Shown here one piece after another: positions 1 to 64,000 of a stretch of 64,000 bases of DNA (its first letter is position 1; each line of letters opens with the position of its first letter). Source of the DNA: Nonomuraea sp. NBC_00507 (lineage in GTDB: Bacteria > Actinomycetota > Actinomycetes > Streptosporangiales > Streptosporangiaceae); NCBI RefSeq assembly GCF_036013525.1, contig NZ_CP107853.1, forward strand, positions 3,100,001 through 3,164,000, read 5' to 3'. A model generated the notes under the pieces. The model searched no databases, was not told where the DNA came from, and saw only the letters and a program-made list of their open reading frames with translations. The position numbers were made by a program, and so were the translations under genes.

Positions 1-339
1 GACATCCCGCACGGCGATCCCGTCACCTTCGTCATGACCGCACACGACCGCGGAGACACCGCCGCCGAATGGCCATGCCGCGGCTCAGCCATCCTGGCCC
101 TGCCCGCCTCCACCGTCGCCCGGTTCGCCCCCGGCGGATCAACAGTCCGGTACGGCACCGAAACCACGTGCCGGCTCACACTCGGCGCATGGTCATGGCC
201 AGGACTGGCAGGACTGCTGCTCACGTTCGACGCCGACATCACAGACATCGAACCGGGTGAACTCAGGCAAGCCCTGCATTCCTTGCGCACCCGGATCAGC
301 AAGGGACTCGGCGCGCACCTCTTACGAGACGACTCGTGA
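1..339 (+). CDS. WYL-domain transcriptional regulator, C-terminal part (5' end outside window)
   Basis: The reading frame is open from base 1 and ends with TGA at 337-339, leaving about 112 visible residues. The stretch LGAWSWPGLAGLLLTF followed by a PGEL motif and an Arg-rich helix resembles the C-terminal extension of WYL-domain regulators (DeoR-type HTH plus WYL), where a tryptophan-containing helix precedes a D-I-x-x-x-P-P/G-E-L turn. Such proteins bind DNA through an N-terminal HTH and sense ligands through WYL; neither domain start is in view. It converges with the MFS gene to its right. Family assignment rests on motif memory only. Confidence 0.6.
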   Translation, partial: DIPHGDPVTFVMTAHDRGDTAAEWPCRGSAILALPASTVARFAPGGSTVRYGTETTCRLTLGAWSWPGLAGLLLTFDADITDIEPGELRQALHSLRTRISKGLGAHLLRDDS

Positions 340-432
340 GGGGGTACAGGTGTCAACGCGGTGGCGACCGTGCGATACCCGGCGCCGTGCTTGCGTTGTA
401 GCGCACGGTTCGACAGACCCGACCGGGCATCG

Positions 433-1653
433 TCAGCGGCGGTTCTCGGCTGCCCAAAGTGAGGCCTTCACCGTGTCGATTCTCCCCTCGGCGAGGGTGA
501 TGGTGGTGGCGAGCAATGCCAGGACGGCGGCGGGAACGCCGAGCACGGTGACCGACAGCCAGTCTTGAGCCAGACCGCCAAGTCCACCGCCCATCGCAAC
601 TCCGAGGTAGATCGCGGAGGAGTTGAGGCCAAGGAGAACTGGTGCCGAGGCGGGTGCAAGGATCACCAGCCGGTGTTGCTGCACGACGGAGACCATCCCG
701 TCGGTGGCCCCCCATATCGCGGCCCAGGCGCACGCAACAACCAGGTGGCTGACGGTGAGTGGGCTGATCGCGAGCAGCACCGTGCCGCCGGCGAGTGCCA
801 CGACCGCGATCCCGCGTCCCGGAAGGTTGTCGACGAGATGGCCGGCGAGGAAGTTGCCGACCAGGACCCCGACGCCCCAGACGAACAGAATCATGGTGAT
901 GGCCTGGGGAAAGGACCCGGTCGTGGCGCCCGCGGTCACGGCTCCGATGTAGGTGTAGACGGTATAGTGCCCGGCCATCACCAGCAGCGTCACGACCAGA
1001 ATGGTGAGCACCTTGGGCTGGCGCAACGGTGCCAAGCGGGCCGTCAGGCTTGTCGCCGGGAGCGTAACCTTGGGCAACGCTACCGAGATGCCGATCGCGG
1101 CAACGACGCCCAGGACCGCGACGGCCCAGAGCGTGAGGCGCCAGTCGACGCCGCCGATCAAGTTGCCCAGAGGCATGCCTAGCGCGGTTGACAAGGTCAG
1201 CCCACCGATGACCAGCGCCATGGCACGTCCCCGCCGTTCGGCAGGCATGATCGCGACAGCCGCGCTCGACGCGGTGGCCGTGATGGTGGCCGCCCCGACT
1301 GCGGTGAGGATCCGGGCCAGCCACGCCAGCAGGTAGGTCGGGCTGAGTGCGGTCACGACGTTGCCGACGACGAACACGATCAGCGCCAGCTGCAAAGCCT
1401 TGCGACGATCCAGTGGGCTCAACAGCCAACTCAGAACCGGCGCAGCGACAGCCAGCGTAAACGCGAACACGGTCACCAGCTGGCCAGCGGCCGGTAGACC
1501 TACCTCAAGGTCGGCGGCAATGGCCGGCAGGAGACCGGCTATCACGAACGCGTCGGTGCCGACCGCGAAGGTGGCCAGCGCCAGCGGAAGTAGCGGTCTG
1601 AGGAGGTGACCGGACCCCTTCGGTCCTGACCCGGTGGTCTCGGTGCGATTCAA
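433..1653 (-). CDS. MFS transporter, DHA1 drug-efflux type
   Basis: A 406-residue polytopic membrane protein with about 12 hydrophobic segments, the usual length for a DHA1 major facilitator. The N-terminal part contains SPLDRRKALQLALIVFVVGN (a motif-A-like loop with an Arg-Arg-Lys turn) and the first helix carries the D-x-F-V-I-A-G-L-L-P signature common in AraJ/CmlR-like efflux proteins. The start is TTG at 1653, overlapping the stop of the upstream VOC gene in a TTGA arrangement, so the two are translationally coupled. The neighbouring divergent MarR-type regulator suggests repressor-controlled efflux of a small toxic compound. The substrate cannot be read from the sequence. Confidence 0.85.
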   Translation of the reverse strand: MNRTETTGSGPKGSGHLLRPLLPLALATFAVGTDAFVIAGLLPAIAADLEVGLPAAGQLVTVFAFTLAVAAPVLSWLLSPLDRRKALQLALIVFVVGNVVTALSPTYLLAWLARILTAVGAATITATASSAAVAIMPAERRGRAMALVIGGLTLSTALGMPLGNLIGGVDWRLTLWAVAVLGVVAAIGISVALPKVTLPATSLTARLAPLRQPKVLTILVVTLLVMAGHYTVYTYIGAVTAGATTGSFPQAITMILFVWGVGVLVGNFLAGHLVDNLPGRGIAVVALAGGTVLLAISPLTVSHLVVACAWAAIWGATDGMVSVVQQHRLVILAPASAPVLLGLNSSAIYLGVAMGGGLGGLAQDWLSVTVLGVPAAVLALLATTITLAEGRIDTVKASLWAAENRR

Positions 1654-1994
1654 TCGTGGTTACCTGCCTGTTGGGACAGGCTGAACTCCACGCCCTGGTC
1701 ATCGGTGCAGTGGGCGTAGGCACCAGACGGGATATTGACCGGATCTTCTGCTGTGCCTCCGAGTTCGCGTACCCGAGCGACAGCGGCGGTGATGTCGTCG
1801 ACGGCGAAGAAGATGCGCGGGTGCCGTGACGAATCATCGTGCGGCGATCCGCCCATGGGCTCGGGTCCCTGGATCATCGAGTAACCCGGGAAGTTGCCCT
1901 CATAGAACGTCCAGCCGAACAGCGAGCCCCAGAACCGCTGGGTCGCTTCGATGTCCCCGCTCGGCAGCTCAAAGTAGGTGACCTGCCCACTCAT
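1650..1994 (-). CDS. VOC family (glyoxalase/bleomycin-resistance fold) protein
   Basis: About 114 residues from the ATG at 1994, which is preceded by GGGAGAGG at good spacing; longer in-frame starts up to 2033 run into the operator region and are less likely. YFELPSGDIEATQRFWGSLF at the N-terminus is the typical first beta-alpha unit of single-domain VOC proteins, and the conserved Glu near the C-terminus (GVEFSLSQ) is a plausible metal or substrate ligand. VOC proteins cover glyoxalases, dioxygenases and drug-binding resistance proteins. The overlap with the MFS gene and the divergent MarR gene suggest a small detoxification operon. Confidence 0.85.
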   Translation of the reverse strand: MSGQVTYFELPSGDIEATQRFWGSLFGWTFYEGNFPGYSMIQGPEPMGGSPHDDSSRHPRIFFAVDDITAAVARVRELGGTAEDPVNIPSGAYAHCTDDQGVEFSLSQQAGNHD

Positions 1995-2010
1995 GGCCTC
2001 TCCCATCTGC

Positions 2011-2054
2011 ATGTCAGTCCTTCTGACATACAAGCTATGTCATACTACTGACAT
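2011..2054. promoter_or_regulatory. Twin palindromic operators between VOC/MFS operon and marR
   Basis: Two palindromes share the same half-site. ATGTCAG/CTGACAT (2011-2017 and 2023-2029) are separated by 5 bp, and ATGTCA/TGACAT (2037-2042 and 2049-2054) by 6 bp. The second overlaps the marR start codon. This is a typical layout for a MarR repressor that controls both itself and the divergent operon. The palindromes are seen directly; the binding protein is inferred. Confidence 0.7.
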
Positions 2055-2517
2055 GACGCAAGACGAGGCCGTTGGGGACCTTGACCAGTCGGTGGGCTAC
2101 GTCCTCAAGCAGGTGCAAGCGTCACTGCACACCGCGATGGATGAGGTGCTGCGTCCACTGGGTCTCACCGTTGCCCAATACGCATGCCTCGAACTGCTCG
2201 GCCAGCATCCGGGACTGTCCAACTCCGAACTCGCCCGCCGAGCCTTCGTCACGCGCCAGTCGATGAACGTCGTCCTTCGCCGGCTACAAGAGCGGGGCCT
2301 GCTCACCCGGCCTGCTCACGCCGCTCATGGGCGTGCACTGCCAACCGAGCTCACCGGAGCCGGACAATCGACGCTGCACGAGGCCAGTGTCGCCGTGCGC
2401 GCCGTCGAACGGCAGATCTTCGCGCCGTTGTCGCAGGAGCGGCAGCGCCGGCTACGCGAGGACCTTGCCTCCTGCGCAGCCTCTGCGGTCGCGAACCAGC
2501 CCGTCACACAGCCCTGA
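2053..2517 (+). CDS. MarR family transcriptional regulator
   Basis: A 154-residue winged-helix regulator starting at ATG 2053. The sequence shows an N-terminal dimerisation helix, then PGLSNSELARRAFVTRQSMN as helix-turn-helix, and RLQERGLLTR leading into the wing. Length and order match MarR. It is transcribed divergently from the VOC-MFS operon, with two palindromes in the shared promoter, one covering its own start. It is therefore probably a ligand-released repressor of the efflux/detoxification pair and of itself. Confidence 0.9.
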   Translation: MTQDEAVGDLDQSVGYVLKQVQASLHTAMDEVLRPLGLTVAQYACLELLGQHPGLSNSELARRAFVTRQSMNVVLRRLQERGLLTRPAHAAHGRALPTELTGAGQSTLHEASVAVRAVERQIFAPLSQERQRRLREDLASCAASAVANQPVTQP

Positions 2518-2528
2518 GAACCAGAACG

Positions 2529-2624
2529 TCACGCGGCCTGCCGTCGCGCAGCCGTCTCGGCCAGGGTTTCCCGGCCGAGCGTCTTTCTCGGTCTGGAGTT
2601 CAATTCAGCAGCGACGCGTCGAGC
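2529..2624 (-). pseudogene. IS30-family transposase C-terminal remnant
   Basis: On the minus strand the frame ending with TGA at 2529-2531 reads VAAELNSRPRKTLGRETLAE plus a short tail. The element ELN-RPRK-TLG-ET is the hallmark C-terminus of IS30-type transposases. An in-frame stop lies about ten codons upstream of ELN, and no DDE core or terminal repeats are visible. This is only a decayed tail, and the rest of 2518-2738 holds nothing recognisable. Confidence 0.7.
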
Positions 2625-2738
2625 TCAACGCGGGTGTGCTGCGCGCAGAGCGCTGTCGGTACCTGAAGGCGCCCGACGCCGCGCCGATCGGCACCGTCGC
2701 CGACCGCTTAATGACGGGGCCGGGGTCCGGAAGCTGCG

Positions 2739-3341
2739 CTAGGTGTGGCGGCCCTGCCGCACCGATTCAGGATTTTCATCGTGTAGGGCACAGCCGTACA
2801 CGATGACCTGAACCACGCTCTGGACGACGTCCCTGCTGACGCTCCCTGGTGGCGCGGTGACCAGGGTGAACAGCGCACCCCCGTAGAGCGCGATCAGCGC
2901 GGGAATCTTCTCGCGTGGGATGGCGAGGCCGAGTTTGTCGTGGTGCCCGGCGGTGATCTGCACCGACATGTCCTGCAGGCCCGCGAGCGCCGAGGCGAGC
3001 AGCGGCCGGCGCACGGCCTCCAGTTGAAGTTCGAAGATTGCCAGATAGCGGTTGCGCAGTGTGGTCGCCGCTGTGAGCAGCGATTCCGTCAGCAGGTGGA
3101 CCAGCGTCGCGGGCTGCCCGGTGGCCCGGTCGGTGTCGGCGTGATGCAGCTCGGCGATGCGCTCCGCGGCGGCCACCAGCAGCGCTTCCCGGCTGCGGAA
3201 GTAGTTCGAGGCCGTTCCCGGCGGGAGATCTGCTTCCTTCTCCACCGCGCGGTGGGTCAGTCCATGCACGCCCGACGACGCCAGTAGCTCGATGGCGGCA
3301 TCGGTTAGGGCTCGGCGACGGGCCGGGTTGGTGGGCGGCAT
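2739..3341 (-). CDS. TetR family transcriptional regulator
   Basis: A 200-residue protein. The HTH lies in residues 10-55 (LTHRAVEKEADLPPGTASNY then FRSREAL), the standard TetR signature with the Tyr-Phe pair in the recognition helix. The C-terminal domain is all-helical and would bind the inducer. It is divergent from an FAD monooxygenase gene 60 bp away, and a perfect 12-bp palindrome lies between them. Repression of the monooxygenase and of itself is the likely role. Confidence 0.9.
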   Translation of the reverse strand: MPPTNPARRRALTDAAIELLASSGVHGLTHRAVEKEADLPPGTASNYFRSREALLVAAAERIAELHHADTDRATGQPATLVHLLTESLLTAATTLRNRYLAIFELQLEAVRRPLLASALAGLQDMSVQITAGHHDKLGLAIPREKIPALIALYGGALFTLVTAPPGSVSRDVVQSVVQVIVYGCALHDENPESVRQGRHT

Positions 3342-3361
3342 GCGACCATGCTACCAATAGC

Positions 3362-3373
3362 CGTACTAGTACG
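3362..3373. promoter_or_regulatory. Perfect palindrome CGTACTAGTACG, probable TetR operator
   Basis: A 12-bp perfect palindrome sits between the divergent tetR (start 3341) and the monooxygenase (start 3401), 21 bp from the former. Position and symmetry fit a TetR-type operator; assignment to this regulator is inference. Confidence 0.6.
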
Positions 3374-3400
3374 ATCGTAGTGAATAGGCGAGGAGGTCTC

Positions 3401-4546
3401 ATGAGGATCGTGGTGGTCGGTGCCGGGCTCGGAGGAGTGACGGCCGCGGTGGGGCTGCATCGCCTGGGCCACGAGGTGACACTCTTCGAACGGGGCGCCG
3501 AACTCCGGGAAGCGGGCACCGGGATCGTGGTCATGCCCAACGGGCTCCGCGCGCTGGACGCGCTGGGGCTGGCTGAAGACGTTCGCGGGCACATCATGCC
3601 TGCCGCCCGCGCGGGATTGCGGGACTGGCGCGGACGCCCGCTGCTGATCACCGATGCGGTCCAGGCGCAGCAGAAGGTCGGGACGCCCGCCATCATCGAC
3701 CGGGCTGAACTGCACCGGGCGCTACGCGCCCCGCTGCCCGCCGACCTGGTGCGAACCGCGACCCCGGTCGAGCGCCTGGAGCCCGACCCCACCGGGGTAA
3801 CCGTGATCAGCGACGGCGACCCCGTCGCAAGAGCGGACGCCGTGATCGCGGCCGACGGCATCGGCAGCAAGCTGCGCGAACAGCTCTTTCCCGGCCACCC
3901 CGGGCTACGGCGGACCGGCCGGATGGACCTGCGCGGCATGCTGCCCCGCCCTCCCGGCCCGGTAACAGACCTGCTCGCCAGCCAGTTGGTCGACCGCCGC
4001 AGCGGGGCGATGTTCGGCCTGTTCCCCGTCGGCGAGCACCGCCTGTACTGGTTCACCGACTCCGTCCTGCACGGCACGCCGCCCGGCGCGGAGGAGGCAC
4101 GCCGGCAGATGCTGTCCCTGATGGCCGACTGGCACCCCCTCGTCACGGCACTGATCGAGGCCACCCCGCCCGCCGACATCTACGTCGACCCGATCGCTCG
4201 CCTGGCCGAACCCCTGCCCTCGTTCACGGTCGGCAGGGTCGCGCTCCTCGGCGACGCCGCGCACGCCATGCCACCCGACCTCGGCCAGGGCGCCAGCCAG
4301 GCCTTCGAAGACGCGGCCGCACTAACCCGCCACCTGAGCGGCGCAGAGCCGTCAGACGTCGCCCAGCGGCTCCTGCGCTACGACGCCGAGCGCAGGCCCA
4401 GCGCCAACCGCATGATGCGGGCGGCGTCCCGGCAATCGCGGCTGACCTCCCAGACCGGCGTCGCCGCGTGGCTTCGCGACGCGTTGCTGCGCGCGATACC
4501 ATCCCGGCTGGCCACCCGGCAGCTTGCCGCCCTCTGGCACGCCTAA
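3401..4546 (+). CDS. FAD-dependent monooxygenase (PHBH/UbiH fold)
   Basis: A 381-residue flavoprotein monooxygenase. The ATG at 3401 is chosen because GGAGG lies at 3391-3395; an in-frame GTG 21 bp upstream has no ribosome-binding site. The N-terminus has the dinucleotide fold VVVGAGLGGVTAAVGLHRLG with Glu ending the second strand (FERG). The second FAD motif is GDAAHAMPPDLGQGASQAFE. This class hydroxylates aromatic or related substrates using NAD(P)H and oxygen. The divergent TetR gene suggests substrate-inducible expression. The substrate is unknown; involvement in antibiotic inactivation, aromatic catabolism or natural-product tailoring are all possible. Confidence 0.88.
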   Translation: MRIVVVGAGLGGVTAAVGLHRLGHEVTLFERGAELREAGTGIVVMPNGLRALDALGLAEDVRGHIMPAARAGLRDWRGRPLLITDAVQAQQKVGTPAIIDRAELHRALRAPLPADLVRTATPVERLEPDPTGVTVISDGDPVARADAVIAADGIGSKLREQLFPGHPGLRRTGRMDLRGMLPRPPGPVTDLLASQLVDRRSGAMFGLFPVGEHRLYWFTDSVLHGTPPGAEEARRQMLSLMADWHPLVTALIEATPPADIYVDPIARLAEPLPSFTVGRVALLGDAAHAMPPDLGQGASQAFEDAAALTRHLSGAEPSDVAQRLLRYDAERRPSANRMMRAASRQSRLTSQTGVAAWLRDALLRAIPSRLATRQLAALWHA

Positions 4547-4660
4547 TCAGTGGTCGTAGGCAATCAGCGATCGGGTGATGGGCCGGCCGGTGTGGCGGTT
4601 GTGCCAGATGGCGGCGGTCAGGGCCAGGGTTCCCCGCCACACCTCCTCGATCCGGTCGTC
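4547..4660 (-). pseudogene. IS982/IS5-like transposase C-terminal remnant
   Basis: On the minus strand, a frame ending with TGA at 4547-4549 reads LALTAAIWHNRHTGRPITRS followed by LIAYDH. This IWHN...SL-AYDH ending is characteristic of actinobacterial IS982/IS5-type transposases. Only about 35 residues are recognisable, and the stop abuts the stop of the monooxygenase gene. The DDE domain and inverted repeats are absent. Confidence 0.75.
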
Positions 4661-4692
4661 GAGATGGCACCGGGTGTGGCGGGACGACGACA

Positions 4693-5298
4693 TCAGGCGT
4701 TCACGGGGACGGGCTCGGCGGTCGTACGCGCCGATGCCACGCCCACGGCCAGCAGCCCGAGACCGGCCACAACCGTTGCCGGGATGATCACCAGCCCTTC
4801 CACCACGGGCAGGCCCGGACCGACGACCAGCACCAGAGCGGCGACCAGCAGTGCCGCGCCCGCCAGCCGCACCGACCGCCGCGCTCCGCGCCACGCGAGC
4901 CCCGCCCCGAACGCCACCAGCGACGCCATCCACATCATCCCGGCCACTGCGTTGACCGCGCCGCCGCCACCGGCCTCCACCTGTTCGGCGACGCCGTGCA
5001 GGGGCGCGACGTACGCCTCGAACCAGGCGCCCGGAGCGAGGGCCGCGAATGCGATCGCCAGCATGACCCCGCCGATCGAGGCCAGTTTGGACGGCCGGAG
5101 CGCCTGGCTCACGGCGATCAGCAGGGGGAGCCCGGCGGTGATCAGCAGGCCGCCCAGAGCGAAGATGAGGTGTGCCGCCTCCCAGGTCGGGGCGGAGTGG
5201 GCGGCTTCGCTGTGCTCCAGGGGGTGCAGGACGTTTCCGAGGGCGAACAGGATGCCGCCGCTGCCCACCAGGCTGCCGGCCAGGATTCGCATGTTCAT
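4693..5298 (-). CDS. Multi-pass membrane protein of unknown function
   Basis: About 201 residues from the ATG at 5298, with AAGGAG upstream; an in-frame open stretch continuing to 5469 is Arg/Pro-rich, without signal features, and is taken as non-coding. Six hydrophobic helices alternate with short loops, beginning with ILAGSLVGSGGILFALGNVL. No catalytic motif is recognised. Its general form resembles small DUF4386- or DUF998-like integral membrane proteins, but I cannot assign a family. It is divergent from the sensor kinase gene and could share its promoter region. Confidence 0.7.
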   Translation of the reverse strand: MNMRILAGSLVGSGGILFALGNVLHPLEHSEAAHSAPTWEAAHLIFALGGLLITAGLPLLIAVSQALRPSKLASIGGVMLAIAFAALAPGAWFEAYVAPLHGVAEQVEAGGGGAVNAVAGMMWMASLVAFGAGLAWRGARRSVRLAGAALLVAALVLVVGPGLPVVEGLVIIPATVVAGLGLLAVGVASARTTAEPVPVNA

Positions 5299-5586
5299 GG
5301 TCTTCTTCTCTCCTTCGGGTTCCGCCGGGCGGTGGGTCCGCTCCGGTGCCGGAGCGGCACGGCGACGACCCCGTCCGGTGACTCGGCGTGTGACCGGGGG
5401 CGATGTCGTGTGCATGACCAGCAGTCCACCCGCCCACCGGTCCCACCCGCCTGAGCGGCGGGTCCCCATCGGGTCCCGGTTTGGGGAAGGGCCTCCTCCG
5501 GCCTACTGGTGGGGCCCGCGAGGTCCCGGGCGGGGCGGGACTCTGGTCCCATTGCCCTGGATGGGACATGACTGGACGATGCTCCT

Positions 5587-7533
5587 GTGCGTGTTTCCAC
5601 CTGGCAGCCCTGGGCGATTCCCGGTGCGGCCGCAGCGGCCGTCCTGATCGGCACCGTTCTCACGGTCAACGTCCCGGTCCAGGACGCCACGTACCTTCTG
5701 CTGGACGCCGTCGTAGGGCTGACCTATCCGCTGGTGGGGGCGTTGATCGTGGCGCGGCAACCCCGTAATCCCATCGGGTGGCTGTTCTGCCTGGGCGGCA
5801 CAGGGCTGGCGTTGCAGGCGCTGGCGGGCGGGTACAGCGTGTACGGCCAAGCCCACGGATGGCCAGGCACCGAGTTCAGCTCCTGGGTGGTCAACTGGGT
5901 GTTCTTCACCGGGTTCGGGCCGTTGTTCCTGCTGCCGGCGTTCCTGCCCGACGGGCGGTTGCCGTCGCGGAGGTGGCGGCCGGTCATGGGGGCGCTCATC
6001 GCGGCGCTGGCCATCCTGCAGGTCGTGCTCATGTTCAGGGACATGGTGTGGGTCTGGGGGAGTGAGCGGCCCAGCCCGGTGGGGTTCGTGCCGACCGAGA
6101 TCATCGCAGCCTGTTTCGGGGTGGTGGTGAGCGTGGCGGCCGTCGTGGGGGCGGTCGCGCTGGTCGTGCGGGTGCGGCGGGCTCAGGATCGGCGTCAGCT
6201 CATGCCGGTGCTCCCGGCCGCCGTCGCCATCGCGCTGGCGGCGCTCGTCGACTCCGCCCATTCCGGCGGTACGTGGTCCGTCGGGATCTGGCTGCTGGCG
6301 CTGACCTTGCCTGCCCTGCCGCTGGCCACCGCCGTGTCGATCTTCCGATACCGGCTGTTCGACATCGAGGTGCTGATCCGGCGTACCGTCGTGTACGTCC
6401 TGGTCGCGGCGCTGCTGCTGGGCGCCTACATGGCCACCGTCACCACCCTGAACGGGCTGTTCAGGCAGCAAGGCGGTGTTCTGGAGTCGTTGCTGGCCAC
6501 CGGCGTCGTGGCGGTGGCGTTCGCGCCGGCGCGCGATGCCGTGCAGCGGGCCGTGAGCCGCCTGCTGTTCGGCAACCGGGGGGAGCCCGCCGCGGCCCTG
6601 TCCCATCTCGGGCAGCGGCTGGAGGCGACGGCCGCGCCGACCGAGCTGCTCGACGGCGCGGCCGAGACCGTGGCGCGAACGTTGCGGGTGCCGGCCGTCG
6701 CCGTGCTCACCGCCGCCGGGGTTCCCGTCTCGGTCTTCGGTGGCGTTCCCGAGGATGGCGTACGCATCCCGCTGCTGAGCGGTGGGCGGACGGAGGGGGA
6801 GCTCCGGGCGGCGCCCCGCTCTCCAGGGGAGCCGCTGAGCAGGGCGGATCGGGCGGTGCTCGACGATCTGGCGCCCCACTTGGCGGTGGCCCTGGCGGCG
6901 GTGCGGCTGGCCACGGAGGTCAGGGACTCGCGCGAGCGCCTGGTCAAGGCGCGCGAGGAGGAGCGCCGCCGCCTGCGCCGCGACCTGCACGACGGCCTCG
7001 GCGCGGACCTGGCCACGATCGGGGTGAGGTTGTACGTGATCGAGGCCACGGCGCCACCAGAGCTGCGCGAGCAGGTCACCGGCGTCAGGGAGCTGGCCCA
7101 GGCGATCGTCGGAGACGTCCGGAGGATTGTCCACGACCTGCGCCCACCGGCCTTGGACGAGCTGGGCCTCTCCGGAGCCCTGGAGGACCTCGCGCTGGAC
7201 GCCCAGCTGGGCCCGAACGTCGCCGTCACCATCCCCGAACCGCTGCCCGCCCTCCCCGCCGCCGTGGAGGTCGCCGCGTACCGGATCACGCAGGAGGCCC
7301 TGTCCAACGCGCTCAAGCACGCCGACGCCGCCAACGTGGAGATCACCGCAACGGCCGTGCCCGACCGGCTGGTGCTGCGGATCCGCGATGACGGGCGCGG
7401 CCTGCCGGAGCCGCTGCGCGAGGGCGTAGGATCCGGCAGCATGCGAGAACGCGCCGCCGAAGTGGGCGGTGACCTGCGACGTTCGTCCGAGCCCGGGCGC
7501 GGGACTCTCGTGGAGGCGGTGCTTCCCCTATGA
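5587..7533 (+). CDS. Membrane sensor histidine kinase, NarL-partner (HisKA_3) type
   Basis: A 648-residue protein with a GTG start. The first ~280 residues contain roughly seven to eight membrane helices. A GAF-like segment follows around residues 330-440, and then the dimerisation/phosphoacceptor motif RRRLRRDLHDGLG with His near residue 468. The C-terminus has the HATPase elements TQEALSNALKHA (N box), IRDDGRGLP (G1) and GSGSMRERA (G2). It overlaps the response regulator by 4 bp, so the pair forms one two-component system. The signal is not deducible; the many helices suggest a membrane-borne or lipophilic stimulus. Confidence 0.92.
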   Translation: MRVSTWQPWAIPGAAAAAVLIGTVLTVNVPVQDATYLLLDAVVGLTYPLVGALIVARQPRNPIGWLFCLGGTGLALQALAGGYSVYGQAHGWPGTEFSSWVVNWVFFTGFGPLFLLPAFLPDGRLPSRRWRPVMGALIAALAILQVVLMFRDMVWVWGSERPSPVGFVPTEIIAACFGVVVSVAAVVGAVALVVRVRRAQDRRQLMPVLPAAVAIALAALVDSAHSGGTWSVGIWLLALTLPALPLATAVSIFRYRLFDIEVLIRRTVVYVLVAALLLGAYMATVTTLNGLFRQQGGVLESLLATGVVAVAFAPARDAVQRAVSRLLFGNRGEPAAALSHLGQRLEATAAPTELLDGAAETVARTLRVPAVAVLTAAGVPVSVFGGVPEDGVRIPLLSGGRTEGELRAAPRSPGEPLSRADRAVLDDLAPHLAVALAAVRLATEVRDSRERLVKAREEERRRLRRDLHDGLGADLATIGVRLYVIEATAPPELREQVTGVRELAQAIVGDVRRIVHDLRPPALDELGLSGALEDLALDAQLGPNVAVTIPEPLPALPAAVEVAAYRITQEALSNALKHADAANVEITATAVPDRLVLRIRDDGRGLPEPLREGVGSGSMRERAAEVGGDLRRSSEPGRGTLVEAVLPL

Positions 7534-8171
7534 ACGACCCCATTCGCGTGCTGCTGGTGGACGACCACCCGCTGCTCCGCCACGGCCTCAAGGCGCTGCT
7601 TGAACAGATCGGCGGCGCCGAGGTCGTCGGCGAGGCCGGCGACGGCGAGGAGGCCATCGAGCTCGCGCTCTCCCTCGAACCCGACGTCGTCGTGATGGAC
7701 CTCGTCATGCCCGGCATGTCCGGCACCGAGGCGACCCGGCAGCTCATCGACCGCCGCCCCGACCTCGGCGTGCTCGTGCTCACCATGAGCGAGGACGACG
7801 CGTCCGTGTTCGCCGCGCTGCGGGCGGGCGCGCGCGGCTACGTGCTCAAGGGCACCGCCGGTCCCGACTTCCTCGCCGCCGTGTCCGCCGTCGCCAGGGG
7901 AGAGGCGGTGTACGGGCCGGGCGTGGCGCGCAGGATCCGCCGCTTCCTGACCAGCGGGCCCGACAGCGGCCCGTTCCCCGAGCTCACCCAGCGGGAGCGG
8001 GAGATCCTCGACCTGCTCGCCTCCGGCAAGTCCAACGCGGAGATCGCGCGGGTCCTGTTCCTCAGCCAGAAGACCGTCAAGAACCACCTCACGTCCATCT
8101 TCGCCAAGCTCCAGGTGGCCGACCGCGCCCAGGCAGTGGTCCGCGCCCGCCGCGCGGGCTTGGGCGAATGA
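7530..8171 (+). CDS. NarL/FixJ family response regulator
   Basis: 213 residues. The receiver domain has Asp11-Asp12 (LLVDDHP), the phosphoacceptor Asp57 (VVVMDLVMPG) and Lys near 107 (GYVLKG). The C-terminal LuxR-type HTH reads LTQREREILDLLASGKSNAE followed by LSQKTVKNHLTSIFAKL. The start ATG overlaps the kinase stop. It is the cognate DNA-binding output of the kinase. The palindrome immediately downstream (8235-8255), before the DUF899 gene, is a candidate target. Confidence 0.94.
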   Translation: MNDPIRVLLVDDHPLLRHGLKALLEQIGGAEVVGEAGDGEEAIELALSLEPDVVVMDLVMPGMSGTEATRQLIDRRPDLGVLVLTMSEDDASVFAALRAGARGYVLKGTAGPDFLAAVSAVARGEAVYGPGVARRIRRFLTSGPDSGPFPELTQREREILDLLASGKSNAEIARVLFLSQKTVKNHLTSIFAKLQVADRAQAVVRARRAGLGE

Positions 8172-8227
8172 CACGGCTTCCCCTGGCGCGATGAGTTCCG
8201 GCCGGGTCGCGGGTCTGTTCTGGTGAC

Positions 8228-8255
8228 CGTCGTAGGGCGTCGTACTACGACGCCC
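8228..8255. promoter_or_regulatory. 21-bp palindrome plus extra half-site upstream of DUF899 gene
   Basis: Arms GGGCGTCGTA (8235-8244) and TACGACGCCC (8246-8255) are perfect complements around one central base. A further CGTCGTA occurs at 8228-8234, exactly 10 bp (one helical turn) from the one inside the palindrome. It lies 27 bp before the DUF899 start and after the response regulator. It is most likely an operator for this gene, possibly for the neighbouring LuxR-type regulator. A weak terminator is the alternative, but no T-run follows. Confidence 0.55.
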
Positions 8256-8281
8256 GGCGCCAGACACCACGGGAGGACACC

Positions 8282-9067
8282 ATGACGACCACGCCGAGTG
8301 ACCCGACCACCGCGCTGCCCGGCCGGCCGCCCATCGTCGACCTGGCCACCTGGCAGGCCGCCCGTGATGAGCTTCTGGTCCGCGAGAAGGCCCACACCCG
8401 CGAGGGCGACGCCATCGCCGCGGCCCGCCGCCGGCTACCGATGGTGGAGCTCGACGGGACGGTCGAGGTCGTCGGACCCGATGGTCCGGTCCCGTTCCTG
8501 GACCTGTTCCAGGGCCGGGACGAGCTCGTGGTTTACAAGCACATGTGGTACGACGGCGCGCCGCACCAGGGGCAGTGCGAGGGCTGCACGACCACGGCTT
8601 GGCACCTGAAGGACGCCGTCTACCTCAACGCCCGCGGCGTCTCGTTCGCCATCCTGACCACGGGCCCGTGGGACGAGGTGGCCTCCTTCGCCGAGTTCAT
8701 GGGCTACACCCAGCCCTGGTACTCGGTGCGCGACGTGGACGCGCCGATCGGCGGAGAAATGGGTTACCTCACCTGCTTCCTGCGCGACGGCGACCGCGTG
8801 TTCCTCACCTACTCCACCACGGGCCGTGGCAACGAGCGGGTCAACGGGTCCCTCGGCCTGCTCGACATGACGCCCTACGGCCGCGGCGAGACGTGGGAGG
8901 ACAACCCCCAGGGCTGGCCCAACAAGGGGCGCGGCCCGTCCTGGTCCTGGCGCTCGGACGCGGACGGGAACGCCACCTGGGGCCCGACCGGCCGCCCCGT
9001 GCCGCAGTGGACCCGCCCCGGCGCGACCCCCGTGGAGACCCTCGGCCGGCGCGGCCACCACCACTGA
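8282..9067 (+). CDS. DUF899 family (thioredoxin-like fold) protein
   Basis: 261 residues from ATG 8282 with GGGAGGA just upstream. The sequence has the DUF899 hallmarks: an N-terminal helix ending VREKAHTREGDAIAAARRRL, the PMVE motif, then a segment with QCEGCTTTAWHL and FAILTTGPWDEVASF. The C-terminus carries the aromatic GWPNKGRGPSWSWR region. The family adopts a thioredoxin-like fold with a CxxC-like pair (QCEGC here) but has no established reaction. A symmetric operator precedes it, so it may belong to the adjacent two-component regulon. Confidence 0.88.
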   Translation: MTTTPSDPTTALPGRPPIVDLATWQAARDELLVREKAHTREGDAIAAARRRLPMVELDGTVEVVGPDGPVPFLDLFQGRDELVVYKHMWYDGAPHQGQCEGCTTTAWHLKDAVYLNARGVSFAILTTGPWDEVASFAEFMGYTQPWYSVRDVDAPIGGEMGYLTCFLRDGDRVFLTYSTTGRGNERVNGSLGLLDMTPYGRGETWEDNPQGWPNKGRGPSWSWRSDADGNATWGPTGRPVPQWTRPGATPVETLGRRGHHH

Positions 9068-9185
9068 CAGACCTTCGTCGACGGCGCCAGGACGCGATCT
9101 TCTACTTGGTCCGCGGTGGGATCGCCTGGGCGCGGGAGCAGCCGCCACGGGTGTACGGCTTGCAGAAGCCGAGGACAGCGCCCGG

Positions 9186-10499
9186 TCAGCTGATCTCGAT
9201 GTAGTCCAGCTCGGCCCAGCGCGTCTGGTGTTGGAACCGCAGGGTGTTCCAGCCGGCGGTCAGCGTGAGCTGGGCGGGCACCTGCGTCCAGTTGTCCCAG
9301 CCGCGGTTGGGGTAGCTCAGCGCCAACTGCGTCGACCCGTTCACCGTCACCAGGTGCTGCGCGTCGCCGTACCCGGCGGCGTAGGCCACGTACGCGGTGT
9401 AGGCCCCGGCGACCGGCGCGAACACCCGGACGTCGACCCAGCTGTCCGCGTAGTCGATCTTGGCGACCACGGCGCCCTGGGACGCGCCCGCCGCGCCGGT
9501 GCGGACCTCGGCATGGTTGAGCGTGCCCCGCTCGGCCTCGTAGCGGACCCGGCTGCCGCGGACCACCGGGTAGTCGTCGGCCCAGCCCAGCTCCGCGGTG
9601 TACATGTGGCGTGCGTTGCTCACCCAGCCGTGGAAGAACACGCGGTTGCCGAGCACGTCGGTCCCGCCGGGGCCTTGGACGGCCCCGTCGAAGGTGGCGG
9701 TCGTCATCAGCGGCCGGTACGCCTTGGTGTAGGGCCCGGTGAGCGACGGGGACACGGCGTAGCTGGTGAAGTAGCCGTTGCCTGTGTAGGAGCCGGCCGA
9801 GTAGAAGAGCACGTAGTGGGAGGGCCGCTTGACGAGCACGGGAGCCTCGATCACCCCGGCCTCCTCGGGCCGGTCGTTGCGGATGAGCTCAGTGCGGCCG
9901 CCGACGAAGGTGACGCCGTCCGCGCCGACCTGTTGCAGCCACAGGATGGTGGGCCGGCCGACGGCGTTGCCGTCGTTCTTGTAGACCAGGTACCTCTTGC
10001 CATCGGTGTCGACGAAGCTCGACGGGTCGATGTCGCCGCCCTCGCTCGCGTTGCAGACGAGCGGTCCGTTACCGGCGGGCTGGAAGGGGCCGAGCGGGTT
10101 CGCCGAGGTCGCGGCGCCGATGCACATGCGCCCGGTCGCGGTGCTGGGGGCGGTGAAGTACATCAGGTAGCGGCCGTCGGGGAGACGGGAGACGTCGGGC
10201 GCCCAGAAGCCGCCGCTGCCCGCCCAGGACGGCTTGGCGGGCAGCGCGTCCCCGCGTACGGTCCACGGGCCGGTGGCGGACGGCGCGCTCGCGACCGGTA
10301 TGCGCCCGGCCGAACTGCTGGCGGAGTAGGCGTAGAAGGTGGAGCCGACCTGGATGACGTCCGGATCGGGGAAGTCGGCGCGGATGACGGCCGTCGGGGC
10401 CACGGCGGCCCCCGCGGGTCCGGCCGACGCCGCCCCGGCTGCCGGCAACCAGGCCGCGGCGGCGCTGCACACCAGGAAGAGACAGCCGAGCAGCCGCAT
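9186..10499 (-). CDS. Secreted GH43-family glycoside hydrolase with C-terminal carbohydrate-binding module
   Basis: 437 residues with an N-terminal signal peptide (hydrophobic run then Ala-rich cleavage region near residue 25). The five-bladed propeller GH43 motifs are visible: catalytic base Asp in RADFPDPDVI (~45), the modulating Asp in GGDIDPSSF, and the general acid Glu in GVIEAPVLV (~220). From about residue 320, YEAERGTLNHAEVRTG opens a CBM6/CBM35-like jelly roll running to the end (WNTLRFQHQT). GH43 enzymes typically cleave arabinan, xylan or related plant polymers. An inverted repeat 18 bp upstream of the start suggests local repression. Confidence 0.9.
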   Translation of the reverse strand: MRLLGCLFLVCSAAAAWLPAAGAASAGPAGAAVAPTAVIRADFPDPDVIQVGSTFYAYSASSSAGRIPVASAPSATGPWTVRGDALPAKPSWAGSGGFWAPDVSRLPDGRYLMYFTAPSTATGRMCIGAATSANPLGPFQPAGNGPLVCNASEGGDIDPSSFVDTDGKRYLVYKNDGNAVGRPTILWLQQVGADGVTFVGGRTELIRNDRPEEAGVIEAPVLVKRPSHYVLFYSAGSYTGNGYFTSYAVSPSLTGPYTKAYRPLMTTATFDGAVQGPGGTDVLGNRVFFHGWVSNARHMYTAELGWADDYPVVRGSRVRYEAERGTLNHAEVRTGAAGASQGAVVAKIDYADSWVDVRVFAPVAGAYTAYVAYAAGYGDAQHLVTVNGSTQLALSYPNRGWDNWTQVPAQLTLTAGWNTLRFQHQTRWAELDYIEIS

Positions 10500-10516
10500 G
10501 GGGGACCTCCGATCAT

Positions 10517-10544
10517 CCGTAATCTCGGGTATAGGCGATTACGG
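10517..10544. promoter_or_regulatory. Inverted repeat CCGTAATC-N12-GATTACGG upstream of GH43 gene
   Basis: Perfect 8-bp arms at 10517-10524 and 10537-10544, centred about 30 bp before the GH43 start, spanning the probable core promoter. It is a candidate operator of a sugar-responsive regulator not encoded next to it. The rest of 10545-10675 shows nothing clear. Confidence 0.5.
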
Positions 10545-10675
10545 CGCCGCAGGGAAGGGGCTCGCCTGACGGGCGGATCCTGTTCATGCTCGGCGACACG
10601 TTCGAGGAGCCCGCGTCGGGGGCGGATGGTGGCGCTCGCCGGTGACTCGCTGCACCTGTCGGTGAGCCATCCGCA

Positions 10676-11350
10676 CTAGGCATCCTTGATGCTGCCCGAG
10701 AGACTGCGGCACATCTTGTCGGAGCTGGCCAGCCAGATGACCCTGAACTGGTAGCCCTGGGCCTCCCGGAGCACGGTGTCGGCGCAGAACGTGGCTGTCG
10801 GGGGACCCTCCGCCCGCACGCCAAAGCCAGGAATGAATTCCACCTGCTTGGCCAGCAGGCAGACCGCATCCTCCGCCAACGCCTCCACGTCGCCTCGCAC
10901 CACGGCCACGACGCCCAGCGACCAGCTGTACTCGGGATCCTGGTAGACCGAGATCGCCAGATGGTCGTTCTCGTACGCGCAGTCCACGGCATCCGCCACC
11001 AGGACGACCTGCTTGGCGAAGCTCGTCAGCCCCGTGCGGAACCTGCGCAATTCCCTCTTTGCATCCATCTCCTCTTGCGGGATGGCGTCGAGCACGAGGC
11101 CGAGGAAGCCGTTCACCCCGAGGCAGGGGTTCGTGGCGATCCGCTCGACGCCCTCGAGCGAGGGCAGCAGCGAGCGGGTGATCGGCCCGGCCTTGGGGCA
11201 GAAGCCCTTCTTGGCCGGCGGTGGGTTCTTGGGCTGCGCCTGGGGCGGCTGATCGGCGCCGGCCTGATCGCCCTGGTGCTCGCACCCGGTGAGGAAGCTG
11301 AGGGACAGGATCGCGATCAACAGCCCGCTGACGGCGAAGCGACGATTCAT
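10676..11350 (-). CDS. Predicted lipoprotein of unknown function
   Basis: 224 residues. The signal peptide ends in lipobox LTGC (Cys about residue 22), followed by a Gln/Pro/Lys-rich linker (PPQAQPKNPPPAKKG), typical for a membrane-anchored, surface-exposed protein. The mature part has six or so cysteines that could pair outside the cell. No family recognised. It is divergent from the cytochrome b gene, with a strong palindrome between them, so both may share one regulator. Confidence 0.75.
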   Translation of the reverse strand: MNRRFAVSGLLIAILSLSFLTGCEHQGDQAGADQPPQAQPKNPPPAKKGFCPKAGPITRSLLPSLEGVERIATNPCLGVNGFLGLVLDAIPQEEMDAKRELRRFRTGLTSFAKQVVLVADAVDCAYENDHLAISVYQDPEYSWSLGVVAVVRGDVEALAEDAVCLLAKQVEFIPGFGVRAEGPPTATFCADTVLREAQGYQFRVIWLASSDKMCRSLSGSIKDA

Positions 11351-11385
11351 GGGATCAAGCGTGTGATCCCGATCGCCGGGTCGTC

Positions 11386-11405
11386 TTGAGTAGCCCCCTA
11401 CTCAA
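11386..11405. promoter_or_regulatory. Palindrome TTGAGTAG-N4-CTACTCAA between lipoprotein and cytochrome b genes
   Basis: Perfect 8-bp arms at 11386-11393 and 11398-11405 around four cytosines. A further TGAGTAG half-site occurs at 11480-11486, 20 bp before the cytochrome b start. Placement between divergent genes fits an operator. TGAGTA-type inverted repeats are common for LuxR-type response regulators, so the two-component system at 5.6-8.2 kb is one candidate (inference). Confidence 0.55.
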
Positions 11406-11505
11406 ACGCGCGCAGTGACGCGGATCACCGTCACCGGCGGCGCATCGCTGTCACAAACCCCCGGCCTGATTGCGTCTTGTGAGTAGGCAAGGTTAGGGGG
11501 TTCCA

Positions 11506-12897
11506 ATGCTTTCGTTGTTGGCCAAGCGCCGCTCGTTTCAGTTCTCCCACTGGTCGTTCATGTTCGCGGAAATCGCCGTCTGGTCGTTCGTCGTTCTGGC
11601 GGTGACCGGGGCGGTGCTGATGGTGTTCTACGAGCCCAGCATGTCCCAGGTGACCTATGACGGCTCGTACGGCCCGCTGCGCGGTCTCTTCGTCAGCGAG
11701 GCCTTCGACTCGACCATGCATCTGAGCCTGGAGGTGCGCGGCGGCCTGCTCATCCGCCAGGCCCACCACTGGGCGGCGCTCATCTTCGTGGCGGCCGTCG
11801 TGCTGCAGCTGCTGCGGATGTTCCTCACCGGCGCGTTCCGCCGCCCGCGCACCGGGCAGTGGCTGATCTGGGTGACGCTGCTGGCGCTGGGCATGGCCGC
11901 GGGCGAGACCGGCAACGCCCTGCCTGACGACATGCTGTCGGGCGGGAGCCTGTGGCTGATCATGTCGGTCGTGCAGTCCATCCCCGTGGTGGGAACCTGG
12001 GCGATGTCGCTGCTGTTCGGCCCGGACTTCCCCGGCGACAGGGTCATTCCGGTCATGTACGGGGGGCACCTGCTGGTCGCGGTCGTCATGGCCGCGCTGC
12101 TGATCGCCCGTGAGCTGCTGGTGCGGCGGCACGGCCACTCCCGGTTCATCGCCTCGCTGCCGGCTCGGCGCAACGCACGCCCGATGATGGCGCTCGCCAC
12201 GATCGGCATGCTGATCATCCTCGGGTTCGGATTCCAGATCGCCCCGATCTGGCTGTACGGCCCCGCCAAGCCGACGCAGATCTCGGCAGGCTCGGTTCCC
12301 GACTGGTACATGGGGTTCCTCGACGGCGCCCTCCGGATCATGCCCGCGTGGGAACTCACCCTCGGGGACTACACGCTCAGCCTCGCCGTCCTCGTCCCCA
12401 CCCTGGTCGTCCCCGGGGTCTTCTTCACCGCCCTGGCCGCGTACCCGATGGTCGAGCGCTTCCTCCGCTCGCGACGCAGCCGCCGTGACGCGCTGGGCCG
12501 GCCCAAGACCACGAGCCGCATGGCCCGCGAGAGGCCCGCGCATGACCTGCTCGATCGGCCACGCGAGACGCCGGTGAAGACGGCCATCGCGGCCGCCGGC
12601 GTCACGTTCTACGGCCTGCTGTGGGCGGCCGCGGCCAATGACCAGATCGCCCACCAGTTCCACCTCACCGTCGACGCTGTGACGATCTTCTTCAGGTTCG
12701 CCGTGGTCATCGGTCCTGTCCTCGCCTTCGTCATCACCCGGTCGATCTGCCTCGCACTTCAGCAGACGGATCACCATGTGGCCGAGCACGGTGTGGAGAC
12801 CGGGATCATCACGCGGTCCCCGGACGGCGGATTCCACGAGCGGCTGGCGCCGGCGCAGCAAGAGCGCCGCGAGCCGGCGATCACCTCGGGGAGATGA
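11506..12897 (+). CDS. Cytochrome b (QcrB paralogue) lacking heme bH ligands
   Basis: A 463-residue homologue of the actinobacterial bc1-type cytochrome b subunit: HWSFMFAEIAVWSF, RGGLLIRQAHHWAAL, LPDDMLSGG and the C-terminal EHGVETGIITRSPDG match QcrB order and spacing. The heme bL pair appears kept (His87 in helix B, His188 in helix D), and the quinol-site motif PDWY is at 265-268. The partner positions for heme bH are Gln101 and Arg202/Glu203 instead of His. No qcrA or qcrC gene is nearby; instead a flavoprotein overlaps by ATGA. It is therefore probably a dedicated mono-heme quinone-reactive membrane subunit rather than the housekeeping QcrB. Heme loss is inferred from alignment by eye. 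Confidence 0.85.
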   Translation: MLSLLAKRRSFQFSHWSFMFAEIAVWSFVVLAVTGAVLMVFYEPSMSQVTYDGSYGPLRGLFVSEAFDSTMHLSLEVRGGLLIRQAHHWAALIFVAAVVLQLLRMFLTGAFRRPRTGQWLIWVTLLALGMAAGETGNALPDDMLSGGSLWLIMSVVQSIPVVGTWAMSLLFGPDFPGDRVIPVMYGGHLLVAVVMAALLIARELLVRRHGHSRFIASLPARRNARPMMALATIGMLIILGFGFQIAPIWLYGPAKPTQISAGSVPDWYMGFLDGALRIMPAWELTLGDYTLSLAVLVPTLVVPGVFFTALAAYPMVERFLRSRRSRRDALGRPKTTSRMARERPAHDLLDRPRETPVKTAIAAAGVTFYGLLWAAAANDQIAHQFHLTVDAVTIFFRFAVVIGPVLAFVITRSICLALQQTDHHVAEHGVETGIITRSPDGGFHERLAPAQQERREPAITSGR

Positions 12898-13997
12898 CCG
12901 TGGCATCGACCAGGCCACAGGTGGTGATCGTCGGAGCCGGGGTCGCCGGATATCAGGCGGCGCGCACCCTGTCGCGCAAGGTGGGAGACGGCGCGGAGAT
13001 CGTGCTGGTCAACCCGACCGGCGCCGCCCTGCATCCGGAGCTGCTCCCGCAGGTGATGACGGGCGTCCTCAGCCCGGATCGGGTGAGCGTGCCGCTGGCC
13101 GAGACGCTGCCGGGCGTGCGGGTGGTGCTCGGCACGGTCACCCACATCGACGCCCACGCCCGCCGCGTGCTTTACGACGGCGGCGTGCTGGACTACGACC
13201 GGCTGATCGTCGCGGCGGGAGGCGTGAGCGAAGTCGCCCAGGTCTCCGCGGTCTCGGCGCACAGCGTCGGCTTCCACAACGTCGGCCAGGCCCTCCAGCT
13301 GCGCGATCACATCCACCGGCAGCTTTCCCTGGCCGCCGCGAGCACCGATCCCTTCGAACGCGCGGCGCACTGCACGTTCGTCGTGCTCGGCGCGGGATAC
13401 GCGGGCACGGCGGCGGCCTCGGCCGGGCAGTCGCTGTCCCAGTCGATCGCCTGCCGCGACCCGCGGTTGCGCGAGCAGCCGATCCGCTGGATCCTGGCCG
13501 ATCCCGCCGAGTGGCTGCTGCCTGACATGCGGCACCGCCTGTCCAGGGCCACGGCACGGATGCTGCGGTCGCGGGGTGTGGAGGTCCGTACGCAGACCTC
13601 GCTCGGCCAGGTCACCTCCCGGGGGCTGCGGCTCACCGACGGCGAGTTCATCCCCACCCGCACGATCGTGTGGACCTTCGGGGTACGCCCGGATCCGCTC
13701 GTGACCAACCTCGGACTGGCGGCCGAGCAAGGCAGGATCAGGGTGGACGAGCACCTCGCCGTGCCCGGCCATCCCGAGATCCACGTCTGCGGCGACGTGG
13801 CCGCCGTCCCCGACCTCACCAGGCCCGGCAAGATCACCCCGATGAGCGGGCAGCATGCCCTGCGCCAAGGCCGGCTGGCGGGCGGCAACGTCGCGGCCTC
13901 CATCGGGTACGGCTCGCGCCGACCGTACCAGCACAGGATCCACGACTCCATCGTGGATCTGGTCCGGACGTGGGAGCAGCCGCTGCGGGTGGCATGA
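12894..13997 (+). CDS. NDH-2-like FAD/NAD(P)-dependent oxidoreductase, short C-terminus
   Basis: 367 residues starting in an ATGA overlap with the cytochrome b gene. The first nucleotide fold is VVIVGAGVAGYQAARTLSRK (~9-28) and the second is FVVLGAGYAGTAAASAG (~160). WTFGVRPDPL and VCGDVAAVPD are the conserved FAD-site elements of type II NADH dehydrogenases. Normal NDH-2 proteins continue 30-60 residues with an amphipathic membrane anchor. Here the protein stops at EQPLRVA, exactly where the promoter cassette begins. The cytochrome b partner could supply membrane attachment. NADH:quinone or NADH:heme reductase activity is a reasonable guess, not shown. Confidence 0.83.
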   Translation: MTVASTRPQVVIVGAGVAGYQAARTLSRKVGDGAEIVLVNPTGAALHPELLPQVMTGVLSPDRVSVPLAETLPGVRVVLGTVTHIDAHARRVLYDGGVLDYDRLIVAAGGVSEVAQVSAVSAHSVGFHNVGQALQLRDHIHRQLSLAAASTDPFERAAHCTFVVLGAGYAGTAAASAGQSLSQSIACRDPRLREQPIRWILADPAEWLLPDMRHRLSRATARMLRSRGVEVRTQTSLGQVTSRGLRLTDGEFIPTRTIVWTFGVRPDPLVTNLGLAAEQGRIRVDEHLAVPGHPEIHVCGDVAAVPDLTRPGKITPMSGQHALRQGRLAGGNVAASIGYGSRRPYQHRIHDSIVDLVRTWEQPLRVA

Positions 13998-14103
13998 ATC
14001 GTGGTAGCGGAAGTAACAACAATCTAATAGCAGCTTGACCACATCGCCTTTACTCAATACGGTGGTATCACCGCTACCGCGATGTGGGGAGCAGTCCCTG
14101 ATG
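13998..14103 (+). promoter_or_regulatory. Operator-flanked promoter cassette, copy A
   Basis: An ATCGTGGTAGCGG arm (13998-14010) and its inverted partner CCGCTACCGCGAT (14071-14083) flank a sigma-70-like promoter: -35 TTGACC at 14035-14040, 17-bp spacer, -10 TACGGT at 14058-14063. The right arm covers the predicted transcription start. The whole ~105 bp, including a GGGGAGCAG site before an ATG at 14101, recurs at 19710-19815 with about 85% identity. It drives the first molybdoenzyme operon. Confidence 0.72.
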
Positions 14104-14156
14104 CCTGAGCGTCATCGGTACCGAGCATCGTGGTCTGGCTCCGAAAGGTTGCAACC

Positions 14157-14840
14157 ATGGATAGTTCAGACGACGCCGACTTCGTCCACGACGACGGGGA
14201 ACACGACCCCGAAACCGAGAAACTCCTGCACAGCCGCCGCACGGTCCTCAAATCCATCGCGGTGGCCGCGGCGGGAGCGGCAGCGGCCGGGACGGGCGCG
14301 GGGGCAGCGCCGGCCGCCGCCGAAACAGTGCGCACCGCGGCCGGATCGGCGTACGCCGTCGCCGCCGGGGCGTCGGTGGAGGTCGCCTTATCGGTCAACG
14401 GGCAGCTGCGCAAGCTCGTCCTGGAGCCGAGAGTGACCCTCCTCGACGCGCTGCGTGAGCGACTCGGCCTGACCGGCACCAAGAAGGGCTGCGACCGGGG
14501 TGAGTGCGGGGCGTGCACGGTGCTGGTCGATGGTGAGCGGGTCAAGTCCTGCCTGACCTTGGCGGTGATGCGGGGTGGGGCCGAGGTCACCACAGTGGAG
14601 GGGCTGGCGCGGGGCGAGGAGCTGCACCCGGTGCAGGAGGCGTTCATCCGGCACGACGCGTTCCAGTGCGGTGCCTGCACTCCTGGTCAGATCATGTCCG
14701 CCGTGGCCTGCATCAACGAGGGGCACACGGGGTCGGAGGCGGAGATCCGCGAGTGGATGAGCGGGAACCTGTGCCGGTGCGCGGCGTACCAGAACATCGT
14801 CGCCGCTGTCGCCGACGCCGCGAAGGAGGTGCGGCGGTGA
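14157..14840 (+). CDS. Tat-exported 2Fe-2S subunit of PaoABC-like aldehyde oxidoreductase (copy 1)
   Basis: 227 residues from ATG 14157. A twin-arginine signal, SRRTVLKSIAVAAAGAAAAG, lies near residues 28-47. The plant-type ferredoxin domain binds cluster I through GCDRGECGACTVLVDG plus a later Cys (VKSCLTLAV), and the all-alpha domain binds cluster II through FQCGACTPGQI and GNLCRCAAY. In most homologues the residue between the Cys-Gly and Cys of cluster II is Tyr (CGYC); here it is Ala. It passes electrons from the molybdenum subunit to FAD. It overlaps the FAD subunit gene by GTGA and lies behind promoter cassette A. Confidence 0.93.
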   Translation: MDSSDDADFVHDDGEHDPETEKLLHSRRTVLKSIAVAAAGAAAAGTGAGAAPAAAETVRTAAGSAYAVAAGASVEVALSVNGQLRKLVLEPRVTLLDALRERLGLTGTKKGCDRGECGACTVLVDGERVKSCLTLAVMRGGAEVTTVEGLARGEELHPVQEAFIRHDAFQCGACTPGQIMSAVACINEGHTGSEAEIREWMSGNLCRCAAYQNIVAAVADAAKEVRR

Positions 14841-15820
14841 GGGCCTTCGGTTACACGGTCGCCAGCAGCCCGGCCGAGGCGGTACGGATCGCCGCCGGGA
14901 CACCGAACTCGACGTTCGTGGCGGGCGGCACCGACCTGCTGAACCTGATGCGGGACGGCGCGGAGACCCACGACCACCTCGTTGACGTCAACCGCCTCGG
15001 CATCGACGGTGTCGCCTTCGACTCCAGAAGGCTTCGCGTCGGAGCGCTGGCCAGAATGCGGAATGTCGCCGAGCACTCCAGGGTGCGGCGGGAATTCCCC
15101 GTGCTGTCGGAGGCACTGCTGGCCTCGGCGTCCCCGCAGGTCCGCAACATGGCCTCGATCGGCGGGAACCTGTTGCAGCGCACCAGGTGCGGGTACTTCC
15201 GGGACTCGGCCTCGGCGTGCAACAAGCGGGTCCCGGGCAGCGGTTGCCCGGCGATCACCGGGCACAACCGGGGACACGCGATCCTGGGCGGCAGTGACCA
15301 CTGCATCGCGACGCACCCCTCGGATCTGGCGGTGGCGCTGATCGCACTGGACGCGACCGTGCACCTGATCGGCCCCGGCGGCGATCGGGCCGTGCCCATC
15401 GCTGACTTCTACCTCCTTCCCGGGTCCACACCGGACCGGGAGACCCCGATGCGACCGGGAGAGCTGATCACCTGGGTGGACGTGCCGCGCACCTCCCTGG
15501 CCGCGCATACGCGTTACTTGAAGCTGCGTGATCGGGCCACGTTCGAGTTCGCGGTGGTGTCGGTGGCGGCGGCGCTGCGGACCAGCGGCCGCGTGGTGCG
15601 GGACGTGCGGCTGGCGTTCGGCGGCGTGGGCACTCGCCCGTGGCGGGACACGCGCGTCGAGGCGGCGCTGCGGGGCCGGCCGCTGACCGCGCAGGCGATC
15701 GCCGAGGCGGGCCGGCTTCTGGTCAGGGAAGCCGAGCCGTACGAGGGGAACAGGTTCAAGGTCGAGCTCGTCCAGCGGGCGCTGGTGAGCATCCTCAGCG
15801 ATCTGGGAGGGCTTCGATGA
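14837..15820 (+). CDS. FAD-binding subunit with extra 4Fe-4S site, PaoB-like (copy 1)
   Basis: 327 residues from GTG 14837 (GGAGG at 14825-14829). VAGGTDLLNLM is the FAD-binding loop of CO-dehydrogenase/xanthine-oxidase flavoproteins. The insertion TRCGYFRD...ACNKR...GSGC...DHC provides four cysteines, which in E. coli PaoB (YagS) hold an additional 4Fe-4S cluster. NMASIGGNLLQRTRC is the second FAD motif. This insertion separates PaoB-like subunits from ordinary XdhB/CoxM. It is the middle gene of a three-gene overlap-coupled operon. Confidence 0.93.
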   Translation: MRAFGYTVASSPAEAVRIAAGTPNSTFVAGGTDLLNLMRDGAETHDHLVDVNRLGIDGVAFDSRRLRVGALARMRNVAEHSRVRREFPVLSEALLASASPQVRNMASIGGNLLQRTRCGYFRDSASACNKRVPGSGCPAITGHNRGHAILGGSDHCIATHPSDLAVALIALDATVHLIGPGGDRAVPIADFYLLPGSTPDRETPMRPGELITWVDVPRTSLAAHTRYLKLRDRATFEFAVVSVAAALRTSGRVVRDVRLAFGGVGTRPWRDTRVEAALRGRPLTAQAIAEAGRLLVREAEPYEGNRFKVELVQRALVSILSDLGGLR

Positions 15821-18003
15821 GCGGGCTGGTGGGGCAGGGCGTGGCGCGGGTGGACGGCCGGGCGAAGGTCACCGGCGCCGCCCGCTACGCCGCGGACAAC
15901 GAGGTGACCGGCGTGCTGCACGGTTTCCTGGTGATGAGCACGATCGCCCGCGGCGAGGTCGTGGAGATCGACACCAGGGCGGCACTGGCGCATCCCGGCG
16001 TCGTCGCGGTCTACACCCACGCCGACATGCCGAGGCTGAATCTGCCGGATTTCCCGTTCAACAGGCGTTTCATCCCCATGCAGGACACGCGGGTGCACCA
16101 CCACGGGCAGCCGGTCGCGTACGTCCTGGCCCAGACGCTGGAGCAGGCGCAGGAGGCGGCGAACCTGGTGAAGGTGCGCTATCGGGCGGAGGATCCGGTC
16201 GCGCGGATGGCGGACGTGCTCGACGAGGCGTTCCTGCCGGAGAAGTTCCGCAACAGGCCCAACGAGTCGGCCCGCGGCGACGCCGCCGCGGCGCTCGAGC
16301 AGGCCGAGGTGCGCATCGACCAGACCTACAGCAGCCCGATGCAGCACCACAACCCGATCGAGCCGCACACCACCACCGCCGTCTGGGAGGGCGGCACGCT
16401 CACCCTGTACGAGAGCACCCAGGGTGTGGTCTTCGCCCGTAACGCCGTGGCGTTCGCGTTCGGCAAGGAGGATCCCGAGAGCGTTAGAGTCATCTCGCCC
16501 TACCTGGGCGGTGGCTTCGGCGCCAAGGGCCCCACCTATCCGCACACGCTGCTCACCGCGGCGGCGGCGCAGCTCGCCGGCCGGCCGGTGAAGCTGGTGC
16601 TGTCGCGCGCGCAGATGTACACCTCCAACGGTCACCGCGCCGAATACCGCCACCACCTCCGGCTCGGCGCCACCCGGCAGGGCAACCTGACCGCCATCGT
16701 CGACACCTCGACGGCGCAGGTGACCCGCACGGACGAGGGCATCTACAACGGCAGCGACTCCACGCTCCGCCTGTACGCCTGCCCGAACGTCCACGTGCGG
16801 CAGCTGGGCGTGCGGCTGGACCTGCCGACGTCAAGCTACATGCGCTCACCGGAGACGACCGCGCACTTCGGCCTCGAGACCGCCATGGACGAGCTGAGCT
16901 ACGAGCTCGGCATCGACCCGGTAGAACTCCGGATCCGTAACCACACCGAGGTCGACCAGCAGAGCGAGAGCCTCCAGCCCTACGCAGGCAAGCAACTGCT
17001 GGAGTGCTACCGGGCCGCGGCCGAGGCGTTCGGCTGGGCCGGGCGCAACCCCAGGCCGGGCACGACCAGGGACGGCGACGAGTACGTCGGCTGGGGCATG
17101 GCCACCGAGACCCACACCTACGGCTTCATCCCGTCCCAGGCCCACCTCGCGATCAGCCCTGATGGGCGGGCGACCCTGCGTGCCGCCACCCAGGAGATCG
17201 GCACCGGCACGTACACCGTGCTCAGCCAGGTCGTCGCCGAAGGGCTCGGCATGCCGCTCGGCCACGTCACGACGCTGCTCGGCGACACCACGTACCCGCC
17301 CGCGTCCTTGTCGGCGGGGTCGTCCACGATGCCCAGCGTGGCCGGCTCGGCGGCCGACGCGGCGCAGCGCGCGCGGAACGCCGTGATCGCGTTCGCCGTC
17401 GCCGACCCGCGCTCCCCGCTGCACGGCGTGCCCGCCGAGGAGGTCGTGACCGAGGACGGGCGCCTGTTCGCCCGGGGCGACCGCGACCGCAGGGACACCT
17501 ACCGCGACGTCGTGACCCGCCACGGCAGCGCCGTCGAGGTGACCGGAAGCCAGGACAACACGCCCGGGCACTCGTTCGGCGCGGTGTTCCTGGAGGTACG
17601 GATCCAGCCGAGGCTGGGCAGGTTGCGCGTGACCCGGGTCGTGACCGCGCACGACCTGGGACGCGTGCTCAACCGCCGGACCGCGCGCGGGCAGGTCATC
17701 GGCGGCGTGACGTGGGGGATCGGCTTCGCCCTGATGGAGCACACGATGGTGGACCCGAACACGGCGCGGGTCGTCAACCCCAACCTGTCCACCTACCTGG
17801 TTCCGGTCTGCGCGGACACGCCGTCGGTGGAGGCGTTGTTCGTGGATCGGTCGGAGCCGGACCCGGACGGCAAGCTGCGCGGGGTCCGCGGCTTCGGCGA
17901 GACGCCGGGAACCGGCGTGCCCGCGGCCATCGGCAACGCGATCTACCACGCCATCGGCCGCCGCCTCCGGGACGTTCCCTTCACCCGGGACAAGCTGCTC
18001 TGA
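15817..18003 (+). CDS. Molybdopterin-binding catalytic subunit, PaoC-like (copy 1)
   Basis: 728 residues from ATG 15817, overlapping the FAD gene by 4 bp. The N-terminus GQGVARVDGRAKVTGAARYA is the conserved opening of xanthine dehydrogenase family large subunits. GGGFGAKG (about residue 230) is a molybdopterin-contact loop, and the C-terminal RGFGETPG contains the catalytic Glu. Family enzymes hydroxylate aldehydes or N-heterocycles with water-derived oxygen. With a Tat-bearing 2Fe-2S partner the complex should be exported folded. No PaoD/XdhC maturation factor is in the window. A perfect hairpin follows the stop. Confidence 0.93.
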   Translation: MSGLVGQGVARVDGRAKVTGAARYAADNEVTGVLHGFLVMSTIARGEVVEIDTRAALAHPGVVAVYTHADMPRLNLPDFPFNRRFIPMQDTRVHHHGQPVAYVLAQTLEQAQEAANLVKVRYRAEDPVARMADVLDEAFLPEKFRNRPNESARGDAAAALEQAEVRIDQTYSSPMQHHNPIEPHTTTAVWEGGTLTLYESTQGVVFARNAVAFAFGKEDPESVRVISPYLGGGFGAKGPTYPHTLLTAAAAQLAGRPVKLVLSRAQMYTSNGHRAEYRHHLRLGATRQGNLTAIVDTSTAQVTRTDEGIYNGSDSTLRLYACPNVHVRQLGVRLDLPTSSYMRSPETTAHFGLETAMDELSYELGIDPVELRIRNHTEVDQQSESLQPYAGKQLLECYRAAAEAFGWAGRNPRPGTTRDGDEYVGWGMATETHTYGFIPSQAHLAISPDGRATLRAATQEIGTGTYTVLSQVVAEGLGMPLGHVTTLLGDTTYPPASLSAGSSTMPSVAGSAADAAQRARNAVIAFAVADPRSPLHGVPAEEVVTEDGRLFARGDRDRRDTYRDVVTRHGSAVEVTGSQDNTPGHSFGAVFLEVRIQPRLGRLRVTRVVTAHDLGRVLNRRTARGQVIGGVTWGIGFALMEHTMVDPNTARVVNPNLSTYLVPVCADTPSVEALFVDRSEPDPDGKLRGVRGFGETPGTGVPAAIGNAIYHAIGRRLRDVPFTRDKLL

Positions 18004-18005
18004 TC

Positions 18006-18032
18006 AGCGCGGGGGCACCCGGCCCCCGCGCT
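18006..18032 (+). terminator. GC-rich hairpin after molybdoenzyme operon 1
   Basis: AGCGCGGGGGC (18006-18016) pairs perfectly with GCCCCCGCGCT (18022-18032) across a 5-nt loop, starting 3 bp after the last stop codon. There is no U-tract, as is common in actinomycetes. A transcription terminator is the likely role. Confidence 0.75.
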
Positions 18033-18128
18033 CCTAGGCCAGGGGCCGATCGACGCGAGCCTGGGTGCGGCACGCCCAGGAGAACCGCGGCCTTCTTCCG
18101 CGCCACGATCCCGCCGAGGGTAGGACGC

Positions 18129-18968
18129 ATGAGAGACGCGCCCAAGGTGCTCACCGCCGCACGGACGTCCGGCCGCCGCCTCCTGCCGCCCGTGTTGGCC
18201 GTCGTGTTCACCGTCGTCCTCGCGATCCATGCGGTACGTCCGCACCCGGCCCCGACCGGCGATCCCGCGGTCGGCACGGTCTCACGAGGAGCACAGCCGA
18301 TGCCAGGAAGCGATGCCTCCGATGCCCTGGTGGTCCTCGACGCCACCATCCATGGCACACCGTCACAGACCGTACGCGGAGACCTGTGGGCCGAGGACGG
18401 AAGGATCACGCATGTCGGTCCGCGCGAGAAGGAGTCCCCTCCGTCCGAGGCCCGCGTGATCCAGGCGGATGGCGCGTTCGTCGTTCCGCTGCTCGTGGAC
18501 AGCGCGGTGCACGCCCGTCCCGAGTGCCGGCGCGGCGTCTACGACCTGACCCCCGGCAACCCGGCGACCTTCGCCGTCACCCGAGAGCGTGTGAGCGAGT
18601 CCCGGATCGGGCAGATCCTGATCATCCAGCCGCCCGACCTGCTCGCCGTCGTCGTGTCAGGACACCTCGAGGCGTGGCAGGGCGAACCCACCCGTCCGGC
18701 CGGGACCGCCGTCCCCGGTGACGAGCTCCGGGGATGGCACGGTGTCTGGGTTGACGAGTCAAGGGCGCTCGAGCAGCACCTGCTCCCCGACGGCCGGTAC
18801 ACCGAGACGCGCAACGGCCGGGCTGATGCTTACACAGGCAGATACTGGGTCCACGACGACCGCATCACCTACCTCGACGACACCGGGTTCTGGGCCTTCG
18901 GAGAACTGCTCGACGGAGTGCTTCATCACGCCGGGTTCGTTATGCGCAAGCGACCGATCGCCGGCTGA
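18129..18968 (+). CDS. Exported composite-domain protein with C-terminal Atu4866 domain
   Basis: 279 residues with an N-terminal membrane anchor (LLPPVLAVVFTVVLAIHAV, ~17-35). Residues ~60-125 (VVLDATIHGTPSQTVRGDLW, then GAFVVPLLVDSAVH) match the small beta-sandwich part of amidohydrolases, but the metal-binding TIM barrel is missing. After a segment resembling its C-terminal strands comes the Atu4866-type domain from about residue 200: GVWVDESRALEQHLLPDGRY, then YWVHDDRITYLDDTGFWAFG. The Atu4866 beta-barrel domain has no known activity. It follows the molybdoenzyme operon on the same strand after a hairpin, so co-expression is uncertain. Confidence 0.72.
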   Translation: MRDAPKVLTAARTSGRRLLPPVLAVVFTVVLAIHAVRPHPAPTGDPAVGTVSRGAQPMPGSDASDALVVLDATIHGTPSQTVRGDLWAEDGRITHVGPREKESPPSEARVIQADGAFVVPLLVDSAVHARPECRRGVYDLTPGNPATFAVTRERVSESRIGQILIIQPPDLLAVVVSGHLEAWQGEPTRPAGTAVPGDELRGWHGVWVDESRALEQHLLPDGRYTETRNGRADAYTGRYWVHDDRITYLDDTGFWAFGELLDGVLHHAGFVMRKRPIAG

Positions 18969-19312
18969 CGGGGCTCTTTCAGGGGGGCGGGGGCGATCTG
19001 GTTGTTGCGGATGTGTTCGTAGACGATGGAGGTGCGGACGTCGGCGACTTCGGGGCGTTCGGTGAGCTTGTCGATGACGAAGGCGTACAGGCTGGCGTTG
19101 TCGGGGACGGCGACGTGCACGATGAAGTCCTCGGACCCGGTGGTCACGTAGAGGCCGAGTGTGTCGGGCAGCCGGCTGACCCAGTTGCGGAAGCCTTCGA
19201 TGGTGCGTCGCGACGGCGGGCGTACCCGGATGGCGATGAGGGCCTGGACCGGGCGTCTACTTTCGGCCGCGGGTTGCCAGCCGCACGATGAGGAACACCA
19301 CGCCGCCGACAA
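18926..19312 (-). pseudogene. Lrp/AsnC ligand-binding (RAM) domain without its HTH
   Basis: The frame encodes VQALIAIRVRPPSRRTIEGF to VADVRTSIVYEH, the beta-alpha-beta sensor domain of Lrp/AsnC regulators. The ~60-residue N-terminal helix-turn-helix is missing: upstream the frame runs only to a TTG at 19312 inside another small gene. Its 3' end overlaps that of the Atu4866 protein by 43 bp. It is most likely a truncated gene; a stand-alone RAM-domain protein, which does exist in nature, cannot be excluded. Confidence 0.75.
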
Positions 19313-19373
19313 CCCCGACGAAGATGAGCAGCATCACAAGCAGCTGGATGAGTTCCGGAAGGCCTAAGTTCAT
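19257..19373 (-). CDS. Small single-pass membrane protein (38 aa)
   Basis: A 38-residue ORF, ATG at 19373 and TAG at 19257-19259, with AAGGA 7 bp upstream of the start. It begins MNLGLPELIQLL, continues with a long Val/Leu/Ile-rich transmembrane segment and ends in a basic tail RLATRGRK, which suits an N-out/C-in small membrane protein. It overlaps the HTH-less AsnC frame. No family assigned. The ribosome-binding site and clean hydrophobic topology make it more than a chance ORF. Confidence 0.55.
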   Translation of the reverse strand: MNLGLPELIQLLVMLLIFVGVVGGVVFLIVRLATRGRK

Positions 19374-19458
19374 GGTTGTCCTTGTGTCGAGAGGTGACAT
19401 GAAGGAAACGCGCGAGGCTCAAGCGAGGTTCCTGGGGCTCTACACGTTGTCCAGCTGA

Positions 19459-19710
19459 TGCGTATCGTCGGAGGCAGGCTCCAAGGTAGCCCTTGCTTGG
19501 GGCGTCCGCAGGGCTCCGGCGCTGGTGGATCGGGGTCACTGTTTCGTGGCCGACATGCCCGCCGCGGCCCAACACACCCGCGTCTACGCCGACTATCTCG
19601 CCACCGTGAAAGAGACCCGAGCCGAGGACATCGACTACTACCCCGTCAGCATCGTCGGACCCCGCAACCGCGTCGACAAGATCGTGGGTCGGCTGCCCCT
19701 GATGCCCTGA
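19459..19710 (+). pseudogene. Orphan C-terminal gene fragment before promoter cassette B
   Basis: An open frame without a convincing start (best GTG 19525) ends at TGA 19708-19710. It encodes a protein-like tail: FVADMPAAAQHTRVYADYLA ... YYPVSIVGPRNRVDKIVGRL. I do not recognise the family. Its stop codon touches the first bases of promoter cassette B, as the NDH-2-like gene touches cassette A. Codon usage looks coding (GC-rich third positions), so it is probably the remaining 3' part of a displaced gene. Confidence 0.4.
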
Positions 19711-19815
19711 TCGCGGTAGCGCAAGTAACACTGCTCTGATAGCAGCTTGACCACATCGCCTTTACCCAATACATTGGTATCGGCGCTACCGTGATGTGAG
19801 GGAGCAGCACTGATG
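19710..19815 (+). promoter_or_regulatory. Operator-flanked promoter cassette, copy B
   Basis: The same architecture as 13998-14103: ATCGCGGTAGCGC (19710-19722) and GCGCTACCGTGAT (19783-19795) flank -35 TTGACC (19747-19752) and -10 TACATT (19770-19775) with a 17-bp spacer. The identical core AGCAGCTTGACCACATCGCC occurs in both copies. It precedes a 24-codon ORF and the SDR/sugar dehydrogenase genes. One repressor probably controls both loci. Confidence 0.72.
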
Positions 19816-19887
19816 TCTGTCGTCCTCATGACCGGAGCCGCCACCGTGCGCCGAGCTGCTCACCCCGGCGCATTCCTGACCTACTGA
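19813..19887 (+). CDS. Possible 24-aa leader ORF
   Basis: ATG at 19813 follows GAGGGAGCAG within the promoter cassette and the frame ends with TGA at 19885-19887, 20 bp before the SDR start. The peptide (MSVVLMTGAATVRRAAHPGA plus four residues) has no recognisable similarity. It could be a leader peptide, a truncated gene start carried with the cassette, or chance. Confidence 0.3.
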   Translation: MSVVLMTGAATVRRAAHPGAFLTY

Positions 19888-19907
19888 AACCAGAGAAGGA
19901 GAACACG

Positions 19908-20645
19908 GTGCCCTCCAACCAGAACCGGGTTGCCGTCGTGACCGGAGGATCCCGCGGGATCGGCCGCGCCGTCGCGCTGAGGCTCGCCGCCGACGGCCAG
20001 GACGTGGTCGTCGCCTACGCCGGTAACGAGACGGAGGCGAAATCCACGGTCGCGGCGATCGAGGAGGCCGGCGGCCGGGCCGTAGCCGTCCAGGCGGACG
20101 TGGCCGACGAGAACGCGGTCAGGACCCTGTTCGACACCGCCGAGCAGTCGTTCGGCGGCGTGGACGTTGTCGTGAACGCCGCGGGCATCATGATCCTCAA
20201 GCCGGTCGCCCAGCTGGACCTCGACGAGTTCGACCGCATGCACCGCACCAACGTCCGCGGCACCTTCGTCGTCGCCCGCGAAGCGGTCGGCCGGCTGCGT
20301 GAAGGCGGCGCGATCATCAACTTTTCCACCTCGATCACCCGGCTCAATCTGCCCAGCTACGCCGCGTACGCCGCGAGCAAGGCGGCTGTGGAGGCCCTCG
20401 GCCCGATCCTGGCCAAGGAGCTGCGCGGCCGGGATATCACCGTCAACGCCGTAGCTCCTGGACCCACGGCGACGGCGTTGTTCCTCGAGGGCAAGAGCGA
20501 CGACCTCATCCAGAGCATCGCCAAGCAGAACCCGATGGAACGGCTCGGCCACCCGGACGACATCGCCCAAGTGGTGTCCCTGCTCGCCGGCGACGGCCGG
20601 TGGATCAACGGGCAGACCATCTTCGTCAACGGCGGCGCCGCGTGA
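19908..20645 (+). CDS. Short-chain dehydrogenase/reductase (classical SDR)
   Basis: 245 residues from GTG 19908 with AAGGAG at good distance. Classical SDR features in order: cofactor motif TGGSRGIGRA (~9-18), VNAAGIM (~88), catalytic Ser in NFSTSITRLN, YAAYAASK (Tyr and Lys of the active site, ~147-154), and VNAVAPGPTATA after it. The Ala-rich second strand with YAGNETEAK suggests NADP(H) preference, but this is weak. It lies behind promoter cassette B and in front of a sugar dehydrogenase lipoprotein. Confidence 0.92.
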   Translation: MPSNQNRVAVVTGGSRGIGRAVALRLAADGQDVVVAYAGNETEAKSTVAAIEEAGGRAVAVQADVADENAVRTLFDTAEQSFGGVDVVVNAAGIMILKPVAQLDLDEFDRMHRTNVRGTFVVAREAVGRLREGGAIINFSTSITRLNLPSYAAYAASKAAVEALGPILAKELRGRDITVNAVAPGPTATALFLEGKSDDLIQSIAKQNPMERLGHPDDIAQVVSLLAGDGRWINGQTIFVNGGAA

Positions 20646-20692
20646 CGAACCGCAGGTCGGACGACAAGGACCTTGTCGAAGGAGGCGGAGCC

Positions 20693-21833
20693 ATGTCACA
20701 TCGACCCTTTCGACGCGCCGCGACGGGCGTGAGCCTGATCGCCGCGCTCGGCCTGACAGCCTGCTCGACCTTTCAAGAGCCGATCATCAACGCCGGCAAC
20801 GTGCAGCCGGGCGCCACGCGCAGTGGCGGCCAAGTCGCGACTCTCGGCGTACCCACCGAGATCGTCAACGGCCTCAAGGCGCCGTGGGGGCTGACGTTCC
20901 TCCCCGACGGGTCCGCGCTGGTGTCGCAGCGGATCAGCGGTGACATCCTCCGAGTCCCGGCCGGCGGCGGCACACCGCAGACAGTCGGTGCGGTGCCCGG
21001 TGTGGTGGCCAGCTCCGAGGGCGGCCTGCTCGGCATCGTCGCCTCACGCGACTTCGCCACCGATCGCACGGTCTACGCCTATGTGTCCGGGGCGCAGGAA
21101 AACGCCATCGTCGCCCTGCGCATCGCCGACGATTTCCGATCGCTGCGGCAGGACCGCGTGCTGCTCGACGGCATCCAGACCGCCGACCGCCACCACGGCG
21201 GACGCATCGTGATCGGCCCGGACGGCAACCTGTGGATCGGCACCGGCGACGCGTTCGAGCCGCAGAACGCCGCCGACGACGCCGCGCTCAACGGCAAGAT
21301 CCTGCGGATCCGCCCGGACGGCTCCATCCCGCGAGACAACCCCTCGCCCGACTCGCCGATCTACTCCTCCGGGCATCGCAACGTCCAAGGGATCGCCTTC
21401 GGGCCCCGACAGCACGGCGTACGCCTCCGAACTGGGCCACCGCACTTGGGACGAGGTCAATGTGCTCCGGCCCGGCCAGGACTACGGCTGGCCGGAAACC
21501 GAGGGCGTGCAAGGCGGCACCGGAGTGCCGCCGATCTTCACCGTGCACCCCGACGACGCCTCACCCTCGGGTGTCGCCTACGCCGCCGGATCACTCTGGA
21601 TCGGCGCGCTCGGCGGTCAACGTCTGTGGCAACTACCGGTCGCCGGCAACGCCGCGGACGGGGACGCCGTCGAGCATTTCGAGGGCGACTACGGACGTAT
21701 CCGTACCGTCGAGGTCGCCCCCGACGGGGCGCTGTGGCTGATCACCTCCAACACCGACCGCGCCACCTGGGGCGGAACCGACGCGCGTCCCGGTGACGAC
21801 CGCATCCTGCGCGTCGACGTGCAACCACGTTGA
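20693..21833 (+). pseudogene. PQQ-type glucose/sorbosone dehydrogenase lipoprotein, frameshifted
   Basis: Starts at ATG 20693 (GGAGG upstream) with a lipoprotein signal ending in LTAC. The six-bladed propeller of the GSDH family is clear: [63 protein letters not shown]. At [12 protein letters not shown] the frame is lost in the run at about 21401-21407 (GGGCCCC); removing one C restores [20 protein letters not shown] through to the stop at 21833. The combined product would be about 380 residues, normal for the family. It is either a recent inactivation or a homopolymer sequencing error. The intact enzyme would oxidise sugars outside the membrane. Confidence 0.85.
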
Positions 21834-21938
21834 GCGCGCACAGCCGGTGGTGCCGGTGATGAATCATCCTCACCTGTACGACACACCACGAATCTCGGCG
21901 ACGGTCCGTGGTTCGCCGACATGAGGAGGACGCGGCCG

Positions 21939-22643
21939 ATGTACATTACGGCTATGCCCGCCAAGGCCCCCCGCGAACGCATCATCGAGGCCACGGCGAC
22001 GCTCCTCTCCGAAGGCGGCCGCGACGCCGTCTCGACGCGCACCGTCTGCGCAGCGGCCCGAGTGCAAGCACCAGCGATCTACCGGCTGTTCGGCGACATG
22101 CAAGGCCTGCTCGACGCCGCCGGCAGTTTCGGCCTCGCCACTTACCTGGCCCAAAAGGCCGCGCTCGAGGACACCGACGACCCCGTCGAGGATCTGCGCG
22201 TTGGATGGGACCTCCACGTCGAGTTCGGCCTCGCGCAGCCGGCTTTCTACACCCTCATCTTCGGCGACGTGCGCCCCGGCCACGAATCCCCGGCAGCAGA
22301 ACAATCCGCCGCCATCCTCGCGCACAAGGTCAACCGTGTCGCCCAGGCCGGCCGGCTTCGCGTCACCGAAGAACGCGCCGCTCAGCTCATCCACTCCACC
22401 GGCAAAGGTGTGACGCTCACGCTCATCGCCACACCACCGGAGAAGCGCGACATGACTCTGTCGACGATGGCCCGTGAGTCGATCCTGGCCACCATCACCA
22501 CCGACCCCGTCACCGCGGCCACCTCCACCGGTCTGCTCAACGCCGCGGTCTCGCTCCAAGCTCACCTCGACGAGGCCACCATCCTCACGGACGGGGAACG
22601 CACGTTGCTCGGCGAATGGCTGAGCCGCATCGGCAAGAACTGA
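21939..22643 (+). CDS. TetR family transcriptional regulator
   Basis: About 234 residues from the ATG at 21939, chosen because GAGGAGGA lies 8 bp upstream; an ATG at 21921 precedes that site. The HTH covers PRERIIEATATLLSEGGRDA ... VCAAARVQAPAIYRLFG, with the usual Tyr-Arg-Leu-Phe recognition turn. The C-terminal half is helical, with a WHG-like segment. It follows the sugar dehydrogenase on the same strand, about 105 bp later, and could be the repressor of promoter cassettes A and B, though nothing proves it. Confidence 0.88.
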   Translation: MYITAMPAKAPRERIIEATATLLSEGGRDAVSTRTVCAAARVQAPAIYRLFGDMQGLLDAAGSFGLATYLAQKAALEDTDDPVEDLRVGWDLHVEFGLAQPAFYTLIFGDVRPGHESPAAEQSAAILAHKVNRVAQAGRLRVTEERAAQLIHSTGKGVTLTLIATPPEKRDMTLSTMARESILATITTDPVTAATSTGLLNAAVSLQAHLDEATILTDGERTLLGEWLSRIGKN

Positions 22644-22711
22644 GGCGATGCTGTCATTCGACAGCGGCATCGGCTGTTTCTTGGCCGGGTCGAGGAGCGC
22701 CCTGGCGGTGT

Positions 22712-23944
22712 TCATGGACGCACAGGCAGAGCGGTCAGGGAGCGCATCAGGCCGGGCTTCCAGACGATCTGCTCGGCGGGCACCGCCAGCCGCAGCCCGG
22801 GCAGCCGAAGGAGCAACGTATGGAGAGCGATCTGGGCCTCGGCGCGAGCGAGTGCGGCGCCCAGACAGTAGTGGATGCCGTGCCCGAAGCCCAGGTGGGC
22901 GTTGTCGCCGCGGTCGAGCCGCAGGCTACCGGGGTCGCCGAAGCGACGCGGGTCGCGGTTGGCCAGGGCGTTGACCACCTGAACGGCTTCCCCGGCGGGG
23001 ATGGTGACGTCACCGACGCGGGTGGGCTCGAGGGTGAAGCGCAGCGGGGCGATCTCGGCCGGGCCGCTGTGGCGCAGCAGTTCCTCGACCGCGACGGCCA
23101 TCGCGTCCGCGTCGCCGCGCAGCCGGTCGGCCTGGTCGGGATGGGTGAGCAGGAGAAGAGCGCCATGGCTGATCAGGCTGACGGTGGTCTCGTGCCCGGC
23201 CATGAGGATGCTGATCGCGACCGAGGTCAGCTCATGTGTACTGAGCCGGTCGCCGTCGTCCTCCTGCGTGCGGACCAGCGCGGACAGCAGGTCGTCGCCG
23301 CCGTCGCCGCGCTTGGCCTCGATCAGCTCGGACATGTACGCCACCAGGGCCCTGGCGCCTGCCGCCATCGCCTCCAGGTCGCCGCCGGTCATGGCCTCGC
23401 TCCAGACGCGCCAGGTGCCGCGGTCGGCCTGGGGCACGCCGAGAAGCTCGCAGATGACCTGGACGGGCAGCGGGTAGGCGAAACGTTCGATCAAGTCGAT
23501 CTCGTCGTGCCCGCTGAAGTCGTGCTCGGTGAAGTCGTGCCTGGTGAAGCCGTCGATGAGCTCGTCGACGATCTGCTGGATGCGCGGCCGGAGCCGCTCC
23601 ACCCGGCGGGAGGTGAACTCGCGCGAAACGAGCCTGCGCAGCCGCGTGTGGTCCGGCGGGTCGTAGGCACCCATGGTGCGCGTCAGGTACGGCCGCACGT
23701 CCTCGGGTATCCCGGCGACGGCCGCCACGTTCAGCTTGGTCTGGCGGGCCATGTCGCTGCTGAGCCGGGGGTCGGTCAGCACGGCGAGGCTCTCGTCGTA
23801 TCCGGTGACCAGCCAGATCGGCGTGCCGTCCAGGTAGCGGCCCCGGGTGACGGGGCCGTGCTCGGCGAGGCCGGCCAGGAAGGCGTCGCGGTCGGGGGCG
23901 GTGAACAGTTCGGCGAGGTCGGCGTTCACGTGGTCGGTGGTCAT
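22712..23944 (-). CDS. Cytochrome P450 (bacterial class I, CYP105/107-like)
   Basis: 410 residues. Hallmarks: MGAYDPPDHTRLRRLVSREF (helix C region), oxygen-activation motif AGHETT in helix I (~245), the ExxR pair in VEELLRHSG, and the heme loop LGFGHGIHYCLGAALARAE with the axial Cys near 357. Such enzymes hydroxylate macrolides, terpenoids and xenobiotics and need separate ferredoxin partners, none of which is adjacent. It overlaps the upstream glycosyltransferase by ATGA, so the two act in one pathway. Natural-product tailoring or modification of a lipophilic scaffold is likely. Confidence 0.94.
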   Translation of the reverse strand: MTTDHVNADLAELFTAPDRDAFLAGLAEHGPVTRGRYLDGTPIWLVTGYDESLAVLTDPRLSSDMARQTKLNVAAVAGIPEDVRPYLTRTMGAYDPPDHTRLRRLVSREFTSRRVERLRPRIQQIVDELIDGFTRHDFTEHDFSGHDEIDLIERFAYPLPVQVICELLGVPQADRGTWRVWSEAMTGGDLEAMAAGARALVAYMSELIEAKRGDGGDDLLSALVRTQEDDGDRLSTHELTSVAISILMAGHETTVSLISHGALLLLTHPDQADRLRGDADAMAVAVEELLRHSGPAEIAPLRFTLEPTRVGDVTIPAGEAVQVVNALANRDPRRFGDPGSLRLDRGDNAHLGFGHGIHYCLGAALARAEAQIALHTLLLRLPGLRLAVPAEQIVWKPGLMRSLTALPVRP

Positions 23945-25209
23945 GCGAGGGTCTCCAGGATTCTGACGGCAGTGTGGACGCCGTTCTCGGCGCGGATCCG
24001 TGCACCGAGGTTGTCGGCGCGTTCGGCCATGCCCTGGTCGGTGGCGGCGACCGTGATGGCGGCGGCCAGGCTGTGCGGGGTGAGCCCGCGTTGCGGCTGG
24101 GGTGTCGGGGCGATGCCCGCCGCGTGCATCCGCGAGGCCCAGAACGGCTGGTCGGCGACGAACGGGCAGATCACCTGCGGGCGTCCGGAGGCCAGGGCGG
24201 CGCCGGTGGTGCCGCTGCCGCCGTGGTGCACGATCGCGGCCATGCGCGGGAACAGCCAGTCATGGGGCGCCTGGTTCAGCAGGAGCATGGCGTCGGGCAG
24301 GTCGTCGAGGTGGATACCGCCCCAGCCGGAGACCAGGACCGCGCGGACCTCGGCCAGCTTGACGGCCTCGGCGACGATCCGGCCGACGCGGCGCGGGTCG
24401 GTGCCCGCCATGCTGCCGAAGCCGATGTAGACCGGCGGCTCTCCGGCCTGAAGGAAGGCGCTCAACTCCGCCGGCGGCGTCCACCCCGGGGCGGCGGGCA
24501 GGTACCAGAACCCGGTGGTGTGCACCCAGGACGGATAGTCGAGCCGTGGCGGCAGCACGTGCGTACTGAAGGCCTGCAGCACGGTGACCGGGCTGCCGTC
24601 AGGGGCGCGCAGCACGTCGTGCCGTCCCCGCCGCCGGGGCAGGTGCAAGGTATCGCGCCGGAACCGGTCGGCGACGCCGGCGATGGAGGTCCGCAACAGC
24701 AGCCTGGTGGGCAGGTACGAGGCCCGGTTCAGCGCCCGGGGTACCGTGACGCCGGCCAGCATCGGGTTGGGGAACGTGCCGGTCGGCACCCACACCGGCT
24801 GCATCGCGGCCGGCACGGCGGGCACGCCCAGGCGCTCGGCGATGTGGTGGCAGGGAAAGCCGGGCGGGTGCACGATCACATCCGCGCCGCCGTCGGCTGC
24901 GGCGGCCATGTCGGCCAGCACTTGGGCCAGCAGCGGCTTGGTGCGTTTGATGACGGTGAGCGCGGCCTTCTTGCCGCGCAGGCCCCGGTAGTTGGTCTCG
25001 ATCGCCTCCCGAATGTCCGGGTCGTCGATGAGCCGGTTCGGGCCGTCGTCCAGCGCCGCGAACGGCAGGCTGTACGGTTCGGCCAGGGACGCGGAAGCGG
25101 CCGGGGCACCCAGCACCGCCTCGTGTCCGGCCTGGCGCAGGGCGTGGGCAAGCGCGGCGTAGGGTTGCACGTCGCCGCGGGTGCCGTGGGTGAGGATGAG
25201 GACCTTCAT
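23941..25209 (-). CDS. MGT/YjiC-type UDP-glycosyltransferase
   Basis: 422 residues from ATG 25209 (AGGAAA upstream). The N-terminus MKVLILTHGTRGDVQPYAAL is the GT1 acceptor-domain start shared by macrolide, sterol and glycopeptide glycosyltransferases. The C-terminal donor-binding signature is VHHGGSGTTGAALASGRPQV followed by FVADQPFWA. It is the first gene of an operon with the P450 and is divergent from a MarR-like regulator. A 24-bp element shared with the nhaA leader sits 68 bp before its start. Macrolide inactivation, sterol/triterpenoid glycosylation or tailoring of a secondary metabolite are the main possibilities. Confidence 0.92.
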   Translation of the reverse strand: MKVLILTHGTRGDVQPYAALAHALRQAGHEAVLGAPAASASLAEPYSLPFAALDDGPNRLIDDPDIREAIETNYRGLRGKKAALTVIKRTKPLLAQVLADMAAAADGGADVIVHPPGFPCHHIAERLGVPAVPAAMQPVWVPTGTFPNPMLAGVTVPRALNRASYLPTRLLLRTSIAGVADRFRRDTLHLPRRRGRHDVLRAPDGSPVTVLQAFSTHVLPPRLDYPSWVHTTGFWYLPAAPGWTPPAELSAFLQAGEPPVYIGFGSMAGTDPRRVGRIVAEAVKLAEVRAVLVSGWGGIHLDDLPDAMLLLNQAPHDWLFPRMAAIVHHGGSGTTGAALASGRPQVICPFVADQPFWASRMHAAGIAPTPQPQRGLTPHSLAAAITVAATDQGMAERADNLGARIRAENGVHTAVRILETLA

Positions 25210-25276
25210 CGGCGTTTCCTGTCTGCAGGCGGGCCGGCGGCCGCACCTGCTCATCGACGTCACGTGGATCTTGCTC

Positions 25277-25300
25277 GCCGACCAGGCTTCCCGGCACACC
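25277..25300 (-). repeat. 24-bp element in leader of glycosyltransferase gene (copy 1)
   Basis: A 24-bp sequence with core CCAGGCTTCCCGGC is identical to 43199-43222. Both copies lie upstream of a minus-strand gene in the same orientation: 68 bp before the glycosyltransferase start here and 39 bp before nhaA there. Conservation limited to this segment suggests a cis-acting leader element or shared insertion footprint rather than a duplicated gene. Confidence 0.7.
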
Positions 25301-25336
25301 GTCGACCCGCCACAGGGCCGATTCCTCCAACATATC

Positions 25337-25353
25337 GAAATTTCGGAAATTTC
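25337..25353. promoter_or_regulatory. 17-bp palindrome, operator for the divergent GbsR/MarR-like gene
   Basis: GAAATTTC (25337-25344) is repeated at 25346-25353 around a single G, giving a perfect palindrome about 45 bp before the regulator start and 128 bp before the glycosyltransferase start. Such AT-rich symmetry stands out in this GC-rich DNA. Confidence 0.65.
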
Positions 25354-25398
25354 TGAAGACTCACAGCCATTCGCTATCCTGCTGCATGGAGGTGGCGT

Positions 25399-25866
25399 GT
25401 GAGCGACAAGCAGGAGCAGTGGCTGGCGGCCGAACGGCTGGCCCTGGCTCTGACCGAGGGCGGGATGCAGCGCATGTCCGCGCGGACGCTCGCGGTGTTC
25501 CTGTTCACCGACACCGAGACGGTCACCATGGGCCAGATCGCCGAGCGGCTCGGCGCGAGCGCGGGCTCGGTCTCCGGCGCGGTCAAGACGCTGCTGTCGG
25601 TCGGGCTGATTGAACGCCTGCCCGCTCCCGGCAGCCGGCGTGAGCATTATCGGCTGCGCGACGACGCCTGGCCTCGGCTGTTTTCCACGCAGAACACCGT
25701 CGTCCAGGTCATGTTGCAAGCCGCGGACACTGGTATCGCGACCACCGAGCCGGGCGATCCGGCCCACCAGCGGCTGGCGCGGATGCGGGACTTCTACCAG
25801 TTCCTGCTGGGCGAGCTGCCATCGCTGCTGCAGCGCTGGCAGCAGCGACAACTGCCGCGTCCCTGA
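25399..25866 (+). CDS. GbsR/MarR-like transcriptional regulator
   Basis: 155 residues from GTG 25399, with GGAGG upstream. An N-terminal helix is followed by the winged HTH TVTMGQIAERLGASAGSVSG and LLSVGLIERLPAPGSRREHY as wing, then a long helical C-terminus. This pattern (MSARTLAVFLFTD before the HTH) is typical of GbsR-like regulators of actinomycete efflux or detoxification genes. Its divergent position and the palindrome in between make it the likely repressor of the glycosyltransferase-P450 operon. Confidence 0.86.
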   Translation: MSDKQEQWLAAERLALALTEGGMQRMSARTLAVFLFTDTETVTMGQIAERLGASAGSVSGAVKTLLSVGLIERLPAPGSRREHYRLRDDAWPRLFSTQNTVVQVMLQAADTGIATTEPGDPAHQRLARMRDFYQFLLGELPSLLQRWQQRQLPRP

Positions 25867-25987
25867 TCGAACGCGGCGTGCCGGGGATGGGCTGCTCCAC
25901 CGGCTGAGGGCGTCGCCGCCCTCGTCTCCGTGCTGCGCGCGTCGTTCTGCGTAAGACCGGTTCTCATGGAGTTCTTAGACGGACTTT

Positions 25988-26812
25988 ATGGCAGTTTTCG
26001 CTGAGGTTTATGACGATGGGGCGATGGAGCGCGTGCCGCAGGAGGCTGGTGCGGCCGAGGCTCAGGGAGCCGTGGCCGGGAGGGCTCGGCGGTTCGTCGT
26101 CGGGGGTGGCGCACTTGTCGTCGTGGCGGTGCTGGCGTACTGGCTGGGAAGCAGCGGTGGGAACAGCGAAGGGGCCGCGCCCCGTCCGAGCGCGACGCCC
26201 ACACCCAGTGCGACGCTCGCGGTGTCCGAGGTCTTCAAGAGGGTCGGGCCGTCGGTGGCGGTCATCCAGGCCGGGAAGTCGCTCGGCACCGGGGTGATCG
26301 CGGCCGAAGACGGGACGATTCTGACGGCGCACCACGTCGTCAAGGGCACCAAGGACCTCACCGTGACGTTCGCTGACGGCACCAAGACGAAGGCCGTGGT
26401 CGTGTCGTCGAACCCCAAGCGTGACGTCGCGACCCTCAAGCCCGCGGAGCTGCCGGAGATCGTCGTCCCGGCGACGCTCGGCGGCGCGGTGGCCGTGGGT
26501 GCGCCCGTGGTGGCGATCGGCAATCCGCTGGGCCTGACCTACAGCGTCTCCACCGGTGTCGTGTCGGGGCTGAACCGCAGCGCCGAGGACGGCGACCTGA
26601 GCGGGCTCATCCAGTTCGACGCCTCCGTCAACCCGGGCAGCTCCGGCGGTCCCCTCTTGGACGCTCGCGGCCTGGTCATCGGGATCGTCGTCTCGATCGC
26701 CGACCCGGGAGGCGACGAGGCGTTCGCCGGCATCGCGTTCGCGGTGCCTATCGGCGTGGCCCTGGGTGGTGGCGATGGCGACGGCCCGCCGGGGGACGGG
26801 CCCCTGATTTGA
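25988..26812 (+). CDS. Membrane-anchored trypsin-like (S1C/DegP) serine protease without PDZ
   Basis: 274 residues with a single transmembrane segment at ~36-54 and a Ser/Pro/Thr-rich linker. The catalytic triad is visible: His116 (LTAHHVV), Asp146 (KRDVATL) and Ser219 (VNPGSSGGP). HtrA proteases normally carry a C-terminal PDZ domain; here the protein ends shortly after the protease fold with GGGDGDGPPGDGPLI, so PDZ is absent. The start at 25988 has a weak ribosome-binding site; an internal ATG at 26024 is possible. It is the first gene of the MoxR-DUF58-VWA operon, an uncommon companion that may process a partner of that complex. Confidence 0.86.
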   Translation: MAVFAEVYDDGAMERVPQEAGAAEAQGAVAGRARRFVVGGGALVVVAVLAYWLGSSGGNSEGAAPRPSATPTPSATLAVSEVFKRVGPSVAVIQAGKSLGTGVIAAEDGTILTAHHVVKGTKDLTVTFADGTKTKAVVVSSNPKRDVATLKPAELPEIVVPATLGGAVAVGAPVVAIGNPLGLTYSVSTGVVSGLNRSAEDGDLSGLIQFDASVNPGSSGGPLLDARGLVIGIVVSIADPGGDEAFAGIAFAVPIGVALGGGDGDGPPGDGPLI

Positions 26813-26832
26813 CCGACGAGAAGGAACACCAT

Positions 26833-27822
26833 ATGACCTCGACCAAGTCCCCCGAGTCGGCTCATCCGCTCGAACATGTGCTGTTCGAGGTCAAACGTAC
26901 GATCGTCGGGCAGGACGTCCTGCTGGAGCGCATGGCCGTCGCGCTGATCGCCGACGGCCACCTGCTCGTCGAGGGCGTGCCGGGCCTGGCCAAGACGCTC
27001 GCGGTGCGGTCGCTGGCCGCCGCGATCGCCGGGAGTTTCCAGCGCGTCCAGTTCACCCCCGACCTGGTGCCCGCCGACCTCGTGGGCACGCGGGTCTACC
27101 ACCAGCACTCCGGCGAGTTCAAAACCGAGCTCGGCCCGGTGTTCGCGAACCTGCTGCTGGCCGACGAGATCAACCGCGCCCCCGCCAAGGTGCAGAGCGC
27201 CCTGCTTGAAGTGATGCAGGAGCATCAGGTGACGATCGGCCGTGAGACGTTCCGGGTGCCCGAGCCGTTCCTTGTCATGGCGACGGAGAACCCGATCGAG
27301 TCGGAGGGCACCTACCCGCTGCCGGAAGCGCAGGTCGACCGTTTCATGATGAAGGTGGTCGTCGACTATCCGACGCAGGCCGAAGAGCAGGCGATCGTCG
27401 ACCGGGCGCTGCGTCCGCCGGAGCCGCCGCAGCCGATGGTGACGGCCGCGGAGCTGATCGCGATGCGGGCCCGCGCTCAGGAGGTGTACGTCGATCCGGC
27501 CATCGTCGACTACGCGGTGCGGCTGGTCGCCGTGACGCGTTCCCCCGCGACGGCCGGGCTCGGCGAGCTGGAACGGTACGTCACCTACGGGGCGAGCCCG
27601 CGGGCGTCCATCGCGCTCGTCACCGGCGCCCGGGCGCTGGCGTTCCTGCGCGGCCGCGACTACGTCCTGCCGCACGACCTGTCCGAGCTCGCGCTCGACG
27701 TGCTGCGCCACCGCCTCGTGCTGTCGTACGAGGCCCTCGCGGACGACGTCGACGCCGACACGATCATCACCAGGGTGCTCGGCGCTGTCCGGGCGCCCGA
27801 CGTCGTCCTGCAGAACCGCTGA
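26833..27822 (+). CDS. MoxR-family AAA+ ATPase
   Basis: 329 residues from ATG 26833, preceded by AAGGAA. Walker A is GVPGLAKT, Walker B LLLADEINRAP, sensor 1 MATENPIE, and the MoxR-specific EGTYPLPEAQVDRFMMK follows. MoxR ATPases work as chaperones with VWA-domain proteins encoded beside them. Here DUF58 and two VWA genes follow on the same strand, matching the widespread MoxR-DUF58-VWA layout. A role in envelope-linked protein maturation or stress response is inferred from the family. Confidence 0.95.
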   Translation: MTSTKSPESAHPLEHVLFEVKRTIVGQDVLLERMAVALIADGHLLVEGVPGLAKTLAVRSLAAAIAGSFQRVQFTPDLVPADLVGTRVYHQHSGEFKTELGPVFANLLLADEINRAPAKVQSALLEVMQEHQVTIGRETFRVPEPFLVMATENPIESEGTYPLPEAQVDRFMMKVVVDYPTQAEEQAIVDRALRPPEPPQPMVTAAELIAMRARAQEVYVDPAIVDYAVRLVAVTRSPATAGLGELERYVTYGASPRASIALVTGARALAFLRGRDYVLPHDLSELALDVLRHRLVLSYEALADDVDADTIITRVLGAVRAPDVVLQNR

Positions 27823-27826
27823 GCCC

Positions 27827-28711
27827 ATGGCCACCGCCCCCGAGAGGCTCCTGCTCCGCCTGGAGTGGAAGGTCGTCCGCAGGCTCGACGGCCGGCTCCA
27901 GGGCGCCCACCGCACCGCGCACCGCGGCTCCGGGATCGACTTCACCGGGTTGCGCGCCTACGTCGACGGCGACGACGCCCGGCACATCGACTGGAACGTG
28001 ACCGCACGGCTGGACGAGCCGCACCTGCGTGTGTTCACCGAGGACCGCGAGCTGACGGTGTGGCTCGTGCTCGACCGGTCGGCGTCGATGGCGGCCGGCC
28101 GGCCGGGGCGCGGCAAGCAGGACGTGCTCGCCGAGCTCGCGCTCGTCCTCGCCCGGCTGTTCGGCCGGGGCGGCAACCGCGTCGGCGCCCTGCTGTTCGA
28201 CACCGGGATGCTGCGCGTCGTGCCGCCCGGCACCTCCCGGCGGCACGCGCTGCGGATCGGCGCCGAGCTGGAACGCAGCTCCGAGGTGCGCGGTGGCGCT
28301 ACCACCGACCTGGCGGAGATGCTCGATGCGGCCGGACGGCTGGCGCGCCGCCGCGCGCTCATCGTCGTGCTGTCGGACTTCATCGGCGACGGCGACTGGG
28401 AGCGCTCGCTTCAGCGCCTGGCCCGACGGCACGAGGTCGTCGTCCTGCGGATCGTGGACACCGCCGACGACGTGTTGCCCGAAGCCGGGCTGATCGTGGT
28501 CGAGGACGCCGAGACCGGCGAGCAGCTCGTCGTCGACTCCGCCGACCCGCTGTTGCGGGTCCGCTTCCGCGAGGCCGTCGACGCCCGCGACGCCCGGCTC
28601 ACGGCGGGCATGCGCCGGGCCGGGGTGCCCGTCCACCGCATCGACACCGACCGCGACCTGGCTGAGGCGCTCGTCGAGGTCGTCGCCCGAACCCGGGACC
28701 GGACGCCGTGA
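27827..28711 (+). CDS. DUF58 domain protein of MoxR operon
   Basis: 294 residues, beginning 5 bp after the moxR stop. The DUF58 signature is GSGIDFTGLRAYVDGDDARH followed by IDWNVTARLDEPHLRVF. The remainder is a VWA-like fold with LVLDRSASM in place of a full MIDAS. DUF58 proteins are conserved partners of MoxR ATPases, of unknown mechanism. The short spacing shows co-transcription with moxR and the downstream VWA genes. Confidence 0.93.
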   Translation: MATAPERLLLRLEWKVVRRLDGRLQGAHRTAHRGSGIDFTGLRAYVDGDDARHIDWNVTARLDEPHLRVFTEDRELTVWLVLDRSASMAAGRPGRGKQDVLAELALVLARLFGRGGNRVGALLFDTGMLRVVPPGTSRRHALRIGAELERSSEVRGGATTDLAEMLDAAGRLARRRALIVVLSDFIGDGDWERSLQRLARRHEVVVLRIVDTADDVLPEAGLIVVEDAETGEQLVVDSADPLLRVRFREAVDARDARLTAGMRRAGVPVHRIDTDRDLAEALVEVVARTRDRTP

Positions 28712-28736
28712 GCGAGCTCATCTCATGGGAGGTCTC

Positions 28737-29687
28737 ATGACCCTGTCCTCCCCACTGCTGCTGGCCGTCGCACTGCTCGTCACGGCGGCGCTCGCCTGGG
28801 CGGCCGTCGTCTCGGCGCGCCGCCGGACGGCAGCGCTCGCCGCGGCCGGCGTCATGGTGCCGGGCGGGCGCCGGGCGTACCTCGGAGTCGGACTGACGAT
28901 CGCCGGCGTCGGGATACTCGGGATCGCCACCGCCGGACCGACGGCCATGGTGCCGGTCCCGCGGACGGAGGGCACGGTCATCCTCGCCATCGACGTCTCC
29001 AACAGCATGGGCGCCGACGACGTAGCGCCCACCCGGCTGGCGGCCGCGCAGCGGGCCGCCCGCGCGTTCGTGGAGGCGCAGCCTGACAGCGTCGACATCG
29101 GAGTCGTCGCGTTCGAACGCGGCGCGCTCACCATCGCACGGCCCGACGCCGACCACTCCATCGCACTCAAGGCCATCGACCGGCTGAAGATCGCCGGCGG
29201 CACCTCGCTGGAAACGGCCATCACGGGCTCGCTGTCGGCGATCACCGGCAAGCAGGTGGCCATCGGCCGCGACGGCGCCGCGCCCGACCTCGGCTACTGG
29301 CCGTCGGCGACGATCGTGCTGTTCTCCGACGGGCAGAACCGGGGCCCCGACGTCGAACGTGCAGCCACCGTGGCCCAGCAGGCAGGCGTCCACATCCACA
29401 CCGTCGGCGTCGGCACCACGGCCGGGGCGACGGTGCAGGTCGACGGCTTCCACCTGCAGACCTCGCTCGAGGAGGACACCCTCACCGTGATCGCGGAGAC
29501 CACCGGCGGCGCGTACCACCCCGCCTCCGACGCCGCGCGGCTCAACGGGATCGCCGACACGATCGACCTGCGGCTCACCGTCTCCGACGAGCCGCTGCCC
29601 CTCGCCGGCGGGCTGATCTGGCTCGCCCTCGCGCTGCTCACCGGGGGAGCGGCGCTCACCGTGCTTCGGTCTGGACGGGTGATCTGA
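28737..29687 (+). CDS. VWA-domain membrane protein (BatA-like) 1
   Basis: 316 residues from ATG 28737, with GGGAGG just before it. Two N-terminal membrane helices, a VWA domain with the MIDAS motif DVSNS (LAIDVSNSMGADDVAP), GGTSLETAITG (the third MIDAS loop) and LFSDGQNRG, then a C-terminal membrane helix. The topology places the VWA domain between membrane segments as in BatA/BatB. It binds a divalent metal and probably a protein partner loaded by MoxR. The next VWA gene begins at the very next base. Confidence 0.92.
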   Translation: MTLSSPLLLAVALLVTAALAWAAVVSARRRTAALAAAGVMVPGGRRAYLGVGLTIAGVGILGIATAGPTAMVPVPRTEGTVILAIDVSNSMGADDVAPTRLAAAQRAARAFVEAQPDSVDIGVVAFERGALTIARPDADHSIALKAIDRLKIAGGTSLETAITGSLSAITGKQVAIGRDGAAPDLGYWPSATIVLFSDGQNRGPDVERAATVAQQAGVHIHTVGVGTTAGATVQVDGFHLQTSLEEDTLTVIAETTGGAYHPASDAARLNGIADTIDLRLTVSDEPLPLAGGLIWLALALLTGGAALTVLRSGRVI

Positions 29688-30737
29688 ATGTCGTTCTCAT
29701 GGCCGTGGGCGCTGCTGACCGTCCTGATCATCCCGCTGATCTTCGCCATGCGCTGGTGGGCGCGACGCCGCCGCCGGCGGGCCGCCGTGCGCGTCACCTC
29801 GATCGCGCTCGTACGCAGCGCCCTGCCCGGCCGTACGCGCTGGACGCGGAAGATCCCCGCGGCGCTGTTCGTAGCCGGGCTCGCGCTGCTCGCGGTCGGC
29901 GCCGCGCGGCCACAGGCGTCAGTACCGGTGCCGCAGACGTCGGCGACGATCCTGCTCGCGCTCGACACCTCCGGCTCCATGTGCTCCACGGACGTCGACC
30001 CCAACCGCATCACCGCCGCGACGAAGGCCGCCGCGGACTTCATCGAGTCGCAGCGCGGCGGGCCGCGCATCGGCCTGGTCACCTTCGCGGGCAACGCAGG
30101 CCTGCTCGTCCCTCCCACCGACGACACCGACGCGTTGATCGCGGCGCTGGACAACCTCACCACGTACCGCGGCACCGCGATCGGGCAGGCCATACTCACC
30201 TCGATCGACGCGATCGCGGACGTCGACCCGTCGGTCGCCCCCACCGGCGCGAAACCCACCAGCAGTGGCGAAGGGTACGCCGGTGCCGCGATCGTCGTGC
30301 TCACCGACGGCGCCAACACCCAGGGCGTCGACCCCCAGACCGCCGCCCAGGAGGCGGCCCTGCGCCGCGTGCGCGTCTTTCCCATCGGCTTCGGCACCAC
30401 GAGCCCGGCCCCGATGGTCTGCGGCAACTCCCAGTTCGACGGCGGCTTCGGCGGCTGGGGTGGCGGCCGCGGCGGATTCGACAGGGGCGGCCGCAATATC
30501 CGCATGATCGACGAGCCCGCCCTCAAGCAGATCGCCCAGACCACCGGCGGCTCCTACCACCGCGCTGAAAACGCCGGCCAGCTCCAAAGCGCCCTCGACG
30601 CCCTCCCCGGCAGCTTCACCGTCATCCGTCAACGGGTCGACACAGCCGCCGCCTTCGCCGCCGGCGGCGCCATCCTCATCACCGCGGCCCTGTCCCTCTC
30701 CCTCTGGTGGAACCGCCCCCGAACCCCGGCCCGCTGA
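29688..30737 (+). CDS. VWA-domain membrane protein (BatA-like) 2
   Basis: 349 residues; its ATG immediately follows the previous stop. Layout is as in its neighbour: two N-terminal helices, VWA with MIDAS DTSGS (LALDTSGSMCSTDVDP), YRGTAIGQAIL and VLTDGANTQG, then a terminal helix. A Gly-rich loop (GGFGGWGGGRGGFDRGGR, ~255-272) is inserted after the fifth strand and is absent in gene 1. Paralogous VWA pairs are usual for Bat-type loci and may form a heterodimer. Confidence 0.92.
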   Translation: MSFSWPWALLTVLIIPLIFAMRWWARRRRRRAAVRVTSIALVRSALPGRTRWTRKIPAALFVAGLALLAVGAARPQASVPVPQTSATILLALDTSGSMCSTDVDPNRITAATKAAADFIESQRGGPRIGLVTFAGNAGLLVPPTDDTDALIAALDNLTTYRGTAIGQAILTSIDAIADVDPSVAPTGAKPTSSGEGYAGAAIVVLTDGANTQGVDPQTAAQEAALRRVRVFPIGFGTTSPAPMVCGNSQFDGGFGGWGGGRGGFDRGGRNIRMIDEPALKQIAQTTGGSYHRAENAGQLQSALDALPGSFTVIRQRVDTAAAFAAGGAILITAALSLSLWWNRPRTPAR

Positions 30738-30793
30738 CGGTACGCCGATGTTCGCCTGCGCGAGGCATCCGTCACGAGAGCGGCCACTCGGCA

Positions 30794-31522
30794 TCACAGG
30801 GTGGACGTCAGCCCTTCCGCGATCTTCTTCAGCTCGGCCGTAACGGCCTCGATGCCAGAGAACTCCTTGACATACATGGGGCTGACCATGATCTCGGCCC
30901 ACTGCCTGTCGCCCATTCTGAGGAAGAGGGTCGGGGTGCCCTTCATGCCGTCCTCACCGACGTCCTGCACGACCAGGTATCCGCTCCGGTCGCCGATGGC
31001 CACCTCCTCGCCCTCCCCCTCCTCGCGATATCCCTGGATCCGGTCGTCGACCTCCTGGACGGCCGCCTCCTCGTACATGTAGATCTGGACTCGATAGGAG
31101 CCTGTGTCGTCGCCCTCGTAGTTGTACGCCGTCGAGTACCTGTCGCCGAAGTCCACCGACCATTGGGACCACTGGAGCCGCTCAGGCAGATATCCCACCT
31201 TGACGTGCCCGAACTCCTTCCCGTCGCCCAGGTTCCCGAGGTCCGGCGGTTCGGACCGCACGGGCGGGGTGTCGTCGATGGCAGGCGGTTCCGGTACTGC
31301 GGAGATCGTGGCCTGCTCACCGGTCGTGGCGACTGAACCGGCGGTCAGGTAGGCGACGGGCGCGACGACGACGGCCACGGACGCGGCCACCGCCGCGGCC
31401 TTGGCCCTTCTCCTCCTGTTCCGGTGGGAGTGCATCACCCGTGTCAGCAGGTCGGGTGCGGCCTGCAGCCTCGCGGTCTCGTCCGCCATGAGCCGGCGGA
31501 TCTCGTCCTCAAGCGTGGGCAT
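30794..31522 (-). CDS. Membrane-anchored protein co-encoded with sigma factor, probable anti-sigma-like
   Basis: 242 residues. A cytoplasmic N-terminus (MPTLEDEIRRLMADETARLQ) precedes one membrane helix at ~40-62 (AAAVAASVAVVVAPVAYLT) and an acidic extracytoplasmic domain follows. The start overlaps the end of the ECF sigma gene by 14 bp, the standard place for a regulator of SigE-family sigma factors. No zinc anti-sigma motif (HxxxCxxC) is present. A membrane-tethered modulator of the sigma factor is the best guess; it could instead be a target lipoprotein-like sensor. Confidence 0.7.
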   Translation of the reverse strand: MPTLEDEIRRLMADETARLQAAPDLLTRVMHSHRNRRRRAKAAAVAASVAVVVAPVAYLTAGSVATTGEQATISAVPEPPAIDDTPPVRSEPPDLGNLGDGKEFGHVKVGYLPERLQWSQWSVDFGDRYSTAYNYEGDDTGSYRVQIYMYEEAAVQEVDDRIQGYREEGEGEEVAIGDRSGYLVVQDVGEDGMKGTPTLFLRMGDRQWAEIMVSPMYVKEFSGIEAVTAELKKIAEGLTSTL

Positions 31523-32021
31523 TCTTGATCACTCCTTCCACTGTTTCCCTGCCGAGCGCCGAGCGGAGCTTGGCCAGGGCTTTCGACGCCTGGCTCTTGA
31601 CCGTGCCGAGCGCGCATCCGAGCACCTCGGCGGTCTGCGTCTCGCTCAGGTCCTCCCAGTACCGCAGGACGATCACCGCGCGCTGCCGGGGCGGCAGGGC
31701 GCGCAGCGCGTCCATGAGCACATGGACCAGGTCGGGGTCGCCGGCGCGGGCCGACGTCTCTGGCGGGCTGTGCATGGGAATGATGCTGAGGATCGCCCGG
31801 CGGCGGGCGCGGCTGATGGCGGCGTTGATGATGACGCGGCGCACGTAGGGCTCCGGGCTGTCGTGGCGGACCCGGTCCCAGTTCCTGTAGGTACGTTCGA
31901 GCGCCGTCTGCAGCAGGTCCTCGGCCTCCGTCTCGTCGCCACAGGCGAGATAGGCGACCCGCAGGAGGCTCGTGGCACGTGCGGCCACAAAGGCGCCGAA
32001 GTCATGCTCCGCGCCGCTCAC
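31509..32021 (-). CDS. SigE-family ECF RNA polymerase sigma factor 1
   Basis: About 170 residues. Region 2 includes TSLLRVAYLACGDETEAEDL and LLQTALERTYRNWDRV, and region 4 LRALPPRQRAVIVLRYWEDL then LGCALGTVKSQASKALAKLR. This is the actinobacterial SigE-family (ECF41/ECF-like short) pattern. GTG 32021 is chosen by length; AGGAGG lies 20 bp upstream, so the true start is slightly uncertain. It is overlapped by the membrane protein gene downstream, forming a signalling pair. Confidence 0.9.
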   Translation of the reverse strand: MSGAEHDFGAFVAARATSLLRVAYLACGDETEAEDLLQTALERTYRNWDRVRHDSPEPYVRRVIINAAISRARRRAILSIIPMHSPPETSARAGDPDLVHVLMDALRALPPRQRAVIVLRYWEDLSETQTAEVLGCALGTVKSQASKALAKLRSALGRETVEGVIKNAHA

Positions 32022-32164
32022 GGCTGTCTGTCCGATGTCACGCCTCCTAATACGCCTCGGCCTCCCGCGACGGTTGCCCGCTGACGCGAACCCTTTCGCG
32101 GGCAACCGTTAGGGCAGACCCAGGCGTATGGATAGGCGTGACTTCGAATCCATGGAGCAAACTG

Positions 32165-33052
32165 ATGAGGTTCGCGACCGGGCCGGCCCGGCGGCTGATC
32201 GCTCTCGGCGTCGGCCTGGCCGTGGGCGCCACCGTCCTGAGCGCACCCGCGGCTGCCGCTCCCCCTGAGGGCGCCTACTGGCACACCAGGGCACTGATGA
32301 CCTCCACCCACCCCTGGCGGTTCGGCACCAAGTCGGACCAGTATTCGCTGGTCCAGCAGCGGATCTCGGAATCGTGGAGCGCCCCCGACGGCAGGAAGTG
32401 GTTCGGATACCGGGAACTGGGGACGCAGCCGGCGACCGCGGCGGACAAGAAGGCGTGGCAGCGTGACGGCTCCCCCTCCAAGTGGAGCGAATCGATCGAC
32501 GGCAAGACCGTGAAGTTGTCCACCGAGCCCTCCAAAGGTCGCATGGTCCCCGTGCGGGAACGGAACCAGTTCCTGCTCGCCGGGCAGTGGCTGACGTACG
32601 ACGAGGTTCAGCGCCTGCCCGCCGACCCGAACCGTCTGAAGGACTGGCTCACGAAGGCGGGCCAGGTGAGCCGGCTCCAGGACATTTCCATCCCCGGGTG
32701 GCTCACGTCGACCCTGCCTCAGCTCCTGCACGCCCTTCCCGCTCCGAAGGAGGTCCGCGCCGCGGCCTACCAGGCTCTGCTGACAATGCCGGGCGTCCGC
32801 GCCGACGGCAATGCGAAGGACAACCTGGGCCGATCTGGCGCCGCCGTCGTGATCGACAGATCGAACGGGACGGGAGAGAAGGCGACCTCCGTCCAACTGA
32901 GGCTGATCGTCGACACCGGCAGGATGGTGTTGCTGTCACAGGACCAGACGGTCACGCTCAACGGCAAGGCGTTCGCGCAGAAGTCGTTCAACGAGACGCT
33001 GGTCGAGGTCGGCTGGACCAACTCCCAGCCTGCCGTGCCGGCTCTACCCTGA
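32165..33052 (+). CDS. Secreted CU044_5270-like protein
   Basis: 295 residues from ATG 32165 (GGAG 8 bp before). A signal peptide (RRLIALGVGLAVGATVLSAP, cleavage after AAAA) is followed by WHTRALMTS... and RISESWSAPDGRKWFGYREL. The segment PADPNRLKDWLTK and AAYQALLTMPGVRADG resemble CU044_5270-family proteins, which are often encoded beside SigE-type sigma factors. The function of that family is unknown. It is divergent from the sigma gene and may be one of its targets. Confidence 0.72.
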   Translation: MRFATGPARRLIALGVGLAVGATVLSAPAAAAPPEGAYWHTRALMTSTHPWRFGTKSDQYSLVQQRISESWSAPDGRKWFGYRELGTQPATAADKKAWQRDGSPSKWSESIDGKTVKLSTEPSKGRMVPVRERNQFLLAGQWLTYDEVQRLPADPNRLKDWLTKAGQVSRLQDISIPGWLTSTLPQLLHALPAPKEVRAAAYQALLTMPGVRADGNAKDNLGRSGAAVVIDRSNGTGEKATSVQLRLIVDTGRMVLLSQDQTVTLNGKAFAQKSFNETLVEVGWTNSQPAVPALP

Positions 33053-33168
33053 GGCGTGTCCGCGCTCACGGGCCCAAATCTGCACCTGCCCCCGTGCCGG
33101 TCTGGCCCCGCCGAGCACGGCGCGGACGGCCTGCCCCATCGGGCGCAGGCCGTACCGCACCCTGCCAT

Positions 33169-33645
33169 CTACGCGTCAGCCCGCGTGGACGCGTAGCCCT
33201 CCAGCCGCTGTAATGCCTGCCGGGCCGCACTGACCACGAGGATGCTCACCAGCAGGACCGTGAACATCACGAAGTACACCGTGTGTTCCTGAAGCTCGGC
33301 CCTGTCCGCGGCCCAGACATCGAGGACCGCGAAGCCTATGAACCAGGCCATCCAACCGAGGACCGAGGTAGCCAGCAGACCGACGTGCCGTCTGGTCAGC
33401 GCGATGACGGCGATGACGCCGAGCGCGAGCTCGACGGTCTTGGCCGTCCACAGGGCCGCGGGCACCCACTCGGCCCCCAGGCCGACGGTGGCCTCCAGAT
33501 AGCGGGTGATCTGGGGGACACGATCTTTCCAGCCGAGCGGCAGTTCGGCGAAGTTGCACACGCCGAACGCCGCGAGGAACACCCCGATGGGAACGAAGAT
33601 CCGAGGCCAGCCGGCCTCCCTGACGTTGAGCAGTCTTTCGACCAT
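33169..33645 (-). CDS. DoxX-like four-helix membrane protein
   Basis: 158 residues with four hydrophobic helices, including RIFVPIGVFLAAFGVCNFAE and TAKTVELALGVIAVIALT. This organisation and the conserved KxxELxxG-like turn (TAKTVELALG) resemble the DoxX/DUF6790-like family. No catalytic residues are evident. It is a monocistronic gene between a convergent secreted protein and an MFS gene of the same strand 174 bp away. Confidence 0.6.
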   Translation of the reverse strand: MVERLLNVREAGWPRIFVPIGVFLAAFGVCNFAELPLGWKDRVPQITRYLEATVGLGAEWVPAALWTAKTVELALGVIAVIALTRRHVGLLATSVLGWMAWFIGFAVLDVWAADRAELQEHTVYFVMFTVLLVSILVVSAARQALQRLEGYASTRADA

Positions 33646-33819
33646 GAGAATTCACCCCGTTTGTGTTGCTTGGACCCCCACTTCCTTGGACGCCCGCCAG
33701 GCAACGCCGTCTTCTCGGAGTTGATCTCGAATATCTAACAAATAGCCACATTTGCCACTTCTGCCGCAGGCGTGGCGGCCATCGGCTGCTGAAGCCGACA
33801 GGATGTCGTCGCGTCCCCG

Positions 33820-35064
33820 TCAGGCGCGGCTCGGTGCCGGCTCCGGTTCGGCGAGGGGCGGGGCGGCGCGGCAGGGGAGCAGCAGCGGGGTCGCCAGCAG
33901 GAGCACGCCGGCCAGGCCGATGGCCGTACGCGGGCCGAGCAGGCCGCCCAGCACGCCCCAGACGGCCGTCAGGAGCGCGGTCGAGACCTTGGTCGTCACC
34001 GCCCAGGCGGACAGCATGCGGGCGACCCGGTCGGTCGCGGTGCGCTCGAGGCGGTAAGTCGCGCAGACGGGGTTGAAGACCCCGCAGCAGAAGATGAGCC
34101 CGAGTTCGACGCCCATCACCAGCAGCAGCCCTCCGGTGCCCGGCCCCAGGAAGGCCAGGCCGACGGACCAGAGCGCGCGCAGCGCCCCGGCCACGATGAG
34201 GACCTGGTGCTGCCCGAACCAAGTGACAAGCGGTCGGGCCAGCCGCGCACCGATCAGCCCACCGACCGCGGGCGCGGCAAAGGCGAGGCCATACTGCCAC
34301 GGTGCGAACCCAAGTTGGCCGAGCATCAGGACGGCCAGCAGCGGCCCGGTGGCCATCACCAGGCCGTTAAAGACGGCGGTGTTGAACAACAGCCGACGCA
34401 GCGTCGCGTCGGCGAGGATGTACCGCCAGCCGTCGAGCAGGTCCCCGGCCCGCATGCGCGCGGCCTCCCGGCGCTGGGGCTGCGGCTCGCGCCCGCCCAT
34501 CGCGCCGATGCCCAAGGCCGAGAGCAGGTAACTGACCGCGTCGGCCACCACCGTCGCCACCGGACCGAGGAGCCCGATCGCCGCGCCGCCCAGCGGCGGT
34601 CCGATGATCGTGGTCGTCCAGGCCGTGGACTCGAATCGGGCGTTGGCGACCAGCAGGTCCTCGGCCTGCAGCAACGTCTTCAGGTACGCGCCGGAGGCGG
34701 CGCGGAAGGTGATGTCGGCCGCCGCGACGACGACCGAGACCAGCAGGAGCTGGAGGAAGGTGAGCACGCCGAGCGCGAACGCGATGGGGATCGTCAGCAG
34801 CGCCGCGAACCGCACCAGGTCCATCGCGATCAGCACCGGCCGCTTGCGGCGGAACTCCACCCACGGGCCGAGCGGCACCGCCACGGCCGCGCCCACCACA
34901 GCCCCCACGCAGGAGAGCGCGGCGACCTCGGCCGGTCCGGCGTGCAACACCTGGATGGCGATCAGCGGGAACGCGCCGAAGGCCAGCCACGTACCGAGCG
35001 CGCTGGTCCCGTACGCTCCCCAGAGCCATCCGAACTGCCGCCCCAGCCGGTGCCCGCTCCCCAT
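33820..35064 (-). CDS. MFS transporter (MFS_3/enterobactin-exporter-like)
   Basis: 414 residues with about 12 membrane segments. GAYGTSALGTWLAFGAFPLI in helix 1, PLGPWVEFRRKRPVLIAMDL (motif-A-like with Arg-Arg-Lys-Arg) and FESTAWTTTIIGPPLGG are characteristic of the MFS_3 branch that exports siderophores, macrolides or other drugs. A LysR regulator is divergent 128 bp away with a symmetric site between them, so expression is probably ligand-controlled. Substrate unknown. Confidence 0.87.
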   Translation of the reverse strand: MGSGHRLGRQFGWLWGAYGTSALGTWLAFGAFPLIAIQVLHAGPAEVAALSCVGAVVGAAVAVPLGPWVEFRRKRPVLIAMDLVRFAALLTIPIAFALGVLTFLQLLLVSVVVAAADITFRAASGAYLKTLLQAEDLLVANARFESTAWTTTIIGPPLGGAAIGLLGPVATVVADAVSYLLSALGIGAMGGREPQPQRREAARMRAGDLLDGWRYILADATLRRLLFNTAVFNGLVMATGPLLAVLMLGQLGFAPWQYGLAFAAPAVGGLIGARLARPLVTWFGQHQVLIVAGALRALWSVGLAFLGPGTGGLLLVMGVELGLIFCCGVFNPVCATYRLERTATDRVARMLSAWAVTTKVSTALLTAVWGVLGGLLGPRTAIGLAGVLLLATPLLLPCRAAPPLAEPEPAPSRA

Positions 35065-35157
35065 GCCCGACGCCCCTCACTGTCCACCCGCACAACCGAT
35101 CCGCGATCGGAAGCATCAAAGCGCGCGCCATTCCAGGGGATCAAACAACTGCAAGGC

Positions 35158-35187
35158 TATGGGCCACAACGAACGGTTGTATCCATA
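35158..35187. promoter_or_regulatory. Nested inverted repeat, probable LysR binding site
   Basis: TATGG (35158-35162)/CCATA (35183-35187) enclose ACAAC (35166-35170)/GTTGT (35176-35180). The symmetric block ends 5 bp before the lysR start and overlaps its presumed promoter, as expected for an autoregulatory LysR site also affecting the divergent MFS gene. Confidence 0.55.
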
Positions 35188-35197
35188 AGGTGTGGGC

Positions 35198-36133
35198 ATG
35201 GACCTCGACACCGTCCGGACCTTCGTCGCCGCCGCCGACGCGGGGCAGTTTCAGGAGGCCGCCGCCGAGCTGGCGATCACCCAGCAGGCCGTCTCCAAGC
35301 GCATCGCCGTGCTGGAGCGCAACCTCGGCGTGCGGCTGTTCACCCGCACCGCGCGCGGCGCGGAGCTCACCATCGATGGGCAGGCGTTCCTGCCCCACGC
35401 CCGCGAGCTGCTGCGCGTCGCCGAGCGCGCGGTCGCGTCCGTGCGCGCCGGCAGCCGTCCGCTGCGCGTCGACGTGATCGCCTCGCGCAGCGCGGCGTCG
35501 GGCCTGATGCGCGGCTTCCACGGCGCGTACCCCGAGATCGAGCTCGACGTGGTGATGTTGTTCGATATCGAGAAGGCCGTCGCCGCTATTCGGTCCGGTG
35601 TGATCGACGCATCCTTCCGCGCCGTCGCCGTGCCCGGCCGGCCCCTTCCTGACGACATCGAGTCCGTCCGCGTGCTCGACGAGCCGCTCCAACTCCTCAC
35701 CGGCCCCGCCCACGCGCTGTCGTCCGCCCGGTCGGTGACCCTGACCCAGCTCGCCGGGCACCGGATCTGGATGCCCGGCATCGTCCCCGGCACCGAGTGG
35801 GCCGCCTACTACGACGACCTTGTCGCCGAGTTCGGCCTCACCATCGAGGCGACCGGCCCCAACTTCGGCTCCGACGCGCTCCTCGACACCATCGCCGACA
35901 CCCCGGCCCTGGCCACTTTCATGGGCGAGCAGACCCGCCTCGTCTGGCCCGCCGGCCACGGCCTGCGCCGCATCCCGGTCACCGACCCCACGCCCGTCTA
36001 CCCGCACTCGCTCTTGTGGCACCGCGACAACCCCCACCCGGCGCTGGCCACCCTCCGCGCCCACCTCGCCGCCACATCCCCCGGCCACGAGGCCGCCGGG
36101 GCCTGGGCGCCGGGCTGGGTGATTCCGCGCTGA
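35198..36133 (+). CDS. LysR family transcriptional regulator
   Basis: About 311 residues; either ATG 35198 or GTG 35192 can start. The winged HTH is MDLDTVRTFVAAADAGQFQE, then AAELAITQQAVSKRIAVLER and LFTRTARGAELT. The effector domain (residues ~90-300) shows RPLRVDVIASR and DIEKAVAAIRSGVIDASF typical of LysR sensors. It lies divergent from the MFS exporter and probably controls it. Confidence 0.93.
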   Translation: MDLDTVRTFVAAADAGQFQEAAAELAITQQAVSKRIAVLERNLGVRLFTRTARGAELTIDGQAFLPHARELLRVAERAVASVRAGSRPLRVDVIASRSAASGLMRGFHGAYPEIELDVVMLFDIEKAVAAIRSGVIDASFRAVAVPGRPLPDDIESVRVLDEPLQLLTGPAHALSSARSVTLTQLAGHRIWMPGIVPGTEWAAYYDDLVAEFGLTIEATGPNFGSDALLDTIADTPALATFMGEQTRLVWPAGHGLRRIPVTDPTPVYPHSLLWHRDNPHPALATLRAHLAATSPGHEAAGAWAPGWVIPR

Positions 36134-36299
36134 ACGCCGCCGCGCCTGCGCATCAGCACATGGTTGCCAAGGAAGTAGCGGCGCTTATCCGGCGGAACCG
36201 ACGACAGGATGTATCTCGCCGCGCTGCAGGAGCTACTCGGCCTGACTTCGATCACGCGTTTGTGATCCCGCCTGTCGGACGAGACGGCACGATGTGGGC
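36134..36299. other. Short gap with an unrecognised 28-codon tail
   Basis: Between lysR and the nitronate monooxygenase gene, one plus-strand frame reads RLSGGTDDRMYLAALQELLG and LTSITRL before a stop at about 36263. It looks like the end of a protein but has no start (TAG upstream) and no family I recognise. It may be another gene remnant. Confidence 0.3.
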
Positions 36300-37259
36300 A
36301 TGACGTTGTCGACGGTGTTCACGGAGATGCTCGGCGTGCGGTACCCGATCGCGTTGGCGCCGATGGGTGGGTCAGCCGGTGGCGCGCTGGCCGCAGCCGT
36401 CTCTCGTGGTGGCGGGTTCGGGATTCTGGGCGGCGCGTACGGGGACCCGGAGTGGCTGGCGCGTGAGGTCCCGATCGTCGCGGGCGCCGGAGGGCCGTGG
36501 GGTGTCGGATTCCTGACCTGGGGCATCGATCTCGCTGCGGTGGAGTTGGCGCTGAGCTACGGCCCCAGCGCTGTGATGCTGTCCTTCGGCGATCCGAGCC
36601 CATACGCGGAGCATGTCCGCCGGGCAGGGGCCCTCTTGATCCTCCAGGTCACCGATCTGGATGAGGCCAAGCGGGCCGTGGACCTGGGCGCCGATGTGAT
36701 CGTGGCTCAGGGAACCGAGAGCGGCGGGCACGGAGCCGCGCGCGGGCGGTCCACCCTGCCATTCGTGCCCGCGGTGGTGGATCTCGTAGCTCCGGTGCCG
36801 GTGCTGGCAGCGGGCGGGATCGCCGATGGGCGCGGTGTGGCGGCGGCTCTCGTGCTGGGTGCTGCCGGAGCGCTCATCGGCACCCGCTTCCAGGCGACCA
36901 CCGAGGCCCTGGTCCATCCCTCGATCACCAAGGCGATCCTCGAGGGGCGGGGTCAGGACACCGAGCGGAGCACCGTGCTGGACATCGCACGAGGCTCGAA
37001 GTGGCCGTCGAAGTACCCCGCCCGCACGCTCGGCCACCCCTACCTCGACCGCTGGCGCGGCCGGGAGGCCGAGCTCGCCGCCGATCCTCAAGCCCTTCAG
37101 GACTACCAGGAGGACGTGGCCCGCGGCGCGATCCCCCCGCTGCCGGTTTGGGCGGGCGAGGCCGTCGACCTCATCACCGACCTGCCCTCGGCGGAGGACC
37201 TGGTCACCGCGATGGCCACCCAGGCCGAGGACGCACTGAACCGAGCGGGACGCCGCTGA
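36300..37259 (+). CDS. Nitronate monooxygenase (2-nitropropane dioxygenase family)
   Basis: 319 residues from ATG 36300. An FMN-binding TIM barrel: YPIALAPMGGSAGGALAAAV near the N-terminus, VIVAQGTESGGHGAARG with the catalytic His, VPVLAAGGIADGRGVAAALV and GALIGTRFQAT for the phosphate site. The family oxidises toxic alkyl nitronates such as propionate-3-nitronate. It stands alone downstream of the LysR gene, so it is possibly a separate housekeeping detoxification enzyme. Confidence 0.9.
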   Translation: MTLSTVFTEMLGVRYPIALAPMGGSAGGALAAAVSRGGGFGILGGAYGDPEWLAREVPIVAGAGGPWGVGFLTWGIDLAAVELALSYGPSAVMLSFGDPSPYAEHVRRAGALLILQVTDLDEAKRAVDLGADVIVAQGTESGGHGAARGRSTLPFVPAVVDLVAPVPVLAAGGIADGRGVAAALVLGAAGALIGTRFQATTEALVHPSITKAILEGRGQDTERSTVLDIARGSKWPSKYPARTLGHPYLDRWRGREAELAADPQALQDYQEDVARGAIPPLPVWAGEAVDLITDLPSAEDLVTAMATQAEDALNRAGRR

Positions 37260-37539
37260 TCCACCAATCGTCGGCACCGTTCCGGCTCGTTCGTCACGTG
37301 CCGCGATGAAACACCGAGCCAGAGCGGTCACTCGGGCTGTTGAGCCCGTCTATGGTCGTTTGCTGTGCTGCTGCCCCTGACGGCGATACGGGCGCGCCTC
37401 CAGGGCCGGGCGTGGCTGAAGTTTGCCCGACGACCATCGACCCAAAGGTAAAAATTTCGGTCTGTCGCTATGCCATGACCCATATGGACCGTTAACGTTG
37501 CCGAAACTTTGGACGCCCCTATGACCGAAGTGGGGAGGG

Positions 37540-38730
37540 ATGGGCGAACGCCCTGTCACGATGTTGAATGTCCTGTCGTTGTCCTCAGCGACATCTGCTT
37601 TCACCCCCATCACCCGTCTTGGTGCCGACGTGCTCCGGACAGGGACGCAGGTCGTCGGGAAGGTCTGCGACTGGGCGGGCGGGCTGCCGGCTGCGGTGCT
37701 GGCGATGCCCGCTGCGGTGCTGGCGATGCCCGCACCGCTGGTCAACCGTGGCAGGACCATTCCGCCTGCGGTTCTCTCCGCTACGGGGTCTCGTGTGGAA
37801 GTACGCCCGCCGGGTGTGGCCCCGATGACCGTGGCGTACGAGCGGCGCGGAACCGGTGAGCCGGTGGTCTTGCTGCACGGCCTCGGGTCGAACCGGCAGG
37901 CGTGGGACGCGGTGATGCCGTTGCTCACGGTCGAGCGCGACGTGATCACGATAGATCTGCCGGGCTTTGGTGAGTCCCCCGATCTGCCCGACGATCAGCC
38001 CCACGACCTGCCCACCGTGGTGGCTGGGCTGGACGTGGTGTTCACTGCGCTCGGGCTGGAGCGGCCGCATGTGGTCGGGCATTCCCTGGGTGGGCTGATC
38101 GCGTTGCGGCTAGGCCAGGCAGGTCTCGCCCGCAGTGTGACCGCGGTGGCCCCGGCCGGATTCTGGAGCCACACCGAGCGGTGGTACGCCTTTGCCGTAT
38201 TGAACGCGGCCCGTCAGATCGCGCGCCTGCCGGAGCCGATCACGGCTTGGCTCTCGCAGACGATCCTGGGGCAGGCGGCCTTGACCGGCACCCTGTACAT
38301 GCGCGCTGACCAGTCCGCGCCGGAGGCAGTGGCGGCGGCGCTGCGTGCGCTACGCCAGGCGGTCGCGTTCCAGGCCACCATGCGTGCCGGGCGCGCGCGG
38401 GACCTGTTCGTCGGGGACATCCCCAACCTCCCGGTGACCATTGCCTGGGGCACAGCCGACCGTGTCCTGCCGGCGCGCCAGGCGGCACGTGCGGCAGCCA
38501 TGATCCCCATGATGCGGATGGTGTGGCTGCCCGGATGCAGCCATATGCCGATGAACGACGCGCCTCAGCTGGTCGCGCAGGTCATCTTGCAGGCCACCGC
38601 CCCGAGTTCCACGGCCGAGCGGAGTGTCGCGGAATCCAGGCCTGAGATTGCCATCCCTCGCCAGTCGACGGGCATTTCCTCATCGGAGCGCCACGTACAT
38701 TTCGTGTTCGATGGCTGGACAGGGTCATGA
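37540..38730 (+). CDS. Alpha/beta hydrolase
   Basis: Up to 396 residues. The start is uncertain: ATG 37540 abuts GGGGAGGG too closely, and ATG 37561 is an alternative. The first ~85 residues form an unusual Ala/Leu-rich extension containing a perfect tandem duplication, then the hydrolase core begins at VAYERRGTGEPVVLLHGLGS. The catalytic triad is Ser in VVGHSLGGL, Asp in WGTADRVLP, His in GCSHMPM. IDLPGFGESP is the usual oxyanion-region motif. The last 45 residues are a non-conserved tail. Substrate unknown; esterase, epoxide hydrolase or dehalogenase-type chemistry are possible. Confidence 0.88.
   Translation: MGERPVTMLNVLSLSSATSAFTPITRLGADVLRTGTQVVGKVCDWAGGLPAAVLAMPAAVLAMPAPLVNRGRTIPPAVLSATGSRVEVRPPGVAPMTVAYERRGTGEPVVLLHGLGSNRQAWDAVMPLLTVERDVITIDLPGFGESPDLPDDQPHDLPTVVAGLDVVFTALGLERPHVVGHSLGGLIALRLGQAGLARSVTAVAPAGFWSHTERWYAFAVLNAARQIARLPEPITAWLSQTILGQAALTGTLYMRADQSAPEAVAAALRALRQAVAFQATMRAGRARDLFVGDIPNLPVTIAWGTADRVLPARQAARAAAMIPMMRMVWLPGCSHMPMNDAPQLVAQVILQATAPSSTAERSVAESRPEIAIPRQSTGISSSERHVHFVFDGWTGS
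37690..37731 (+). repeat. Perfect 21-bp tandem duplication inside hydrolase gene
   Basis: The 21-bp unit starting GCTGCGGTGCTGGCGATG occurs twice, 37690-37710 and 37711-37731, encoding AAVLAMP twice. It is in frame and lies in the variable N-terminal extension, pointing to a recent replication-slippage event. Confidence 0.85.
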
Positions 38731-39143
38731 ATCTGTGGCACTACCTGCGAAAACGTTGAGCTGGAGCGCGGCCGATCGCTCGTTCGGCTCGCGACGCTTC
38801 AGGATGCCGAGGGCATGTCGCGTTCTTTGACGCCGGCAACCTCGCGCTATCGGTGCCGGTCAGGGCCGGTTCGTCCGGCTCGCGAACGAACGAGTTCACA
38901 GAGCTCACACTGTTGTTGTCGCTGGTTCAGCCGATGTGAGGGCTCTGTGTTGGTTGTCCGTTGCAGTTGAAGCTGTCGGTGCTCGTGTCGGTGTTCAGGT
39001 TCTAGTTGTTGGATCACGCCTTCGATGCCGATCTTGGTGGTACGGAATCATCTGGAGAGGAAACTCCGTAGCCGGCCCGTTCCATGCAACCCGCGTCCGG
39101 GCTGGCGGCATCTCCTCTGGTGAAGCCATCTATCTGGGAGCCC
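38731..39143. other. 413-bp gap without recognisable gene
   Basis: Between the hydrolase and sigma factor genes. GC content drops in 38880-39050 (GTTGTTG- and GTGTTGGTTG-rich stretches). Open frames are short and lack coding bias. Nothing identifiable as operator or RNA; the sigma promoter should lie in the last 100 bp. Confidence 0.5.
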
Positions 39144-39653
39144 ATGAGCCTTGATGAGGAGTACACCGCCTATGTGACGGGCCGGCTGTCCTGGTTGCGG
39201 AAGATCGCTTACCCCTTGTGCCAGGACTGGCGCCGCGCGGACGACCTGGTACAGACAGCGATAGCACGGCTCTACGTCAAATGGCGCCAGGCGCGGGCGG
39301 CCGACGACCTCGACGCCTACGTACGGGTGATGCTGATCCGGGTCTTCCTCGCCGAACAGCGAAGAGGCTGGTTTTTGCGGGTCCGGCTGACGTCCGCGAT
39401 ATCCCACCAGCCGCTCGAAAGCGGCGACCGGGACATGGCCATGGACATCCACCGGGCCCTCACCGCCGTCCCTCCGCGCCAGCGCGCCACCCTCGTACTG
39501 CGCTTTCATTGCGATCTGAGCGTGGAGCAGACCGCCCACGTGCTGGGCTGCTCCACCGGAACCGTCAAGAGCCAGACCGCCCGCGGCCTCGCCACTCTGC
39601 GCGCGATGCTCGGCGAGCCGGAATCCCGTCTAGCACGTGCGGAGGAATGCTGA
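39144..39653 (+). CDS. SigE-family ECF RNA polymerase sigma factor 2
   Basis: 169 residues from ATG 39144 with GGGAG upstream. Region 2: WLRKIAYPLCQDWRRADDLV then QTAIARLYVKWRQ. Region 4: LTAVPPRQRATLVLRFHCDL and VLGCSTGTVKSQTARGLATL. It has the short linker of the SigE family. Its stop shares one base with the start of the next gene, a membrane-associated anti-sigma-like protein, so the pair forms a second signalling locus parallel to the one at 30.8-32 kb. Confidence 0.92.
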   Translation: MSLDEEYTAYVTGRLSWLRKIAYPLCQDWRRADDLVQTAIARLYVKWRQARAADDLDAYVRVMLIRVFLAEQRRGWFLRVRLTSAISHQPLESGDRDMAMDIHRALTAVPPRQRATLVLRFHCDLSVEQTAHVLGCSTGTVKSQTARGLATLRAMLGEPESRLARAEEC

Positions 39654-40322
39654 TGGATGTCAAGCAGGTGTTCGACTCGCTGGCTCGCGAGGAGCAGCCG
39701 CCTACCGCGGTGGACGTGAACCATGCCATTGCGGCAGGACGCGCCATGCGCAGACGTCATCGTGCGACCGTCGCCGGGATCACGGCGACGGTGACGGTCG
39801 CGGCCGTCGTTGCGGCCTGGGGGGTTCGCCCGTGGCCGGGGGCAGCGGGACGGCGTCGCCGTCGCTGTGCCCGCCGCGCCGTCCGCCACAGCCACGCCAC
39901 GGCCCACCTACAAGGGATTCGCAGAACTGAAGAAGAATTATCCCCCCAAGGGAAAGATCGCCTCCGTGCCACCGCTTGTCGTGTGGGTGAGCGACGCGCC
40001 CCGCAAGAACGAGCTCTTCCTTTGCGAGAGCGGACCGAACGGTAGCTCCTGCTCCGGATTTCCTCCACTCGCCGCCAACGAGTTCGCCCGCACGCAGGGC
40101 AAGCTTCGCGGTGTAGGCGTCTGGTTCGGTGTGGCCAAGGACCACGTTCACGGGGTGACGGCTGTCACAAAGGATGGGGGGAAGCTTCCAGGGAACCTCA
40201 CACGAAGTGTCGGAGCAGGGCTCGGGCTATGGGCCGTGGAGTATCCCCCGGGAGCCGACGTGCGGAGGCTCGTCGTCATCGGCGCGAGAGGGGAGATCCT
40301 GCAGCGGATCCCAGCCCAGTGA
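39653..40322 (+). pseudogene. Anti-sigma-like membrane protein, frameshifted
   Basis: ATG 39653 opens VKQVFDSLAREEQPPTAVDV followed by RAMRRRHRATVAGITATVTV, a cytoplasmic head plus transmembrane helix. At the G-run near 39818-39823 the frame is lost. Removing one G continues into a Pro/Thr linker and an extracellular domain (SATATPRPTYKGFAELKKNY to ILQRIPAQ) ending at 40322. Combined length ~222 residues, with the same plan as the gene following sigma factor 1. It is either inactivated or a homopolymer sequencing error. Confidence 0.72.
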
Positions 40323-40504
40323 CGAGCCTGACGGTCCACCATGGCCCGCCCGGTCATTTCGCGGCTGCCGCGCCCCTGGATCGGGTCTCGATGGTCTACC
40401 GACCATCGTGTCCCTCCCGACAACTTCCTCCGGAAGGGACATTGGTCGGCCGCTGATGGCCCAGGCGGTGAGGACCCAACGAGGGGCTTTGACGCGCGTC
40501 CGCT

Positions 40505-40776
40505 AAGGGTTTCCATGCCCTCCAACACCTCGGCGTTGCGCTGCAATGAGTACCCCGCCTCGGTCAGCAGCCGCCGTATGGTGTCGTCACTGGCCGGATG
40601 CCCTGGCGGGTGAACTCGGTGGCGAGGGTGTTCATCGACCACGTCGTCCAGCGCGGCGGTGACTCCGGATCGCCCGGAGTGGCCGGCTTCACCAGCGCAT
40701 CCAGCGCATCCAGGGCCGCGGGCGGCCGGGGGTCGACCTGCTCGGCGCGTTTGCGGCCCGGTCCGGAGTGAGGCAT
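40505..40776 (-). pseudogene. ISAzo13-family transposase remnant with internal frameshift
   Basis: The minus strand reads PGRKRAEQVDPRPPAALDAL, PATPGDPESPPRWTTWSMNT and LATEFTRQGI in one frame, then PASDDTIRRLLTEAGYSLQR and NAEVLEG in another. This is the central part of ISAzo13-type (Rhodopirellula-type) transposases. The catalytic C-terminal part is missing and no terminal repeats were found. The remaining gap 40323-40504 shows no gene. Confidence 0.8.
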
Positions 40777-40819
40777 CCGGCCCTCGGCCGGCGGACGGCG
40801 CCCTTCGTTTCGGGTGGTC

Positions 40820-41635
40820 TTACATCGAGTAGGCGCCGGAGGCGAGGGCGATGACGCCGACCACGGTCATCAGCAGCGCCGAGCCGGGGTGCATGGCGAT
40901 GGAGATGCGGATGTCCTGCTTCTTCCAGGCGAGCCAGACGCCCGGGTAGAGGAAGACGAGCTTCGACAGGACAGTCCAAGGGGCCCAGAAGTGGTACACC
41001 GAGAAGAAGAAGGTGTTGAAGAACGGGGCCCACTTGCCGAGCTGCGGGAGGCGGGGCAGCAGGAAGCCGCGGAAGTAGTACTCCTCGAGCAGGGGCAGGG
41101 TGAAGCCGGTGAACGGCGCGCAGATGAGCAGCGTGGTGAGCACGAGTTCCTGCGGGTAGCCCTGGAGGTAGGCGGTGCCGTCGGGGCCGGCGCCCTGGTA
41201 GTCCACCCAGGTGAAGAACCAGTCGTAGACGATGTTGTCCAGCGGGGTCAGCGAGAGCGAGACCACGCTCATCCACACGAGGCACGCGGCCCCGAGCCAG
41301 AAGGCCTTGCCGCGCGCGAGTGGCTTGTCGCGGTAGTGGACGACGCCCTTCATGGTGAAGCGGCCGGTCTGCTTTTTGCCCAGCCACAGCAGGAAGAGCT
41401 GGAGCGGGAAGAGCACCACGGCGAGGGCGATGGCCCAGGCCAGGAAGATCGGGAAGTTGATCGCCCGGACCAGGGGGGCGGCGATGAACGCGTACACGGC
41501 GACGATGGCCGCGCCGGGCACCAGGTGCAGTGCGATGGACAACGGGACGGAGTGACGGTCGGCGAGGAGCTTGGCGACGAAGCCTTTCGGCTGGGCGCCT
41601 TGGGTGTCGGCCGGGGGCCGCGGTGCTGTATCCAT
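40820..41635 (-). CDS. CPBP-family intramembrane glutamic protease
   Basis: 271 residues from ATG 41635. About seven membrane helices. The first catalytic motif is LLEEYYFRGFLLPRLP (EE-x3-R, ~183-198) and the second is FFFSVYHFWAPW with the conserved His. CPBP (Abi) proteins include CAAX prenyl proteases and bacteriocin-immunity or signalling proteases. The gene is alone, 220 bp downstream of nhaA on the same strand. The substrate cannot be inferred. Confidence 0.88.
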   Translation of the reverse strand: MDTAPRPPADTQGAQPKGFVAKLLADRHSVPLSIALHLVPGAAIVAVYAFIAAPLVRAINFPIFLAWAIALAVVLFPLQLFLLWLGKKQTGRFTMKGVVHYRDKPLARGKAFWLGAACLVWMSVVSLSLTPLDNIVYDWFFTWVDYQGAGPDGTAYLQGYPQELVLTTLLICAPFTGFTLPLLEEYYFRGFLLPRLPQLGKWAPFFNTFFFSVYHFWAPWTVLSKLVFLYPGVWLAWKKQDIRISIAMHPGSALLMTVVGVIALASGAYSM

Positions 41636-41855
41636 GCCGAGAATCGTGGCCCCGCGACCCGACACGGAGCTGACATCGCTCTGATACGGCTTCGAGTCGC
41701 CGTGAAAGGCGCAGGTTACGGTGGGTGCGGACCGGGCGGGAGCTATCGGGTCGCTCCCGCGTCGCGGGTTCGACGGGGATCGGAATGATCTCCAGGAGCT
41801 GCTGTAGTGCGACGCCGTCCCGGACGCGGCGTGGCGGGCGAAGACTGGAGGGAGA

Positions 41856-43160
41856 CTAGGGCTGCTGGTAGAGGTCGGGGATCCCGTCGTGGTCGGAGTC
41901 GGCGGTCTCGGTCTGATGGATCCTCCGGTAGAGGCGGGCACGCAGCCGAAGGATCACTGTGGCCAGCAAGGCCGCGGCCAGGGAGCCGGCCAGGACCGCG
42001 ATCTTGACCCGCGCGTCGGTCTCGCCCGTACCGAATGCCAGCTCTCCGATCAGCAACGACACGGTGAACCCGATGCCGGCCAGAACGGCCAGCCCGGCCA
42101 TGTCGATCCAGGCAAGCCCTTCGTCCAGGGTGGCGCGGGTGAAGCGGGCCACCAGCCAGGTGGCGGCGAGGATGCCGACCGGCTTGCCGACCAGCAGCCC
42201 TGCGACGATCCCCATCGCCACGGGGTCACTCAGCGTGCCGGCCAGACCGTCGAGGCCGCCGAGGCCGACTCCGGCGGAGAAGAACGCGAAGACGGGTACG
42301 GCCACACCGGCGGAGATCGGCCGGAACCGGTGCTCGAAGTGCTCGGCCAGCCCCGGACCGTCCGCGGTGCCATTCCCGGTCGGTGGTGTCCGGGACAGTA
42401 CGGGGACGGCCAGCGCCAGCAGCACCCCGGCCACAGTGGCGTGCACCCCCGAGGCGTGCACCAGCGCCCAGCAGGCGAATGCCAGCGGCAGCAGCAGCCA
42501 CCACGCCCGCACCCCGCGCCGCACCAGCACAGCGAAGACCGCCAGCGGCACCATCGCTGCCAGCAGCGGGAGCATCAACAGGTGCGAGGTGTAGAAGGTG
42601 GCGATGATGACGATGGCGATCAGGTCGTCCACCACCGCCAGGGTCAGCAGGAAGGTGCGCAGCGCGTCCGGCAGGGAGCGGCCGATCACCGCGAGCACCG
42701 CCAGGGCGAAGGCGATGTCGGTGGCTGTCGGGATCGCCCATCCCCTGGCCCCCGCTCCGCCGGCGACCGTCAGGTACACCAGCGCGGGCATCACCACACC
42801 GCCGACCGCCGCGGCCACCGGCACCGCGGCCCGGCGCAGGTCACGCAGGTCGCCGGCGACGAATTCCCGTTTGAGCTCCAGGCCGGCCACGAAGAAGAAG
42901 ATGGCCAGCAGTCCGTCCGCGGCCCAGGTGGCCAGGTCGAGGTTCAGGTGCAGCGCGGCGGGCCCGGCCTCGATCGTCCGCAGGTCCTGGTAGGTCTGCG
43001 CCCACGGCGAGTTGGCCCAGATCAGTGCGGCGAGCGCGGCGGCCAGCAGCAGCGCCCCGCCGATGGTCTCCTTGCGCAGGATGTCGGCGATGCGTCGCGC
43101 TTCTGGCCACGTACTCCGGTTGAACAGGCGGGCAGTGCGTGTGGCGGTGGTGCCGGGCAT
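41856..43160 (-). CDS. nhaA: Na+/H+ antiporter NhaA
   Basis: 434 residues from ATG 43160 (GGAG 6 bp upstream); an in-frame GTG at 43196 is less likely. NhaA landmarks: [39 protein letters not shown], and the ion-binding Asp pair in [25 protein letters not shown] lies near the end. The extreme C-terminus carries [16 protein letters not shown], a calcium-binding-type DxDxDG loop not found in E. coli NhaA. It exchanges cytoplasmic Na+ for external protons in alkaline or salt stress. The leader contains a 24-bp element shared with the glycosyltransferase gene. Confidence 0.95.
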
Positions 43161-43198
43161 GAAACTCCGCTCTGGGGGAGGGGTCGGGTCGCTCACTT

Positions 43199-43222
43199 GC
43201 CGACCAGGCTTCCCGGCACACC
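43199..43222 (-). repeat. 24-bp element in nhaA leader (copy 2)
   Basis: Identical to 25277-25300 and in the same orientation relative to the downstream gene, ending 39 bp before the nhaA start. Next to it CGGCAAGTGAGCGA (minus strand) occurs at both ~43190-43203 and ~43276-43289, so the leader also has a 14-bp direct repeat about 86 bp apart. This is compatible with a structured leader RNA or an insertion scar. Confidence 0.68.
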
Positions 43223-43869
43223 CGTCAACAACGTATCAGGACACGCAAAGAGTCACATAACGGGCCGTTCAGCTCCGCATGACTCGCTCACTTGCCGTCG
43301 GCAGGTTGCCGGGCGATCTTCTTGTCGGCATCGCCAGGACCATCCCGAGATCCCAGAGCCGCCGATGCCAGGGCTGCCAGGATTCGAGAAGCTCTCCGAC
43401 GCGGGCGCGAACTAGTGCGTCGGCATCAGAGGGGACGGCGATCGCCACGGACTTCCTCCATAGGTATGTCAGGCTGATGCGTTTGTTTGCGGATAGAGCC
43501 GAACGGGGACTATCCTCAGTGCGACTTAGGCAGGGGAGTCGCCCTTAGGGCCGCTCCCCATCGCCTTTTCTTGGGTCCCATTAGGGCATCAGTTTGGCCG
43601 ATCGAGGTCACCGCTTACCCGTGAATCAGGCAAGTCGCGCCGCCAGTTCATGGACATCGGCGGGCAATTCTGGCCATGTTCTAGCCCGGGCACGGCGGAA
43701 GGTTATGGCGGTCCTATGTGCCGTCTTTGTCCAGCAAGCGATCGAGTTTGAGCCGTAGGTGGTTCAAGTGGAGGATCTCCGCCTCTATGTTCAGGCGCCC
43801 CTGCCTTTGCGGTCGCCGGGTCCCACTGTCTGCGGGCACATGGTGGCCGTCGCGGTAGCAACGCGAAGG
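43223..43869. other. Gap of ~650 bp with one unrecognised minus-strand tail
   Basis: No complete gene is seen. On the minus strand, a frame ending with TAG near 43718-43720 reads RLNIEAEILHLNHLRLKLDR then LLDKDGT, a charged helical tail. It has no clear start and I do not recognise it. The rest (43300-43700) has poor coding bias and lower GC. The nhaA promoter should lie in 43223-43290. Confidence 0.4.
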
Positions 43870-44343
43870 TCAGCGGCCGGGGGCCCGCTTCTTGACCTCC
43901 TGGAGCACCCAGCCATTGCCGTCCGGGTCGCTGAAGGTGGCGTAGGAGCCGTAGTCGGCGCGGGCGGGGTGCGGGCCGGCCGCCCGCCCCTGGCCGCCGG
44001 TCTGGTGGGTGATCTCTCCGGCATCGTGGCCGTGGTAGAAGAGCCCTCCTGCGTCGTGGAAGATCTCGCTCACCTCGATGCCGCGGCCGACGAGCTCCAC
44101 GCGGGCCTCCTCGAGGTCGGAGACGACGAGGTAGAGGCCCTGGACCGAGCCAGGCACAGCGGAGGTGATCCCCTTGCCGAATATGATCGAGCACTCGGAG
44201 CCGGGCGGCGTGAAGTGCACCGCGCGCCAATCCTCACTGACGGCTTTGTCGAGATCCAGACGGAATCCCGCCGCCTCGTAGAAGGCCTTGGCCCGGTCGA
44301 CGTCGGACACGGGCAGCGCGATGAGTTCGAGTTTCAGATCCAT
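43870..44343 (-). CDS. VOC family (glyoxalase-like) protein
   Basis: 157 residues, beginning KLELIALPVSDVDRAKAFYE, the standard VOC opening, then GSECSIIFGKGI and the C-terminal TFSDPDGNGWVLQEVKKR with the conserved Glu. Around residues 100-125 a Gly/His-rich loop (FYHGHDAGEITHQTGGQGR) is inserted. The family includes glyoxalases and extradiol dioxygenases. The upstream region at 44535-44559 carries an operator also found next to the rrf2 gene, so it probably belongs to that regulon. Confidence 0.9.
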   Translation of the reverse strand: MDLKLELIALPVSDVDRAKAFYEAAGFRLDLDKAVSEDWRAVHFTPPGSECSIIFGKGITSAVPGSVQGLYLVVSDLEEARVELVGRGIEVSEIFHDAGGLFYHGHDAGEITHQTGGQGRAAGPHPARADYGSYATFSDPDGNGWVLQEVKKRAPGR

Positions 44344-44534
44344 CTGGGTTCATCTTTCTTGACGTCGGTGAATCGCACGCCGTGCGTCACCGGTTCAGCG
44401 GTTGGTTTCCGTCGGCGGCGCGGCACATGCCGCCCGCCGAGCAGGTTTCTCTCTTGATCCACAGCCGTACCGTGTGCACGGCTGTCTGCGTCACGGCGGC
44501 CACTCGGCTTCCGCTCCGCTGGTCGACAATCAAT

Positions 44535-44559
44535 AACTTGGATATTTTTTATCCAGGTT
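44535..44559. promoter_or_regulatory. Rrf2-type operator, copy upstream of VOC gene
   Basis: AACTTGGA (44535-44542) and TCCAGGTT (44552-44559) form an inverted repeat with a 9-bp spacer and one mismatch. The same 25-bp architecture, with near-identical arms and AT-rich centre, occurs at 45090-45114 beside the Rrf2 regulator. It lies about 190 bp before the VOC start. Confidence 0.72.
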
Positions 44560-44603
44560 CTCCTCCGGAAAGATCGCGCGGTCATGCCGCGCGGGGAAAA
44601 GGA

Positions 44604-45089
44604 TCAGTCGCGCCCGAGTGTCTGGCGAACCTGCGCCGCCACGGTGGGAGCATGTGCGTCGGCCGCGGCCTGCACGTCAGCGAGGCTCTGCTCGGCCAGC
44701 GCCTGTCGCCAGGCCGCTTCGGCCCGCCCCATGGCGATCTTGACCGCGCACGGCTCGGAGAAGCTGGAATCGGGGCATCGCTCCCCGATGGTGCCGCACT
44801 GACGGATCTCGGTACAGCGGAAGAGCGGCGCATCCCCCTCAATGGCAAGGACCACGTCCAGCACCGACACCGCCACCAGGGGGCGGGCCAGGCGAAAGCC
44901 ACCCCGCGCACCCGGGACGGACTCGAGCAGGCCGGCTTTGACCAGCTGCTGCAGCAGCTTGTTCAGGTAGGACACCGACAGGTCGTGACCGGCGGCCAGC
45001 TGCGCGGTGGCCACCGGCTCGCCGCCCCCCGACCATGCCAGATTGAGCAGCGTATGCATCGCCCACTCGACGCCCTTGCCCGTTCGCAC
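44604..45089 (-). CDS. Rrf2 family transcriptional regulator with Fe-S-type cysteines
   Basis: 161 residues from GTG 45089. VRTGKGVEWAMHTLLNLAWS and the winged HTH LAAGHDLSVSYLNKLLQQLV are classic Rrf2, followed by RGGFRLARP. The C-terminal loop CTEIRQCGTIGERC...EPC has four cysteines, compatible with an iron-sulfur or thiol-redox sensor as in IscR/NsrR/RsrR. The start codon directly follows a 25-bp inverted repeat (45090-45114), implying autoregulation. The divergent quinone oxidoreductase is the other likely target. Confidence 0.92.
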   Translation of the reverse strand: MRTGKGVEWAMHTLLNLAWSGGGEPVATAQLAAGHDLSVSYLNKLLQQLVKAGLLESVPGARGGFRLARPLVAVSVLDVVLAIEGDAPLFRCTEIRQCGTIGERCPDSSFSEPCAVKIAMGRAEAAWRQALAEQSLADVQAAADAHAPTVAAQVRQTLGRD

Positions 45090-45114
45090 AACCTGGACAT
45101 TAGTTATCCAGGTT
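45090..45114. promoter_or_regulatory. Rrf2-type operator, copy between rrf2 and quinone oxidoreductase
   Basis: AACCTGGA (45090-45097) and TCCAGGTT (45107-45114) are perfect inverted arms with a 9-bp spacer, adjoining the rrf2 start codon and 205 bp before the oxidoreductase start. It matches 44535-44559 in length, arms and AT-rich centre. Confidence 0.78.
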
Positions 45115-45318
45115 CTGTCTGTCAAAAAATGCCTGCTCATCGGCCACGGTACGCCGCCCGGGCGGTGTGGATGGCCTCGAGATGGTGGCGGACTCGGTGG
45201 GACGCTGATGGTGGTGGGACCGGAGGACTCGCCGCAGTGAGGTGGAACGGACCAAACCCCCCAACGGGCGGGTACGTTCGTCCTGCTCGATATCTTTCAC
45301 CACCGGCGAGGACCTGTC

Positions 45319-46236
45319 ATGCAAGCCATCACCGTCCGAGACCGCTCCGCCGGCCTGGCTGGGCTTTCCCTGACGGAGGAGCCATACCCCCACGCCGCCG
45401 AGAACGACGTCATCGTATGGGTGCACGCTGCCGGGTTCACCCGCGGAGAGCTCGACTGGCCGGCAACGTGGACTGATCGCGCGGGCCGCGACCGGACGCC
45501 AAGTGTGCTCGGGCATGAGGTGTCGGGTGTCGTCGCCGAGTTGGGGTACGGAACCACCGGTCTGTCCATCGGCCAGCGGGTGTTCGGGCTGACCGACTGG
45601 GCCCGCAACGGATCGCTGGCTGAGTACGTGGCGGTCGAGGCCCGCAACCTCGCCCCCCTACCGGCCGGCGTCGAACACGCCGTGGCCGCTGCGCTGCCGA
45701 TCTCAGGGCTGACGGCATGGCAGGGCCTGTTCGACCACGGCCGCCTCGCTGCCGGCCAGACCGTCCTGATCCACGGCGCCGCGGGCGGTGTCGGTTCCAT
45801 CGCTGTGCAGCTCGCGCACGAGGCAGGAGCCCGGGTGATCGGCACCGGCAGGGGCGCCGCCAGAGACACGGCACTCGGGCTCGGCGTGGACGCCTTCCTG
45901 GACCTGCAGGCGGATTGCCTGGAAGATGCCGACCAGGTCGACGTGGTGTTCGACGTGATCGGTGGCGACATCCTGGACCGATCGGCTGCGTTGGTGCGCC
46001 CCGGCGGCACGCTCGTCACCATCGTCTCGCCGCCCATGGTCCGGCCTCGAGACGGGCAGGCGATCTTCTTCGTCGTCGAACCCGATCGCGACCGGCTCGC
46101 GGATCTGGCCCGGCGGCTGCGGGACGGACGGCTCCGCGTGATCGTCGGGGACGTGCGGACGCTCGCCGAGGCGCCCTCCGCGTTCGCCCAGCGCACTCTC
46201 GGCAAGACGATCATCCGGGTCGCGGAAGGCGATTAG
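45319..46236 (+). CDS. NADP-dependent quinone oxidoreductase (zinc-free MDR family)
   Basis: 305 residues. The N-terminal GroES-like domain includes SVLGHEVSGVVAELGYGTTG without zinc ligands, and the nucleotide-binding domain has TVLIHGAAGGVGSIAVQLAH (AAxGGVG motif). This is the QOR/zeta-crystallin type that reduces quinones or enones with NADPH. It lies divergent from the redox-type Rrf2 regulator with its operator between, suggesting a role in quinone or electrophile stress. Its 3' end overlaps that of the truncated AhpD-like gene. Confidence 0.92.
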   Translation: MQAITVRDRSAGLAGLSLTEEPYPHAAENDVIVWVHAAGFTRGELDWPATWTDRAGRDRTPSVLGHEVSGVVAELGYGTTGLSIGQRVFGLTDWARNGSLAEYVAVEARNLAPLPAGVEHAVAAALPISGLTAWQGLFDHGRLAAGQTVLIHGAAGGVGSIAVQLAHEAGARVIGTGRGAARDTALGLGVDAFLDLQADCLEDADQVDVVFDVIGGDILDRSAALVRPGGTLVTIVSPPMVRPRDGQAIFFVVEPDRDRLADLARRLRDGRLRVIVGDVRTLAEAPSAFAQRTLGKTIIRVAEGD

Positions 46237-46598
46237 CCTGTTGGCACCGCGGCGGTCGCCGCGTAGTCCGCATCGCTCACATGACCGTCCGAGACCCGCG
46301 CGATCGCCTCAGCCAGGCGCAGGGCCGCGCGCTCGAACTCGGAGAAGGAGCCGGTCTCCGCCCACGCGGGGAGCACCGCGAGGCGGTCCGTGCTCTCGCC
46401 CTTCTCGAGCGCGTCGCGGGTGTGCATGCGCAGACAGAACGCGCAGCCGTTGATCTGGGACGTGCGGATCTTCACCGGCTCGACCAGGAGCGGGCCGAGA
46501 CCTGCCGCCGCGGCGCTCTCCTCCGCTGCGGTCGACAAGGCGATGAGAGCTTTGTACTCGCTGTTTGGGTGGGGTCGACCTGTGTCTGAGCAGACCAT
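46233..46598 (-). pseudogene. Carboxymuconolactone decarboxylase/AhpD-like protein, C-terminally truncated
   Basis: From ATG 46598 (TTG 46604 also possible), ~121 residues. It has YKALIALSTAAEESAAAAGL, VKIRTSQINGCAFCLRMHTR with the CxxC-x3-H peroxidatic motif, and EFERAALRLAEAIARVSDGH. Homologues continue another ~35 residues (conserved VINAWNR-like helix). Here the frame ends at AAVPTG exactly at the stop codon of the oxidoreductase gene. The catalytic centre is intact, so partial function is conceivable, but a junction truncation is more likely. Confidence 0.75.
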
Positions 46599-46734
46599 CA
46601 CCAAGGCTTGAATGCGCCCATGGCAGGTCTTCCACCTGCCGGGGCAGCGTACTCGAGCAACTCCACTCCGCCTGACCGGGACGCCTTGTGGCGGTCCTAC
46701 GGCTCAAGGGTCCAAGCAGGATGGGAGAGTCATC

Positions 46735-47199
46735 ATGATCCGAGTACGGTGTCCCGGTGGTTTTCTGGCTGCCGGTCTGGTGGCTGCGGCCGCTGCCTGC
46801 GCTCCCTCGGCAGAGCGTGCGACGGGCATGGTGCCGGTCGCTGTCACGGTTTCGCAGCCACCGTCCGAGACGCTGTCGCCTCTGTTGGAACAGGCGCTTC
46901 CGAATGTCGAGGGCAAGACGTTCACCTCGGCGATCGCCGACTTCCCGCCCGGTGCACGCGCGGTGCCGCATCGGCACGGCAAGGCCTTCGTGTACGCCTA
47001 CGTGCTCGAGGGCACTCTGCGCAGCCAGATCAGTGGCGAGCCAGTCCGCACTTACCGCCAAGGCGAGAACTGGGTCGAGCCGCCGGGCGCCCACCATGTG
47101 CTCACGGAAAACACCAGCCGGACAAAACCGGCGAAACTGCTGGTCATCTTCATCTCCAACACAGGAGACGAGATCAAAGTCGATGATCGGCCAAGGTAG
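46735..47199 (+). CDS. Cupin-domain lipoprotein
   Basis: 154 residues from ATG 46735 (GGGAGAG upstream). The signal peptide ends at a lipobox-like AAAC near residue 21. The cupin core is ADFPPGARAVPHRHGKAFVY (metal-binding His pair) and YRQGENWVEPPGAHHVLTEN. A monocupin of this type may bind a metal and act as dioxygenase, isomerase or sensor. Next on the same strand is a second cupin gene, 24 bp away, so the two are co-transcribed. Confidence 0.85.
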   Translation: MIRVRCPGGFLAAGLVAAAAACAPSAERATGMVPVAVTVSQPPSETLSPLLEQALPNVEGKTFTSAIADFPPGARAVPHRHGKAFVYAYVLEGTLRSQISGEPVRTYRQGENWVEPPGAHHVLTENTSRTKPAKLLVIFISNTGDEIKVDDRPR

Positions 47200-47223
47200 C
47201 AACCGCAAAGGACTAAGGAACCC

Positions 47224-47658
47224 ATGAGCACCGATCATTCGCACCACCTCGAGAACCCCAATGCGACCACGCCGCCGCCGAAGATCGAACTCATCTCATC
47301 GGTGCCATCGCCGCCACCGATGCCCGACAACGCTGAGGCGATGACAATCCGGGTCATCCTGCCGCCCGGCAGTGAGGGCAACCCGCCGCACCGCCACACC
47401 GGTCCCGCGTACGGATACATGATCAGAGGCGAGATGCTCTTTGAGCTGGAAGGTGAACCGGAACGGGTGGTCAAGCCCGGAGAGACGTTCTGGGAGCCGG
47501 GCGGCGACCTCATCCACTACCAGGACGCCAATAACCTCGCAGACGCCGAAACCGAATTCGTCGTCACGATGTTCGGTGTGGCCGGGCAGCCGATGCTCAT
47601 CCCGGTGAGCGCGGAAGAACTCGAAGAGCGGCGAGATCGCCGGGCGCCTCGCCCGTGA
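47224..47658 (+). CDS. Cytoplasmic cupin-domain protein
   Basis: 144 residues, no signal peptide. Cupin motif 1 is LPPGSEGNPPHRHTGPAYGY and motif 2 PGETFWEPGGDLIHYQDANN; the metal ligands His, His, Glu/Gln and His are present. It is paired with the lipoprotein cupin, possibly acting on the same compound inside and outside the membrane. The reaction is unknown. Confidence 0.86.
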   Translation: MSTDHSHHLENPNATTPPPKIELISSVPSPPPMPDNAEAMTIRVILPPGSEGNPPHRHTGPAYGYMIRGEMLFELEGEPERVVKPGETFWEPGGDLIHYQDANNLADAETEFVVTMFGVAGQPMLIPVSAEELEERRDRRAPRP

Positions 47659-47747
47659 CGCGCTCGGGCATGTTGAAGACACCGCCCCTCTGACCGGACG
47701 GTAAGTCAGGCGGACACTTATGGCCAGCGCATGTTCTGTGGTGGAAT

Positions 47748-48143
47748 ATGCCGGATGGGGCGGGCGAGGCAGCTGGTCGGCGAGATGTGCGCGGCGGCCT
47801 GTTCGTCCGGCACCTGCACCACAGCTCCTCGGTCCTGCTCGTGCTGGGCTCCGTCGTGTGGGCTCTGCTCGGCCGTTTCCGGTACGCGCCCGCGCTGCTA
47901 GGTCTGGGCCTGGTCCTGGTCAGCGGCCTGGCCGGCTACGGCTCCGCCGACGACCTGCTGTCCGGCACCGTCCTGGGCAAGCTCCCCATCGTCCTCTGGT
48001 ACGGCCTCCATGTGCTGACCGCGCTGGCCCTGGCCGCCACGCTGGTGATCTCTTCGCACCGGGAGGCCGCCCGTCAGCCCAGAACGCCGGCTTTCGTGGC
48101 GCTGAGCCTCGCCCTCACCGCGCTGGTGTTCTTCTGGCGCTGA
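47748..48143 (+). CDS. Small membrane protein of unknown function
   Basis: Up to 131 residues (GTG 47787 is an alternative start). It has four hydrophobic segments, e.g. VLLVLGSVVWALLGRF and LWYGLHVLTALALAATLVIS, with an HLHH cluster before the first helix. Length and topology resemble small DUF2269- or CopD-like proteins but no family is certain. Confidence 0.55.
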   Translation: MPDGAGEAAGRRDVRGGLFVRHLHHSSSVLLVLGSVVWALLGRFRYAPALLGLGLVLVSGLAGYGSADDLLSGTVLGKLPIVLWYGLHVLTALALAATLVISSHREAARQPRTPAFVALSLALTALVFFWR

Positions 48144-48182
48144 CGATCGATGCTGCGGGTCGAACTCGCGAACGGTGGCTCG

Positions 48183-48614
48183 TCAGCGTTCCAGGCGAGC
48201 GCGCAGGCGCCCCAGATCGGCCGCGATGCTCGCGTGGACCTGGCGGGCCAGCAGCGGCGTGGCCCAGCGGAAGAACCGCCCCGGCTCGCCCGAGGCGTGG
48301 ATCGTGACCAGAGTGCCGTCCGGGTGGTCGGCCAGCTCGTAGCGGATCGTCATCGGGAAAGGCCGCTCCACCGCCAACTCCACCATGCGATCGGGGTCGA
48401 GGGCGGTGACGACATAGCCGTAGGTGAAGCTCCGGCCCAGGAACCTGGCGGTCCGCTCCACCTGAGCGCCCGTCCGCAGCGGACCGGGCTGGGCAGGGCG
48501 GCTGGCGGTGATGCCGCCGGTCCACTCCAGATCGTGGGCCGGGTCGAACATGTACGCGGCCACCTCGGCTCGCGTCCGCCGCACCACGACGTGCGGGCTC
48601 ACCTCGACGGGCAT
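48183..48614 (-). CDS. SRPBCC (START/polyketide cyclase-like) protein
   Basis: 143 residues. VSPHVVVRRTRAEVAAYMFD opens the helix-grip fold, LEWTGGITAS and MTIRYELADHPDGTLVTIHA give the central strands, and the long C-terminal helix ends QVHASIAADLGRLRARLER. The fold binds hydrophobic ligands; activity is not predictable. The gene is convergent with the small membrane protein gene. Confidence 0.85.
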   Translation of the reverse strand: MPVEVSPHVVVRRTRAEVAAYMFDPAHDLEWTGGITASRPAQPGPLRTGAQVERTARFLGRSFTYGYVVTALDPDRMVELAVERPFPMTIRYELADHPDGTLVTIHASGEPGRFFRWATPLLARQVHASIAADLGRLRARLER

Positions 48615-48661
48615 GCGTCCATTCTCGTACGCCGATGAGCCGGCGCGCCACGGGTCGCCGG

Positions 48662-49705
48662 TCAGCCGCGTGTGTCGACCGGGACGTGCAGCGAGAGGTG
48701 CGAGGACAGCGCGCGGAGGAAGTCCGGGGCGTCGAAGACCGCGCCCGCGGAGACGACGCCGGTGGTCCTGGTCCGGCCGGTGAGGATGCGGTCGACGGCC
48801 TCCACCGCGAGCGGCGCGCTGATGGCGTAGATGTCCTGACCGGCGGCGGACACGCGGCGTTCCGCGCCGCCCGAGCGGACGAGGACGTCGACGACGAAGG
48901 TCTGCGCGGAGCGGCCACGCTCGTCGACGGCGGCCGGCGCGAGGGGGTCAGGAGAGGACAGGTCCGCGGCCGCCTTGGCGGTCATGTAGGTGCGCACCTC
49001 CGGGACGGCCAGGTGGCTGGGAACCGTGACGACGTCGGCCATGGTGAACTCGCCGATGACGCTCTGGGGGCCGAGCGGAGCGGGGAAGGACCACTCCAGG
49101 GTCGGCAGCGCGTCGTCGTGGTACTCCAGCCGTCCGCCGGTGTAGCGGACCCGGCGGCCACCCCGCCGCTGCCCCGAGACCACGCCCGAAGCGAGCGTTC
49201 CGGTGGTGGGGTGCCAGCTGCTCAGGCCGTAGGCGATGTGCGCCTCGTCCGCCGCCGTCCAGTCGCCCATCGCGGTGGTGACCAACAGGTCGCCGAGGCC
49301 GCCGTAGAAGGCCATCGCCGGGAGCACCACGGTACCCGCGGCGCGGGCGCGCTCCGTGAAGTGCGCGAACGTGTCAACGTTCGCCTCGATCTCGGCCGCC
49401 ACGTCGACATACGGGATGCCGGCGCGCAGCGCCGCCTCGACCAGCGGGGCGGCGGTCGTGGCGAAGGGCCCGGCGCAGTTGATCACAGCGGCCGCGCCGG
49501 TCAGCGCGCGGTCGAGCGAGGCCGGGTCGTCGACCGACGACTGCCGCGCCTCGAGCCCCGGTTGGGCCTGCGCCATCGCCAGCAGCTTGTCCTGGTCACG
49601 GCCGAGGAGCAACGGGACGTATCCGCGCTCGTGCAACTCCGCGACCACGAACCGCCCGGTGTGCCCGTAGGCGCCGAACACCGCCACGTTCTGACCCGAT
49701 CCCAT
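48662..49705 (-). CDS. Saccharopine dehydrogenase-like NAD(P)-binding protein
   Basis: 347 residues from ATG 49705 (GGGAG upstream). The N-terminus VAVFGAYGHTGRFVVAELHE is a GxxGxTG nucleotide fold typical of the saccharopine-dehydrogenase-like/trans-acting enoyl reductase group, and VINCAGPFATTAAPLVEAAL follows. The C-terminal half is variable. Family members reduce lipid or amino-acid intermediates. Divergent from the GlxA-type regulator, which may control it. Confidence 0.88.
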   Translation of the reverse strand: MGSGQNVAVFGAYGHTGRFVVAELHERGYVPLLLGRDQDKLLAMAQAQPGLEARQSSVDDPASLDRALTGAAAVINCAGPFATTAAPLVEAALRAGIPYVDVAAEIEANVDTFAHFTERARAAGTVVLPAMAFYGGLGDLLVTTAMGDWTAADEAHIAYGLSSWHPTTGTLASGVVSGQRRGGRRVRYTGGRLEYHDDALPTLEWSFPAPLGPQSVIGEFTMADVVTVPSHLAVPEVRTYMTAKAAADLSSPDPLAPAAVDERGRSAQTFVVDVLVRSGGAERRVSAAGQDIYAISAPLAVEAVDRILTGRTRTTGVVSAGAVFDAPDFLRALSSHLSLHVPVDTRG

Positions 49706-49806
49706 GCCTGCTCCCGCGTGCTTGAAGTGATTCAGTGCGTCAATCCTGTCCCGTTGGCCCATCGGTGCCCAGCGTCCGGAACGACATGACCCGTACAATT
49801 TCCGAC

Positions 49807-50754
49807 ATGAGTTCTTTCCCGCGCTCCGTCGCGGTCGCCGCCACCGACGGGATGCTGCACTTCGAGCTGGCCTTGGCCGCCGAGGTCTTCGGCTCCGCCC
49901 CGGACGCCGTGCCAGGCCCCTGGTACGACGTCAGGGTGTGCGGCACGCACGCCGTCCGGGTCGGGCGGTTCCTGCTGGAGCCGGACTGCGGGCTCGACTG
50001 GCTGGCGCACGCCGACACCGTGATCGTTCCCGCCCTGGCGGACGTCGACGAGGACCCGCCGGCCGACCTGGTGGAGGCGGTGCGCGCGGCCCACGAGTCG
50101 GGAGCGCGGGTGGTGTCCCTGTGCACGGGCGCGTTCGTACTCGCCGCCGCCGGCCTGCTGGACGGGCTGCGCGCGACCACGCACTGGGCCCACACCGAGG
50201 AGCTGGCCGCGCGCTACCCCCGGGTGGAGGTCGACCCGGACGTGCTCTACGTCGACAACGGCAGCGTGCTCACCTCCGCGGGCAAGGCCGCGGCCATGGA
50301 CCTGTGCCTGCATCTGGTCCGCCGCGACCACGGCTCGGCGATCGCCAACGTGGTCGCCCGCCGCCTGGTCGTGCCGCCCCACCGGGCCGGCGGCCAGGCC
50401 CAGTTCGTGTCCACACCGGTGCCCGCCCAGGACGGTCATCCCCTGGCCGAGCTGCTCACCTGGGTGATGCGGCGGCTGGACCAGCCGCTCACCGTGGAGG
50501 ACCTGGCCCGCCAGGCGAACATGAGCTCGCGCCACCTGGCCCGCCACTTCCGCTCGGCAACCGGCACCACCCCGCTGCAGTGGCTGCTGACGCAGCGGAT
50601 CCGCCGCGCGCAGGAGCTGCTGGAGACCACGGACGACAGCGTCGACACCATCGCCTCGGCCGCGGGCATGGGCACCGCGACGACACTGCGCCGCCACTTC
50701 CACCGCACGATCGGCGTACCGCCGGACGCCTACCGCCGCACGTTCCGGGCGTGA
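49807..50754 (+). CDS. GlxA-type AraC regulator (DJ-1/PfpI sensor + AraC HTH)
   Basis: 315 residues from ATG 49807. TACAAT at 49793-49798 sits one -10 distance before this codon, suggesting a leaderless transcript; ATG 49786 is an alternative. The N-terminal DJ-1/PfpI-like domain has VVSLCTGAFVLAAAGLLDGL with the nucleophile-elbow Cys, and the C-terminus has two AraC HTHs (LTVEDLARQANMSSRHLARH and DTIASAAGMGTATTLRRHFH). Such regulators activate nearby catabolic genes; the divergent reductase gene is the obvious candidate. Confidence 0.93.
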   Translation: MSSFPRSVAVAATDGMLHFELALAAEVFGSAPDAVPGPWYDVRVCGTHAVRVGRFLLEPDCGLDWLAHADTVIVPALADVDEDPPADLVEAVRAAHESGARVVSLCTGAFVLAAAGLLDGLRATTHWAHTEELAARYPRVEVDPDVLYVDNGSVLTSAGKAAAMDLCLHLVRRDHGSAIANVVARRLVVPPHRAGGQAQFVSTPVPAQDGHPLAELLTWVMRRLDQPLTVEDLARQANMSSRHLARHFRSATGTTPLQWLLTQRIRRAQELLETTDDSVDTIASAAGMGTATTLRRHFHRTIGVPPDAYRRTFRA

Positions 50755-50781
50755 GGCGGGGGTCCTCGGCTGGCGCATCGG

Positions 50782-51024
50782 GTGGACCTCACGTGGCTGC
50801 ACCTCGCCGACCGGTCCGTGCTGGCCGTACATCCGCGTGATGATCTGCGGAACCCGCTGACCGGTGTCTTCAGTACGCGTTCCTCCGACCGGCCCAATCC
50901 CATCGGTCTGCATCGAGTTCGGGTGCTCGCGATCGATGGGCTTCGGGTGCGGGTAACCGATCTCGAGGCCATCGACGGCACCCCGATCGTTGACGTGAAA
51001 CCGGTCCTGGATGCAACGCGCTAG
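50782..51024 (+). pseudogene. TrmO (tRNA m6t6A37 methyltransferase) C-terminal fragment
   Basis: The frame encodes VDLTWLHLADRSVLAVHPRD, then GVFSTRSSDRPNPIGLHRVR and DGTPIVDVKPVL, the second half of the TrmO/YaeB beta-barrel including the conserved RSPxRPNPIG motif. The first ~60 residues, with the SAM-site beginning, are absent: only 27 bp separate this frame from the araC stop. The product would be 80 residues against ~150 or more normally. A truncated gene is the simplest reading. Confidence 0.8.
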
Positions 51025-51043
51025 ACGACGACCACCTCGTACA

Positions 51044-51775
51044 TCACGCGCCTCCTCTGTCGATGACATACATGCCGAGTTCCTCCGGACCGGTGCGGGA
51101 CGCCACGAGGCCGTGCTCGCTCAGCTCCTCCTTGAGCCGCTGCCCGTCCAGCACCCACCAGGCGTAGTCCACCTGCAGCTCGCCGACGAGCCGGTCGTCG
51201 TGGTAGGTCCGGTACGTCATGTGCCAGGTGAGCCGGTCCGGTCCGGCGGGCTCGGCGCGGCCCCATCCTTCGTATCTGCGCCGTCCGAGGCGGACGTCGG
51301 TGAATCTCGAGTCCGGCACCGCCATGGCCTGCGTGGGCGGCAGGAGGTTCAGCACCGCCTGGCCGCCGGGGAGCAGCCGCTCGGCGAGGAGCGCCCAGAT
51401 CTGCCGTCGGCCGGCCGGGTCGAAGTGGCCGATGACGCTCATGGCGACGACGGCGCCGAGCCGGTCCGGCAGTTCGGCCTCCAGCAGCCCCTCCGGCAGC
51501 ACGGTCACCCGGTCGCGCAGCTCCGCGGACTCGCTCACCCGGGCCAGCAGGACCGATCGCAACCCCGGTGACGGCTCGACGGCCAGGATCTCGGCATCGG
51601 CCACCGCCGCGGCGATCACCCGCGTGCCGTGCCCTCCTCCGGCGCCCACGTCCACGATCGGGCCTGACACGCCGCGGAGCGCCTCAGCGAGCGCCGGACT
51701 CGTCCCTTCCCAGGACGGCGCGATCATCACGTCGATGAACTCCGCTGATTGTTCGTATTCGTCCGCCACTCGCAC
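51044..51775 (-). CDS. Class I SAM-dependent methyltransferase
   Basis: 243 residues from GTG 51775 (GTG 51769 is equally plausible). Motif I is GPIVDVGAGGGHGTRVIAAA, the acidic end of strand 2 LAVEPSPG, motif II-like GAVVAMSVIGHFD and motif III LLPGGQAVLNLLPP. The AT-rich box at 51793-51814, just upstream, resembles the Zur-like box of the ribosomal island, so this gene may respond to zinc limitation. The methyl acceptor is unknown. Confidence 0.88.
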   Translation of the reverse strand: MRVADEYEQSAEFIDVMIAPSWEGTSPALAEALRGVSGPIVDVGAGGGHGTRVIAAAVADAEILAVEPSPGLRSVLLARVSESAELRDRVTVLPEGLLEAELPDRLGAVVAMSVIGHFDPAGRRQIWALLAERLLPGGQAVLNLLPPTQAMAVPDSRFTDVRLGRRRYEGWGRAEPAGPDRLTWHMTYRTYHDDRLVGELQVDYAWWVLDGQRLKEELSEHGLVASRTGPEELGMYVIDRGGA

Positions 51776-51792
51776 CCCTCATGTCGACAAAT

Positions 51793-51814
51793 CGATAATC
51801 ATTACTATTTTGCG
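51793..51814. promoter_or_regulatory. Probable second Zur box, upstream of methyltransferase
   Basis: An AT-rich 22-bp segment (GATAATCATT then ACTATTTTGC) matches the strong Zur-like box at 53247-53267 at about 15 of 21 positions by eye in antiparallel comparison. It is positioned 18 bp before the methyltransferase start. Confidence 0.55.
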
Positions 51815-51859
51815 ATATGTGGCCTGATCGTCAAGGGCGAAGGGCGCAGGGCCGCCGGT

Positions 51860-52087
51860 TCATGCGCTGGGACGGGAGGAGCAGGGGAGCAGGGCCATCT
51901 CGCGAGCGGTCTTGATGGCCTTGGCGATCCGGCGTTGCTGCTGCACGGTGACACCGGTGACGCGGCGGCTGCGGATCTTGCCCCGGTCGGAGACGAACTT
52001 GCGCAGCAGGTTGGTGTCCTTGTAGTCGATGCGGTCGGCGGGCAGGAGCGGGTTGGGTTTGCGGCGCGGGGCGTGGGGCTTCTTCAC
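51860..52087 (-). CDS. rpsR: Zinc-independent 30S ribosomal protein S18 paralogue
   Basis: 75 residues with GTG start, overlapping the CobW-like gene by [24 protein letters not shown] and [20 protein letters not shown] are diagnostic for bS18. The N-terminal cysteines that bind zinc in the housekeeping (C+) form are missing ([13 protein letters not shown]), so this is the C- form made during zinc starvation. It sits in the left arm of the divergent zinc-sparing island. Confidence 0.95.
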
Positions 52088-53226
52088 GCGTTCTCCCTGA
52101 GGGTGAGGATGGCGGCGAACGGGTCGTCGTAACCGGTCCAGGCCTCGGGGCCGACGCTCTCCTCCGCCTCGGTGAGCAGGCAGGAGTCGAGCAGTGCGTG
52201 GAAGCGGCCGACGTCGAGGTCGGGGCCGGTGAAGACCAGGTGCTGGACGCGGTCACCGCGCACGGGGTCCCAATCGAGGGTCGCGGCCAGCCGGCGGGCG
52301 GGGGAGACCAGGTCCCAGGCGGCCTCCGGCAGCGCGGCGAGCCAGGGGCCGGCGTTCTCGGCCGAGACGATCCCGGCCACGGCGTCCCAGGCCAGCAGGT
52401 GGTCCGGCTGGGTGGCCAGCCAGAAACGGCCGCGTGAGCGTACCGACTCGACCACCAGCTCGTCCACGGCCTCGAAGAAGCGGCCGGGGTGCAGCGGGCG
52501 GCGGCTGCGCCACACCGTGGTGACGATCTCGTCCGTCTGGGCGTCGCAGGGCAGCTGCGCGGTGGCGGGATCGACTCGTTCGGCCAGTTCCGCGGTGCAC
52601 ACGGCGGCACCGGTCACCAGCGGCAGGGTGTGGAGCGTGTGGATCGGGCTGACGGGGGCGAGGTGGGCGAGCACCCGGCGCGACAGGTCTTGGTCGTCTT
52701 CGTCGCCGCCATGCAGCACCAGGCCGGTGGCGTACTCCAGCTGCCTGGCCAGGACCTCGGCCAGGTAACGCTGGTCCCCGGCGGCCGCGGGCTTGCCCGC
52801 TTCGCTGAGAGGTTCGCCGCGGGTGATGTCGCCGGGCATGGCCGCGGCGTCCAGTGCGGTCAGAACGGCGGTGAGCCGCAGCAGGTCATGGGCTTCGTAG
52901 CAGTCGACGGCCTCGGCCACTGAGCGCGGTTCCACTGAATCCCACAGGTCCACGATCAGCAGGCTCGAGCGGGGCGCCAGGGCGACGAGCCGGGGGAGCA
53001 GGTCCTCGCGGACGGTGCAGGTGATGCAGCCGTGGGCGAGACGAACCTCGGCGGTTTCCAGCGGACCTGTGGCGTCGCGGACGCTGCGGTGGACGCGGTC
53101 CTGGACGATCTCGCGCAGATCGTGGTGGATGGCGATGGATCCCGGATGGTCGGCCAGCAGCCGCTCGACCGCGGCGGTACGGGCCGCGCCGTGCAGTCCC
53201 GACACCAGGACGACGGGGGTGGGCAC
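52084..53226 (-). CDS. CobW/COG0523-like protein, probable ribosome-hibernation recruitment factor (Mrf-like)
   Basis: 380 residues from GTG 53226 (GGAGG upstream). It opens [20 protein letters not shown], where the Walker A Lys-Thr of COG0523 GTPases is lost, and keeps a CxxC-like metal motif in [16 protein letters not shown]. The C-terminal CobW_C region is present ([20 protein letters not shown]). A divergent COG0523 protein encoded next to C- ribosomal genes matches mycobacterial Mrf, which recruits hibernation factor to zinc-free ribosomes; a zinc metallochaperone is the alternative. The Zur-like box lies immediately upstream. Confidence 0.87.
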
Positions 53227-53246
53227 TGAGCCTCCAGTTGCGGTGA

Positions 53247-53267
53247 TGAAAATCGTTGTCGTTATCA
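53247..53267. promoter_or_regulatory. Zur box between the divergent arms of the zinc-sparing island
   Basis: A 21-bp imperfect palindrome of the form TGAAAATCGT...GTTATCA with outer TGA/TCA and inner AA-CG/CG-TT symmetry, as in actinobacterial Zur sites. It lies 20 bp before the CobW-like start on one side and 32 bp before rpmG on the other, so one site can repress both arms when zinc is sufficient. Confidence 0.85.
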
Positions 53268-53299
53268 TGGCACATCGCCGCAAGCAGAAAGGAACCGCT

Positions 53300-53464
53300 G
53301 TGGCCAGAAACGAGCTCCGCCCTGTGATCAAACTCCGATCCACGGCAGGCACCGGCTACACCTACGTGACCAGAAAGAACCGCAGAAACGACCCCGACAG
53401 GCTCACCCTGCGCAAGTACGACCCGACCATCCGCCGGCACGTGCTCTTCCGGGAAGAGCGATGA
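53300..53464 (+). CDS. rpmG: Zinc-independent 50S ribosomal protein L33
   Basis: 54 residues from GTG 53300 with AAAGGAA upstream. [20 protein letters not shown] and [17 protein letters not shown] are bL33 signatures. Both CxxC zinc knuckles of the C+ form are absent. First gene of the right arm, 33 bp after the Zur-like box. Confidence 0.95.
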
Positions 53465-53483
53465 AGATGGGCGGAAGGATCTG

Positions 53484-53720
53484 ATGTCCGCACACTGCCA
53501 GCTCACCGGCGTCAAACCGGTCTTCGGCAACAACGTCTCCCACTCCCACCGCCGCACCCGGCGGCGCTGGAACCCCAACATCCAGCGCCGCCGCTACTGG
53601 CTGCCCAGCGAGGACCGCTTCGTGCAGCTCACGGTCAGCGCCCGCGCGATCAAGACCATCGACAAGATCGGCATCGAGCAGGCCGTCGCCCGGATCCGGG
53701 CCCGAGGAGAGAAGGTCTGA
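53484..53720 (+). CDS. rpmB: Zinc-independent 50S ribosomal protein L28
   Basis: 78 residues. [20 protein letters not shown] and [20 protein letters not shown] are typical bL28. Only one Cys remains (C+ forms have CxxC plus a second pair), so it cannot build the zinc site. It overlaps the next start codon by one base. Confidence 0.95.
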
Positions 53721-54019
53721 TGGCCAAGAAGAGCAAGATCGCCGCCAACGAGCGGCGCAAGGCCGTGGTCCAGCGCTACGCGGAACGGCGGGCCGCGCTG
53801 AAGGAGATCATCCGGGCCGGCACCCCGCAGGAACGGGACCAGGCCATGCGCGAGCTCGCCCGCCAGCCCCGCGACGCCAGCGCCACCCGCGTCCGCAACC
53901 GCGACTCCGTCGACGGCCGCCCTCGCGGGCACCTCACCAAGTTCGGCCTGTCCCGCGTGCGCTTCCGCGAGATGGCCCATCGCGGGGAACTGCCCGGCAT
54001 CACGAAGGCGAGCTGGTAG
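53720..54019 (+). CDS. rpsN: Zinc-independent 30S ribosomal protein S14
   Basis: 99 residues. [20 protein letters not shown] and [20 protein letters not shown] show uS14 in its long, zinc-free form (~100 residues, no CxxC). The short zinc type is ~61 residues. Third gene of the right arm, tightly packed (TGATG overlap with rpmB). Confidence 0.96.
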
Positions 54020-54021
54020 CC

Positions 54022-54189
54022 GTGGCCGTACCCAAGCGCAAGACGTCGCGCAGCAACACCCGGCACCGCCGCAGCCAGTGGAAGGCCACCGCGCCCGACC
54101 TGGTGCCGATCATCGTGAACGGCCGGGAACTACGCGTGCCCCGGCCGCTCGTCCGCGCCTACCAGCGGGGATTGATCAGCGTCGATTGA
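54022..54189 (+). CDS. rpmF: Zinc-independent 50S ribosomal protein L32
   Basis: 55 residues, GTG 54022 two bases after the rpsN stop and TGA at 54187-54189. [20 protein letters not shown] is the bL32 N-terminus. The C-terminal half ([20 protein letters not shown]) lacks the four cysteines of the zinc form. It completes the set L33-L28-S14-L32 and is followed by a strong hairpin. Confidence 0.92.
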
Positions 54190-54212
54190 GATGATTCGGT
54201 CACCGGGTGCCG

Positions 54213-54248
54213 GCAACTCCGGGCTGGTCTTGTCCAGCCCGGAGTTGC
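54213..54248 (+). terminator. Strong hairpin terminator after the ribosomal operon
   Basis: A perfect 15-bp stem (GCAACTCCGGGCTGG, 54213-54227, with its complement 54234-54248) and a 6-nt loop, 24 bp after rpmF. It separates the zinc-sparing operon from the second molybdoenzyme operon. Confidence 0.85.
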
Positions 54249-54361
54249 GCGATGCCCATGCGCTTGAACACACAGCGTTAACAGGCGGGTTTGGTGAGTA
54301 GCGACTCCGGGGCATGCCGACGTGTGAGAACGCCGGTCCTTCGCCGAATCGAGGCGGTGAT

Positions 54362-55006
54362 ATGTCTTCCGAACTCCCGGACTCACGTGTTCCGTCCGAG
54401 GTGGAGCCCGCGTCGAGGTGGTCTCGGCGTACGTTCATCGCGACGGCGACGGCGACGGCGGCGACTCTCGGCGGTGTGGCCGTGGCGTGCGATCTGGTGC
54501 CGGGGCTGTCTCCGCTCGGAACCGAGCCGGCCGAGGCGCCGCCCAGCGGTCGCGTCTCGCTGGTGGTCAACGGTGAAAGGCACAGCGCGACGATCGACAA
54601 CCGCACCTCGCTGCTGGATCTGCTGCGCGAGCAGCTCGGGCTGACGGGCACCAAGAAGGGCTGCGACGCCGGCGCCTGCGGGGCGTGCACGGTGCTGGTC
54701 GACGGCCTGCGGGTCAACGCCTGCCTGACGCTGGCGGTGCGGCTGGAGGGCGCGGCGGTCACCACCGTCGAGGGCCTGGCCGACGGCGGCCGGCTGCACC
54801 CTCTGCAGCAGGCGTTCATCGACGAGGACGCCTTCCAGTGCGGCTACTGCACCCCCGGCCAGATCATGTCCGGCATCGGCTGCATCCGAGAGGGCCACAC
54901 CGGCTCCCCCGAAGAGATCCGGGAGTGGATGAGCGGCAACATCTGCCGCTGCGGCTGCTACGTGAAGATCGTCAGAGCGGTTGAGCAGGCGGCCAGGAGG
55001 GCCTGA
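54362..55006 (+). CDS. Tat-exported 2Fe-2S subunit of PaoABC-like oxidoreductase (copy 2)
   Basis: 214 residues from ATG 54362. The Tat signal SRRTFIATATATAATLGGVA ends near VAC, so lipidation is possible. Cluster I: GCDAGACGACTVLVDG plus VNACLTLAV. Cluster II: FQCGYCTPGQIMSGIGC with the usual Tyr, and ICRCGCY. It is clearly paralogous to the subunit at 14157 but with the canonical cluster II sequence. First gene of the operon, coupled to the FAD gene by a shared base. Confidence 0.94.
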   Translation: MSSELPDSRVPSEVEPASRWSRRTFIATATATAATLGGVAVACDLVPGLSPLGTEPAEAPPSGRVSLVVNGERHSATIDNRTSLLDLLREQLGLTGTKKGCDAGACGACTVLVDGLRVNACLTLAVRLEGAAVTTVEGLADGGRLHPLQQAFIDEDAFQCGYCTPGQIMSGIGCIREGHTGSPEEIREWMSGNICRCGCYVKIVRAVEQAARRA

Positions 55007-55986
55007 TGCATCCCTTCTCCTACGTCAAGGTCTCCGACGTCGCCGGCGCGCTCGCCGCCGGGCGCCGTGGCGGCCGCTACCTCGCGGGCGGCACCACGCT
55101 GGTCGACCTGATGCGCGAGGGTGTCGAGCGTCCCTCCACGCTGGTCGACATCAGCGCCCTTCCCCTGCGCGAGGTCTCCGCCACCGCGCGCGGGGGCCTG
55201 CGCATCGGCGCACTCGTACGGATGGCCGAGGCCGCCGCCCACCCCAAAGTGCGCGCCACCTTCCCCGTCATCTCGCAGGCACTGGAGCTGAGCGCCTCCG
55301 CCCAGCTGCGCAACATGGCCACCGTCGGCGGCAACCTCATGCAGCGCACCCGGTGCACGTACTTCCGCGACGTGACGGCGGCCTGCAACAAGCGGGAGCC
55401 GGGCTCGGGGTGTGCGGCGCTGGGCGGATTCAACCGTACGCACGCGATCCTCGGTGCCTCCGATCACTGCGTGGCCACCCACCCCTCGGACGTCGCCGTG
55501 GCGTTCGCGGCGCTGGAGGCGAGCGTCCACCTGCAGGGCCCGGACGGGCAGCGCAGCGTCGCCCTCGCCGACTTCCTGCTGCCGCCGGACGGCACACCCC
55601 AGCGGGAACAGGCCGTGCGGCCAGGCGAGTTGGTCACCGCTGTCGAGATTCCGGCCCTTCCACGCCCGCTCGGCTCCGGCTACTTGAAGGTGGCCGACCG
55701 GCAGTCGTATCAGTTCGCGCTGACCTCGGCGGCGGTCGCCCTGCACGTGCGCGGCGGTGTCATCCGGGAGGCGAAAGTGGCCGCCGGAGGCGTCGGCACC
55801 GTGCCGTGGAAGCTGCCCGCCGTTGAACGTCGCCTCATCGGCGAACGGCCGTCGGAGGCGCTGTGGGCCGAAGCGGCCGAGCAGGCGGCCGACGGAGCTC
55901 GCCCGCTCAAACACAACACGTTCAAAATCGAGCTGCTCAAGCGCACCGTCGAACGCCAGCTGCGCATCGTGGGAAACGCCCCATGA
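55006..55986 (+). CDS. FAD-binding subunit with 4Fe-4S insertion, PaoB-like (copy 2)
   Basis: 326 residues. LAGGTTLVDLMREGVERPST and NMATVGGNLMQRTRC are the FAD sites. The insertion RTRCTYFRD...ACNKREPGSGC...DHC carries the four cysteines of PaoB. It overlaps the catalytic subunit by ATGA. It is close in length and motif order to copy 1 (14837-15820). Confidence 0.94.
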   Translation: MHPFSYVKVSDVAGALAAGRRGGRYLAGGTTLVDLMREGVERPSTLVDISALPLREVSATARGGLRIGALVRMAEAAAHPKVRATFPVISQALELSASAQLRNMATVGGNLMQRTRCTYFRDVTAACNKREPGSGCAALGGFNRTHAILGASDHCVATHPSDVAVAFAALEASVHLQGPDGQRSVALADFLLPPDGTPQREQAVRPGELVTAVEIPALPRPLGSGYLKVADRQSYQFALTSAAVALHVRGGVIREAKVAAGGVGTVPWKLPAVERRLIGERPSEALWAEAAEQAADGARPLKHNTFKIELLKRTVERQLRIVGNAP

Positions 55987-58166
55987 GCCGGCATGCCGTC
56001 GGGGCGCCGCTGTCCCGGGTGGACGGGCGCCTGAAAGTGACCGGACAAGCGAAGTACGCCGCCGACCACCCCACCGAAGGGGTCGTACACGCCGCCATCG
56101 TCGGCAGCACCGTCGGCCGCGGACGCATGACCGGCATCGACACCCGCGCCGCCCTCGCCCACCCCGGCATCCTGACGGTGATCAGCCACCTCAACGCGCC
56201 CAAGCTGGCCTACAGGCCCAATCCGAGTTCGAACAACCCGGAAGGCGGCGAGCGGCTGCACGTCTTCCAAGACGACAAGGTCCTCTTCCACGGGCAGCCG
56301 GTCGCGGTCGTGGTGGCCACGACGCCGCAGGCGGCTCAGCACGGCGCGAGCCTGGTCGAGGTCCGCTACGACGCCGAGAAGCCGGCAACGGACCTGACCG
56401 GCGCCCACGCGCACGAGCCCGTGACCTACGCGCGCGGCGACGCCGACCAGGCCGTGGAGTCCGCCGCGGTGCGGCTGGAAATGACGTACCGCACCGCCCG
56501 CAACCACCACAACGCGGTGGAGCCGCACGCGACCATCGCCCGCTGGGACGGCGACCGGCTCACGGTGTGGGACAAGACCCAGTGGGTCGTCGGCACGCAG
56601 AGGGAACTCGCCGCCGTGTTCGGCATCGAGCAGGACGCGGTGCGGGTCATCTCGCCGTTCGTGGGCGCGGCGTTCGGCAGCGGCCTGCGGGCCTGGCCGC
56701 ACGTCACCATCGCGGCCCTCGCCGCGCGCGAGGCAGGCCGTCCGGTCAAGCTCGTCCTCACCCGCAAGCAGTTGTACGCCGGAACGGGTCACCGGCCCGC
56801 GTACCAGTATCACCTGCGCCTGGGCAGCGACCGGCGCGGTCGGCTGACCGCGATGGTCCACGACATCACGGCGGAGACCTCGTCGTACGAGAACTTCCGG
56901 GAGAACGTCCTGGCGGCGGGGCAGGCGCTCTACACCATGCCCCACGTCCGCCAGTCCTACCGGACCGTGCCGCTGGATGTGAACACTCCGCTGTACATGC
57001 GCGGCCCGGGTCACGCCACAGCGGCCTACGTCATCGAGTCGGCGTTGGACGAACTCGCCCACGAGCTCGGCATCGACCCGATCGAGCTGCGCCGGCGCAA
57101 CGAACCCGCCAAGGACGAGTCGAACGGGATGCCTTTCTCCACCCGGCGGCTGCGCGAGTGCTACACCGTCGGCGCCCGCGCGTTCGGATGGGACCGGCGC
57201 GCCCCCAAACCCCGCTCCACCCGCGACGGCGACTGGCTGATCGGCATGGGCATGGCCGCCGCCGCCCACGGCACCCTGCGCAACCCAGCCCAGGCCCGGG
57301 TCCTGCTCGACGCACGTGGCGTTGCGCGGGTCGAGGCGGCGACCAGCGACATGGGCCCCGGCACGTACACCTCCATGACCCAGGTCGCCGCCGACGCCCT
57401 CGGACTGCCCGCCAGCGCCGTGGATGTCCGGCTCGGCGACTCCACCATGCCGACGACCCCGGCGCACGGCGGCTCGCAGACCACGGCGAGCGTCGGCTCC
57501 GCCGTCCAGGACGGCTGCGACAAGCTGCGGCGCCAGGCGATCGAGCTGGCCGTCGGCGACGAGCGATCGCCGCTGCACGGCGTCGACGCCGGCGACATCG
57601 CGGTCGGCGACGGGCGGCTGCACGTCAAGAACGACCCGGCGCGCGGGGAGACGTACCAGCAGCTCCTGGCCCGCAACAACCGCACCCGCCTCGAAACGCT
57701 CGGCGCCTTCACCCCCGGGGAGCCCCGGTTTTCCACGTACGCCTACGGCGCCACGTTCGCCGAGGTCGCCGTGGACCACCGCCTCGGCCTGGTCCGCGTC
57801 CGGCGGATGCTCGGCGTCTACGACGTGGGGCGGATCATCAGCCCCAAGCTCGCCGACAGCCAGGCGCACGGTGGCATGGTGGGCGGCATCGGCATGGCCC
57901 TGCTGGAGCACACCGTCACCGACCACCGCGACGGCAGGATCGTCAACAACAACCTCGCCGACTACCTCGTCCCGGTCAACGCCGACGTCTCCGACCTGCG
58001 GGCGATCTTTCTCGACGGCGAGGACCGCGAGGCCGACCCCCTCGGCGTCAAGGGCCTCGGCGAGGTGGTGCATATCGGGGTGGCGCCCGCCATCGCCAAC
58101 GCCGTCTTCCACGCCACCGGCCGCCGGGTCCGTGAGCTCCCCATCACCGCTGAGGCTCTGCTGTGA
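55983..58166 (+). CDS. Molybdopterin-binding catalytic subunit, PaoC-like (copy 2)
   Basis: 727 residues from ATG 55983, overlapping the FAD gene by 4 bp. GAPLSRVDGRLKVTGQAKYA opens the large subunit; VGAAFGSGLRAWPHV is the cofactor loop (GAAFGSG here, against GGGFGAKG in copy 1), and VKGLGEVVHIGVAP holds the catalytic Glu. The differences in the cofactor loop and around the active site suggest different substrates for the two complexes. No maturation factor gene follows. Confidence 0.94.
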   Translation: MSRHAVGAPLSRVDGRLKVTGQAKYAADHPTEGVVHAAIVGSTVGRGRMTGIDTRAALAHPGILTVISHLNAPKLAYRPNPSSNNPEGGERLHVFQDDKVLFHGQPVAVVVATTPQAAQHGASLVEVRYDAEKPATDLTGAHAHEPVTYARGDADQAVESAAVRLEMTYRTARNHHNAVEPHATIARWDGDRLTVWDKTQWVVGTQRELAAVFGIEQDAVRVISPFVGAAFGSGLRAWPHVTIAALAAREAGRPVKLVLTRKQLYAGTGHRPAYQYHLRLGSDRRGRLTAMVHDITAETSSYENFRENVLAAGQALYTMPHVRQSYRTVPLDVNTPLYMRGPGHATAAYVIESALDELAHELGIDPIELRRRNEPAKDESNGMPFSTRRLRECYTVGARAFGWDRRAPKPRSTRDGDWLIGMGMAAAAHGTLRNPAQARVLLDARGVARVEAATSDMGPGTYTSMTQVAADALGLPASAVDVRLGDSTMPTTPAHGGSQTTASVGSAVQDGCDKLRRQAIELAVGDERSPLHGVDAGDIAVGDGRLHVKNDPARGETYQQLLARNNRTRLETLGAFTPGEPRFSTYAYGATFAEVAVDHRLGLVRVRRMLGVYDVGRIISPKLADSQAHGGMVGGIGMALLEHTVTDHRDGRIVNNNLADYLVPVNADVSDLRAIFLDGEDREADPLGVKGLGEVVHIGVAPAIANAVFHATGRRVRELPITAEALL

Positions 58167-58293
58167 ACACCGGGATACAACGCACCGGGGCGAAAGGCAC
58201 ACACCCGCTCGCCGGGCGATACCGCGGCAAGGAGGAGTTCACCGCTGCGACGTTAGTGCACCGTTCGACAAAGGCCCGGCACCACATTCCGGA

Positions 58294-59256
58294 TCAGAGG
58301 CGAATGTGGGCGGCGATCGGTAGGTGGTCGCTGCCCGTCCTGGGGAGCGATCGGAGCTCGGTCACCGTCATCGCGCGGGTCAGGATCTGGTCGATGCGTG
58401 CCAGCGGGGCCCGGGCCGGCCAGCTGAAGGCGAAATCGCGAGGTGGGGCGGCCATCAGCGAGAGGACCGGGCGCAACCCACGGTCGTCGGCGGTGCTGTT
58501 GAGGTCGCAGAGCAGAAGCATGCGATCAACGGGCTCGGCGGCCAGCAACGCGCCCAGCCGGCGGGCGCTCTCGTCCCGGCGTACGGAGTCGAATCCGTCC
58601 AGACCGATGCGCACCGAGGGCAGGTGAGCTACGTAGATCGCGATGTCGCCGTGCGGCGTGCGGGCGACCGCCCGCAGCCCGCGGTTCCAGTCAGGGCCGA
58701 CGTCCTGCGGACGGATGTCCACCGGGGCCGCCTCGGCGAGGGGGTGGCGGGACCAGAGGCCGACCGTGCCCTGCACGGTCCGATATGGGTAGTCGGCGCG
58801 CAGTGCGGCGTCCCAGGTGGGCAGGGTTGCGGGTACGAGCTCCTCCAGGCCGATCAGGTCCGGCCGGGTCGCGACGAGCTTGCGTGCTGTGCCGGCGGGG
58901 TCGGTGTTCTCGTCACTGACGTTGTGCTGCACCGCGGCCAGGTGATGGGGCTGCTCCTCTTGAGGCAGCACGTACCCGCCGAACTGGGCAAGCCACGCGA
59001 TGGCCGGCAGCAGTGCGGCCAGCGCGCTCACCGCGGAGCGCCGCCACCAGGCCAGGGCGAGCAGCACGGGAACGATCAGCACGAGCCACGGCAGGAACGT
59101 CTCGACCAGGCTGCCGAGGTGGCCGATCCCATTCGGAACGACCCGGGGGAAGGCCAGGACGGTGGCGGCCAGCGCCGCGAGTGCGAGCAGGACGACACGG
59201 AAGATCGGCACAGCGCGATCTTCGCAGGCTTCCGCCCGCCCGGCATCACCGATCAC
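58294..59256 (-). CDS. Membrane-bound endonuclease/exonuclease/phosphatase (EEP) family protein
   Basis: 320 residues. Three N-terminal membrane helices (RVVLLALAALAATVLAF, LPWLVLIVPVLLALAWW, ALLPAIAWLAQFGGYV) precede the EEP domain: LAAVQHNVSDENTDP, GLEELVPA with the metal Glu, LLLCDLNST and TGSDHLPIAAHI with the catalytic Asp-His. This is the standard layout of actinobacterial membrane-anchored EEP proteins, of unknown substrate (nucleic acid, phospholipid or phosphodiester). The GTG start overlaps the tetR stop; GTG 59211 is an alternative start. Confidence 0.88.
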   Translation of the reverse strand: MIGDAGRAEACEDRAVPIFRVVLLALAALAATVLAFPRVVPNGIGHLGSLVETFLPWLVLIVPVLLALAWWRRSAVSALAALLPAIAWLAQFGGYVLPQEEQPHHLAAVQHNVSDENTDPAGTARKLVATRPDLIGLEELVPATLPTWDAALRADYPYRTVQGTVGLWSRHPLAEAAPVDIRPQDVGPDWNRGLRAVARTPHGDIAIYVAHLPSVRIGLDGFDSVRRDESARRLGALLAAEPVDRMLLLCDLNSTADDRGLRPVLSLMAAPPRDFAFSWPARAPLARIDQILTRAMTVTELRSLPRTGSDHLPIAAHIRL

Positions 59257-59924
59257 TCGATGCCGGTGCGAGCCAGGCGTTCGGTGTGGGCCGAGTGTGC
59301 AGCCGGCCAGCCCGCCGCGGGGGACGTTTCCTGGGCCAGGCCGTTGAGCGCGGAGCGGACCACGCGCTCAGTCTGAAGATCAACCGCTCGGGAGCCCTCG
59401 ATGTGGACCAGGCCGTCGGCGAGCAGCACGGCCAGTCCGTGGATCGCCGCCCAAAGCACGAACTCGGCTCCCGGGCGCGCGGAGGCGGGCAGGGCGCCGG
59501 CCTCCGCGAGCCGGTCGAGCTCCGCGGTGAGCACGTCGTGCGGGTGGGTGGAGATGGACGCATGCGGGCCGGTGGCGCGGCCGCGCAGGACGAGCCGGGC
59601 GACGGCCGGGTCTTCGAGAGCCCAGCTCACATAGCCGCGACCCAGGGCGATCAGGCGCTGCTGCGGGTCGTTCCGCTGGTCCGGCGCCTGCTCGCACTCC
59701 TGTCTCAGATGTTCCCCGAGCCAGGCGAGCGTCCGCTCGGACAGGGCGCGGACCAGCGCGTCGCGTGAGGCGAAGTGGTGGTAGGCGGCGCTGGGGCTGA
59801 CGCCGACCTGCGCCGAGGCCTCCCGCAGGGACCAGCCATCGGTCCCGCGCTCGCGTACGAGTGCCTCGGCGGCGTCCAGCAGCGCGCTGTGCAGGTCGCC
59901 GTGGTGATATCGCCCTTTAGCCAC
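59253..59924 (-). CDS. TetR family transcriptional regulator
   Basis: About 223 residues from GTG 59924 (59927 also possible). YHHGDLHSALLDAAEALVRE and the HTH SLREASAQVGVSPSAAYHHF are the branch of TetR with a TetR_C_33-like sensor. Two operator-like repeats lie directly upstream, between it and the divergent MBL hydrolase. It presumably represses both and perhaps the co-directional EEP gene downstream. Confidence 0.92.
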   Translation of the reverse strand: MAKGRYHHGDLHSALLDAAEALVRERGTDGWSLREASAQVGVSPSAAYHHFASRDALVRALSERTLAWLGEHLRQECEQAPDQRNDPQQRLIALGRGYVSWALEDPAVARLVLRGRATGPHASISTHPHDVLTAELDRLAEAGALPASARPGAEFVLWAAIHGLAVLLADGLVHIEGSRAVDLQTERVVRSALNGLAQETSPAAGWPAAHSAHTERLARTGIE

Positions 59925-59930
59925 CACTCG

Positions 59931-59987
59931 ATCTTAACACCGCTCAGATCCCTGCTACGCTCAAAGGGATCTCAACACTGTTCAGAT
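59931..59987. promoter_or_regulatory. Two 19-bp operators between tetR and MBL hydrolase
   Basis: ATCTTAACACCGCTCAGAT (59931-59949) and ATCTCAACACTGTTCAGAT (59969-59987) are direct copies 38 bp apart. Each is itself roughly palindromic (ATCT-n-AACA-n-TGTT-n-AGAT; the second copy fits best). They flank the probable promoters of both divergent genes. Confidence 0.75.
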
Positions 59988-59999
59988 TGGAGCCGGCTT

Positions 60000-60995
60000 A
60001 TGTGCCCCACCGATTCGCCGCTGACCCCGGACGCCCCGTTGACCGGCCAGAGTGACGTCCCCGACGTACGGATGAGCCCGCCGCCGATCGTGCGAGGCGA
60101 GCCCGTCGAGGTGTCCGACGGCGTGTACGTCATCTCCGACAAGCGGGTCGAGCTCGTCCCGAATGTCGGCATCGTCGTGGGTGAGCACGCCGCGCTGGTC
60201 ATCGACACCGGCATCGGCCCCCGCAACGGCGCGTACGTCCTGGAGCAGGCCCGGCGCCTGGCCGGCGAGCGGCACCTGTACTTGACCGTCACGCACTTCC
60301 ACCCCGAGCACGGGTTCGGGGCGCAGGCGTTCAAGGGCGCCGCGACGATCGTCTACAACGCCTCCCAGCGCGCGGAGCTGCACCGCAAGGGCGCCGCCTA
60401 CATCGACCTGTTCAAGGACCTGAGCCCCGCCGTCGCGGCCGAACTCCAGGACGTCGAACTCGTCGATCCCGACCTGGTCTACGAGGGCGAGGCCGAGATC
60501 GACCTGGGTGGACGCAGGGCGGCACTGCGTGCCGTCGGGCCGGCGCACACGGGCTCCGACCAGGTCATCCTGATCGACGACCAGGTGCTGTTCGGCGGCG
60601 ACCTGTTCGAGACGCGTATCTTCCCGATCGCGCCGTACTTCCCGCCCTACGACGTGGACGTGGACGGCGGGCGCTGGATCGGCGTGCTCGACGAGCTGAT
60701 CGCCCTCGACGCCGAGATCGTCGTGCCCGGCCACGGCGAAGTGGCCGGCACCTCGCTGATCCGCGACGTTCGCGACTACCTCGACCACGTGCGCGGGGAG
60801 GCCGCGCGGCTGCGGGCGGCCGGCGCCTCCGCCGACGAGACGGCGGCGACGATCGACAAGGAGGCCCGTGTCCGCTGGGCCACCTGGGAGCGGCCCGAGT
60901 GGATCGGCTTCGCCGCCCGCGCCTTCTACGACAGCGCCGGGGGCGGCTGGGCCGCGAGCACGGGCTCGGCGGCGACGCCCGCACCGCACTCATGA
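60000..60995 (+). CDS. MBL-fold metallo-hydrolase
   Basis: 331 residues from ATG 60000 (GGAG upstream). VGEHAALVIDTGIGPRNGAY is the typical second strand. The metal motif is THFHPEHGFG, i.e. HxHxEH with Glu where HxHxDH is usual. Further ligands are His in GPAHTGSD, Asp in FGGDLFETR and His in VPGHGEV. MBL proteins hydrolyse esters, lactones, thioesters or beta-lactams. It is under the divergent TetR regulator, so it likely acts on a diffusible small molecule. Confidence 0.9.
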   Translation: MCPTDSPLTPDAPLTGQSDVPDVRMSPPPIVRGEPVEVSDGVYVISDKRVELVPNVGIVVGEHAALVIDTGIGPRNGAYVLEQARRLAGERHLYLTVTHFHPEHGFGAQAFKGAATIVYNASQRAELHRKGAAYIDLFKDLSPAVAAELQDVELVDPDLVYEGEAEIDLGGRRAALRAVGPAHTGSDQVILIDDQVLFGGDLFETRIFPIAPYFPPYDVDVDGGRWIGVLDELIALDAEIVVPGHGEVAGTSLIRDVRDYLDHVRGEAARLRAAGASADETAATIDKEARVRWATWERPEWIGFAARAFYDSAGGGWAASTGSAATPAPHS

Positions 60996-61042
60996 CGTGC
61001 CATCGGATAGCCTCAAGCGTCGCAACCAGAACCGGAGAACAC

Positions 61043-61828
61043 ATGAGCAGCCCCGACCCGGTGATCGCCGCGGTGCGCAGCGAGCACGACCGCCTGGCCG
61101 CACTGGTACGCACGTTCGACGAGGCCGCGCTGGCCCGGCCGTCAGGCGCGGCCGAATGGGACATCTCGCAGGTGCTCAGCCACCTGGGCAGCGGAGCCGA
61201 GATCACGCGGGCCACCGTCCTGGCCGCCCTCGGCGACGGGCCGAGGCCCGGCCGCGACGAGATGGAGAGCATCTGGCAGACCTGGAACGGCATGACGCGC
61301 AGGCAGCGCGCCGACGGGTTCCTCCGGGCCGACGAGGCCCTGGCCGCGCTCTATGAGTCGCTGGACGCGTCCGCCCGCGAGAACCTGCGCATCGACATGG
61401 GCTTCCTTCCCGCACCGGCAGACCTGGCGACCGCGGTCCGGCTGCGGCTCAGCGAGCTGGCGCTGCACTCGTGGGACGTACGCGCCGGCTTCGATGAGCG
61501 CGCGACGCTGACCGCCGGCACCGCCGAGCAGCTCCTGCACGGAGAACCCGACCTGATCGGCTGGATCGGCAAGCCGTCTGGGGATGCGCACGCAGTGGTC
61601 GTGGTCACCACGACCGAGCCCGCGTCGGTCTTCGCGCTCCGCCTGCAGGATCGGATCAGCGTGGACTTCGACGTCCCTGACGCACCCGACGGCACGCTCA
61701 CGCTGCCCGCCGAGGCGTGGCTGCGGCTCGTGGCGGGGCGGCTCGGGCCGTCGCACACCCCTGAGGGCGTCGTCGCCACGGGCGCCGCCGACCTCGACCT
61801 GTTGCGGAAGGTCTTCCCCGGCTACTGA
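61043..61828 (+). CDS. Maleylpyruvate isomerase-like (DinB/MDMPI) protein
   Basis: 261 residues from ATG 61043 (CGGAGAA upstream). The N-terminal four-helix DinB-type domain includes EWDISQVLSHLGSGAEITRA with a metal-type His, and ELALHSWDVRAGFDE supplies a second His-x3-Asp. The C-terminal MDMPI_C-like domain has VVVVTTTEPASVFALRLQDR and HTPEGVVATG. Such proteins use mycothiol or another thiol cofactor, which fits an actinomycete. The reaction is not known. Confidence 0.85.
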   Translation: MSSPDPVIAAVRSEHDRLAALVRTFDEAALARPSGAAEWDISQVLSHLGSGAEITRATVLAALGDGPRPGRDEMESIWQTWNGMTRRQRADGFLRADEALAALYESLDASARENLRIDMGFLPAPADLATAVRLRLSELALHSWDVRAGFDERATLTAGTAEQLLHGEPDLIGWIGKPSGDAHAVVVVTTTEPASVFALRLQDRISVDFDVPDAPDGTLTLPAEAWLRLVAGRLGPSHTPEGVVATGAADLDLLRKVFPGY

Positions 61829-61836
61829 TCCGACAG

Positions 61837-62862
61837 TCAGGCTTCCGCGACCTGCTCTCTGGCGGGCGCGGTGCTCTGCCGCTCGACGAGCACGCCGGGA
61901 AGCAGCCGCTGGGCCGGTTGGGCGTTGGGGGCGGCCAGATGGTCGATGAGCGCCTCGACGGCGGCGCTGGCGATCTCCGTCGCGGGTGGGGTCGCCGTCG
62001 TCAGCTCCGGGTCGGTCGACTCAGGCTCGCCGTTGGAGCACATGATGAAGGACAGCCGTTCGGGGATCGGCCGGTCGAGGTCGCGTGCCTCGTGCATCGC
62101 GCCGAGAGTGGCCTCCCAGTTGTAGCCGATGACGGCCGTCATGTGCGGCGCGTCGTCCAGGAGTTCGCGGAGCGCCGCCCGGCCTGCGCCGACCGTGTGC
62201 TCGCTGGTGATGACGGTGCAGTCGACCGCGAGGTCGGCGCAGGATCGCCGGACGGCGTCGGCGAAGCGCACGGCTGCTCCGATCCCTCGTACGCCCTCCT
62301 CGTACGGGGCATTGAGCAGGCCGATGGTCCGGTGTCCGAGACCGGCGAGATGCTCGACCGCGACGCGCGCGATCTGATCGAAGTCGGCGTCGACGTAGGG
62401 GATGTGGCCGGGCTCGCTGGTGCGGCCGATCAGCCCGACGGGGATGCCGGCCTGTTTGAGGAAATCCACGCGTTTGTCGGTGAGGGTGACCTGCATCAGC
62501 AGAAACCCCTGGATGAGCCCGGCTCGAGCCAGCTGGCGCAGCTCGTCCATGTCGTCCTGCCCGGTCGTCCAGAGGACGACGTGGAAGCCCCGCGCGCGAG
62601 CGGCGTCGGTGGCGGCCAGGACGTATTCCAGGTCGGAGCCGACGATCGTCCGCGGCTGGGAGGGGAAGACGATCGCGATGATGCGGCTGCGCCCTCCGGC
62701 CAGGGCGCTCGCCATGGCGTTGGGGGTGTAGCCGAGCTGCTCCATGGCGTCGAGCACCTTGCGGCGGGTCTCCGGGCGGATCGACCGCGCCCCGGTGAGC
62801 ACATGCGAGACGGTGCCGGTCGAGACACCGGCGAGGCGAGCGACATCAGCTCTGGTGACCAT
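61837..62862 (-). CDS. LacI family transcriptional regulator
   Basis: 341 residues. The HTH is at residues 3-50: TRADVARLAGVSTGTVSHVL and RRKVLDAMEQLGYTPNAMAS, with the hinge helix LAGGRSR. The periplasmic-binding-protein-like domain follows (IIAIVFPSQ to LLPGVLVERQS). Divergent from a sugar-binding lipoprotein gene, so it most likely represses a carbohydrate ABC transporter operon that extends beyond the window. Confidence 0.95.
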   Translation of the reverse strand: MVTRADVARLAGVSTGTVSHVLTGARSIRPETRRKVLDAMEQLGYTPNAMASALAGGRSRIIAIVFPSQPRTIVGSDLEYVLAATDAARARGFHVVLWTTGQDDMDELRQLARAGLIQGFLLMQVTLTDKRVDFLKQAGIPVGLIGRTSEPGHIPYVDADFDQIARVAVEHLAGLGHRTIGLLNAPYEEGVRGIGAAVRFADAVRRSCADLAVDCTVITSEHTVGAGRAALRELLDDAPHMTAVIGYNWEATLGAMHEARDLDRPIPERLSFIMCSNGEPESTDPELTTATPPATEIASAAVEALIDHLAAPNAQPAQRLLPGVLVERQSTAPAREQVAEA

Positions 62863-62909
62863 GCGTGAAGTGTCCTGGGGGTCGGGGGACAGGAACCATG
62901 GGTTACCAC

Positions 62910-62981
62910 ATGTTACGTAAATGTTACCGGCTGACCAGTTCAGCGTTCCAGGGAATCATACCTATCTTTGACTCGCGTCAA
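62910..62981. promoter_or_regulatory. Intergenic operators for LacI/ABC-transporter divergence
   Basis: ATGTTAC occurs twice (62910-62916, 62921-62927) around the palindromic TTACGTAA (62913-62920). Further on, TTGAC/GTCAA arms (62968-62972 and 62977-62981) enclose 4 bp. Either could bind the LacI repressor; both lie between its start and the transporter gene. Confidence 0.45.
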
Positions 62982-63079
62982 TTTCTCGTTGGCGGGCCTG
63001 TCTCCCTGCTGTCAGGCTCCTCCACCGGGGAACGCCGGGGCGCCTGCCGGCCCCCGCGCGAATTTCAAGGGAGTCACAG

Positions 63080-64000
63080 ATGCGACGGACCAAACTGATC
63101 CAAACGCTCGCGCCGTTGACCGCTCTCGCGCTGCTGTCGAGCGGCTGCCTGAGCGACGGAGGCTCGAAGGCGACCAGCGGAGCCGGCACGGGGAACACCA
63201 GCAAGACCGTGGAAATCATGACCGGCATGACGGGCGACGGCCTGAACGCGCTGAAGATGTCGCTGGATCCGTACGCAAAAGAGCAGGGCATCACGATCAA
63301 GTGGTCCCCGTCGGACAACTTCAACCAGCTCATCGTCACCCGCGTCCAGGGCAACAACCTGCCGGACATCGCGCTGTTCCCGCAGCCCGGCATCATGAAG
63401 GACCTCGCGGCCAAGGGCCGGCTCGCCCCGCTCGACGACGTCCTCGACATGCCGACGCTGAAGAGCAGCATGACGCCCGGGACGCTGGAGGCCGGCAGCA
63501 AGGACGGCAAGCTCTACGGGCTCATGGCCAGCATGAACGTCAAGAGCCTGGTCTTCTATCCCAAGCAGGCCTTCGAGTCCGCCGGGTACGAGATTCCGAC
63601 GTCCATCCCCGAGCTGCTGGCGCTCACCGACAAGATCCGCGCGGAGGGCAAGACCCCCTGGTGCCTCGGCATCGAGTCCGGGCCCGCCACCGGCTGGCCG
63701 GCGACGGACTGGATGGAGGAGCTGGTGCTGAAGTACGGCGGCACCGCCAAGTACGACGACTGGATCAACCACAAGATCAAGTTCGACTCGCCGCTGGTCC
63801 GCCAGGCCGCCGGCACCTTCGAGAAGATCGCCTTCACCGAGGGCAACGTCCTGGGCGGCCGCAAGTCCATCGCCAGCAACAACTTCGGCACGGCCGGCAA
63901 CCCCATGTTCCGCAACCCGCCCGGCTGCTTCATGTACAAGCAGGGCAACTTCGTCGCCGCCAAGGGCTTCTTCCCCGACGACGTGGTGACTGACATCGAC
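63080..64000 (+). CDS. Carbohydrate ABC transporter substrate-binding lipoprotein (3' end outside window)
   Basis: 307 codons are visible from ATG 63080 (AAGGGAG upstream), open to the window end. The signal peptide ends in the lipobox SSGC (Cys about residue 23), then a Ser/Gly/Thr linker. VEIMTGMTGDGLNALKMSLD and LPDIALFPQPGIMKDLAAKG are typical of family 1 sugar-binding proteins of the AglE/alpha-glucoside type, as is ESAGYEIPTSIPELLALTDK. It captures an oligosaccharide for permeases expected further downstream. Regulated by the divergent LacI protein. Confidence 0.9.
   Translation, partial: MRRTKLIQTLAPLTALALLSSGCLSDGGSKATSGAGTGNTSKTVEIMTGMTGDGLNALKMSLDPYAKEQGITIKWSPSDNFNQLIVTRVQGNNLPDIALFPQPGIMKDLAAKGRLAPLDDVLDMPTLKSSMTPGTLEAGSKDGKLYGLMASMNVKSLVFYPKQAFESAGYEIPTSIPELLALTDKIRAEGKTPWCLGIESGPATGWPATDWMEELVLKYGGTAKYDDWINHKIKFDSPLVRQAAGTFEKIAFTEGNVLGGRKSIASNNFGTAGNPMFRNPPGCFMYKQGNFVAAKGFFPDDVVTDID

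What the first reader, a model, noticed from the sequence alone, without database searches (positions are those of the whole stretch)
11506..13997. Cytochrome b paralogue that kept heme bL ligands but lost both heme bH ligands, coupled to an NDH-2-like flavoprotein
In the QcrB-like protein His87 and His188 align with the heme bL pair and the quinol-oxidation PDWY motif (265-268) is intact, but the two heme bH positions are Gln101 and Arg202/Glu203. Loss of both ligands of one heme, with retention of the other, looks selected rather than random decay. There is no Rieske or cytochrome c gene nearby. Instead an FAD/NAD(P) oxidoreductase overlaps by ATGA. This suggests a two-subunit NAD(P)H-, flavin- and mono-heme-linked quinone oxidoreductase that I do not know as a described system.
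Basis: partly seen in the sequence, partly recalled or inferred. Interest (0 to 1): 0.78.

Follow-up and report, generated by a model that had tools for sequence, protein, structure and literature searches.

The report
Cytochrome b with one heme plugged
Soil bacteria of the Nonomuraea group carry a stand-alone copy of a respiratory cytochrome b in which one of the two heme pockets appears blocked by a tryptophan while the other is kept, so it probably cannot carry electrons across the membrane like its ordinary relative and may do something new, under what looks like a stress-type switch.

Summary
The gene at 11506-12897 encodes a QcrB paralogue that keeps the heme bL ligands (H87, H188) and lacks both bH ligands (Q101, R202). 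The helix-C glycine of the bH pocket is also replaced by tryptophan (W122). W122 occurs in 253 of 255 aligned rows lacking both bH histidines (the other two are fragments), in 22 of 23 with one, and in 0 of 50 four-His QcrBs. Sampled W122 rows form one clade. Residues and tails of the quinone-reduction side are changed too. So this looks like an old, maintained, plugged-bH family, not decay.
The NDH-2 partnership is only partly supported: an NDH-2-like gene is near 14 of 58 named clade loci, and most copies stand alone. None of the 58 lies near qcrA or qcrC, but four-His QcrB orphans also exist in this family.
New: an ECF41 (SigJ-type) promoter, TGTCACA-N16/17-CGTC, scores >=10 of 12 upstream of 49 of 58.
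Best reading: a regulated, non-Q-cycle, outer-side monoheme quinone cytochrome (mechanism inferred). No natural bH-less cytochrome b turned up in the literature searches listed.

The parts
11506..12897 (+). Plugged-bH monoheme QcrB paralogue (463 aa)
11764..11766 (+). Codon of H87, heme bL ligand (helix B)
   Evidence: H in 252 of 255 rows with no bH His (2 gaps, 1 Asn)
11806..11808 (+). Codon of Q101 at the heme bH ligand position (helix B)
   Evidence: H in all 50 four-His rows, Q in 224 of 255 rows with no bH His
11869..11871 (+). Codon of W122, replacing the bH-side glycine of helix C (the plug)
   Evidence: W in 253 of 255 rows (2 fragments without this region), G in 50 of 50 four-His rows
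12067..12069 (+). Codon of H188, heme bL ligand (helix D)
   Evidence: H in 255 of 255 rows with no bH His
12109..12111 (+). Codon of R202 at the second heme bH ligand position (helix D)
   Evidence: R in 220 of 255 rows with no bH His; never His in 225 database proteins
12894..13997 (+). NDH-2-like FAD/NAD(P) oxidoreductase (367 aa), overlapping the cytochrome gene by ATGA; accessory, present beside a minority of relatives
   Evidence: Pfam Pyr_redox_2; best solved match 5kmq/4nwz, aligned to residue 355 of 405; adjacency counts
11449..11476 (+). ECF41-type promoter TGTCACA-N17-CGTC, 29 bp upstream of the start codon
   Evidence: Only exact match in the window (0.12 expected); conserved upstream of relatives; consensus from PMC3426412
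11415..11428 (+). Palindrome GTGA-N6-TCAC, CRP/FNR-like operator (family name recalled)
   Evidence: GTGA-N6-TCAC within 300 bp upstream in 37 of 54 clade upstreams versus 1.6% of random 330-nt stretches, in none of the 14 rows under 60% identity; extended motif 1 match in window, 0.02 expected
11495..11500 (+). Ribosome-binding-site-like AGGGGG
   Evidence: sequence; a G-rich stretch is visible in most upstreams printed

Best explanation
What it is (well supported, about 0.95): a member of a family of orphan QcrB paralogues in which the inner (cytoplasmic-side) half of cytochrome b has been decommissioned. Both bH ligands are lost, the bH-cavity glycine is tryptophan, and residues of the quinone-reduction site and cytoplasmic tails are lost. 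The outer half (heme bL and much of the quinol-site scaffold) is kept. How it works (inferred, about 0.4): a regulated, non-Q-cycle monoheme quinone cytochrome. It exchanges single electrons between the menaquinone pool, at the modified outer quinone pocket beside heme bL, and a one-electron partner on the outer face. It does so without moving electrons across the membrane. Expression is probably driven by an ECF41 (SigJ-like) sigma factor, with a CRP-like site in the Nonomuraea/Planotetraspora branch. Where the NDH-2-like flavoprotein is present it would feed or drain the same quinone pool from the inside.
For: Ligand and plug statistics. One clade, SH-aLRT 100, on a tree built with the trait columns left out (40 of the W122 rows sampled). 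Quinone-reduction-site features: position 12 is Phe in 30 of 31 four-His representatives but in 1 of 275 W122 rows, position 207 Trp in 26 of 31 but 1 of 275; these align with F39 and W236, QN-site residues named in PMC8616580 (passages). C-tail after G441 median 22 versus 88 residues; N-terminus before HWSF median 14 versus 39 (the 39 comes from longest open frames, and solved QcrBs have 29-40 residues there). bL-side glycines G35 and G136 and both bL His kept. Purifying selection. 0 of 58 near qcrA/qcrC. ECF41 promoter score >=10 of 12 in 49 of 58, >=11 in 33 of 58; 0 of 22 at >=10 in the four-His comparison set; random background 1.9% at >=10 and 0.7% at >=11. SigJ/ECF41-like genes in the held flank of 11 of 58, 0 of 22 in the comparison set. 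The strict promoter pattern occurs 6 times in the 12.9-Mb genome (2 for the reversed control); two of the other sites lie beside SigJ-type genes.
Against: No partner, substrate or redox measurement. Tyr137 and Gln264 of four-His QcrBs are absent (0 of 275), and 13 of 31 representatives have PGWY, so even the outer quinone site may not turn over. The helix-A bH-side glycine is still Gly in 78 of 255 rows, so not every bH feature is gone. Standing alone is not special: 11 of 22 four-His QcrB loci from the same family also lack qcrA/qcrC within 1.5 kb, and five of 61 four-His upstreams also score >=11 for the promoter. 9 of 58 clade loci score under 10. The sigma-gene expectation rests on one genome, and one of the 11 loci supplied the search query. 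No model coordinates were available, so 'plugged' rests on sequence position. A heme held without protein ligands cannot be excluded.
Confidence: 0.4

Rival explanations
1. Alternative or asymmetric subunit of the canonical bcc-aa3 complex: the protein pairs with QcrB (plus QcrA/QcrC) under stress. In a mixed dimer its quinol-derived electron would leave through bL-to-bL transfer to the partner's bH; in a pure dimer it would throttle the complex.
For: QcrB fold and many positions over 95% identical in both classes; the genome also encodes complete qcrCAB. Orphan QcrB3 of Streptomyces coelicolor co-purifies with Nar1 and bcc-aa3 parts (PMC7931247, passages). bL-bL transfer connects the sites in cross-inactivated asymmetric dimers in Rhodobacter (PMC4330944, passages).
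Against: Cytoplasmic tails are shorter, while a QcrB loop or extension contacts complex IV in mycobacteria (PMC8361435, passages; which segment it is I did not determine). Tyr137 and Gln264 are lost and PGWY is frequent. QcrB3 was not tested here for the W122 signature.
Confidence: 0.25
2. The first reader's two-subunit NAD(P)H:quinone oxidoreductase made of the NDH-2-like flavoprotein and the monoheme cytochrome.
For: ATGA overlap in the window; NDH-2-like gene directly behind the cytochrome gene in 13 of 58 named loci at >=79% identity, five of them Planotetraspora; other NDH-2/orphan-QcrB pairs in different arrangements. The solved NDH-2 match ends at residue 355 of 405, so the flavoprotein's C-terminal part is missing.
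Against: 44 of 58 named loci have no NDH-2-like hit over 60 bits in the held flank (L208 has a weak 30% hit); one shows an NDH remnant with the cytochrome kept. No known heme path between the inner face and bL once bH is lost.
Confidence: 0.12
3. Non-redox pseudo-subunit or decoy: a quinone- or inhibitor-binding QcrB mimic (for example against natural bc1 inhibitors) that no longer does electron transfer.
For: Stand-alone gene in many different neighbourhoods, promoter conserved; bH and parts of the outer site lost.
Against: Both bL ligands and bL-side glycines are almost invariant, which a non-redox decoy would not need. Resistance or biosynthetic context was not searched for systematically.
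Confidence: 0.13

Closest known systems
Actinobacterial QcrB, cytochrome b of the bcc-aa3 supercomplex (PDB 7q21, 6adq, 6hwh, 7e1v)
   Different: No bH ligands, W122 in place of the bH glycine, quinone-reduction-site residues lost, shorter tails, no qcrA/qcrC neighbours, below the NCBIfam cut-off
Orphan QcrB2 (SCO7120) and QcrB3 (SCO7236) of Streptomyces coelicolor (PMC7931247)
   Same: QcrB paralogues encoded away from qcrCAB; QcrB3 is proposed to be made in spores (passages)
   Different: No mention of lost heme ligands in the passages seen; their sequences were not examined here
Engineered bH-knockout cytochrome bc1 (H212N) of Rhodobacter (PMC4330944)
   Same: Cytochrome b with bL and no bH (passages)
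   Different: Laboratory mutant of a functional complex; the present family is natural and has further changes
ECF41 (SigJ-like) target genes: carboxymuconolactone decarboxylases, oxidoreductases, epimerases (PMC3426412)
   Same: Same promoter TGTCACA-N16-CGTC; Pyr_redox/_2 proteins are among the oxidoreductases listed there (passages)
   Different: The word cytochrome does not occur in that paper's main text (0 occurrences); here the target is a respiratory cytochrome paralogue, with a SigJ-like gene nearby in only 11 of 58 loci
NDH-2, type II NADH:quinone oxidoreductase (PDB 4nwz/5kmq)
   Same: Pyr_redox_2 domain, two GxGxxG motifs, GD motif
   Different: 367 aa, match ends at residue 355 of 405; the AQxAxQ-like quinone motif (name recalled) reads GQHALR

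Membership tests
Canonical QcrB of bcc-aa3 | Four axial His for hemes bL and bH | tested here: not met
   bL pair kept, both bH positions lost
Canonical QcrB of bcc-aa3 | Gene in a qcrCAB operon | tested here: not met
   0 of 58 named clade loci have qcrA/qcrC in the held flank. Four-His loci: 21 of 22 in the named set (mostly other taxa), 11 of 22 in the same family
Canonical QcrB of bcc-aa3 | Curated family score (NCBIfam NF050120, 500 bits) | tested here: not met
   477.8 bits
Canonical QcrB of bcc-aa3 | QcrB fold | tested here: met
Canonical QcrB of bcc-aa3 | Assembly with QcrA, QcrC and complex IV | not testable with these tools
   needs co-purification
NDH-2 | FAD and NAD(P) Rossmann domains | tested here: met
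   Pyr_redox_2, GAGVAG at 14 and GAGYAG at 166
NDH-2 | C-terminal membrane-anchoring region (feature recalled) | tested here: inconclusive
   alignment to 4nwz stops at residue 355 of 405, 9 residues before the end of the window protein
ECF41 regulon | Promoter TGTCACA-N16(+/-1)-CGTC | tested here: met
   window 11449-11476, spacer 17; relatives; consensus from PMC3426412
ECF41 regulon | Transcription depends on an ECF41 sigma factor | not testable with these tools
   needs sigma mutants
Streptomyces QcrB2/QcrB3 | Orthology to SCO7120 or SCO7236 | not tested
   their sequences were not retrieved

The most novel reading that the evidence does not exclude
Evolution has turned a Q-cycle cytochrome b into a half-membrane, single-heme redox module: a stress-induced one-electron exchanger between outer-face radicals or metals (for example superoxide) and menaquinone at the bL-side pocket, by analogy with superoxide:quinone oxidoreductases (recalled). 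It would have been made by plugging the inner heme pocket with tryptophan, and would be, to my knowledge, the first natural cytochrome b of the bc/b6f class without heme bH.
Probability: 0.12. Interest if true: 0.88.

Novelty: new variant of a known kind. Interest (0 to 1): 0.72.

Why it matters
Two b hemes spanning the membrane are the textbook core of bc1/b6f/bcc complexes, and bH-less forms are known to me only as laboratory mutants. A conserved natural family that keeps bL and plugs bH gives a ready-made test of what heme bL and the outer quinone site can do alone, and of whether bL-bL transfer between unlike protomers is used in nature. Many members carry ordinary bc1-subunit names in databases, so respiratory reconstructions of these genera may be misled. 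The ECF41 promoter supplies a handle on when it is made.

Tried and rejected
Substitute heme ligands: H209 and H211 at the cytoplasmic end of helix D are in 65% and 68% of 31 representatives with no conserved partner on helix B. His at 203 occurs in 15 W122 rows, none with His101. Rejected.

Random decay: rejected by dN/dS and the near-invariant W122. dS is small and codon-biased, so the ratios are rough. Ten canonical qcrB loci were fetched but used only in the promoter count; their dN/dS was not computed, so relative constraint is unknown.

Obligatory NDH-2 partner: rejected as a general rule. Link with the molybdenum hydroxylase genes behind it (14130-18003): as far as my simple gene caller shows, that set follows the cytochrome gene only in the window and same-species locus L045 among 41 loci.

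Inner versus outer halves of helices A-D: mean conservation differs little (inner 0.71 versus 0.75, outer 0.78 versus 0.78), so this global measure did not help; only specific positions do.

Distribution: the family-wide and class-wide searches do not list the window's own gene or that of G014, although one search found both: they score few candidates per genome, so their lack of hits over 52% outside the family is not evidence of absence. The named scan used two peptide patterns and kept the best 80 of 226 confirmed loci; one W122 member is from Streptomyces sp. H39-S7.

Literature: searches listed no natural bH-less cytochrome b. I saw listings only, except passages of PMC7931247, PMC8616580, PMC3426412, PMC4330944 and PMC8361435. 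Most subscription papers are not held.
Full report
OBSERVATION. The window carries a QcrB-like gene (11506-12897 +) followed by an NDH-2-like gene (12894-13997 +) with an ATGA overlap. The genome is a 12.9-Mb actinomycete, G000, and the nearest database proteins are from Nonomuraea. Pfam, PDB sequence comparison and structure comparison make the first protein a QcrB-class cytochrome b. NCBIfam's actinobacterial QcrB model scores it 477.8, below its 500 cut-off. The same genome holds four more QcrB homologues: one in a qcrCAB locus (L013) and three orphans (L011, L012, L014), all with four His. Of the five, only the window copy lacks the bH ligands.

THE LOSS IS CLADE-WIDE. In 225 database proteins (the best 120 of each of two searches, overlaps removed), H87 is His in 222, H188 in 225, position 101 Gln in 180 and His in 14, and position 202 never His. 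In a larger alignment of 328 rows (identical locus rows removed, near-copies not), 255 have neither bH His (two are fragments lacking helix B and C, two have a gap at 202), 23 have one (always position 101) and 50 have both. His at 101 and at 203 never occur together.

THE PLUG. Position 122 is the bH-side glycine of helix C (M. tuberculosis QcrB G149 by the alignment; bovine G116 by recall). It is Trp in 253 of 255 rows without bH His (the fragments are gaps), in 22 of 23 one-His rows, and Gly in 50 of 50 four-His rows. The bL-side glycines (35 and 136) are kept. The helix-A bH-side position 21 is Ala or Ser in 171 of the 255 but still Gly in 78. The one exception, P0164, has G122 and H101 but Q202. 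On a tree of 77 rows built without the trait columns, the 40 sampled W122 rows plus P0164 are one side of a branch with SH-aLRT 100 (quick IQ-TREE, midpoint root for drawing). P0164 and the His101 rows lie inside it, so W122 and loss of His202 are most simply ancestral, with later changes at 101. The role of these glycines as heme-packing sites is recalled knowledge.

OTHER CHANGES ON THE INNER SIDE. Position 12 is Phe in 30 of 31 four-His representatives and in 1 of 275 W122 rows; position 207 is Trp in 26 of 31 and 1 of 275, mostly Arg instead. These align with QN-site residues F39 and W236 of M. tuberculosis (PMC8616580, passages). E22 (E49 there) is kept in 18 of 31. The N-terminus before HWSF is 14 versus 39 residues (medians; the 39 is from longest open frames) and the C-tail 22 versus 88. 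A 19-residue longer cytoplasmic loop (34 versus 15) marks 118 of 275 W122 rows; 137 have the ordinary 15. The outer site is altered too: Tyr137 and Gln264 of four-His QcrBs are in 0 of 275, and 13 of 31 representatives have PGWY.

SELECTION. Window versus 21 orthologues: dN/dS 0.15-0.57; NDH-2 versus 11: 0.09-0.46. The gene is maintained, with moderate constraint; canonical qcrB was not computed for comparison.

NEIGHBOURHOOD. Among 41 loci (window and 40 from other genomes) only small groups of close relatives share neighbours; otherwise they differ. In a named set (best 80 of 226 confirmed loci) 58 have W122 and 22 are four-His. The W122 loci come from Nonomuraea, Planotetraspora, Streptosporangium, Thermocatellispora, Thermoactinospora, Actinomadura, Actinoallomurus, one Streptosporangiales MAG and one Streptomyces. 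Within the held flank (up to 6 kb, hits over 60 bits): QcrA or QcrC 0 of 58 versus 21 of 22; NDH-2-like 14 of 58 (13 directly behind at >=79% identity, one divergent at 47%) versus 0 of 22; SigJ/ECF41-like 11 of 58 versus 0 of 22. The 22 are mostly from other taxa, so the contrast is partly taxonomic: among 22 four-His loci from the same family, 11 have QcrA/QcrC within 1.5 kb and 11 do not. In the genus search 43 of 54 genomes have a hit of at least 57% identity (my count) and 10 of 54 have the adjacent NDH-2.

PROMOTER. Upstream of orthologues with unrelated neighbours a block is conserved: GTGA-N6-TCAC (Nonomuraea/Planotetraspora branch only), then TGTCACA-N16/17-CGTC, then a G-rich ribosome-binding site. 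The second motif is the ECF41 promoter of PMC3426412 (passages). With 12 scored positions, >=11 is reached by 28 of 40 upstreams at >=66% identity and 7 of 14 more distant clade upstreams, by 5 of 61 four-His upstreams (some genes counted twice), and by 0.7% of random stretches drawn from the same loci. Those five (L012, L117, L122, L126, L130) have no qcrA/qcrC within the held flank, so the promoter marks some four-His orphans as well. In the named set it is 33 of 58 versus 0 of 22 at >=11, and 49 of 58 versus 0 of 22 at >=10 (background 1.9% at >=10). In the whole genome the strict pattern occurs 6 times (2 for the reversed control); two other sites lie beside SigJ-type genes. The genome has 9 SigJ-type genes over the family cut-off and 24 above 90 bits. 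By hand that gives roughly 1-2 expected in 58 loci against 11 seen; this is rough, since one genome is used, the score scales differ and one locus supplied the query.

MECHANISM. Shown by sequence: at most one bis-His heme; inner heme site and inner quinone-site residues lost; gene standing alone; maintained; ECF41-type promoter in most copies. Inferred: the protein cannot run a Q-cycle alone. Either it exchanges electrons on the outer side between menaquinone and a one-electron partner (preferred), or it joins QcrB as an unlike protomer. Rhodobacter bH-knockout work shows bL reduction without Qo-Qi connection, restored when a partner's bH is reached through bL-bL transfer (PMC4330944, passages). 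The shorter tails may remove a contact with complex IV (PMC8361435, passages; segment not determined), and the outer-site changes argue against ordinary bifurcation. QcrB3 of S. coelicolor shows that orphan QcrBs can meet the supercomplex (PMC7931247, passages).

NOVELTY. None of my searches (listings) showed a natural cytochrome b of this class lacking bH. I file it as a new variant of a known kind.

Noticed in passing
window 14130-18003: Molybdenum hydroxylase genes (2Fe-2S subunit and MoCo subunit by Pfam; an FAD-type subunit between them by reading); the small subunit begins with a Tat-like RRTVLK signal. Directly downstream of the NDH-2-like gene but not conserved there in relatives.
   Followed up: partly
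L012 5799-7316, L011 6485-8014, L014 6021-7460 (same genome): Three further orphan QcrB paralogues with all four His; L012 and four relatives (L117, L122, L126, L130) also carry an ECF41-type promoter.
   Followed up: partly
L170, around 7659: In G035 a full-length NDH-2-like gene sits upstream of, and overlaps, a four-His orphan QcrB: another NDH-2/orphan-QcrB pair.
   Followed up: partly
L011 8822-9262, L161 -933, L168 -2922, L186 2631 (locus or gene-relative coordinates): A small cupin-like protein (similar PPHRHSGP/RPHRHGKA stretch, read by eye) recurs beside orphan QcrB genes and beside an ECF41 sigma gene.
   Followed up: no
P0164 (database protein): Clade member with G122 and H101 but Q202: apparent partial reversion of the plugged heme site.
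   Followed up: partly
family-wide and class-wide searches: the genome search with P0117 did not list the window's own gene, which one search found with P0001; its negatives should not be trusted.
   Followed up: partly
window 8282-9067: DUF899 protein followed by a convergent GH43/CBM35 glycosidase (9186-10499).
   Followed up: no
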